Shown here: positions 1 through 33,480 of the stretch, in pieces
How the letters are laid out: every line of letters starts with the position of its first letter
Position numbering within the stretch: the stretch's first letter is position 1
DNA from: an uncultured Desulfobacterales bacterium
Lineage (GTDB): Bacteria > Desulfobacterota > Desulfobacteria > Desulfobacterales > JAHEIW01
Direction: 5' to 3'
Length of the DNA: 33,480 nucleotides
NCBI GenBank assembly: GCA_947259495.1
Contig: CAMYLV010000037.1
Location: 1-33,480 of the forward strand
Program-made: the position numbers and the translations under genes
Notes under the pieces: generated by a model
The model's input: only the letters and a program-made list of their open reading frames with translations
Database searches by the model: none
Told to the model about the DNA's origin: nothing

Positions 1-41
1 GTTAATTAGTTTTTATCGGACAGGCACTAATTAAAAAGTTT

Positions 42-77
42 AAAGGGCGGTGTTTCCAATAGGAGCGCCGCCTTTTT
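42..77 (+). terminator. Rho-independent terminator of a gene left of the window
   Basis: A GC-rich stem (AAAGGGCGGTG pairing with CGCCGCCTTT, with one bulge and G-U pairs) closes on the loop AATA and is followed by a T run at 73-77. It would end a plus-strand transcript entering from outside the window. No coding sequence is visible before it in the window. Confidence 0.6.
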
Positions 78-146
78 AATACCTAAATTGAGCGTTGCAG
101 GTTATAAAAAATTCTTTATTTCAGGCAAAAATCCGGTTATTAAATA

Positions 147-314
147 CTTGAACAATGCACGAGTCGGAGGCTCGCCCGCAGGGTAAAAATAGATGAGAAA
201 TAAAAAAGATTTTTATCCGCTTTAATTTTTCTAAAATGATTTGTATGCTATTTTGTATGAACCCTGGAGTAACTAATAGCAAAGGATTCTCATCTATTTT
301 CATGTATTTTCAGG
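147..314 (+). repeat. Structured leader repeat, copy 1 (short form)
   Basis: This shares with copies at 11558-11771 (minus) and 22604-22855 (plus) the 5' block GCACGAGTCGGAGGC, the block TCGCCC..GGGT and the 3' end TTTTCATG..TTCAGG. A perfect 14-bp stem, AAAATAGATGAGAA with TTCTCATCTATTTT, is present. The inner GGGCGAAGC hairpin of the other copies is missing, as if removed between GGAGGC and TCGCCC. The 3' end lies 8 nt before the mtgA start codon, so the element forms most of the mtgA leader. Confidence 0.75.
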
Positions 315-322
315 TATAGGAA

Positions 323-1057
323 ATGAAAGCAACCTTTAAAATAATCGGTATCGTCATCCTGTTGGTTCTGGTGATCGCGGGGTTTTATTTTTATCTGGGG
401 TTGCCCGATGTAAGCGATTTAAAAACCAAGAATCCCAGATCAACGGCCTTGATGGTGCAACGTTACAGGGAGGCAAAGAAAACCGATGCCGCATTTCGAA
501 TCCGACAGCAGTGGATTGAATTCGGAGCCATACCCAAATTGCTGCGTGAAACAGTGCGAGTTACTGAAGATGCCAGCTTTTACCAGCACAAAGGCATTGA
601 TTTTGCGGAATTAAAAGCGGCGATAAAAAAGAATTGGCAAAAAGGGGGATATGCTCGGGGTGCCAGCACCATTACCCAGCAACTGGCCAAAAATCTGTAC
701 CTTACCACCGAAAAAAGCATCATCCGCAAAATCAAAGAATCATTAATTGCCTTCCGGCTTGAAAAAAACCTCTCTAAAGATCGAATTTTTGAGATTTATC
801 TAAATGTTATTGAGTGGGGGCCGGGGACATTCGGGGTGAAGACGGCTTCTGAATATTATTTTCACAAAACCGTAAGTCAGCTGACGCTGGAGGAAATAGT
901 CCGATTGGTGGCCGTGATTCCGCAACCGCTAAAAATCAATCCCACCGAAAATAGCGACTATCTGAAATGGAAAGCCCGCTGGATTTTGGATGCCCTCAGG
1001 CGATATGCCTATATTGATGATAGCCAATATCAAGCCACCTTCAACCGCTTTAAATAA
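323..1057 (+). CDS. mtgA: Monofunctional biosynthetic peptidoglycan transglycosylase
   Basis: This 244-residue protein is a GT51-family glycosyltransferase that polymerises lipid II into glycan strands at the outer face of the inner membrane. An N-terminal membrane anchor spans about residues 7-26. The GT51 motifs are intact: TEDASFYQHKGID (catalytic Glu82) and RGASTITQQLAKN (112-124), followed by the WGPGTFG segment. There is no transpeptidase domain, and the length matches MtgA rather than a bifunctional penicillin-binding protein. The ATG is preceded by AGGTATAGGAA, of which the AGG comes from the end of the upstream repeat. The gene appears to be transcribed alone. Confidence 0.93.
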   Translation: MKATFKIIGIVILLVLVIAGFYFYLGLPDVSDLKTKNPRSTALMVQRYREAKKTDAAFRIRQQWIEFGAIPKLLRETVRVTEDASFYQHKGIDFAELKAAIKKNWQKGGYARGASTITQQLAKNLYLTTEKSIIRKIKESLIAFRLEKNLSKDRIFEIYLNVIEWGPGTFGVKTASEYYFHKTVSQLTLEEIVRLVAVIPQPLKINPTENSDYLKWKARWILDALRRYAYIDDSQYQATFNRFK

Positions 1058-1180
1058 AGCCAGTTTATATGTAAAGCAAAATAATTCATTCTAGCCGATT
1101 GAAATATGATTTATAGTGTCTACTGTTTATAGTAATGTGACTTGACGTTGGAGGCAAAGACCTTAAAAAGGCGGGGCAAA

Positions 1181-1777
1181 ATGGAAAAAAAAGATAAGGA
1201 CGCACCGTTTGACGAATTGCACATTCCGTTGCCGTCATCGGCTGACCTGAGAGGGCGGCAATCGGTTCGCGCAACTTTTAAATTATCAGCGCGGGCTATT
1301 GATGTGCTCAGCATAGTTGCCACGCATCTGGGGATCAAACAAAAATCGCTCTTTGATCATCTGATCGAGGATGCCCAATCGTTGAACATGATTGCCAACG
1401 AGATCGAATATGAGGCTTTTGGCACCCTGGATCGAATTCAAAAAACCTTTGTTGTCAGCCGGCGGACAATCTCCTGCCTGGAAGAAACATCACGCAAATT
1501 CAATACGCCGCGGGACGCTTTGGTGGAATATTCCATCCAGCGGCTGTTGCCGGTCATCGCAAAAGAGCGCGAACGGCACAGGAGACGCAAGACCATCTTA
1601 AAAGATATAAACGCCCATCTGGCACAGGGTTTGAAAATTCTGCAAAAAGCCCAGGCGCAGCTGGGTGAAGAAGATCCGGTTTTTACCCGATTCGAAGCCG
1701 CAATGCATTCCCTGGTAAATGCCCAGAGCCACATCGAAAATTATGTGGAAAAAGGAAGCGTTATCGAAGACTTTTGA
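1181..1777 (+). CDS. Unrecognised charged helical protein
   Basis: This 198-residue protein is not one I recognise. The frame is open from a TTG at 1142, but the ATG at 1181 has GGCGGGG a few bases upstream and is preferred. It has no signal peptide or membrane segment. About residues 30-65 (RATFKLSARAIDVLSIVATH) and 95-125 look like two similar helical units; each has the pattern FKLS/FVVSRRxI...LxxTSRKF/VATHLGI followed by a LIED/VEYS helix, which recalls ribbon-helix-helix or antitoxin-like repeats. The C-terminal third is rich in Arg, Lys, Gln and Glu and is likely a coiled coil. No function is proposed. It ends just before the convergent retropepsin gene. Confidence 0.7.
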   Translation: MEKKDKDAPFDELHIPLPSSADLRGRQSVRATFKLSARAIDVLSIVATHLGIKQKSLFDHLIEDAQSLNMIANEIEYEAFGTLDRIQKTFVVSRRTISCLEETSRKFNTPRDALVEYSIQRLLPVIAKERERHRRRKTILKDINAHLAQGLKILQKAQAQLGEEDPVFTRFEAAMHSLVNAQSHIENYVEKGSVIEDF

Positions 1778-1825
1778 ACGGAGTTTCAATCGTTTTCCTG
1801 CGCTTTTAGGTCCAGCAGGATTAAC

Positions 1826-3715
1826 CTACTTGGGTGCCAGCAGCAGCAGGCCCTCATCGGTATTCAAATCCATCCTGAAGCGGCGCAAAAAATTCAAGCC
1901 CAGCAGCCCCACATTGGGTTGATTGGGAAGATCCATCACCAGCGCTCTTACATTGTTGACTTCAAATCCCTCAAGCGCGATCGAATCCAAGACGACTTCA
2001 GGCGCATAAAGCTCACCGCTGGCTGTATAGACTTTCCGGCGCGGGTTGCGCACCGATATGACAATGCCAAGGGTTCTGACGGTTGAAAAGGGAATGGTGA
2101 CCATCGATGCGCCTGTATCAACAATAAAATCTTGAGCGGCTTCCTGATTGACTGAGGCTGTCACCGGTATTTGGCGAGTGCCGGGCGCAAACCGGATGAC
2201 GATCTTGGCCTCCTGGCCTTTTAGTTCGGAAATCGCAGACTGCAGGCCTCTAACCTCATTCCTGAATGCCGGTGGATAATCTTTGGCCGCCAACAAACGT
2301 TCCGCCGTTTCCCAATCATTTTCTGCCAGGGCCAATTTTACACCGAACAGATATATATTAAGATCATCCGGCAACTGCTGGCCACCGCGCGCATAAACCT
2401 GCCAGCCGGCCTGGATATCACCACCTTCAAGCAACTCATTCAGCCAGCTTTGATAAAGTCCGGAGTGAAGTTCGTTCAGCTGGGTTCTTTCCTGGTCGTT
2501 TTTAGGCGCCATTGATTCGATAGCGGTTTCCATTAAATCGATTGCTTCTTCCTGACCATCACTTTGCGCCGTTAGGACAACCACATCCAAAATCAAAGAA
2601 ATATCGCCTGCCTGAGCGAGGACTTCGGCATCAAAGGAGTTGGTCGCCTGGGCGCCAAAACCTTCTTGAACCGCACGCGATAGCACCAACCGCAATTGGC
2701 TGATGACCGCTTCGATTTTCAGGTAACCTGGCGTTTGGGCGGCCGATAGCTTGGGTTCAAAGCGAAACGCACGTGTAAATGCCTCCAGGCGATCTGAATT
2801 CGAATACTCGTCACCTAAGGCAAGCGCCCGCACAAACTCTTCTTCCCGGCTGTTGGCGAAGCTGAGTCGATAATAGTCGTCGACCCGGATATCCGCTATT
2901 AAATTGCGCCCCTCCTCCCCGGTCCACAAAAAAGCGCCGGCGTCTGGATCGCCGAAGGTCCAGCCCACCACGCGACCCTTCTGAATAAATACGCCGGCAT
3001 CGTTTATATCATCTGAAACGACGCCTTTAATAAAATTGCCCTGAGCCGTGACATTCCCGATATCGATCCGCTCCGGCGGGTCCGGAGATCTGAGTGCCAT
3101 CCAGGTCAATGGTTTACCTGCCGACCAGGGATGCAGATCCGGACTGTCTAAACTTTGATCCTCCCGGATTCGCCAGAGACTGATTTGTTCCAGGTCGTTT
3201 ACAATGCCGCCTTCGATTGTCTGACTAGCTCTGGAATCCAGCTGAAGAACCCAGCTGTATCCGCCGAACGTCAGGCGGGTGGGTAGAGCAATCCAGCCGC
3301 CGCCAACCACGGGCACCGTAATTTCCGAAAGCAGATTTCCGGCAATATCTCTGATGCGCAGCAATCCGATCGGAACATTAATGGGTTCAGCCTCGCCAAC
3401 TGCGTCGGCTTTCACAAATAATGCCTTCTCGGGTAACGGCACTGGCTCGCGTTTGGGTATTGCCTTTTCTGCAGAAGCGGTTTTGGTTTTTGAAGACGGT
3501 GGACTGATGCGATTTGAATCGTAATAGAAATAAAGCAGGCCCACGACAAACAGGATAAATACCACAACGGGGATCCAGGTCCGGCTTGTCTTTGAGGCCG
3601 GTGCCTCATGTAGGGCTGCACCGCAATTGTAACAAATATCAGACTCAATGGGATTTTTAACGCTGCATTGAGGACAGTCGATTATTTTTTCGTCGTCGGC
3701 TGGTTCAATATCCAT
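1826..3715 (-). CDS. Zinc-ribbon, membrane-anchored retropepsin-like aspartyl protease
   Basis: This 629-residue protein has three visible parts. An N-terminal zinc ribbon has four cysteines (Cys14, Cys17, Cys28, Cys31 in CPQC..CYNC). A single membrane segment spans about 48-65, which puts the long remainder outside the cytoplasm if the N-terminus is inside. A C-terminal retropepsin-like domain carries the active-site motif IVDTGASMVTIP (Asp533) and the hydrophobic motif GLLGLNFLRRF near the end, as in the gag-asp_protease/TIGR02281 type. The middle (about 85-500) is unassigned and helical, possibly with TPR-like helices around 360-510. A single-domain retropepsin should act as a homodimer. 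The substrate is unknown. Confidence 0.8.
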   Translation of the reverse strand: MDIEPADDEKIIDCPQCSVKNPIESDICYNCGAALHEAPASKTSRTWIPVVVFILFVVGLLYFYYDSNRISPPSSKTKTASAEKAIPKREPVPLPEKALFVKADAVGEAEPINVPIGLLRIRDIAGNLLSEITVPVVGGGWIALPTRLTFGGYSWVLQLDSRASQTIEGGIVNDLEQISLWRIREDQSLDSPDLHPWSAGKPLTWMALRSPDPPERIDIGNVTAQGNFIKGVVSDDINDAGVFIQKGRVVGWTFGDPDAGAFLWTGEEGRNLIADIRVDDYYRLSFANSREEEFVRALALGDEYSNSDRLEAFTRAFRFEPKLSAAQTPGYLKIEAVISQLRLVLSRAVQEGFGAQATNSFDAEVLAQAGDISLILDVVVLTAQSDGQEEAIDLMETAIESMAPKNDQERTQLNELHSGLYQSWLNELLEGGDIQAGWQVYARGGQQLPDDLNIYLFGVKLALAENDWETAERLLAAKDYPPAFRNEVRGLQSAISELKGQEAKIVIRFAPGTRQIPVTASVNQEAAQDFIVDTGASMVTIPFSTVRTLGIVISVRNPRRKVYTASGELYAPEVVLDSIALEGFEVNNVRALVMDLPNQPNVGLLGLNFLRRFRMDLNTDEGLLLLAPK

Positions 3716-3904
3716 GGTCAGATCCGCACCCTGATCAACTGGTAATTAAACTGTTGCAGGCAAAAAAACATTGATCATCTTAAACTATAGCATAATTCCA
3801 TGGGGTCCAAAATAAATAACCCGCTATTTGGAATCAGCAACGCTTCGCCCGGCGTCCCATAATAATTTCCGCAAAAAGAAATCATTATCCAAATTGCAAT
3901 TATT

Positions 3905-4342
3905 CTATTCTGCAGAATTCCGCTGTTCAACAAACAGGGTGAGGCCTTCCATTTTGACAATCTGCACCGACTGCCCCACCTCAATCGGTGGTCCTTCACC
4001 CATTTTTTCTGCTTGCCAGAGTTCTCCGTGGACCTGCACATAGCCGGATGGTGCCAGCCGCTCCCTGGCAATACCGCGCTCGCCGATCATTGACCGCGAC
4101 CGGCCGGGCCGTTCCCAATCATAGGCCCGCCAGACAAAGGGAAACAGCACCGCGTCTTTGACAATCCAAATACCGATGATACTCCAGAAAAGCCACACCG
4201 GCAGGACGACCCAATGCTGGATAATGATCAAAATCAGAATAACAGCCGCCAATCCCGGGATATTCAGTATAATGTATCTGAGATAAATCGGCCTCGGTAT
4301 CTTTCTTAAATTTATACCGCTTTTCATATTAATGTTCCACAT
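3905..4342 (-). CDS. NfeD-like membrane protein
   Basis: This 145-residue protein has two hydrophobic segments (about residues 20-40 and 45-65) followed by a soluble C-terminal domain. The C-terminal segment GERGIARERLAPSGYVQVHGELWQA and the later VGQSVQIVKMEGLTLFVE fit the OB-fold of NfeD proteins, which work with SPFH/stomatin partners in membrane organisation. No SPFH gene is visible here. The open frame begins at a GTG inside a palindrome at 4411; the ATG at 4342 (or one at 4327) is far more likely, although neither has a strong Shine-Dalgarno sequence. It lies downstream of the phosphatase-fold gene on the same strand. Confidence 0.75.
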   Translation of the reverse strand: MWNINMKSGINLRKIPRPIYLRYIILNIPGLAAVILILIIIQHWVVLPVWLFWSIIGIWIVKDAVLFPFVWRAYDWERPGRSRSMIGERGIARERLAPSGYVQVHGELWQAEKMGEGPPIEVGQSVQIVKMEGLTLFVEQRNSAE

Positions 4343-4360
4343 GAGGGAATTGCGGCATAA

Positions 4361-4411
4361 GTGGTTGTAGAAAAAAACGTTTAAATATCGGAACGTTTTT
4401 TTGACAACCAC
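4361..4411. repeat. Long AT-centred palindrome between two minus-strand genes
   Basis: Arms of about 20 nt (GTGGTTGT..AAAAAAACGTT and AACGTTTTTTT..ACAACCAC) pair almost perfectly, with one mismatch/bulge and a 10-nt loop. It sits between the phosphatase-fold gene (stop at 4472) and the NfeD-like gene. It could act as a bidirectional terminator or attenuator, since the stem holds A7/T7 tracts. It could also be a short palindromic mobile repeat. Confidence 0.65.
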
Positions 4412-4471
4412 TATAAATCCATACTAAAAAGCCGTTTACTGATCGTTCATCAATTATGGATGCGGACGTGA

Positions 4472-5257
4472 CTATAGCCGCTGCAGGAAACGCCTGACCT
4501 GAGAAAGGTTTTCTGCGGCAGCAGCCATCAGATGATCGTCGATACGCTGCCCGTCCAGGTATTCATTGAGATGAAAATCGCTGCCGTCCATTTTGCAGAT
4601 TTTTCCGCCAGCAGATTCTAAAATGACCCTTGCTGCGGCCAGACCCTGAAAGGAATCATTGGTAATGACAGCCGCATCGGCACGCCCCATGGCCACATAA
4701 CACATATGCGCGGATGCGCATCCCAGAGACCGGATTTTACCCGGAAAGGTGGATTTATAGTTTTGGTGAAAACGGGAATAAGTTAATAAAAGGCTTTCAT
4801 CATCGATATGACCCGAGTCGGATACACGAATTTTTTCATTACCCCAATATGCATCCTTGCCGGGTCGGGCGTGAAAAAGATCGCCAGTCGCCGGCATGTA
4901 AAACAACCCCAAAGTCGGCCAAAAATTGTCCAGCAAAGCTATGGACATACCCCAAATGGGAATACCCCCCTGGAAATTGGCGACACCCTCCAGCGGGTCA
5001 AATATCCAAAGATAGCGTTTTTGCCCATGGGAATAATTTTCATTGAGTTCACCAAAACGAAAAACCTGGTGCTCCGGGAATTGCCGGTTTAACCGATTTT
5101 GAAATACATCGGTAAGCTGATTTTCGGCCTCAGTCACCACGCTTTCGTCAAATCTGACCTGCGGCTTACCTTTGCCGTAATAGGCCATCGCTTTTTCACC
5201 TGCCTGATGAATGGCATCCATTGCAAATTCGCTTAGCTGATCGATCCCAGGGGCCAT
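4472..5257 (-). CDS. Divergent inositol-monophosphatase-fold protein
   Basis: This 261-residue protein has the length and layout of the FIG superfamily (SuhB, IMPase, CysQ). The GEE region reads FGELNE (Glu70), motif 2 reads DPLEGVANF at 87-95 where the family has DP(I/L)DGTxNF, and the WDxAAG motif is replaced by FQGLAAARV at 203-211. The metal-binding Asp of DG is therefore Glu90, and the Asp of WD is Gly205. From established IMPase mechanism, the second change removes a metal ligand. The fold is confident, but phosphatase activity is doubtful. The ATG at 5257 has AAAAAGGAGGTGCC just before it, a strong ribosome-binding site. Confidence 0.8.
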   Translation of the reverse strand: MAPGIDQLSEFAMDAIHQAGEKAMAYYGKGKPQVRFDESVVTEAENQLTDVFQNRLNRQFPEHQVFRFGELNENYSHGQKRYLWIFDPLEGVANFQGGIPIWGMSIALLDNFWPTLGLFYMPATGDLFHARPGKDAYWGNEKIRVSDSGHIDDESLLLTYSRFHQNYKSTFPGKIRSLGCASAHMCYVAMGRADAAVITNDSFQGLAAARVILESAGGKICKMDGSDFHLNEYLDGQRIDDHLMAAAAENLSQVRRFLQRL

Positions 5258-5442
5258 GGCACCTCCTTTTTTCCTTTTGATCGGTTTTTATCTTTTGGTA
5301 TGCGCGTAATTTGTCACTTAATTCAATTTAGGGTCGAAACGTTTGCCGGGTCAAGGGTGTTTTTATGATCGCTAATGTTGAATCGTATCATCAAAAATAT
5401 TAGACGCGCTGCTCATTATTCCAATATACCAATAGAAAGGCA

Positions 5443-7131
5443 TCAATCTTTTTTCATCTTTATAACCACCAGGGTAACATCATCTTCGGGCGCGCGGTCG
5501 CCCAGAAAAACATTGAATTCATGAAAACACGACGTCAGCATTTCTCTGGCAGTCGCCCCGGCGTGCTTGCGAATGATCTGCTGAATGGGTGCTTTGCCAA
5601 ACATTTCCCCTTTGGGATTGCGCGCCTCCCAGAGACCATCCGATCCCAGCAATATGATCTGACCCTTTTTTAGGTCCGTTTTCTGATATTGCGCGTAGTG
5701 CCCATCAATGTCAACGCCCAAGGCAATGCCGGCACCGCGCAGCTCTTCAAAGGCGTCGGTTCCCGGATCATAAAAAATAGCCGGATCATGTCCGGCACGG
5801 ACCCAGTAAAGGCAGTCGTTTTTCGTGTCGATGGTCAGATAAAACAAGGTCATAAAGCCGCCTGTTTCTTCAAAATCTCTGGCCATTTGCCGATTTACGT
5901 CCGATACGATATCCACAAGATTGCCAGGCAGCATCGATCGTTGGCGCAGAAAAGCCCTGGCGGTGGCCATCATCAGCGCAGAAGGAATACCGTGGCCGGA
6001 TACATCTCCAATGGCCACTGTAAAATCACCGGGATGCGTTTCGCTGGTATCCGGGAAATCATAGTAATCGCCACCGGTCTCATCACAATAGACAATGGTG
6101 GCCGCAACATCCAATTTATCCAGTTCCGGGCTTTTGTGGGGTAATAAGGTTTGCTGGACTTCTTTGGCCAGATACAGCGACTGGCGGATTTCGTCCCGCT
6201 CAATGAGTCCCTCGGTCATTTCATTTAGGCCGTCACCCAAAACACCCAGTTCATCATTGGAAACCACCCTTACTTTTTGTTTGAAGTGCCCTTTTCTCAC
6301 CCGACGAACCAACACCATCATGTCGGTGATGGGTTGAATAATCGATTTGCCGGAAAGAACATTCAATCTGAGGCCGACGAAAATAAAAATGCCACACAGG
6401 ATAATCGAAAAAACGAGAACCTCCCGGCCAAAATCAGCAGCGGAAAAATTGGCCAGATCCATTTCCAATAAAATAAAGGCAAGGGTGCCAACCAGAATAA
6501 TCATCGGTGCCAGCGTGCCGACACCGTAGAGCACCCTTATTCTTCTGAGAATTGAAAATTTTACGGTTCCCGGTATGGCGGCCAGCTTGCCTGAAGGAAA
6601 GAAAATCCGAACCAGCCGCCTGCGGCTATAGGCCTCGACCAGGAAAAAGGAGATGATGGCAGAAATATATCCGACCATAAAGCCTCGAAATGCCACAAAA
6701 AAACTGATTCGGAGGGGCGCGTCTCTGAATATCACAAAAAATATACCCAAAAGCGCCGTTAAACTGATCCACATGGCAAAGTTGACCATCCCAATAATAA
6801 CGGGCAAATTCAATATCCGCCGTTTCGCCTTTTCTGCCAAATCGGCTTCAATTTCCAACCCTTGACGCATGCGCTTTATCACCCGGGTAATGGGATGCTG
6901 GACAATATAATGCAGCCCTATTCCTATACAAATAACCAGGGGGTAGAAAGAAAGAATTACCATCCAGCCGCCGGCCAAAAGGAAGGCCCGTTGAATTTTA
7001 AAAAATTCCACCGGTGTGAAAAGGTTGAGCAGAACGATGATGAGGAAGCCCAATAGATTCGCACCGACATTTCGAAAGTAGAGTTCAATTAGACGGATTT
7101 TCTGAAAAGAAGAATCCAGGGTAGTTTTCAA
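5443..7131 (-). CDS. Membrane HAMP-domain PP2C (SpoIIE/RsbU-type) serine phosphatase
   Basis: The N-terminal half is membrane-embedded, with several hydrophobic segments (about 20-55 and 105-270). A HAMP-like linker follows (IIQPITDMMVLVRRVRKG..), and the C-terminus is a SpoIIE-type PP2C domain. The metal-binding motifs GGDYYDF, AIGDVSGHGIPSALMMATAR, LGSDGLWEARN and the terminal EDDVTLVVIKM are all present, so the enzyme should be active. Such proteins usually dephosphorylate an anti-sigma-factor antagonist; no such partner is encoded nearby. The frame is open from a TTG at 7186-7188, but the TTG at 7131 has AAAGGAG at the right distance and is preferred, giving 562 residues. Confidence 0.87.
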   Translation of the reverse strand: MKTTLDSSFQKIRLIELYFRNVGANLLGFLIIVLLNLFTPVEFFKIQRAFLLAGGWMVILSFYPLVICIGIGLHYIVQHPITRVIKRMRQGLEIEADLAEKAKRRILNLPVIIGMVNFAMWISLTALLGIFFVIFRDAPLRISFFVAFRGFMVGYISAIISFFLVEAYSRRRLVRIFFPSGKLAAIPGTVKFSILRRIRVLYGVGTLAPMIILVGTLAFILLEMDLANFSAADFGREVLVFSIILCGIFIFVGLRLNVLSGKSIIQPITDMMVLVRRVRKGHFKQKVRVVSNDELGVLGDGLNEMTEGLIERDEIRQSLYLAKEVQQTLLPHKSPELDKLDVAATIVYCDETGGDYYDFPDTSETHPGDFTVAIGDVSGHGIPSALMMATARAFLRQRSMLPGNLVDIVSDVNRQMARDFEETGGFMTLFYLTIDTKNDCLYWVRAGHDPAIFYDPGTDAFEELRGAGIALGVDIDGHYAQYQKTDLKKGQIILLGSDGLWEARNPKGEMFGKAPIQQIIRKHAGATAREMLTSCFHEFNVFLGDRAPEDDVTLVVIKMKKD

Positions 7132-7400
7132 GCTCGCTCTCCTTTCTGCCGGAAAATACCAAACTTGCTGTGGCGAGGTTCCGATCAAATGCCGGGTAAA
7201 AAATAAAAATAGCCGCTCAGGTTGAAAGGATCAAGAAGAAATAAAATCCTGATAGGACTTTTTTGTAACGGGCTTACAGGATAATATCTATCCATTTCCG
7301 ATAGCTCTTGACTCAACTGGAATAGTGGCATAATGGATCTTTGGAATGTTGAGTCTGGCGGATTTGATCTAATTAGATCTTATCCATTTCTGTGCCCAGT

Positions 7401-7437
7401 ATTCCATTTTTCCAAGATTCCAGCATTCCAATGAACC
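7401..7437. repeat. TTCCA-type short interspersed array
   Basis: ATTCCA/TTCCA units recur every 7-9 nt here. The same unit, or its complement TGGAGT/TGGAA, recurs at 5415-5430, 11940-12019, 22420-22445 and 25465-25496, always between genes. It lies in the gene-free stretch 7132-7527, where I otherwise see only the strong ribosome-binding site GAGGAGGAGG of the next gene at 7511-7520. Confidence 0.5.
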
Positions 7438-7527
7438 GTATTGGTGGAACGCACACTTCAATTATTGTTTCACTACTTAAACTAGCACTGCATTTAAAAT
7501 TGAATTTTTTGAGGAGGAGGAATTCAC

Positions 7528-8109
7528 ATGGGCTCAAATGTTCCGACCCGTGAAGAAGCGCTGGCACTTCTGAAACAATATAACAAAAACGAAAGCCTCA
7601 TAAAACATGCGCTGGCGGTGGAAGGCGTCATGCGCTACATGGCTCGCAAGCGGGGCGGCGACGAGGAAAAATGGGGGGTGATCGGCCTGATTCATGACCT
7701 GGACTATGAGCAGTTTCCGGATCAGCACTGCAAAAAAACAGAGGACATTCTGAAAGAAAATAATTGGCCGGAAGAATACATCCGTGCGGTGGTCAGCCAC
7801 GGCTGGGGAATTTGCAGCGATGTCAAGCCCGAATCGGATATGGAAAAGGTCCTATATGCCATCGATGAACTGACCGGACTGGTAGTCACTTCCGCACTGG
7901 TACGACCCTCTAAGAGTGTCATGGACATGAAGGCCAAATCGGTTAAAAAGAAATGGAAACAGAAACAGTTTGCCGCCGGCGTCGATCGATCAATCATTGA
8001 AAAGGGCGCCGAAATGATGGGGGTGGAGCTTTCCGAGCTGATCACCGACACCATCATGGGCATGCGTGAAGTCGCAGAAGAAATCGGTCTGAAAGGCAAC
8101 GTCGAATAA
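7528..8109 (+). CDS. HD-domain (HDIG-type) hydrolase-like protein
   Basis: This 193-residue protein carries an HD fold. His27 (LIKHALAVEG), the HD pair His56-Asp57 in GLIHDLDYE, His91 (VVSHGWG) and Asp113 (YAIDELTGL) form the expected metal-ligand series. HD proteins of this size are usually phosphohydrolases acting on nucleotides or related phosphates; the substrate cannot be read from the sequence. The ATG follows GAGGAGGAGGAATTCAC, one of the strongest ribosome-binding sites in the window. The stop is 3 nt before a 274-bp repeat. Confidence 0.85.
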   Translation: MGSNVPTREEALALLKQYNKNESLIKHALAVEGVMRYMARKRGGDEEKWGVIGLIHDLDYEQFPDQHCKKTEDILKENNWPEEYIRAVVSHGWGICSDVKPESDMEKVLYAIDELTGLVVTSALVRPSKSVMDMKAKSVKKKWKQKQFAAGVDRSIIEKGAEMMGVELSELITDTIMGMREVAEEIGLKGNVE

Positions 8110-8112
8110 AAA

Positions 8113-8386
8113 TCACCGCAAAGGCGCAGAGATCGCAGAGAGAAAGTTTCTTTGCCTTGTCACTGAGACGCCGACAAGGCAAAAACAGCTCAACCCTGCG
8201 GGTTATAAATAAAACTTTTTCTCAGAATAATTATTCCAGCCTTTAATTTTGCCAAAGTAGCGGTTAATAAAGGTGATTTTAAATCTGCATGATATTTGCC
8301 GCAGGCAGATTGATTTTTGCTTTCCGTCCTCTCAACGGAAAGCAAAAAGTAATTATATCTCTACGGACTCTGAGTCTTTGCGGTGA
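8113..8386. repeat. 274-bp structured repeat with terminal inverted repeats, copy A
   Basis: The ends are imperfect inverted repeats (TCACCGCAAAGGCGCAGAG at the left, the complement of TCACCGCAAAGACTCAGAG at the right). Inside, in order, are a hairpin TTTGCCTTGTC/GACAAGGCAAA (8151-8183), a small hairpin AACCC-TGC-GGGTT, an ATCTGC/GCAGAT stem (8283-8310) and a perfect 14-bp stem TTTTTGCTTTCCGT with loop CCTCTCA (8314-8348). Copy B lies at 15302-15574 with the same order and length. No ORF is convincing. It fills the gap between the convergent HD and MFS genes. Confidence 0.85.
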
Positions 8387-8397
8387 GCTATCTCAAA

Positions 8398-9777
8398 TTA
8401 ATCATCCGGTCGCAGGCGCCCGCGGTAAAGCGAAAAGAAAATCCCTCCAACGCAAAAGCATGAAAATATAATAAACGCTACCCGCACGCTTTTGATCAGC
8501 ATCGCATAGGATTGAGGCGTAATCTGCGCCCGTCCGATATAGCGCGCAAAAATCAGGGTCACAATCCCCATACTCAACATCTGCCCTAAAAGTCTCATGG
8601 TTCCTACCGATGCGGAGGCAATCCCGTAAAGACGCTTATCCACCGAACTCATAATGGCATTCATGTTGGGAGACGAAAACAGGGCAAAACCAAAGCCCAG
8701 AATCATCAGACTGGCAATAATGTAAGCCAGGGTCGTATGCGCATTCAGTGCAATTAAAAGCACCAGCCCCAGTGCCGTCAGGCCCATACCCAAAGATGAA
8801 ATCACGCGCGGCTCGACCCGGTCGGAGAGCCGGCCTGCAAGCGGAGAAAAAGTGGCCATCATAATCGGCGTTGACACCAGCACCACACCCGCACCCTGGG
8901 GCGATAAGCCTTTGATGTATTGCAGATATAAACTGAGTAAAAACCCAACTGCAAAGGTGGCACTGTAATTGATCAGCGCCGCCAAACATGAAAACGCGTA
9001 CGTCCGATTTGTAACAAACAGATTGACCTCAAATACCGGGCTCGCCACCACCAACTCCCATCTCGCAAAGGCCAGCAGCCCCACAACCCCAGTTAGGATT
9101 AAAATAATACTCATTGTCGCCGGCAGAATGGATATGCCGTACATAAACGCGAAAATGGCGGTGCCGTATATGATGGAGCCGGTTAAATCAAATTTTTGAC
9201 CCGGCAGGCCTTTCCATTCACCTTTTAGTTTAAAAACGATAAGCAGGATAATGAGCACGCCGAAGGGAATGTTGATCAGAAAAAGGCTGCGCCAGCTGAG
9301 ATGATGGGTTAAAAACCCGCCGAAAAACGGACCGCAGGACAATCCGATGTAAACTGCTGCCACAGCAATTCCCAGCACCTTTCCGCGTTCTTCAATCGGA
9401 TATACCGAACTTAAGATCGCAATTCCGGTGGCAAAAACCATGGCACTGCCGGCGCCCTGAAATATCCGATAAATGATCAGCATGGGCGCCGATGTCGCAA
9501 AGGCAGACAGAAGAGATGTCAGGGTAAAAAGCGACATACCGAGCATATAGATTCTTTTGCGACCGTAAATATCGGCCAGTTTGCCAAACGGCACCAGAGA
9601 CACGGCCGCTGCCAGCAGATAAGATGTCGCCACCCAACTCAAGACCACGGCATCGGTTTTAAATTCTTTTCCGATCACCGGCAGCGCAATATTGATCGAA
9701 GAGATCATAAAGGGGGTAATAAATGAACTCAGCGATGCAATCGTTAGGGCAGTTAATTTTGTGGCTCTGTCATTCAT
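8398..9777 (-). CDS. MFS drug/proton antiporter, EmrB/QacA (DHA2) type
   Basis: This 459-residue protein consists almost wholly of membrane helices. Motif A of the major facilitator superfamily reads GKLADIYGRKRIYM, and the motif-C-like segment of antiporters reads GLSCGPFFGGFL. The WRSLFLINIPFGV stretch is typical of DHA2 drug:H+ antiporters. It should sit in the inner membrane and export small molecules; the substrate is unknown. No EmrA-type adaptor or TetR-like regulator is adjacent. Translation ends 12 nt from the right end of repeat copy A. Confidence 0.88.
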   Translation of the reverse strand: MNDRATKLTALTIASLSSFITPFMISSINIALPVIGKEFKTDAVVLSWVATSYLLAAAVSLVPFGKLADIYGRKRIYMLGMSLFTLTSLLSAFATSAPMLIIYRIFQGAGSAMVFATGIAILSSVYPIEERGKVLGIAVAAVYIGLSCGPFFGGFLTHHLSWRSLFLINIPFGVLIILLIVFKLKGEWKGLPGQKFDLTGSIIYGTAIFAFMYGISILPATMSIILILTGVVGLLAFARWELVVASPVFEVNLFVTNRTYAFSCLAALINYSATFAVGFLLSLYLQYIKGLSPQGAGVVLVSTPIMMATFSPLAGRLSDRVEPRVISSLGMGLTALGLVLLIALNAHTTLAYIIASLMILGFGFALFSSPNMNAIMSSVDKRLYGIASASVGTMRLLGQMLSMGIVTLIFARYIGRAQITPQSYAMLIKSVRVAFIIFSCFCVGGIFFSLYRGRLRPDD

Positions 9778-10024
9778 TCTGCAACGGTAAATTTCTCGCG
9801 GTTTGGGATTTGCCCACCATACAGAATATAAAAAATCCTTGCAATCTAATCTGCCTTAAATTTAGCGTCATATAGGCAGCAGGAACCACTGTGTCCGGGT
9901 ACTGCTCCTGAAAATGGAGCCCTAATTGCATTGAACAGTGAACAAAGGTGATTTTCTCGCAAAGCGATACTCACAATGGTATGGTGGTATATCATGAAAG
10001 ATATGGCAGAAGGCGGGAATAGAA

Positions 10025-10077
10025 AAATATCCGACCCTGCCACCAGGGTTAAGTGTGGCGGGGTGGGCCGGATATTT
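10025..10077 (-). terminator. Terminator hairpin downstream of degP
   Basis: AAATATCCG..CCCTGCCAC pairs with GTGGCGGGG..CGGATATTT in a long stem, directly after the degP stop on the minus strand. The rest of the interval 9778-10100 shows no gene or clear site. Confidence 0.6.
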
Positions 10078-10100
10078 GTCTTTTCGGCGGGTATTGCTCT

Positions 10101-11537
10101 TTAGCTGATTTTAATCACGATAAAACCGGCGTTCGGTCTTTTAACCAGCAACTGGAGCTTATCCTTTTTTTCAAGTTCAGCGTGCAGCTCAGATGCTGCG
10201 GTAACCGGTTTGCGGTTGACTTCTTTGACCAGGTCCCCCTGGCGAATGCCGGCTTCAGCTGCTTTGCTGCCGGACTGAACGCCAACCACCAGCACGCCTT
10301 TTTCGGTTTCCGAGTGCCCGTAGCGTTTGGCCAATTCCGGTGTCATCTCAGCAATTCGAATACCGAGTTCGCCGCTGCTTTCCGGCTGCCGCCGGGCTAA
10401 TCGTTCTGAGTCATCCCGTTTGGCAATCTTGACTTTTACCGTTTTTTCTTTGCCATCGCGCAGGATCGTAATGGGGGTTTTTTGACCCACCGGTATTTCC
10501 GCAATGGTTCCCGTCAGCTCACGACTGGTGTTGACCGGTTTGCCATCTACGGCGACGATAATATCATTGGCCTTAATGCCGGCTTTATCCGCCGGATCCC
10601 CTTCAAAAACCTTGGCCACCAGCACGCCTTTTTTGTCTTTGATTCCGTAATATTCGGCCAATTCCGGTGTCAGGTCCTGAATACCGACACCCAGCCAGCC
10701 TCGCGTAACGGAACCGCTCTCTTCGAGTTGACGAATGATTCCCTGCGCCATATTCACCGGGATGGCAAATCCGATCCCCTGGCCCTGGGCAACGATGGCG
10801 GTATTGATACCCACCACCCTGCCTTTCATATTCAAAAGCGGCCCGCCGCTGTTGCCGGGGTTGATCGACGCATCGGTCTGAATAAAATCATCATAGGGGC
10901 CGCTGCCGATCACGCGCCCTTTGGCGCTGACAATACCGGCGGTTACCGTCTGTTCCAGGCCGAAGGGACTGCCCATGGCCACCACCCAGCTGCCCACTGT
11001 CAGCTGGTCCGAATCGCCCAGCTTCAGGGGAACCAGATTCGATGCGCCTTTGATTTTGATAAGGGCCAGATCGGTATTGGGATCGCGACCGACAATTTCA
11101 GCATCATATTCTTGATCATTGGACAAGCGCACCGTGATCTCGTCCGCACCTTCGATCACGTGATTATTGGTGACGATATGGCCTTTATCATCGATGATGA
11201 ACCCGGACCCCAGGCTTCTTTGCTTAAAATCCGGCGCCTGTTCATCAGAAAAGGGGCCGGAATCAGGATTTTTACGGTCGAATGGATTGCCGAAAAAGTG
11301 CCGAAATACCCGTCCGCCACCTTTAACCGTTTTTACGGTACGAATATTGACCACCCCCGGCTGAGCTTGCTTGGCCAGCTCACTGAAACTGGCCGGCACC
11401 ATCATGACCCCGGATTTCGTTTCAGGTGCTTCCCTGGCTGCAAGATCCGAATCGAGACCCGATAACCCCCATATGAATCCGGCGAATAAAATGATCATCA
11501 GGCCGCCGATAATCCTGTTTTTGTGTATGTGAGTCAT
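10101..11537 (-). CDS. degP: Periplasmic serine protease/chaperone DegP (HtrA), Do family
   Basis: This 478-residue protease degrades or refolds misfolded envelope proteins. An N-terminal hydrophobic segment (about 8-28) serves as signal peptide or anchor. The trypsin-like triad is complete: His126 in TNNHVIEG, Asp156 in NTDLALIKI and Ser230 in NPGNSGGPLL. Two PDZ domains follow (about 270-360 and 390-475), with GWLGVGIQDLTPELA opening the first. The ATG at 11537 has AAGAAGGAGAAAATT upstream; an upstream in-frame start at 11570 would lie inside a repeat. The two-component genes next upstream on the same strand suggest envelope-stress control, which is inference only. Confidence 0.94.
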   Translation of the reverse strand: MTHIHKNRIIGGLMIILFAGFIWGLSGLDSDLAAREAPETKSGVMMVPASFSELAKQAQPGVVNIRTVKTVKGGGRVFRHFFGNPFDRKNPDSGPFSDEQAPDFKQRSLGSGFIIDDKGHIVTNNHVIEGADEITVRLSNDQEYDAEIVGRDPNTDLALIKIKGASNLVPLKLGDSDQLTVGSWVVAMGSPFGLEQTVTAGIVSAKGRVIGSGPYDDFIQTDASINPGNSGGPLLNMKGRVVGINTAIVAQGQGIGFAIPVNMAQGIIRQLEESGSVTRGWLGVGIQDLTPELAEYYGIKDKKGVLVAKVFEGDPADKAGIKANDIIVAVDGKPVNTSRELTGTIAEIPVGQKTPITILRDGKEKTVKVKIAKRDDSERLARRQPESSGELGIRIAEMTPELAKRYGHSETEKGVLVVGVQSGSKAAEAGIRQGDLVKEVNRKPVTAASELHAELEKKDKLQLLVKRPNAGFIVIKIS

Positions 11538-11557
11538 AATTTTCTCCTTCTTAACAC

Positions 11558-11771
11558 CCGAATTTTGCATGAAAATTAATGCGAAGTTGAGATTAAATTT
11601 TCACCCGACAGGCGCGCCGCAAACTTCCATCTGCTGCTTTATTCAGGGCGAAGCATAGTTAACTATAGCTTCGCCCTGAAGTATCCCGTTCCGTTGGATG
11701 ACGCATCTGAATTTTTAAAGTTAAGGAGCGTCTCCTTGCATGTGAAAGCCTCCGACTCGTGCAAAATTCAG
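11558..11771 (-). repeat. Structured leader repeat, copy 2
   Basis: Read on the minus strand, this begins CTGAATTTTGCACGAGTCGG and ends CATGCAAAATTCGG, with the terminal inverted repeats of copy 3. The inner hairpin CAGGGCGAAGC/GCTTCGCCCTG is perfect; in copy 3 the same position is AAGGGCG/CGCCCTT, so an A:T pair has become C:G. The right-hand stem is partly deleted. The 3' end lies 20 nt before the degP start codon, leaving just room for the ribosome-binding site. Confidence 0.8.
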
Positions 11772-11939
11772 TTAATAATAATTAATCGCAATAGAAACTA
11801 TTGGTTTCAAATAGTAGTTTGTCAAGATAACCTCAAGATGACCATAAAATGATCAAAAAGTTATTTTGGGAGCGGAATCCATTCGACACAAAGGGACAAA
11901 TCAGACAAAAGTTGCCGATTTAACAACAAGTTATCGGAG

Positions 11940-12019
11940 TGATGGAGTCGTGGAGTAATGGAAAAATGAAAGGGGAAAATTCCAATGATTTCAAAGAATC
12001 CCAACGCTCCAGATTGGAG
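11940..12019. repeat. TGGAGT/TTCCA short interspersed array
   Basis: Repeated units TGGAGT, TGGAA, TTCCA and CTCCA occur on both strands between the histidine-kinase stop and the degP leader repeat. The remaining 11772-11939 is AT-rich and shows no gene. Confidence 0.4.
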
Positions 12020-12031
12020 ATAGCAACCCGG

Positions 12032-13465
12032 CTATCGGCTAAGAGATGAAGGTTTTGAAATTTGTTTTGGGAGGGTGATGGTGAAACTGCTGCCTTGGTT
12101 TAGCTCACTGGTAACCGCTATATTGCCCCCGTGGGCTCTGGCAACAGCCTGGGCAAAGCTCAGGCCCAGGCCGATACCGGCCTCTGAACGACTGGGATCA
12201 CAACGAAAAAAACGCTCAAAAATACGGTGTCTATCTTTTTCGGATATGCCGATACCGCTATCTTTGACCGTAAGGGCAACGGCGTGATTATTTTCCGCAT
12301 TAACCGCTACGTCAACCTTGCCGCCGGCGGGTGTGTATTTGATGGCATTATCCAGCAGGTTGGCAATCATTCTTTGAATCAGGCGATTATCACCAAAAAT
12401 GTTGAAATTGCCGGAAACATCACAAATTAGCCTTAAATCTTTATCTTCTGCCGGTGCCTGGAACAGTTCACAGGCATCACGCACCAATTCGCCAATGTTC
12501 ATTTCTGCGGCATCGAGTTGATTAACACCGGCTTCGGCCTTGGAGATAACCAGCATGGTGTTGATCATATCCAGCAGCCGGTCGCACTCTTCGATGGTGC
12601 TGGCCGCCATGTTTTCATAATCTTTTTTAGAGACGCCGGTGGCCATCGAAACTTCAGATAGCCCCCGGATACGGGTGATCGGACTTTTCAGATCGTGGGC
12701 AATGTTGTCGCTCATTTCCCGGATGCCGGTGACCAGAGTTTGAATGCGGTCCAGCATCTGGTTGAAGGTGATGGCCAGCTGGTCGATCTCGTCCTGGTTT
12801 TTTTTCACCGGCACCCGCTCTGTGAGACTGCCTTCTGATATATGCCGGGCCGTCTGCGTAACGGATTCGACACCTGCCAGGGCCCTTCTGGCCATAAACC
12901 ATCCGACAAGCGCAGCAAAAACAAATAAAGCGGCCATGGTGGTCACAAATATCTTACGAAAGGCTTCAATAAAACGAGTGTAGCTTTCCATGGATTGACC
13001 CAGCTGCAGAATGATGCTGCGGCCGATATGGGTATACAGAATCCGGATTTTATGCTTACGATCCGGCAGGCTGATGGTATCAAAAACCGGTCGTTTTTCA
13101 CGGATCAGTTGATTGATGGCTGTCTGGCCAATACCGATATCAAGCCAATAGGACATATTCGAAGAAGAAAATTCCTGGCCATCGAAAGAAAGCAATCGGA
13201 AAAATATCTTCTTTTCGCCGGCAGCCTGGGCCTCAAAGATGATCTGGCGCTTAACCGCTTCACTGCCCCGTAGCTTTAGAATTGAAGACAGGGTTCGCGC
13301 CTCACCCAGCAGGTCTTGATCGGTACGATCCCTGATAACGGAAGTAATTAAAAAATAAAAAAAGAAAAAAGCTACGCAGGAGGTTAGCATAAAGATGCCC
13401 GCATACCAGAGCGTGAGGCGAAACGCCAGAGTATGACGGATATTATTGATCTTCTTTAAGAACAT
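12032..13465 (-). CDS. Membrane sensor histidine kinase (HAMP, HisKA, HATPase)
   Basis: This 477-residue kinase has two membrane segments (about 22-44 and 172-192) flanking a ~125-residue periplasmic sensor region, then a HAMP domain (192-245). The H-box NIAHDLKSPITRIRG holds the phospho-acceptor His257. The ATPase domain has the N-box NLLDNAIKYTPAGG, DSGIGIS and GIGLGLSFAQAVARAHGG. The layout resembles CusS/heavy-metal sensor kinases, but the sensor region does not show what is sensed. The start overlaps the response-regulator gene by 23 bp, so the two are translationally coupled. Confidence 0.92.
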   Translation of the reverse strand: MFLKKINNIRHTLAFRLTLWYAGIFMLTSCVAFFFFYFLITSVIRDRTDQDLLGEARTLSSILKLRGSEAVKRQIIFEAQAAGEKKIFFRLLSFDGQEFSSSNMSYWLDIGIGQTAINQLIREKRPVFDTISLPDRKHKIRILYTHIGRSIILQLGQSMESYTRFIEAFRKIFVTTMAALFVFAALVGWFMARRALAGVESVTQTARHISEGSLTERVPVKKNQDEIDQLAITFNQMLDRIQTLVTGIREMSDNIAHDLKSPITRIRGLSEVSMATGVSKKDYENMAASTIEECDRLLDMINTMLVISKAEAGVNQLDAAEMNIGELVRDACELFQAPAEDKDLRLICDVSGNFNIFGDNRLIQRMIANLLDNAIKYTPAGGKVDVAVNAENNHAVALTVKDSGIGISEKDRHRIFERFFRCDPSRSEAGIGLGLSFAQAVARAHGGNIAVTSELNQGSSFTITLPKQISKPSSLSR

Positions 13466-14120
13466 AGCCTACTCCGCGCACCGTATGAATCATCTTGGTG
13501 GGAAATCCTTTGTCAATTTTTTCACGCAGCTTGTAAATTCTGGATTCAACCACATTGGTCTGGGGATCAAAATAATAATCCCAGACATGTTCCATAATCA
13601 TGGTTTTAGATACCACCCTGCCGGCATTGCGCAGCAGGTACTCCAGCAGCGAAAATTCCAACGGCTGCAAATCAATTTTTTGGCCGGCGCGCACAACTTC
13701 CCGGGTAATCAGATTCATACTGATATCGGCAACAGTCAGTTTCGTCGGCGCAGCAGCATCGCTGCTGCGCCGAATCAGGGCCTGGAGCCGGGCCAGCAAT
13801 TCGGAAAAGGCAAAGGGTTTCGTCAAATAGTCATCGGCGCCGATCTGCAGCCCTTTTACCCGATCGCCGACTTCTCCTCTGGCACTTAAGATAATGATCG
13901 GTGTTTTAAGATTTTCGCGGCGCATACTTTCAATCAATCTCAGGCCGTCTATTTTCGGCAACATTATATCGATAACGGCAGCATCGTATGGTTCGGTTAA
14001 GGCCATATGCAAACCGTCTTCACCGTTGTTTTCATGGTCTACGGCAAAACCCTCAGCTTTTAAGCCCTTGATAATAAAAGAAGCAATTTTTTGATCATCT
14101 TCAACCAGCAGTATCCTCAT
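13443..14120 (-). CDS. OmpR/PhoB-family response regulator
   Basis: This 225-residue regulator has a receiver domain with the acidic pair Asp8-Asp9, phospho-acceptor Asp51 (AAVIDIMLPKIDG), Ser79 and Lys101 (DDYLTKPF). A winged-helix DNA-binding domain follows at about 130-222, ending IHTVRGVGYVLKE. It is the partner of the overlapping sensor kinase. CusR/CopR-like regulators give the closest general resemblance. The target genes cannot be read from the sequence; degP lies downstream on the same strand. Confidence 0.93.
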   Translation of the reverse strand: MRILLVEDDQKIASFIIKGLKAEGFAVDHENNGEDGLHMALTEPYDAAVIDIMLPKIDGLRLIESMRRENLKTPIIILSARGEVGDRVKGLQIGADDYLTKPFAFSELLARLQALIRRSSDAAAPTKLTVADISMNLITREVVRAGQKIDLQPLEFSLLEYLLRNAGRVVSKTMIMEHVWDYYFDPQTNVVESRIYKLREKIDKGFPTKMIHTVRGVGYVLKEDQ

Positions 14121-14205
14121 AGGATTCTCCGATACGATTTCGAAGCCAGTTGCTTATAGATAACTTGTAAATGGCATAAGGTAAATTGAAATGAAAATTT
14201 ATTAA

Positions 14206-14358
14206 ACTGCGTTTTCATTCATAAATGAGGGATTTTTTTGATGAGCCCGGCCGCACAAGGGGTTTAATTCAAGGCGTACTTAAAGTACGTTGAGGATTAA
14301 ACCCCGCGGAGAACAGAGCTCATCGCAAAAATAGCAATTTAGGAATGAAAACGGCCGG
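14206..14358. repeat. Nested palindromic element at the 3' end of prmA
   Basis: Outer arms (GTTTTCATTC at 14211 and GAATGAAAAC at 14343, extending inward to GATGAGC/GCTCATC) enclose an inner hairpin GGGGTTTAAT/ATTAAACCCC with a tip CGTACTTAAAGTACG. The prmA stop codon and its last few codons lie in the right outer arm. It may serve as a terminator for prmA. A related nested design is at 27742-27844. Confidence 0.65.
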
Positions 14359-15262
14359 CAATGGCTGCCCACTCTTCTAGTTCGCGTATCTCCAATATTT
14401 CAAACCCCATATTTTTCATCCCGGCGGCCACCAGTTTTTTATTTTCTGCAAACATCCCCGAGCAGACGAAAATGCCGCCTCGAACCAGGGTCCGGGGCAG
14501 ATCATCCAGCAGTTCTATAATCACATGGGTAAAAATGTTGGCTGCAATAAAATCATATTTTTCCGTGATACCCGTCAGAAGATTGCCGGTCTGCAAAAAA
14601 AAGTCGCCGGAATCCAGCCCGTTCAGCTTGAGATTGGCGGCCGCCACATCTACGGCTGCCGAATCTTTATCAAGACCGCAAACAAAACCCGCGCCCAGCT
14701 TGGCTGCTACAATCATCAGTATGCCGGAGCCGGTACCGAGGTCTAAAAACGAATCGCCCTGATTAAGATAATCTTCAATCAGACGAATGCATAAAGCCGT
14801 GGTCGGGTGAGTTCCGGTACCAAATGCCATGCCGGGATCCAGTTCCAACACGATATCGCCGGGATGCTCTGTGTAAGCGCACCAGGAAGGTTTGACGACT
14901 ATTTTTTGCCCGATTTTTTGGGGCTCAAAAAAAGCCTTCCAGGCCTCGGCCCAGTCTTCTTCATCCAGTTCTTTATAACTGACACGATAAAGCAGCACAA
15001 AATTCTTTTTTAAAAGAGACAGTTTTTTTTCCAGCGCCCTGCAGCATTTTTTGGCCTGCCGGTCTTTTGGAAAATAACCGACCAGCGCGTGCTGCTTCGC
15101 TCGACCTATCGAGTCCTCAGCCCAGCCCCCGGTCGGCTCTATCGCCGGGTCCTCTTCGACCAAACCTTTCAGGTCGAATTCGAAAAACAGGTTGGTAATG
15201 AGTTCGCCAGCAAGGTGATTGTCCTCGGCATCAAATACAACTTTTGCTTCAATCCATTTCAT
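14339..15262 (-). CDS. prmA: Ribosomal protein L11 methyltransferase
   Basis: This 307-residue enzyme methylates lysines and the N-terminus of ribosomal protein L11 using S-adenosylmethionine. The N-terminal substrate-recognition domain opens KWIEAKVVF. The signature GMAFGTGTHPTTALC is followed by the SAM-binding loop LDLGTGSGILMIVAAKLGA and FIAANIFTHVI. The frame is open to 15370, but that extension translates repeat DNA; the ATG at 15262 fits the family start. The last residues (GRFHS) are encoded by an arm of a palindrome. It may be transcribed after the radical SAM gene across repeat copy B. Confidence 0.9.
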   Translation of the reverse strand: MKWIEAKVVFDAEDNHLAGELITNLFFEFDLKGLVEEDPAIEPTGGWAEDSIGRAKQHALVGYFPKDRQAKKCCRALEKKLSLLKKNFVLLYRVSYKELDEEDWAEAWKAFFEPQKIGQKIVVKPSWCAYTEHPGDIVLELDPGMAFGTGTHPTTALCIRLIEDYLNQGDSFLDLGTGSGILMIVAAKLGAGFVCGLDKDSAAVDVAAANLKLNGLDSGDFFLQTGNLLTGITEKYDFIAANIFTHVIIELLDDLPRTLVRGGIFVCSGMFAENKKLVAAGMKNMGFEILEIRELEEWAAIAGRFHS

Positions 15263-15301
15263 ATTAGAAATTCTCACCGCAGAGACGTATAAGATGTTTT
15301 T

Positions 15302-15574
15302 TACCGCAAAGACGCAGAGTTCGCAGAGAGAAAGTTTCTTTGCCTTGTCGCTGAGAGGCCGACAAGGCAAAACAGCTCAACCCTTCGGGTTATAAATTAA
15401 ATTTATTCTTAAAATTATTCATCCAGTCACTAATATTGCTAAAATAGTGCTTAACGGATGTGATTTGTTATCTGCTCGATACTTGCCAAAGGCAGATTGT
15501 TTGGTCTGATTTCCCCTCTCAGGAAATCAGACCAAGAAAAAATACTCTCTGCGATCTCTGCGCCTCTGCGGTGA
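15302..15574. repeat. 274-bp structured repeat, copy B
   Basis: This has the same order of parts as copy A: terminal inverted repeats ACCGCAAAGACGCAGAG / CTCTGCGCCTCTGCGGT, the identical stem TTTGCCTTGTC/GACAAGGCAAA, a small hairpin AACCC-TTC-GGGTT, an ATCTGC/GCAGAT stem and a perfect 14-bp stem TTGGTCTGATTTCC with loop CCTCTCA (15501-15535). The final stem matches copy A at only about 4 of 14 positions yet pairs fully. A lone terminal fragment (CACCGCAGAGACG) lies at 15275-15287. The element lies between the radical SAM stop and the prmA start. Confidence 0.85.
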
Positions 15575-15577
15575 ATC

Positions 15578-16894
15578 CTAAAATTTCTCCTTGGGTGGGT
15601 TGAAGTAGCCGAATTTGATATTCGGAAATTCCTGCCGGATGTGTTCCAGCAGATTCTGCATCCCGATGGGTGTGTCATTTCGGGCCACACCATTCATTAT
15701 CTCAAAATATCGCAGCGGATCGAAATTCAAGTTGCGCCACTGGATCATGTGAATCGGGTATGACTTTAAAAAACTTTTCAATGCTTCTATTTCCATTGGT
15801 GTATCCGTAAACCCGGGACAATTTAAATAATTAACCGCCACAAAAAGACCGCTCCTCAGAGCAATATCCATGCTTTTCAAAACATCGGAAAACCTATAGC
15901 CTTTCGGGCGAAAATAGGCCTGATAACACTCCTGGCGCACACTGTTCATGCTGACCCGGATGCTGTCCAGCCCGGCATCGATCACCTGTTGTAATGCTGG
16001 CTGCAGGCTGGCGTTGGTGTTCATATGAATGGTGCCCCGGGCCGTTTCAGAACGAATCAAACGAATCGCCGGTGCAATTACCTTCGCCGCCAGCAGCGGG
16101 TCACCTTCGCACCCCTGTCCGAAACTGACCACACTTTTTTTGACCCGTTTTATATGCACCAGAGCCATTTGCGCTATTTCTTCCGGTGACGGAGTGAAGC
16201 CGATGCGGTCCTGGCTGTTGGGAATATCGCTGTGTTTCTGTAATGACAAGCACCCCAGGCAGCGGGCATTGCATTGTTTGGCGGTGGGCAATGGCGCTTC
16301 ATAGCGGCCCAGAAAAAAATTTTTAGCCGCCGGGCACCCGAACTGCAGGGCACATTTTTCAAGATGGGCCCTCAAGCGATTGGCAGGCATCTGTTGGCGC
16401 ATCATGTCGATGCCGAAAGCAACATCATCTGGTTTCATCAACCGCAGGTCCTGTCGCTTTTCCCGATCCACACGAATAACCGCAGATCGAAATTTGCCCC
16501 GGTGCCATCCCACAGCACCATAGGAAAAAAGCGGCAGCGTTCGTGATTTTTGTTTTTCAACATAAGTACCCAGTTGCGAAATGACATAACCCGGTGAATT
16601 AAATGCGGTCACCGGAAATAGCGGCTGGCCAGGAGCGTACGGGTCTTCATTTACGGTTTCAATCCGGCCCGATTGCAAATTCAACAAAACCGGCCGGCGT
16701 TCCGGCAGGTACATCAGTTCGCTGCCAAAAGGCATGTTGCGGGTATTGTTCAGCGTCAGCGGTGTTGGCGTTGTCCCGTCCGTCCCAACTGCAGCATAGC
16801 CGTCGAGCTCAAAAATTTCTCCGGCCGCATTGGCCACCAGCGCAGTCAACAAACCAATCTTCCTTTTAGCTGATTTTAGTTCATTTTTCTTCAA
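15578..16894 (-). CDS. Uncharacterised radical SAM protein
   Basis: This 438-residue protein has a 4Fe-4S binding motif of the form Cys-x3-Cys-x2-Cys (CNARCLGC, about residues 210-217), later the segment SFGQGCEGDPLL in the place of the glycine-rich SAM motif, and MNTNASL and VNYLNCPG as expected for a radical SAM barrel. About 200 residues precede the cluster motif, more than in most family members, and contain no domain I recognise. No substrate is proposed. The start is a TTG with only a weak upstream AGG. It follows the receiver/PPDK-N gene by 43 bp and is probably co-transcribed with it. Confidence 0.82.
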   Translation of the reverse strand: MKKNELKSAKRKIGLLTALVANAAGEIFELDGYAAVGTDGTTPTPLTLNNTRNMPFGSELMYLPERRPVLLNLQSGRIETVNEDPYAPGQPLFPVTAFNSPGYVISQLGTYVEKQKSRTLPLFSYGAVGWHRGKFRSAVIRVDREKRQDLRLMKPDDVAFGIDMMRQQMPANRLRAHLEKCALQFGCPAAKNFFLGRYEAPLPTAKQCNARCLGCLSLQKHSDIPNSQDRIGFTPSPEEIAQMALVHIKRVKKSVVSFGQGCEGDPLLAAKVIAPAIRLIRSETARGTIHMNTNASLQPALQQVIDAGLDSIRVSMNSVRQECYQAYFRPKGYRFSDVLKSMDIALRSGLFVAVNYLNCPGFTDTPMEIEALKSFLKSYPIHMIQWRNLNFDPLRYFEIMNGVARNDTPIGMQNLLEHIRQEFPNIKFGYFNPPKEKF

Positions 16895-16937
16895 CGATTT
16901 GCCTAATCGACCATTAAACTAATTAAACAAGCCGATT

Positions 16938-19907
16938 TTACCGGTACATGACACATTTCGAGGTTCGCCCATCCACCTTCAGATTGAACGGTTTGTCTAG
17001 TCGGACATGGGCCACGTGCGTCGTTTTGTTGGCTACCGGCTGGGCGGTCAACCAGTTCCAATCGATAAAATCCGATTCCGCATCCAGAACGGTTGCATAG
17101 GTGATTCCCAGAGTGGTGATGTTGTGGAAGAAATGCGATCCCTGGGATGGATCGGCCTTTAACTTCGATGAAGCCGTTTCAACCATCGCCCCCACTCCGC
17201 AAATCTCGGCCCAGCTTACCGGGATTCCCAGCCAACGGTCGGCCGAACCCCATCTGCCCGGACCGACCAGCAGGTATTTGCGGGATTCATGCAACAGACC
17301 GGCGTTTAACTCACCAATCTCACGGGCGATTTGCGGGGTCCTGGCCGTATCAAATTCATCGGGTTTTACAAAGAGAATGTCCGCCATATCATTTTTTTCA
17401 GCGTTGCCCAGTGCATGGGAAGAAACACAAAATGACCTGGCAATTTCATCAGCGCTGATTTCCACCTGAAGCAGTTCTGCGCGGGCCGTCATCGGCCGCA
17501 GCTGCAAAAAAGCAAATTCCAATTTTCGTTTCGGGTCCTGAAACATATTTATCGAAAATTCGAGCTCCACCGGGCAGCCCATTCCTTCCTGGCCCAGATC
17601 CAAAGCTTCTGCCAGCATTTCAGCCAGCGGAAACTGGCCGTATTTTAGAACCTGCGCAAAGGTCAGTATCCGATAGCCGGGCATGTGAGCCGAATCCCGG
17701 ATTCGATGTTCTTCAGGGATATAGGTGCTGGCTAAAAGCTTCACCGGCGCTTCCTCATCGGCATCGCTGACATCTCTTTTGGCAAGATTGGCATCCTCGA
17801 GGATGCCCACCTCCGGAGAATCACCCCCCATATTCAGGACATAAAAGAACTGCTGGGAGTTTTCCAGGATATCTTCGACGGAGGAACGCTGCGGCAATAA
17901 TTGCGGATATTTGGGAGAAAACCGCAGGGCTTTTTCACCTTCCATCACCGTTTTGCCCAGACCCAGCGCCACCGTCGCGATACCTTCTTCCGGTTTCATT
18001 TTTGCAAAAGGGTAGTAATTATGCGACTGGGCAACACCGGATATGGTCGGGTAATAATATTGGCCGTATTGTTCTCCCACCAGTTGCTGAATGATGACGG
18101 CCATTTTCTCTTCTTCGGTGCGGTGACCCACACGCTTCGAAAAGGCCTTGGGGTCTCTGAAGTAGGTTGACGCGTAAACCAGTTTGATGGCATTGATCAG
18201 TTGTTCCAGCCGCATATCGAGGTCCGCATGATCATTGGGAAGCATGCAGGTTCGGTATAGACCCGCGTAGGCGCGAAATTGGGCATCCTCCAGCAAACTC
18301 GAAGAGCGAACCGCCAGCGGATAGGGGATGTGTTCAAGATAGGCTTTAAGCTCTTCGGCGATCCAGGGCGGAAAATTGGCGCCGCGAAAGACACGCGCAA
18401 GCTCATCATCAGGCACATCGGATTTTGCCAGCTCCTTGAGATCATTTTCTTCGATAAAGGCATCAAAGCCCTCGGTGGTCACCACCAGGGTCTGAGGAAC
18501 CAAAATGTTGACATCCTCAAATTTTTTCTGGATGGCCGGCAGCCGTTGAAGCAAATTGGCGACAAAAGCAAGCCCCCGGGCCTTTCCGCCCAGAGAGCCT
18601 TTACCGATTTTAAAAAATTCCGTAGCCGGATCAAAATCTCCGGAATCAAAGTTGACCACCACCCCTTTTTGACGCCGCTTGCGCCATGTTTGGATCATGG
18701 AAATCAGATACTTCCGGTGGCTTTCAACACTGGCGAAGTCATCGTAGCGTAAAGGGCGCATTTTGGATGCCAGTACGATTTCGGTCCGCGCAAACAGCCA
18801 TCGCGACAAATCATTGCGGCTGCAATGATGAACAAAACAGTCTTCGGGAACGGTTGACAAAAGCTCTTCGAATTTACGCAGGTTGGGCGCACGGGAAATT
18901 TCGCGGCCATCGGGTTTGCGGAAAACAAAATCTCCGAACCCCAGCTGATCCACGAAAAACCTACGCACCTCTGCATGCAGGCTAGGCGAGTTTTTATCGA
19001 CAAAAGCGGCCGGGACGCCTTTGGCCTTCTCAGCATTTGAAGACTCAGAACTGGTGAGCAGAAGCGGAATATCGAATCGTTCTTTTTTGATCTGTGACAG
19101 AAATGTCACACCGGCATTTTCGTCGAGTACACCATTGCGCGGGAAGCGAACATCTGAGATCACCCCCAGGATATACGGTTCAAATTTTTTAAACAGTTGC
19201 GAGGCTTCCTCGAAGCTTTCGGCTACCAGGATTTTGGGTCGCGCCCGCATGGTCAGCAGCTTATGTTCTTCATGGTGCCGGTACTCCATTATGGCCTGGG
19301 TCTGGCTGACCAGTTCTTTGTAAAGCACCGGCAGCAGAGAGGAAATGTGCGTCGGAGAATCCTCCACAAAAAGGATCACGCGGATGCCGGCAAACTCGGT
19401 ATCGTGTTCAACGTTTAGGCGGTCTTCAGCGCTTTTGACCAGGGCCACCAGAATATCGGTGTTGCCGGACCAGACAAAGCATTGGTCAATTGCAGGCGGT
19501 CGCGTAACATCCATCAGGCATTCCCAGGCCGACGCCGGCAAAGAATCATGGGCCAGCAAAACAACCGGCAGATCAGGGACCTTTTTTTTGATTTCTTCAC
19601 CCAGGGTAAAGACATCCATATCCGCCAGCTGGCTCATGGTGATGACCATGTCAAATTTCTTAAGATTCAGCATGGCAAGGGCCTCCTGGGCCGTGGAAAC
19701 CCAGGTAAAGCGGGGTGGATTGCTCAGGTTCAGGCCGCGATATTCATGAATGATGCGTTCTGACAGACGGCAGTCCTCCTCCAGAATCCAGGCATCGTAA
19801 GGGGTCGAGACCAGCAAAATATCCCTGACCTTGCGGGCCATCAATTCATGGAAAATTTTAAACCGCGGGTCAAAATCTTCGGCAAAGCTATCGATTTCTA
19901 AAGCCAT
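16938..19907 (-). CDS. Receiver-domain / PEP-synthase ATP-binding fusion protein
   Basis: This 989-residue protein begins with two receiver-like domains. The first (about 28-160) is degenerate. The second (about 175-320) has the full set: Glu182-Asp183, acceptor Asp252 (ISDVRFPRNG), Ser286/287 and Lys305. From about 430 it resembles the PPDK N-terminal ATP-grasp domain, with GSLGGKARGLAFV (438-450), AVRSSSLLEDA (532-542) and YAGLYRT. The phosphohistidine swivel domain and the C-terminal PEP barrel of real PEP synthase or PPDK are not recognisable; about 200 C-terminal residues are unassigned. It is therefore unlikely to make PEP and may be a phosphorylation-controlled nucleotide-using enzyme (inference). 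Confidence 0.82.
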   Translation of the reverse strand: MALEIDSFAEDFDPRFKIFHELMARKVRDILLVSTPYDAWILEEDCRLSERIIHEYRGLNLSNPPRFTWVSTAQEALAMLNLKKFDMVITMSQLADMDVFTLGEEIKKKVPDLPVVLLAHDSLPASAWECLMDVTRPPAIDQCFVWSGNTDILVALVKSAEDRLNVEHDTEFAGIRVILFVEDSPTHISSLLPVLYKELVSQTQAIMEYRHHEEHKLLTMRARPKILVAESFEEASQLFKKFEPYILGVISDVRFPRNGVLDENAGVTFLSQIKKERFDIPLLLTSSESSNAEKAKGVPAAFVDKNSPSLHAEVRRFFVDQLGFGDFVFRKPDGREISRAPNLRKFEELLSTVPEDCFVHHCSRNDLSRWLFARTEIVLASKMRPLRYDDFASVESHRKYLISMIQTWRKRRQKGVVVNFDSGDFDPATEFFKIGKGSLGGKARGLAFVANLLQRLPAIQKKFEDVNILVPQTLVVTTEGFDAFIEENDLKELAKSDVPDDELARVFRGANFPPWIAEELKAYLEHIPYPLAVRSSSLLEDAQFRAYAGLYRTCMLPNDHADLDMRLEQLINAIKLVYASTYFRDPKAFSKRVGHRTEEEKMAVIIQQLVGEQYGQYYYPTISGVAQSHNYYPFAKMKPEEGIATVALGLGKTVMEGEKALRFSPKYPQLLPQRSSVEDILENSQQFFYVLNMGGDSPEVGILEDANLAKRDVSDADEEAPVKLLASTYIPEEHRIRDSAHMPGYRILTFAQVLKYGQFPLAEMLAEALDLGQEGMGCPVELEFSINMFQDPKRKLEFAFLQLRPMTARAELLQVEISADEIARSFCVSSHALGNAEKNDMADILFVKPDEFDTARTPQIAREIGELNAGLLHESRKYLLVGPGRWGSADRWLGIPVSWAEICGVGAMVETASSKLKADPSQGSHFFHNITTLGITYATVLDAESDFIDWNWLTAQPVANKTTHVAHVRLDKPFNLKVDGRTSKCVMYR

Positions 19908-20090
19908 AAAAATACCTGTAAATATTTTAATTTTTAAATCAGTTTTGTAAGCTATAAGCTATCTGAAAAATATGTGATCACGTAAACAGGTTTGCCGGTT
20001 GCCGGTTTGGCCCGTTAAAAAAGGAATAGAGTCTGATTTTATTTAGCCGCTAAACGGGCGAACGGGTAACGGACTCAACCCACAACACAT

Positions 20091-20105
20091 TGTACTGTCT
20101 GTACA
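20091..20105. promoter_or_regulatory. Possible operator upstream of the acyl-CoA synthetase gene
   Basis: TGTAC-TGTCT-GTACA is a perfect 5-bp dyad with a 5-bp spacer, 145 bp before the start codon. It could bind a dimeric repressor (TetR/FadR type), but none is encoded nearby. Apart from this site, 19908-20249 holds only a TTGCCGG direct repeat near 19994 and no gene. Confidence 0.25.
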
Positions 20106-20249
20106 CATGTGATGTCTTTATCCTCATTTCAACCATATCTTTAGTCAAATCGCAATAATTTTGGACTTGGCATTTTAAAAGGCGGTGGTATGATAAGGAT
20201 TCAAATATAAATTAGGGCTGCTTTTTTAATTTACAAAAAGGAAGACGCC

Positions 20250-21824
20250 GTGAATATCTGGATGACGCTCAGAAAAGCATTGGATTTATATCCTGAAAAG
20301 ATTGGAGTCGTCGACGGCGAGCGATCGTATACCTATCAGCAGGTTGGTGAGCGCGTTGCCGGGTTGGCCCGCTTTTTTCAGAGCCGGGGCCTGCGGCAAG
20401 AAGACCGCATCTCCATTATAGAAGTCAATTCGCATGCATTTCTAGAGGCCTACTATGCCGCTGCCGGAATGGGCGCTATTCTCAATCCGCTCAATTACCG
20501 CCTGGCCGCCAGAGAAGTTGCTTTCATTTTGAAAGATGCCGGTAGCCGCTGGCTAATTGCTGCAACGCGTTTTGCGGATGTCGTCAAAGGCGCATTGAAG
20601 GAAGGCGTGCCCCTCGAAGGCGTTCTCTGGATTGGTGGCACATTGGATGAATCATACACGATTGAGTTTCAAAATTTTGAAGGTGCCGTTTCTGCCAATG
20701 TCGGGGATTTTGAGCCCGTACCGATTGATGAAGACCGGGTGGCCCATCTGTATTACACCAGCGGCACCACCGGGCGGCCGAAAGGGGTCATGCTCACCCA
20801 TAAAAACGTCTGCAGCCACGCTTTAGGAACCATTGCCGAGCTGAAACTGGTGGACACCGATGTCTGGGGTCATATTGCGCCCATGTTTCACCTGGCCGAT
20901 GCCTGGGCCACATTTGCCGTTACCTGGGTCGGCGCACGTCACGTGATGGTCGGTCAATTTGAGGCCGAAGCCGTAATGACCACTATCGAAAAGCAAAAGA
21001 TAACGCTGAGCAATTTAATCCCCACCATGCTCAACCTGATGATCAAAAATCCCCGGGTAGCCGAATATGATTTTTCAAGCCTGCGGGAAATCCTCAGCGG
21101 GGGTGCCCCCATTGCCCCCGAGCTGGTCAGAAGCATCATGGAGACGCTAGGTTGTGATTACATCCAGACCTACGGTATGACCGAAACCAGCCCGTACTTG
21201 ACCTTCAGCATTTTAAAAGATCATTTGAAAGCGCTGCCACCGGATGCGCAATTGAAATACAAATCCAAAACCGGTAGGCCGGCCATCGGGGTGGACCTTA
21301 GAGTTGTGGACGAGCAAGGGATACCGATTGCGGCTGATGAGCAACAGGTGGGGGAAATCTGGGTAAAGGGAGATACCGTTACGCCCGGTTACTGGAACCA
21401 GCCCGAGGAAACTGCAATAGCATTTTCCGATGGCTGGTTGCGCACCGGGGACCTGGCCACCCTGGATCCGGAAGGCTATGTCAACATTGTGGATCGCAGA
21501 AAAGACATGATCGTCAGCGGCGGCGAAAATGTGTACTCCACCGAAGTTGAAAACGTGCTGTACATGCATCCCAAGATTCTGGAGGCCGCTGTTTTCGGTG
21601 TGCCGGATGAGCGCTGGGGAGAGGCGGTCTGTGCTGCTGTGGTGCTCAAAGCCGGTGAAACGGCCACCGCGGATGAAATCATCAGCTTTTGCAAGGAAAA
21701 TCAGGCCGCTTACAAGGCCCCCAAGGCCATCTATTTTTTAGATGAGCTGCCCAAAACCGGATCCGGAAAAATCTACAAAAAAGGCCTGCGAGATCCTTTC
21801 CTGAGGAAAAAGATGCATAAGTGA
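20250..21824 (+). CDS. Fatty-acyl-CoA synthetase (AMP-forming)
   Basis: This 524-residue adenylate-forming enzyme activates a carboxylic acid to its acyl-CoA through an acyl-AMP. The P-loop-like motif reads YYTSGTTGRPKGVMLTH (about 168-184), the A5 motif TYGMTETSP (about 310), the A7/A8 region GWLRTGDLATLDPEGYVNIV then DRRKDMIVSGGENVY, and the A10 lysine motif PKTGSGKIYKKGLR. The length and motifs fit FadD-like medium/long-chain ligases; chain length cannot be decided. The start is a GTG with AAAAAGGAAG upstream. It appears to stand alone, with only a weak stem (TTGTAGC/GCTACAA, 21853-21875) after it. Confidence 0.9.
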   Translation: MNIWMTLRKALDLYPEKIGVVDGERSYTYQQVGERVAGLARFFQSRGLRQEDRISIIEVNSHAFLEAYYAAAGMGAILNPLNYRLAAREVAFILKDAGSRWLIAATRFADVVKGALKEGVPLEGVLWIGGTLDESYTIEFQNFEGAVSANVGDFEPVPIDEDRVAHLYYTSGTTGRPKGVMLTHKNVCSHALGTIAELKLVDTDVWGHIAPMFHLADAWATFAVTWVGARHVMVGQFEAEAVMTTIEKQKITLSNLIPTMLNLMIKNPRVAEYDFSSLREILSGGAPIAPELVRSIMETLGCDYIQTYGMTETSPYLTFSILKDHLKALPPDAQLKYKSKTGRPAIGVDLRVVDEQGIPIAADEQQVGEIWVKGDTVTPGYWNQPEETAIAFSDGWLRTGDLATLDPEGYVNIVDRRKDMIVSGGENVYSTEVENVLYMHPKILEAAVFGVPDERWGEAVCAAVVLKAGETATADEIISFCKENQAAYKAPKAIYFLDELPKTGSGKIYKKGLRDPFLRKKMHK

Positions 21825-21906
21825 TTTTCTAAATTGAGAACCGTTTAACTGCTTGTAGCCGTCCTGGCGCTACAAACAACAAATTCCCAATAAGCGGCAC
21901 GCGATA

Positions 21907-22410
21907 TTAATCGTTGAGGTGCTTGACCAGATGGCCCAGCTCGGGAAAAATCAGCCGCGTGCAGGCCAGTTTGCAGGCATTGAGGCTGCCCGGCATGCAA
22001 AACACAACGGTGTTGCCGAGAACACCGGCGGTGGCGCGGGACATGATGGCGGCAGAATCGATCTCCTCCATGCTGAGTTTGGCAAACAGCGGACCAAATG
22101 CACTCAGCTCTTTGGTAAAAAGCGGGCTGACGGCTTCAATGGTTACATCTTTTTTGGTAATCCCGGTGCCGCCGCACAAAAGAACAACCTGGGGGGTTGA
22201 TTTTAAAATCCCATCTTTCAGGGTGTCGGCAATTTTTACAGCATCGTCGGGGATTACCCGGTGAAAAACGATGGTGTGCCCTTTTTTTTCAGCCTGTTTG
22301 CGGATCCAATGACCGCTGGTGTCGTTCTCAAGCGCACGGGTGGTGGACACCGTGATGATGCCCAGGGTAACGGATTTGGGTGCTTGATTTTTATGATCGT
22401 GTACGCCCAT
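21907..22410 (-). CDS. moaB: Molybdopterin adenylyltransferase-family protein MoaB/MogA
   Basis: This 167-residue protein acts in molybdenum cofactor synthesis, adenylating molybdopterin before metal insertion. The family motifs are LLCGGTGITKKDVTIEAV (usual form GGTGxxxRDxT) and NTVVFCMPGSLNACKLA (usual PGSP). The length suits MoaB rather than the MogA-MoeA fusion. No ribosome-binding site is evident before the ATG; a TGGAGT-type array (22420-22445) begins 10 nt upstream. mobA and moaC follow on the other strand. Confidence 0.9.
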   Translation of the reverse strand: MGVHDHKNQAPKSVTLGIITVSTTRALENDTSGHWIRKQAEKKGHTIVFHRVIPDDAVKIADTLKDGILKSTPQVVLLCGGTGITKKDVTIEAVSPLFTKELSAFGPLFAKLSMEEIDSAAIMSRATAGVLGNTVVFCMPGSLNACKLACTRLIFPELGHLVKHLND

Positions 22411-22603
22411 TGCTATGAAATTGGAGTGTTGGAATGTTGGAGTAATGCAGTCCTGGGTTTTATAAATAAATGAAACCCTATTTATCCTGTAACTACATCA
22501 TAATTTATTTTGGGATCAAGTAATATATTCTTGGATAAGAGAGCAATTATGCAATCCCCCTGATTATACCTTGATTTTGCCCCTCTTTTTTCTTAAGCTA
22601 AAA

Positions 22604-22855
22604 CCTGAATTTTGCACGAGTCGGAGGCTTTCATATGCAAGGCACTTAAGGGCGAGGCTATAGTAAACTATGCTTCGCCCTTAATAACGCAGCAGATGGA
22701 AGCCTCCGGCTCGCCCATCGGGTGAAAATTAATGAGATAAAATGATTTTTATCCATTATACTTGAACGGTAATTTATTGTACTTCTATAATATGCTTAAC
22801 GTGCTGTCTTTAAATAGAACCTAAACTTCTCATTAATTTTCATGCAAGATTCAGG
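22604..22855 (+). repeat. Structured leader repeat, copy 3 (full form)
   Basis: Terminal inverted repeats CCTGAATTTTGCA and TGCAAGATTCAGG bound the element. Inside are GAGTCGGAGGCTT/AAGCCTCCGGCTC, the hairpin AAGGGCGAGGC/GCTTCGCCCTT and the stem TGAAAATTAATGAG/CTCATTAATTTTCA. The last differs from copy 1 by compensated base pairs. It fills the gap between the divergent moaB and mobA and ends 12 nt before the mobA start. The rest of 22411-22603 holds a TGGAGT array and no gene. Confidence 0.82.
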
Positions 22856-22867
22856 TAATTAGATATC

Positions 22868-23479
22868 ATGACATCAAACAGCAACTTACCCTGCACCGGG
22901 GTAATACTGTCCGGTGGATTGGCCAACCGCTATGACGGCACCGAGAAAGCCCTTCTGCGGGTTGGGGGGGGTCGGATCCTGGATCGATTATATGATATTT
23001 ATCGCGAGTTATTTGATGAGATCATTCTGGTCACCAACACCCCCCAGAAATTTTTAGAATGGGACCTGCTGATTGTATCGGACCTTTTCCCAATTAGAAG
23101 CTCTCTGACCGGAATTCATGCCGGCCTCTTCTATATGACAAACCCGTATGCGTTTGTTTCGGCTTGTGATACACCCTTTTTAAAAAAAGAAATGGTGGAG
23201 ACCATCATCGGAAAGATTGAAGCCCAAATCGATGTCGTGATGCCCCAAACTTCAGCCGGATTCGAACCGCTTTGCGCGGCCTACTCCAAACGCTGTCTTG
23301 AAGCGGCGCAAAACCATCTGGAACAAGAGAAGCTAAAGGTGATAAAAGCGTTTCGCAAAAGCCGTATCAAAACCATTTCCGAGAAAGTTTTGCGCAAAAT
23401 AGATCCCGGGCTGCAGTCGTTTTTTAATATTAATACACCCGAGGATTTACAGCGGGCGGAGGAAATGGCCAAAGGCTGA
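22868..23479 (+). CDS. mobA: Molybdenum cofactor guanylyltransferase
   Basis: This 203-residue nucleotidyltransferase links GMP to the molybdenum cofactor to give the MGD form used by DMSO-reductase-family enzymes. The GTP-binding loop GVILSGGLANRYDGTEKALL lies at the N-terminus and the metal-binding SACDTPFL at about 98-105. The usual Arg-x-Gly in the loop is Arg-Tyr-Asp-Gly, a small variation. The ATG at 22868 lacks a good Shine-Dalgarno; the nearest AGG belongs to the end of the upstream repeat. Confidence 0.9.
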   Translation: MTSNSNLPCTGVILSGGLANRYDGTEKALLRVGGGRILDRLYDIYRELFDEIILVTNTPQKFLEWDLLIVSDLFPIRSSLTGIHAGLFYMTNPYAFVSACDTPFLKKEMVETIIGKIEAQIDVVMPQTSAGFEPLCAAYSKRCLEAAQNHLEQEKLKVIKAFRKSRIKTISEKVLRKIDPGLQSFFNINTPEDLQRAEEMAKG

Positions 23480-23499
23480 GGCTCAAGGTGTTCGCTTTC

Positions 23500-23655
23500 A
23501 GAAGACAGATGGCAGATAAAAAAACGGCAACTTATAGGAATCTATCCGTCTTCAGTTTTCTGTTCCCTGTCATCTGTTTGCCGACACATGACGCCCGAAA
23601 CCTGAAACCCAAGGCCTTACTCAGTTTTCTCTGTGATCTCAGTGTTCTCTGTGGT
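23500..23655. repeat. CTGT-rich simple repeats and a solo end of the 274-bp repeat
   Basis: From about 23500 to 23580 runs of GACAGATGGCAGA and CTGTTCCCTGTCATCTGT occur. At 23622-23655 CTCTGTGATCTCAGTG..TCTGTGGTT resembles the right terminal repeat of the 274-bp family (CTCTGCGATCTCTGCG..TCTGCGGTG). It ends about 20 nt before the moaC start. Similar CTGT-type sequence lies inside the cbiA coding region at 29310-29350. Confidence 0.45.
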
Positions 23656-23676
23656 TAAATACAAGAAGGAGTTGCT

Positions 23677-24156
23677 ATGCCTAAATTTACCCATATCGAT
23701 GAGAAAGGACACGTTCGGATGGTGGACGTGACCGCAAAAAAACCCACCGAACGCAACGCGGTGGCCGGTGGGATGATCTCTATGAACCCTGAGACGTTTG
23801 ACCTGATTCAAAACCGGAAAGTGAAAAAAGGCAATGTCCTTGAAGCCGCCCGCATTGCCGGTATTATGGCCGCCAAGAAAACCGCGGAACTCATCCCCAT
23901 GTGCCATCCCCTGAATATTACCCATATCCAGGTAGACTTTTCGCCGGATGCCGCTGCAAGCTGCATCCGCATTGAAGCAACAGTGCGCGCCATCGATCAG
24001 ACCGGTGTTGAAATGGAAGCCATCACCGCTGTCTCGATTGCGGCTTTGACCATCTATGATATGTGTAAATCCACCGATAAGGAAATGACGATTTCAAACA
24101 TCCAGTTGTTGAAAAAATCTGGCGGTAAAAGCGGCACTTACATTCGCAAAGGATGA
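23677..24156 (+). CDS. moaC: Cyclic pyranopterin monophosphate synthase
   Basis: This 159-residue enzyme converts the product of MoaA into cyclic pyranopterin monophosphate, the second stage of molybdenum cofactor synthesis. The family motifs are clear: RMVDVTAKKPTERNAVA near the N-terminus, IPMCHPLNITHI in the middle and VEMEAITAVSIAALTIYDM near the C-terminus. The length is normal. The ATG has AAGAAGGAGTTGCT upstream. Its stop overlaps the mltA start by 4 bp (ATGA), so the two are probably translated together. Confidence 0.96.
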   Translation: MPKFTHIDEKGHVRMVDVTAKKPTERNAVAGGMISMNPETFDLIQNRKVKKGNVLEAARIAGIMAAKKTAELIPMCHPLNITHIQVDFSPDAAASCIRIEATVRAIDQTGVEMEAITAVSIAALTIYDMCKSTDKEMTISNIQLLKKSGGKSGTYIRKG

Positions 24157-25391
24157 CAAAATTGATGAAAATTCGCCTTTCTCTATATTCCAAATGCGCC
24201 CTGGTTATAGCAGCCTCCCTTGCGGTTTTAATCGCCGGATGTCCGGCCCCCATCAAAAAACCCCCGGAAGAAGCGGCATTGGTCCGCCGATCCAGTTTTT
24301 TCTACCCGGATTTTCGTGACGATCTGGAACTCGACGGTCTGGAACACAGTATCTTAAAAAGCCTGGAATACCTGGAAAGAGTGCCGGCCGACCGAATTTA
24401 TTCGTTTGGTGAAGATCGCTTTGACGCGGCCCATCTGATAAAATCGCTGCAAACTTTTCTGGATTTTATCCGAACGAATCCCACCGCCAGGGAATTAGAA
24501 AATTTCATCCGTTCCGAATACAACGTTTATCAATCAATCGGTAGAAATAAAAAGGGTGAAGTTTTATTCACCGGCTATTACGAACCCCATTTAAGCGGCC
24601 GTTTAGATAAGAACGAGGAATTTCGATATCCGATTTACGCCCTGCCGACAGATCTGATGAAAATCGATCTTTCACCCTTTAGTGAAAAATACAAAGGGCA
24701 AAGCATCGTGGGTCGCTTCAGCGGTCAAACGGTGGTACCATACTATGATCGCCGGGAAATCGACGAAGAAAAAGCACTGGTCGGTCGAGCTGAGCCGCTG
24801 TTTTGGGTTAAAGATCCGGTGGATGTGTTTTTCCTGCAGATCCAGGGCTCCGGCAAAATTTTTCTGGATACCGGTGAGGTGGTCAATGTGCATTACCATG
24901 GCAGCAACGGCCGACCGTACCGCAGCATCGGAACGCTTTTAATTAAGGAACAAAAAATACCCCGCGAAGAAATGTCCATGCAAAGAATCCGATCCTATTT
25001 GCAGGCCCATCCGGAGGAAATGGCATCGGTTTTTAACTACAACCCCAGTTATGTCTTTTTCAAGGTAGAGCCGGAAGGACCCCTCGGCTCACTGAATGTC
25101 CTGCTGACACCGGGACGATCGGTTGCCCTGGACAGACGGATATTTCCGCATGGGGCCCTGGCGTTTATCCAGACCCAAAAGCCGGTGGTAAACAGCGCCG
25201 GTCAAATCGACAGCTGGGTGGACTGTCGCCGCTTTGTCCTCAACCAGGATACCGGTGGCGCCATTCAGGGGCCGGGACGTGCCGATCTGTTCTGGGGCAA
25301 CGGGCCCTATGCTGAAATTGCCGCAGGACATTTGGCACATACCGGCCAACTGTATTTTTTAATATTAAAACCGGACAGGCCAAAAGGGTAA
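24153..25391 (+). CDS. mltA: Membrane-bound lytic murein transglycosylase A
   Basis: This 412-residue protein cleaves peptidoglycan glycan strands to 1,6-anhydro products at the outer membrane. It has a lipoprotein signal, with a hydrophobic stretch ending in the lipobox LIAGC at about residue 29. The MltA barrel follows (GYYEPHLSGRL, FFLQIQGSGKIFLDTGE) and the C-terminal 3D domain has DTGGAIQGPGRADLFWG with the catalytic Asp region. The ATG at 24153 overlaps the moaC stop; an ATG at 24165 is an alternative. Pairing with moaC looks like chance operon membership. Confidence 0.93.
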   Translation: MTKLMKIRLSLYSKCALVIAASLAVLIAGCPAPIKKPPEEAALVRRSSFFYPDFRDDLELDGLEHSILKSLEYLERVPADRIYSFGEDRFDAAHLIKSLQTFLDFIRTNPTARELENFIRSEYNVYQSIGRNKKGEVLFTGYYEPHLSGRLDKNEEFRYPIYALPTDLMKIDLSPFSEKYKGQSIVGRFSGQTVVPYYDRREIDEEKALVGRAEPLFWVKDPVDVFFLQIQGSGKIFLDTGEVVNVHYHGSNGRPYRSIGTLLIKEQKIPREEMSMQRIRSYLQAHPEEMASVFNYNPSYVFFKVEPEGPLGSLNVLLTPGRSVALDRRIFPHGALAFIQTQKPVVNSAGQIDSWVDCRRFVLNQDTGGAIQGPGRADLFWGNGPYAEIAAGHLAHTGQLYFLILKPDRPKG

Positions 25392-25460
25392 ATTAATTAC
25401 GGATCCATGACCTAAACAAAGGTAATCCATCGTGGGGTTTTCAATTTCAATTAATTATGG

Positions 25461-25496
25461 ATTATTGGAGTACGGGAGTGATGGAGTGATGGAGTA
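25461..25496. repeat. TGGAGT short interspersed array
   Basis: ATTGGAGT, GGGAGTG, ATGGAGTG and ATGGAGTA follow each other with an 8-nt period in the gap 25392-25622 between mltA and tatB. Nothing else was recognised in that gap except the GAGGGACC ribosome-binding site of tatB. Confidence 0.5.
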
Positions 25497-25622
25497 AAGA
25501 CGAAAAGACGCTTCAAGAATCCATTCGCCAAGCGGTTATCCTTGACACTTGTAACCGAAACCAGTACTAGACAGCTTTTTAAAAGCTCTTAAATCCATAA
25601 GAAAAATCACCAGAGGGACCTC

Positions 25623-26072
25623 ATGTTTGGCATCGGCATGCCCGAATTGCTTTTAATAGTGGCGATTGCGCTGATCGTACTCGGCCCAAAAAAATTGCCG
25701 GATCTGGCCAAGTCGCTGGGTCGTGCAATGCGGGAATTCAAAAAAGCAACCAATGAGTTTAAGGAATCCATCCAGATCGATGAGGATCTTTCGGACGTAA
25801 AAAAGGCCTTTGATGATCTTGGCAGCGACATCAAGGATTCCGTAAGTCTGCCGAAAGAAACGGCCGAGTTTAAACGCCCCGCTGAGTCGGAATCTGCCGA
25901 AGACCAGACAGATCAAGAAAAAGAAACCACCGGGGCAGACGATAGCACAGACAATGTAAAACAGGCGTTTGAGGAGTTAAAGGACAGCGACCGCGCATCT
26001 TCTGAGAAAGAAAAAGAAAGCAGCGCCGACACAGAAGAAAAGCACAAGGGATCCGAAAAAGATGCTGGATGA
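25623..26072 (+). CDS. tatB: Sec-independent protein translocase subunit TatB (TatA/B family)
   Basis: This 149-residue protein is a component of the twin-arginine translocase, which exports folded proteins. A short N-terminal membrane helix (about 5-20) is followed by the hinge [17 protein letters not shown] and an amphipathic helix. The C-terminal tail (about 75-149) is strongly acidic and rich in Glu, Asp, Lys and Ser. The GPKKLP hinge and long tail favour TatB, but TatA cannot be excluded because only one such gene is present here. The reading frame overlaps tatC by 11 bp. Confidence 0.9.
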
Positions 26073-26832
26073 AGAAGAAAAAATCCCGTTTACCTCACAT
26101 CTTGAGGAGCTCAGGAGTCGGCTGATTAAAATCTTTATTGCGGTCGGTATCGGTTTTGCGGCTTCTTATGGTTTCAAAGAGATATTGTTCAATATCTTGG
26201 TGCGCCCTTTAGTAAAGGTGATGGATCCGGGAGATCACCTGATCTTTACCGGCCTGCCGGAGGCGTTTTTCACTTACCTGAAAGTGTCGCTGCTAGCAGG
26301 CTTGATGCTGGCCAGCCCGGTAATCCTTTATCAATTCTGGATGTTTGTGGCACCGGGTCTTTACAAAACAGAGCGCCGGCTGATGGGCCCCATCGTGATG
26401 CTTTCCTCGTTTTTTTTTATCGCCGGAGCGCTGTTCGGCTATTTTATCGTGTTTCCCTGGGGCTTTAAGTTTTTTTTGGGATTTGCCACCGAATCCATCC
26501 GCCCCCTGCCGTCCATGAAAGAATACCTGGCGTTTTCAGCCAAATTGCTGCTGGCCTTCGGGCTGGTATTTGAACTGCCCATGGTGCTGACATTTATGGC
26601 GCGTCTGGGTATCGTTTCCGTCGATTTTCTGAAGCGCAATCGTAAATACGCCCTGCTGCTGTTTTTCGCCGGCGCCGCTATTCTGACCCCACCGGATGTT
26701 GTCACCCAGGTGATGATGGCCCTTCCGCTGATGGTCATGTATGAGCTCAGCATCATCGGCGCCCGGTTTTTTGGCAAAAAAAAGCCTACACCCGAAACTG
26801 AAGAAGATAAAGCCGGGCAAAGTGCCTCTTAG
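26062..26832 (+). CDS. tatC: Sec-independent protein translocase subunit TatC
   Basis: This 256-residue inner-membrane protein with six expected membrane helices is the receptor for twin-arginine signal peptides. Family motifs include [15 protein letters not shown] at the N-terminus, [21 protein letters not shown] in the first half and [11 protein letters not shown] followed by [17 protein letters not shown]. The start lies within the tatB tail, so expression is coupled. Molybdopterin guanylyltransferase (mobA) nearby fits Tat export of molybdoenzymes. Confidence 0.96.
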
Positions 26833-27016
26833 ATTTTGGCCACCCGGAACCAAACTTGTGTCGCTTAAAAAAATGTCGTCTTTAAAAGCCTGACAGACGT
26901 CAACTTCAGTGGGCAGTCTTAAAATCCTGTTGCAAACAGATTTAACATTTCGTCGAATTAATTATAATCATATTATTTTCAATAAGTTATGTGATTTTTA
27001 AGCCAGATGTTTGTGA

Positions 27017-27045
27017 TTGACAGAATGTTTTTGGCCTGATAAGAA
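27017..27045 (+). promoter_or_regulatory. Candidate sigma-70-type promoter of the cytochrome c3 gene
   Basis: A consensus TTGACA (27017-27022) is spaced 17 nt from a weaker -10 TAAGAA (27040-27045). Transcription would start near 27052, with the ribosome-binding site AAAGGAGGGGAAG at 27091-27103. Confidence 0.35.
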
Positions 27046-27111
27046 ATGAGTCTTAATTTAGCAAGCATGGATAAAGGAAAACCGCTGACCAAAGGAGGGG
27101 AAGAGATAACC

Positions 27112-27609
27112 ATGAATAAAACGTTGTGGATTTTGGTTGTTGTCGCAAGCGCTGCCCTGTTTCTTGCCGCTGGAATTTATGCCAAAACAGTTCCGGATGT
27201 CATTCCATTGCAGGACCCGGCCTATAAGGAGCATAAAAAAGGGGTTGTCCAATTTTCCCATGGAAAACACCAGAAGGATTATGCTAAAGAGTACGCGGAT
27301 CTTTACGGAAAAGGCTGCGGTGAATGCCACCATGACAAAGACGGCAAGCCGCTGTCCAATCTGAAAGAAGGCGACCCGGTTCAAAAGTGTATCGAGTGTC
27401 ACAAGAAGCCCAGTGAGGTACCCAAAGAACTTAAGAAGCAATGGCGCGAAAAAAAAGTTAAAAAAGCCGAACAGAAAAAAATAAAGCTTGAATATCACGC
27501 CGAAGCCTATCACATGAACTGCCGGGGTTGTCACAAAGCGTTCAACAAGAAATATAAGCCCAAAAAAGCGCCGACAACCTGCACCAAGTGCCATCCGAAA
27601 AAAGAATAA
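27112..27609 (+). CDS. Tetraheme cytochrome c3 (class III)
   Basis: This 165-residue periplasmic electron carrier has a signal peptide at about 1-23 (hydrophobic core, cleavage after IYAKT-like Ala). Four CxxCH heme sites are visible: CGECH, CIECH, CRGCH and CTKCH. Distal-type histidines occur in FSHGKHQKDY and EYHAEAYHMN, as in cytochromes c3 that pass electrons between hydrogenases and membrane complexes of sulfate reducers. A Lys-rich insert (about 105-130) is longer than in many homologues. The frame is open from 27046, but the ATG at 27112 starts the signal peptide and has a strong ribosome-binding site. Confidence 0.92.
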   Translation: MNKTLWILVVVASAALFLAAGIYAKTVPDVIPLQDPAYKEHKKGVVQFSHGKHQKDYAKEYADLYGKGCGECHHDKDGKPLSNLKEGDPVQKCIECHKKPSEVPKELKKQWREKKVKKAEQKKIKLEYHAEAYHMNCRGCHKAFNKKYKPKKAPTTCTKCHPKKE

Positions 27610-27631
27610 TCATAGTATCCTGCTCCCGTAC

Positions 27632-27668
27632 AAGAAAGGCGTGCATCATATTGATGCGCGCCTTTCTT
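27632..27668 (+). terminator. Terminator hairpin after cytochrome c3
   Basis: A 17-bp stem (AAGAAAGGCGTGCATCA with TGATGCGCGCCTTTCTT, one G-U pair) with a 3-nt loop lies 23 nt after the stop. No long T run follows, but the stability and position argue for termination. Confidence 0.6.
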
Positions 27669-27741
27669 ATGGAATGATCCAATGAATTCTTAATTTATCA
27701 TTTTAGAAAAAGTAGAATTAAACCGATCTCAAAAATAGTAG

Positions 27742-27844
27742 ATTACGCTCAAGGGCAAGGCGAAAACCGATTCAAAAGTGGAGCATACACGTTAGTATTC
27801 GAGCATTTTGAATCGGTTTTGAACACAGCCCTTGGGCGTTAGAT
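27742..27844. repeat. Nested palindrome overlapping the 3' end of a methyltransferase gene
   Basis: Outer arms CGCTCAAGGGC (from 27746) and GCCCTTGGGCG enclose perfect 15-bp inner arms AAAACCGATTCAAAA (27763-27777) and TTTTGAATCGGTTTT (27806-27820). The tip is partly paired. The stop codon at 27772 and about 20 codons of the methyltransferase gene lie within it. Confidence 0.7.
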
Positions 27845-28614
27845 GCATTCCAGGCAGATTCAAAATTACTTCCGGCGTAAAGCCCCACTAAATCTTGCAT
27901 TTCATGAAGCCGAAAACCGGACAGGATCACAAAACTGCCGCTGTCGGTTAGCCGCGAAATTTGAGGATAAAAGTTTTTCAGACTCGGGTACCGCAAGTTG
28001 GCAATCACCAACGGATAAGAAGCATCGATCGCCTCGATTTTACGATCAGCGATGATGAGCCGATCGTTGAGGTGATTGAGGTTCAGATTTTCAGTGGCTT
28101 CCGCAATGGCACAGGGATCGACATCAATGCCCAGTCCTTTTTTTACCCCCAGGCAAACGGCGGCAATTGCCAGAATGCCAGAGCCGGTGCCGATGTCCAG
28201 AACAGAACAGTCCGCGCTGAGCCAATTCGGACGCATTGTTTTTAGAACATATTCGATGGCTCTGACCGACAGCCGCGTGGTCGGATGCCGGCCGCCGCCG
28301 AAGGCCGCCCCGGACTTTATGATGACAACCACATCATCGGGAGCTGCTTGAAATCGATGCCCCGGTGGCGTGACCACCACCTGGTCTGAAATGCGCACCG
28401 GTTTATTAAACGATAACACCAGATAAGTGCTGCCGAATTCATAGGTATATTCCAACTCGCCTTTAGCTACTAAAGCCTTCAGCAATGCTTTCGCGCGGGT
28501 TTTATCCAGGCCGTAAATTGCGGAGATGGTTTTTTCAAGATACCGGGGTGTTAACCGGGCAGGTGATGCGGCTAGAGTTTCAAGAAGTGCATTTTCAATC
28601 CTCTGGATATCCAT
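27772..28614 (-). CDS. PrmA-like methyltransferase with DsrD-like N-terminal domain
   Basis: This 280-residue protein has two parts. Residues about 1-70 look like a winged helix and resemble DsrD: AKALLKALVAKGELEY (41-56) and GSTYL (61-65) match AKKVINRLVQEEVLEY and GSTSL at the same positions of the DsrD encoded at 30128. From about 90 it is PrmA-like: GAAFGGGRHPTTRLS (102-116), the SAM loop LDIGTGSGILAIAA (139-152) and VIANLRYPSL. The last ~20 residues are encoded by a palindrome and look unnatural. The frame is open to 28659, but the ATG at 28614 is preferred, 10 nt after the cbiA stop. The substrate is unknown; the locus suggests a Dsr protein. Confidence 0.8.
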   Translation of the reverse strand: MDIQRIENALLETLAASPARLTPRYLEKTISAIYGLDKTRAKALLKALVAKGELEYTYEFGSTYLVLSFNKPVRISDQVVVTPPGHRFQAAPDDVVVIIKSGAAFGGGRHPTTRLSVRAIEYVLKTMRPNWLSADCSVLDIGTGSGILAIAAVCLGVKKGLGIDVDPCAIAEATENLNLNHLNDRLIIADRKIEAIDASYPLVIANLRYPSLKNFYPQISRLTDSGSFVILSGFRLHEMQDLVGLYAGSNFESAWNASNAQGLCSKPIQNARILTCMLHF

Positions 28615-28624
28615 CAATTCTGCA

Positions 28625-30082
28625 TTACTGCGCCTTTTTCTGTTGATAGGCGATCGCATTGCGCACCAGTGCCGGTGCCCAATGCGGGATGCCTAGGGCG
28701 TGGATATGGGTGTAAGTCGCCAGCACGTTTTTGTAGCAGATGCCGTCTTTGTCTCTGGTAATTCCAACCCCCCGCTGCATGCGGAAAACCAGATCCTTTT
28801 CAGCGCCGCTCCATTTCAGCACCCGGGAATAGTGAAACTCGTGTCCCCGGATCTCAGCACCGATTTCATAATAGGGGTTGTCATTTTCAACGGTCACAAC
28901 CGTATAGCCGTGACCCTGGGGCCGGGGATAGAAGTCGAAGGTCAACGGCAATACTCCGACCATGGGATAGGATTTTTCTTCGAGCACCAGTTCTTGACCC
29001 AGGTACATCAAACCGCCGCATTCGGCATATATCGGCAGGCCGTCTTCGGCCATTGCCTTGAGCGCTTTGCGGAAATTCTTATTTTCAGCCAGTTGTTGGG
29101 CATGGGTTTCCGGAAACCCACCCCCGATGTAAAGCGCATCCAATGCGGGTATTTGGTTTTGCGTCAAAGGGCTGATAAAAAGGATTTCCGCACCGGCCGC
29201 TTCCAACGCATCGATGTTTTCAGGGTAATAAAACTGAAAGGCGGAGTCCTTGATGATGCCAATCTTCGGCCTCTCAGCTTCAACGCTGGCTATCTGACTG
29301 CTGAAATCTGTTTTCTGTCCGCTGTCTTCTACCTTCTGTTCTCTGTCCTTTGCAACGAGCGGCGGTAAACCCTGGATGCAATCAAAAATCGCGTCCAGAT
29401 CAATGTGCTCGCTGGCGATGCGCGCAGCGGCAGCGATGGATTCGCCGGCCCAGTCATGTTCAGGGGTGGGCACCAGACCCATGTGGCGTTCCGGAAAAAT
29501 CTGGATTTTCAACTTGGGAATGGCACCGAGAACCGGAATTCCGCAATAGTGTTCGATATTGTCACGCAGGATGCGTTCGTGGCGGGCTCCCGCCACCCGG
29601 TTGAGCACGACCCCTTTAATCACCACCTCCGGATCAAACTGAATGAGGCCGGAGATGACCGCCGCCATCGTGCGGGTAATCTTGGTGCAATCCACACACA
29701 GCAATACCGGGGTCTTCAGCAATTTACCCAGTTCAGCCGTACTGGTGCTGCCGGCCAGATCGATACCGTCATAGAGCCCGCGGTTGCCCTCGATGACGGC
29801 AACATCATCTTTGTGCGTGTGAGTCAGAAAGGACTGTAAAATTTGAGGTGTCTCTAAAAGAAAAGTGTCCAGATTATAACAGGGCCGGTTGGCCGCCAGG
29901 GCCAACCAGCCCGTATCGATATAGTCTGGACCTTTTTTAAAGGGTGCGATTGACTTATTGCCTTTTTTCCAGGCGGCAATCAGTCCGATGGAAAGGATGG
30001 TCTTACCCGAACCGCCCCGCAGGGCGGCAATCATAATTCGGGGAAAATCAATTATTTCCAGTTGTTTCGAAATAGCGCTCAA
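28625..30082 (-). CDS. cbiA: CbiA/CobB-family glutamine-dependent amidotransferase, probable DsrN
   Basis: The 485 residues comprise an N-terminal ATP-dependent synthetase domain with P-loop GGSGKT (23-28) and a C-terminal class I glutamine amidotransferase domain with nucleophile Cys355 (YAECGGLMYLG). The family amidates cobyrinate a- and c-carboxylates. Next to dsrABD the homologue is known as DsrN, thought to amidate siroheme to the siroheme amide of sulfite reductase; that assignment is from context. Residues about 245-268, between the domains, are encoded by a CTGT-type simple repeat. The start is a TTG without a clear ribosome-binding site; ATG at residue 17 seems too late. Confidence 0.87.
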   Translation of the reverse strand: MSAISKQLEIIDFPRIMIAALRGGSGKTILSIGLIAAWKKGNKSIAPFKKGPDYIDTGWLALAANRPCYNLDTFLLETPQILQSFLTHTHKDDVAVIEGNRGLYDGIDLAGSTSTAELGKLLKTPVLLCVDCTKITRTMAAVISGLIQFDPEVVIKGVVLNRVAGARHERILRDNIEHYCGIPVLGAIPKLKIQIFPERHMGLVPTPEHDWAGESIAAAARIASEHIDLDAIFDCIQGLPPLVAKDREQKVEDSGQKTDFSSQIASVEAERPKIGIIKDSAFQFYYPENIDALEAAGAEILFISPLTQNQIPALDALYIGGGFPETHAQQLAENKNFRKALKAMAEDGLPIYAECGGLMYLGQELVLEEKSYPMVGVLPLTFDFYPRPQGHGYTVVTVENDNPYYEIGAEIRGHEFHYSRVLKWSGAEKDLVFRMQRGVGITRDKDGICYKNVLATYTHIHALGIPHWAPALVRNAIAYQQKKAQ

Positions 30083-30127
30083 ATATCAGGATAAAAATAA
30101 ATCCGGCATATGGGGCAATAAAACCGC

Positions 30128-30373
30128 TTAGTCTTCGTCTTCAGCATGTGCCTGCTTGCCGGTACCTTTAAGTCCGTATAATGACGTACTGCCGCTGGAC
30201 CAGTATTCCAGAACCTCTTCCTGAACCAGGCGATTGATGACCTTCTTGGCCTCGCGCGGTTTGGACTCTAAAATCTTGGCCAGGTCATTAAAATAAAATT
30301 TGGACTTGGTTTTTAATTTCTTTTCCAACGCTGCGACGATTTTCGCTTTTGATTCTTCGTAATCAAGAGCCAT
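30128..30373 (-). CDS. dsrD: Dissimilatory sulfite reductase-associated protein DsrD
   Basis: This 81-residue winged-helix protein is encoded after dsrB in sulfate reducers and is known as an activator of DsrAB sulfite reduction. The characteristic segments SKFYFND (24-30) and VLEYWSSGSTSLYGLKG (54-70) are present, with a charged tail. Its presence marks the reductive (sulfate/sulfite-reducing) type of dsr locus. The ATG has AGAGGGAAATT upstream. A stable hairpin lies between dsrB and this gene and could lower or separate its expression. Confidence 0.96.
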   Translation of the reverse strand: MALDYEESKAKIVAALEKKLKTKSKFYFNDLAKILESKPREAKKVINRLVQEEVLEYWSSGSTSLYGLKGTGKQAHAEDED

Positions 30374-30396
30374 AATTTCCCTCTTTTCAGCAAAAG

Positions 30397-30429
30397 GCAG
30401 GGGGCAGCCATAATGGTGGTGCCCCCTGC
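30397..30429 (-). terminator. Intercistronic hairpin between dsrB and dsrD
   Basis: A GC-rich stem of at least 10 bp, GCAGGGGGCA with TGCCCCCTGC, and further pairing of CCA/TGG around the loop lie 17 nt after the dsrB stop. On the minus strand it is followed by CTTTTG only, so partial termination or mRNA 3'-end protection is more likely than full termination. Confidence 0.6.
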
Positions 30430-30445
30430 TGGTTTAATTTTGCGC

Positions 30446-31591
30446 TTAAAACTTGAATTGCGTGGTCTGGCGCCATGTATAATAAGCCGGATCACGGAAA
30501 TCATCGATCAGATGGTGGGTAAATTCAAGTTCGCATTGTTCAAAGAATCTTTCCCATCCGATGCGCTCGGCCCATTCGCCCAGACGCTCGTATTTGTTGG
30601 CGCCTTTCTCGTAGGCCTGCACCATATTTTTGATGACGTCTGTTGTTTTCGGCCAGCGCGGTGGTTCATTCGGGATGAAGGCCACAACCACCTTGGAAAA
30701 CTTCGGTGTGCTGATGCGGTTGGACACCTTACCACCGGCCATGATGACGATGCCGTCACCTTCCTGGTCGGCCAGGGGCATGGAGGGGCACATGGTGTAA
30801 CAGTTGCCGCAGAACATACAGCGTTCTTCCTTGACAGCCACACTGTTGACTTTTTGTCCGCCGACCTCGATTTTGGCCGGTTTAATGGCGGCCGTCGGGC
30901 AAGCGGCGATGGCCAGTGGAATCTCGCACATTTTATCCAGATATTCATGGTCCAGCATCGGCGGTTTGCGATGGTAGCCCAGAATCGCAATATCCGAACA
31001 ATGCACCGCACCGCACATGTTCAGGCAGCAGGCCAGCGATACGCGCAGCTTGGCCGGCAGTTTGTGCTCTTTAAAATAATCAAAGAGCACATCCATGGTG
31101 GCCTTGACCGGCCCGGAGGCATCGGTGGCCGGTGTGTGACAATGAATCCAGCCCTGGGTGTGCACGATATTGGTGATGGATGTACCGGTTCCGCCCACCG
31201 GGAATTTGAAGCTGCCGCCGGCAAACTTGCGGCTTTCAAGGTCTTTGATCAGCGGGTCGACTTTGCTTTCCTCGGCCACCATAAACTCGATATTGTTGCG
31301 GGTAGTGAACCGCAGGTGACCGCCGCAGTGTTTCTCGGCGATTTCGCAAATCTCACGGATGTGGGTGGTACTCATAAGTCGCGCGCCCCCACAGCGAACC
31401 GTCCAAACTTTGTCGCCGGATTCGGCCACATGCACCAATACGCCGGGTTTGATGACATCATGATACAGCCATTTGCCCTTGTTTTTGGCAATCACCGGTG
31501 GATAAAAATCGTCGTATTTTCGCGGACCGATGTCTGAAATTCTGTTTTCCATCGGTTTGTCAGGATTGTAACCTGATGATACAAATGCCAT
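30446..31591 (-). CDS. dsrB: Dissimilatory sulfite reductase subunit beta
   Basis: This 381-residue subunit of the cytoplasmic DsrAB enzyme reduces sulfite with DsrC as partner. The siroheme/4Fe-4S region has Cys151, Cys188, Cys189, Cys193 and Cys231 ([22 protein letters not shown]). The inserted ferredoxin domain binds a second cluster through Cys258, Cys261, Cys264 and Cys268 ([11 protein letters not shown]). The length is normal and the frame intact. The ATG has AGGGGGATAAGACC upstream, and the gene starts 12 bp after the dsrA stop. Confidence 0.97.
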
Positions 31592-31603
31592 GGTCTTATC
31601 CCC

Positions 31604-32098
31604 CTATCTCTGATGATATTTTCTAAATTCGTTGACATCACGTTCGAATCCGCCCGGCACCTCGTCTGCTTTCCAGAAGATGTACGGGTTGGATCGCGGC
31701 TCCTTAACCATGCGCGGATCGGGCTTTAGGCCAGTGGCCTCCAGTAGCTTCTGGAAGCCCTGGCGTTTCATCAGCTCGCCGAGCCGCTCGCGGTTTTTGC
31801 CTTCTTCCATCCACCAATCCCAGATGGCCTCGATGACTTCTTTGATTTCATCATAGGGCTCTTCGGCTTTGACGAAGGGCACCAGCATCGAGCTCATCTG
31901 GGCACCATCGAGAATCGGGGCTTTGGCGCCGACAAGGATGGAAAGACCGGTGTCTTTTCCGATACGAAGCGCTCTGGGCATGACATTGATGCAGTGCATG
32001 CAGCGGTTGCATTCCTTGTTTTCGATCATCAGCTTGTCACCTTCCATCCACATGCACTCGGTGGGGCAAAGATCCACTCGGTGGGGCAAAGATCGCAT
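31604..32098 (-). CDS. dsrA: Dissimilatory sulfite reductase alpha subunit, C-terminal fragment (frameshifted dsrA)
   Basis: This is the C-terminal third of DsrA. True DsrA sequence begins at [15 protein letters not shown]; the eight residues before it are out-of-frame sequence. It holds the ferredoxin-domain cysteines [13 protein letters not shown] and ends EFRKYHQR. There is no ribosome-binding site before its first ATG, so it is not an independent gene. Joining it to the upstream fragment by removing one 20-bp duplicate gives about 426 residues, close to the usual DsrA length. It is followed by dsrB after 12 bp. Confidence 0.9.
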
Positions 32099-32904
32099 AC
32101 TTCTTTCTGGATGTCGAATGCACCCCAGTCCCGACCGCTGTGGTCGTTGGCATTGGGCGCAATCTCGCCGCCGATGTAAGCCTGAACCGCTTCCGGGTCG
32201 ATGCGGATGTCATCTCTCCAGGTACCGATAAAGGCCATGTCCGCTCTTGCAATCGAAGCCACGCAGCAATTGGGGCAGCCGTCAAATTTAAATTTGAACT
32301 TATACGGAAATGCCGGCCGGTGCAGCTCATCCTGATACTCCTGGGTGAGGTGATAGCAGAGCGCCTGGGTGTCGTAGCAGGCGTATTCGCAGCGCGCCTG
32401 ACCGATGCAGTCCGAGGGCGTCCGCAGGTTTGAACCCGATCCGCCCAGGTCCTGGTTGAGGTTGTGGGTCATCTCGTAGAAGATTTCTTCCAGCTGGGGG
32501 GTGGTGGTCCCCAGAAAAATAATATCGCCGGTAGAACCGTGCATGTTTGTTAATCCCGAACCATGTGCTTCCCAGATATCACACAATTTTCTTAAAGCAT
32601 CTGAAGTATAAAACCATCCTGCAGGTTGGTTAATACGCAGAGTATGAAAGTGTGAAACATTTGGAAAGTCTTCAGGCAGATCAGAATATCTTCCAATCAC
32701 TCCGCCGCCGTATCCCATTACACCGACTATACCGCCGTGTTTCCAGTGTCCAATCCTTTCTTCATACGATCGCTCAAGCTGACCCAACAAATCTTTAGCC
32801 ATCGGATTTTTTTTGGCCTCTTCTTTTATTTCCTTCACGAAACTAGGCCATGCACCTTTTTCTAGTTCATCTAATTTTGGTGTTTTACCATTTCCATTAG
32901 CCAT
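32029..32904 (-). CDS. dsrA: Dissimilatory sulfite reductase alpha subunit, N-terminal fragment (frameshifted dsrA)
   Basis: Residues 1-276 are normal DsrA, including the cysteine motifs [11 protein letters not shown] and GCPNCCVAS of the siroheme/cluster region. After CDLCPTE a 20-bp tandem duplication shifts the frame, giving 15 foreign residues and a stop at 32029. As written the product would lack the ferredoxin domain. The ATG has AAAGGAGTCAAT upstream. The codons before about 32540 are clearly more AT-rich than those after. Intact dsrB and dsrD downstream argue that the gene is, or recently was, functional. Confidence 0.9.
32055..32094. repeat. Perfect 20-bp tandem duplication in dsrA
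   Basis: CACTCGGTGGGGCAAAGATC occurs at 32055-32074 and again at 32075-32094 with no spacer. Because 20 is not a multiple of three, it breaks the dsrA frame; one copy restores it. Confidence 0.97.
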
Positions 32905-32939
32905 ATTGACTCCTTTAATTTTAAGAGTTATGAATATTT

Positions 32940-32968
32940 ATTATCTACATTCATTAAGGTCTTTCCAA
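32940..32968 (-). promoter_or_regulatory. Candidate promoter of the dsr operon
   Basis: On the minus strand TTGGAA (32963-32968) and GATAAT (32940-32945) are separated by 17 bp, a good sigma-70 match. They lie about 36 bp upstream of the dsrA start codon. Confidence 0.4.
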
Positions 32969-33017
32969 TAAAAAAACCAAAAATAAGGGCAAGGTTACCA
33001 AAGGCTTTAAACTCAAC

Positions 33018-33284
33018 TTAACACGCAAAACCAATGTAATTGCCCGAACAATCATCAGTACAAGAGGGTATGCTAACACTAAGTAGATCAATACCAGACA
33101 TACCTTTAAATAAATTTGAAATTGCTATAAAAGAATAGGGGATATAAGTCCAAACATCGATTTTGAATCCCCTGTCTAGAATATCAATCCCAATAAATAG
33201 TCCCAAGGTGAGTGCTGATAGAAAAAGCGTTACCTTATGAAGAGGCCAATCTTCATGTGTGCAAGATCTTTTTCTAAGGCTCAT
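33018..33284 (-). CDS. Small unrecognised membrane protein
   Basis: This 88-residue ORF is not one I recognise. A hydrophobic segment (about 19-36) and a weaker one (about 46-58) suggest one or two membrane helices, and the C-terminus has three cysteines (CTDDCSGNYIGFAC). The ATG has AGGTGG at a suitable distance. The sequence is AT-rich like its surroundings and unlike the rest of the window. It ends about 110 bp before dsrA, and no functional link is evident. Confidence 0.45.
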   Translation of the reverse strand: MSLRKRSCTHEDWPLHKVTLFLSALTLGLFIGIDILDRGFKIDVWTYIPYSFIAISNLFKGMSGIDLLSVSIPSCTDDCSGNYIGFAC

Positions 33285-33308
33285 AATTTTTCCACCTGTT
33301 AAAATCTA

Positions 33309-33480
33309 TTGTTAGTAGACGGACGAAAATTACTTAAGCACTATAGTAAAATCAATTACAAATTATTGCCGCGCTTTAAAGAACAACCTGAAGACACGCC
33401 CTTTTTTCAAAGTGTATTTGAACAGGCATATGAGTTGACAGAGGTCAGGCTCACTCGAATTTGGGAAAAAATAATTAAAA
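33309..33480 (+). CDS. Possible partial coding region running off the right edge
   Basis: One plus-strand frame is open from 33303 to the window end and reads protein-like (for example LPRFKEQPEDTPFFQSVFEQ). There is no ATG; only TTG codons at 33309 and 33366 could start it. The product is not recognised, and it could be the remains of a gene. Confidence 0.2.
   Translation, partial: MLVDGRKLLKHYSKINYKLLPRFKEQPEDTPFFQSVFEQAYELTEVRLTRIWEKIIK

Follow-up and report, generated by a model that had tools for sequence, protein, structure and literature searches.

Hairpin stems that change in sequence and remain paired in a dispersed family of probable miniature mobile elements of Desulfobacterota

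In a window of 33,480 nucleotides (the whole stretch of DNA analysed here, from an uncultured Desulfobacterales bacterium), two copies of a 274-bp repeat, A and B, close with hairpins that share a loop and little of their stems. The last hairpin of A (positions 8314–8348) reads TTTTTGCTTTCCGT / CCTCTCA / ACGGAAAGCAAAAA, and that of B (positions 15501–15535) reads TTGGTCTGATTTCC / CCTCTCA / GGAAATCAGACCAA; the pairing is perfect in both, and the 5' arms are identical at 4/14 positions. The question raised by this locus is how a stem can change so much and stay paired, and what kind of element carries it. The sequence-only reading had located both 274-bp copies correctly, except that the start of the terminal inverted repeat (TIR) of B is better set at 15303, and its description of the last hairpins (identical loop, both stems perfectly paired, 5' arms 4/14 alike) was confirmed. 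The features of the two elements are as follows.

8113–8386, no strand assigned: element A, complete, without a gene; used as a query it has 18 places in its own genome (100% query cover)
8113–8140, plus strand: left TIR of A, three CGCARAG-type units
8151–8183, plus strand: left hairpin of A, stem TTTGCCTTGTC, loop ACTGAGACGCC
8192–8204, plus strand: small inner palindrome of A, AACCC-TGC-GGGTT (by eye), with different but still paired arms in other members
8314–8348, plus strand: right hairpin of A, stem TTTTTGCTTTCCGT, loop CCTCTCA
8359–8386, minus strand: right TIR of A
15303–15574, no strand assigned: element B, complete, without a gene; genome G003 has the site without the element
15303–15328, plus strand: left TIR of B, with a partial second TIR copy immediately upstream (~15270–15288)
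15339–15371, plus strand: left hairpin of B, stem TTTGCCTTGTCG, loop CTGAGAGGC
15501–15535, plus strand: right hairpin of B, stem TTGGTCTGATTTCC, loop CCTCTCA, the putatively exchanged end module
15547–15574, minus strand: right TIR of B

Folded as single-stranded DNA, A and B reach z-scores of −9.2 and −10.1, respectively, which 0/200 shuffles equalled. Element A occupies the gap between the convergent ORFs 7528–8109 and 8398–9777, and B stands in front of ORF 15578–16894. The neighboring ORF 14339–15370, as listed, extends into B and has a TTG start; comparison with G003 suggests that this gene really starts at about 15262. The first-hairpin stem TTTGCCTTGTC is the same in A and B, so that the variation had been described as confined to one stem, which is true of this pair and fails for the family, where the first stem varies in other members. 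Likewise, the statement that no protein is encoded applies to A and B and not to their longer relatives, which carry a gene of the GxxExxY family.

A and B are members of a dispersed family in Desulfobacterota, whose members are multi-copy, intergenic and bounded by TIRs. Element A finds matches in 28 of 96 genomes, its own included, some of these being matches to the TIR only. The TIR pattern occurs at 19 places in the own genome, versus 0 for the reversed pattern, and these correspond to about 12 elements, of which six have two hairpins and the remainder have one hairpin or a decayed end. The common layout is a TIR of about 28 nt, a hairpin of up to 14–15 bp with the loop TGAGAGG (read inward), a middle, and then the inverse; the TIR consists of three CGCARAG-type 7-nt units spaced 8–9 nt apart, and about 19 nt separate the TIR core from the stem. 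The element ends read T/CACCGC...GCGGTG/A in AT-rich DNA, with the T present at 62 and 64 of 68 ends. The hairpin-apex pattern gave at least 114 stretches in the genome_contigs collection, and a TIR lies nearby in 95 of those listed. All 11 listed records titled outside Desulfobacterota/Deltaproteobacteria (Klebsiella, Lachnospiraceae and others) are without the TIR, as are eight deltaproteobacterial records among the matches listed, six of which have a weaker two-unit match. By eye, the loop context CGCTGAGAG resembles the TIR unit CGCAGAG. In one member (L066, G002:C436, ~7590–7680) an insertion breaks the loop TGAGAGG of one hairpin and leaves both stem arms intact.

Across the family, the structure is kept while the sequence changes, and this is strongly supported. 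When units were picked by the TIR and the exact loop alone, 265 of 270 distinct units were paired at 11/14 positions or more; the count is 131/133 in the genome loci and 56/58 in the genome_contigs loci after removal of hairpins matching the search pattern. Arms dealt randomly among units reach 11 pairs in 28% of draws because the arms are T-rich. The alignment, which took in 90 of the 110 hairpins listed out of 151 distinct ones, has 94.6% paired cells against 66.7% when shuffled and 44–61% when the partners are slid, and its covariation score is 0.708 against 0.182 in shuffles (0/500 as high). The number of pairs changed on both sides (13) is a single measure that does not discriminate, being reached in 93/500 shuffles. 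Pairing is near-perfect, with 74 mismatches in 2880 cells, and the small inner palindromes also vary between members yet remain paired (by eye). The sequence-only reading had taken the A/B hairpins as a sign that structure is preserved despite sequence change; the covariation and the paired units bear this out. As a control within L001–L305, distinct TGAGAGG/TGAGACG loops without an upstream TIR comprise 144 that are paired at fewer than 11/14 positions and 21 that are paired at 11 or more (32/198 before deduplication); the well-paired ones probably belong to the family and have a TIR that has decayed or is of another kind.

The rare mismatches are uneven. On the TGAGAGG strand, 35 A-C and 11 G-T mismatches were counted over 117 distinct stems (p = 5 × 10−4, relatedness ignored). 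Since A-C mismatches on this strand are G-T wobbles on the opposite one, there is a hint that the relevant folded strand is the one with CCTCTCA, which extends to the element's 3' end, and that selection acts on one strand.

To separate A from B, we compared stems and middles in 26 two-hairpin elements (six from the own genome and 20 from G001), which gave 21 pairs with middles at least 68% identical. In these pairs the stems differ at 0–3/13 or at 9–11/13 positions and never at 4–8: both stems differ at 0–3/13 in 14 pairs, and the right hairpin differs at 9–11/13 in seven. All seven large jumps are one switch, from the GCTTTCCG type to the TTGGYCTGATTTCC type, in which the inner sequence ...GCAGATTG is kept; the only recipients are B and L311, and the 21 pairs are not independent. 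For example, L276 and L311, two elements of G001, have 92% of the middle in common, but 11/13 stem positions differ. The TTGGYC stem type is present in five elements (B, L010, L311, L312 and L318) and is accompanied by three kinds of left stem (GCCTTGTC, CATTTGTC, and the TTTAGTTTT type in three elements), which therefore points to exchange of a pre-existing end module, in at least two backgrounds. The difference between A and B is thus very probably a switch between two pre-existing hairpin lineages by module exchange. What had been counted as about ten paired changes is better read as a one-step swap of existing stem types, given the lack of 4–8/13 intermediates in the 21 pairs.

This bears directly on whether selection for the fold led to in-place rewriting of the stem, one compensatory substitution after another. 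Paired substitutions do occur within stem lineages (in the TTGGYCTGATTTCC type, for instance, stem position 5 has gone from T-A to C-G), and covariation is strong, as such rewriting would have it; however, no pair with related middles shows 4–8/13 stem changes, every large jump is between the same two types, and the grouping of the TTGGYCTGATTTCC modules suggests that they run across different left ends. In G001 and G002 the same two genes enclose, at the site of A, an element from a different subfamily that is oriented the opposite way. The stems of these two elements are identical and their middles 84% identical (78/93), which implies slower change in stems than in middles; A and B, by contrast, differ most in the stem. 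The G002 copy also has an insertion in one loop. Taken together, stepwise rewriting of the A/B stem is very unlikely. Alternatively, the arms could be kept identical, with little or no selection, by replication that switches templates from one arm of a quasipalindrome to the other, which could also write new stems in one step. This is a known process that homogenizes arms and makes multi-base paired changes (PMC8794818), and the near-perfect pairing of the family fits it. Arm copying alone leaves unexplained why five elements whose left ends are of three kinds have the same TTGGYC stem, and the excess of A-C over G-T mismatches, as if wobbles were tolerated on one strand, hints at selection on a folded strand. 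We therefore regard it as an improbable sole cause, which may contribute to maintaining stem pairing within a lineage. The sequence-only reading had also raised a variable tag matching other loci, which is unlikely: exact matches to TTGGYCTGATTTCC in the four genus genomes lie only in B, L311 and L312, and one-mismatch matches outside known elements number about 24 versus 13 for the reversed pattern.

The strong folding and covariation would suit a structured non-coding or cis-regulatory RNA with covarying hairpins, a reading to which we give hardly any credence. No Rfam 15 family reaches its gathering score in the window, where the matches by E-value are sub-threshold microRNA models only; the two ends represent a single module in inverted orientation; the arms read TTTT...AAAA, opposite to the order in an intrinsic terminator; and the sites differ between sibling species.

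The sites themselves point to mobile elements. The site of B in G003 consists of a few unrelated bases and no element. In G096 and G098 the second element of L085 is missing; the first site of L085 is taken up by a bare-TIR GxxExxY element in G096, by remnants in G098 and by a TIR-only stub in G089. Such element-free sites in sibling species support mobility, while single cases could be loss rather than gain; a within-species transposition event was not seen. Target duplications of 4–12 nt show no excess in 68 elements over seven boundary offsets, and the largest excess is a weak one at 3 nt (10/68 against an expectation of 3.1, with no correction for 77 tests). At the site of B in G001 (L283 ~1350–1500; G001:C4:219167–219316) there is a different mini inverted repeat of about 150 bp with CAGGTGT-like units, and this intergenic gap seems to have been hit by different elements. 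A TIR-bounded GxxExxY stretch adjoins a smaller inverted-repeat element (L292 and L299, G096:C35, ~2914–3534), and G028 has a hairpin element in that gap. Overall, it is very probable that A and B are members of a miniature mobile-element family.

The longer relatives indicate which gene may be involved. Among 102 two-hairpin elements, 97 have 64–248 nt between the loops and five have 482–647 nt. These five (L078, L128, L181, L253 and L260, all with more than 250 nt between loops) lie in four genomes, none of them the own genome, and GxxExxY is present in every one of them; no other gene was found in the longer versions. Their proteins are 47–61% identical, over the matched pieces, to the protein of L019 in the own genome. 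The frame is intact in three of the five, interrupted by an insertion in L181 and broken in L260. In six gene pairs drawn from L128, L253, L176 (on the contig of L078) and L185 (one hairpin seen), dN/dS is 0.07–0.13 in three, and dS is saturated in the other three.

PF13366 is over the cut-off in 4/4 proteins, and D66, E76, K78, Q90 and Y94, which we take to be the active-site motifs of Cas4/RecB-type PD-(D/E)XK nucleases, are invariant in six sequences. The predicted structure (pLDDT 93.1) has its best structural match in the Cas4-like SSO0001 (Z 9.2, rmsd 3.6, 101 aligned). Z is 5.5–6.8 for archaeal Holliday junction resolvases and similar for restriction enzymes, and the best Foldseek match has E = 3.5 × 10−3, with none at 0.001. 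Matches of a predicted model such as these speak for a shared fold, not a function. By sequence, the comparison with solved structures gave one chance match only (E = 1.1), and among viral contigs 12 pattern stretches yielded 0 confirmed GxxExxY proteins.

GxxExxY genes are also bounded by inverted repeats outside the hairpin elements. With a flanking repeat defined as one that beats all 100 mononucleotide shuffles, 43/56 genes are flanked overall versus 3/102 controls. In the relatives the count is 21/28 versus 2/48 shifted windows (29 loci, one with too little clean flank), and in the phylum-wide set 22/28 versus 1/54 controls; in both sets the loci are the best of the matches found. Inspected by eye, these repeats mostly consist of units of about 9 nt in runs (CACGAAG, CACAAAG, CACAGAG, CGCAGATTA, ACAGGAT and others), which are alike inside one element and different between elements, and a few flanks have longer palindromes or other repeats (L147 and L153). 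Hairpins of the TGAGAGG type lie within 250 nt of 2/29 GxxExxY loci in the relatives (L128 and L132) and of 0/28 in the phylum set, again among the best of the matches; the hairpin ends are thus a local variant, and the link between hairpins and GxxExxY rests on few gene-bearing hairpin elements. Among 58 genomes, GxxExxY is found in 15/16 with a match to A versus 22/42 without (p = 0.005, TIR-only matches included), the exception being G005, which has matches to A and no match to GxxExxY. One GxxExxY element (L134, G019:C76) has hairpins of another type (loop GGAGACGA), and a two-hairpin miniature copy of about 135 nt adjoins it.

The own genome has two GxxExxY genes, with the TIR units CACGAAG and CACAAAG, and no hairpin-bounded GxxExxY. 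A and B are most likely non-autonomous derivatives, and because the GxxExxY genes of their own genome have other TIR units and no hairpins, they may be stranded or moved in trans.

Of the described kinds of element, REP/REPIN sequences (moved by RAYT, TnpA-REP) come closest. As described in PMC3116915 and PMC3733652, these are, like the present family, short, gene-less, intergenic palindromic inverted pairs of hairpin-bearing ends, whose loops and spacers vary, with compensatory changes reported in spacers and single-strand folding supposed. By comparison, the palindromes of the present family lack a basal GTAG or CGTC tag (stem bases, by eye), and its elements end in T/CACCGC; it has long TIRs of about 28 nt outside the hairpins, and where its longer forms carry a gene, this encodes a PD-(D/E)XK nuclease in place of the Y1 HuH enzyme. 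By analogy, the family would work somewhat like a REPIN without being one. A Y1 transposase (RAYT) was also tried as a partner and rejected, as 0/3 Y1_Tnp genes of the own genome have the TIR (at most 6/25 substitutions, 1.5 kb on each side).

Like MITEs, the family has TIRs (at each end of A and of B), lacks a gene and occurs in many dispersed copies; its longer relatives have ends of this kind around a candidate mobility gene, GxxExxY, in five elements of other genomes and none in the own genome. The family differs from MITEs in that a target duplication of 4–12 nt was not detected in 68 elements, its gene is a small nuclease and no known transposase, and it has subterminal hairpins with exchangeable stems. 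Members of IS200/IS605 have subterminal hairpins, recognized in single-stranded DNA, and a Y1 HuH transposase, and they are not known to have TIRs; the present family resembles them in the hairpins and differs in having TIRs. The GxxExxY family itself (TIGR04256 / PF13366 PDDEXK_3) provides the gene of all five long hairpin elements and elsewhere also lies between inverted repeats, but most of its loci differ from the family in having other TIR units of about 9 nt and no TGAGAGG hairpins. In the open-licence literature we found no account of GxxExxY, PF13366, PDDEXK_3 or TIGR04256 as a mobile element, nothing on the TIR sequence, on hairpin miniature elements or on a nuclease with nonautonomous elements with subterminal hairpins, nothing related on bacterial intervening proteins, and, among the matches listed, nothing on miniature elements in sulfate reducers.

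The window contains other repeats. An intergenic palindromic repeat of about 140 nt (14205–14353), with at least dozens of matches in all four genus genomes, forms one long hairpin (z −7.4) and is unrelated in sequence to A and B. Two inverted copies of another intergenic element (81–97% by stretch) lie at 11549–11771 and 22605–22863, and their interior holds a palindrome around GGGCGAAGCATAGTTAACTATAGCTTCGCCC; positions 149–172 hold a further 24-nt piece of this element. Short arrays of GGAGTRATG-like units of about 8 nt (11936–11977, 22423–22456 and 25459–25508) are similar in style to the tandem-unit repeats that bound GxxExxY.

We propose that these are non-autonomous miniature mobile elements with exchangeable hairpin ends, moved by GxxExxY or by what it recruits, and we consider this explanation likely as a whole; that GxxExxY itself is the mobilizing enzyme is a slightly weaker presumption, though still a favored one. 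Each end would be a module made of the TIR and then a hairpin with a near-fixed loop, whose stem is free provided that pairing holds. GxxExxY, or machinery recruited by it, would recognize the TIR and the displayed loop in single-stranded or cruciform DNA and would mobilize gene-bearing and gene-less copies alike. If the TIR and loop are what is recognized, only the pairing of the stem matters, and stems therefore drift as pairs. Pairing would be kept by selection on the folded strand, by template-switch arm copying (PMC8794818), or by both. Recombination or gene conversion between copies would swap whole end modules via the shared TIR, loop and inner palindrome, and B would have acquired its right hairpin through such an exchange.

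On a broader reading, about which we are evenly divided, GxxExxY would define a widespread, undescribed class of minimal mobile elements, consisting of a PD-(D/E)XK nuclease of about 120 aa between inverted repeats of tandem units of about 9 nt, whose ends conserve self-similarity and not sequence, with units that resemble each other only inside an element and hairpin arms that stay matched while varying freely. A branch in Desulfobacterota would have gained exchangeable hairpin ends and spawned miniatures moved in trans by a nuclease that reads a loop on a freely rewritable stem. GxxExxY is a common family whose curated name is just a motif, and the repeats around 43 of 56 genes, together with the gene-less miniatures, make it a testable mobile-element gene. 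The hairpins of the family are in turn a natural data set on how stems change sequence yet stay paired, with paired drift and whole-module exchange both visible within one hairpin family.
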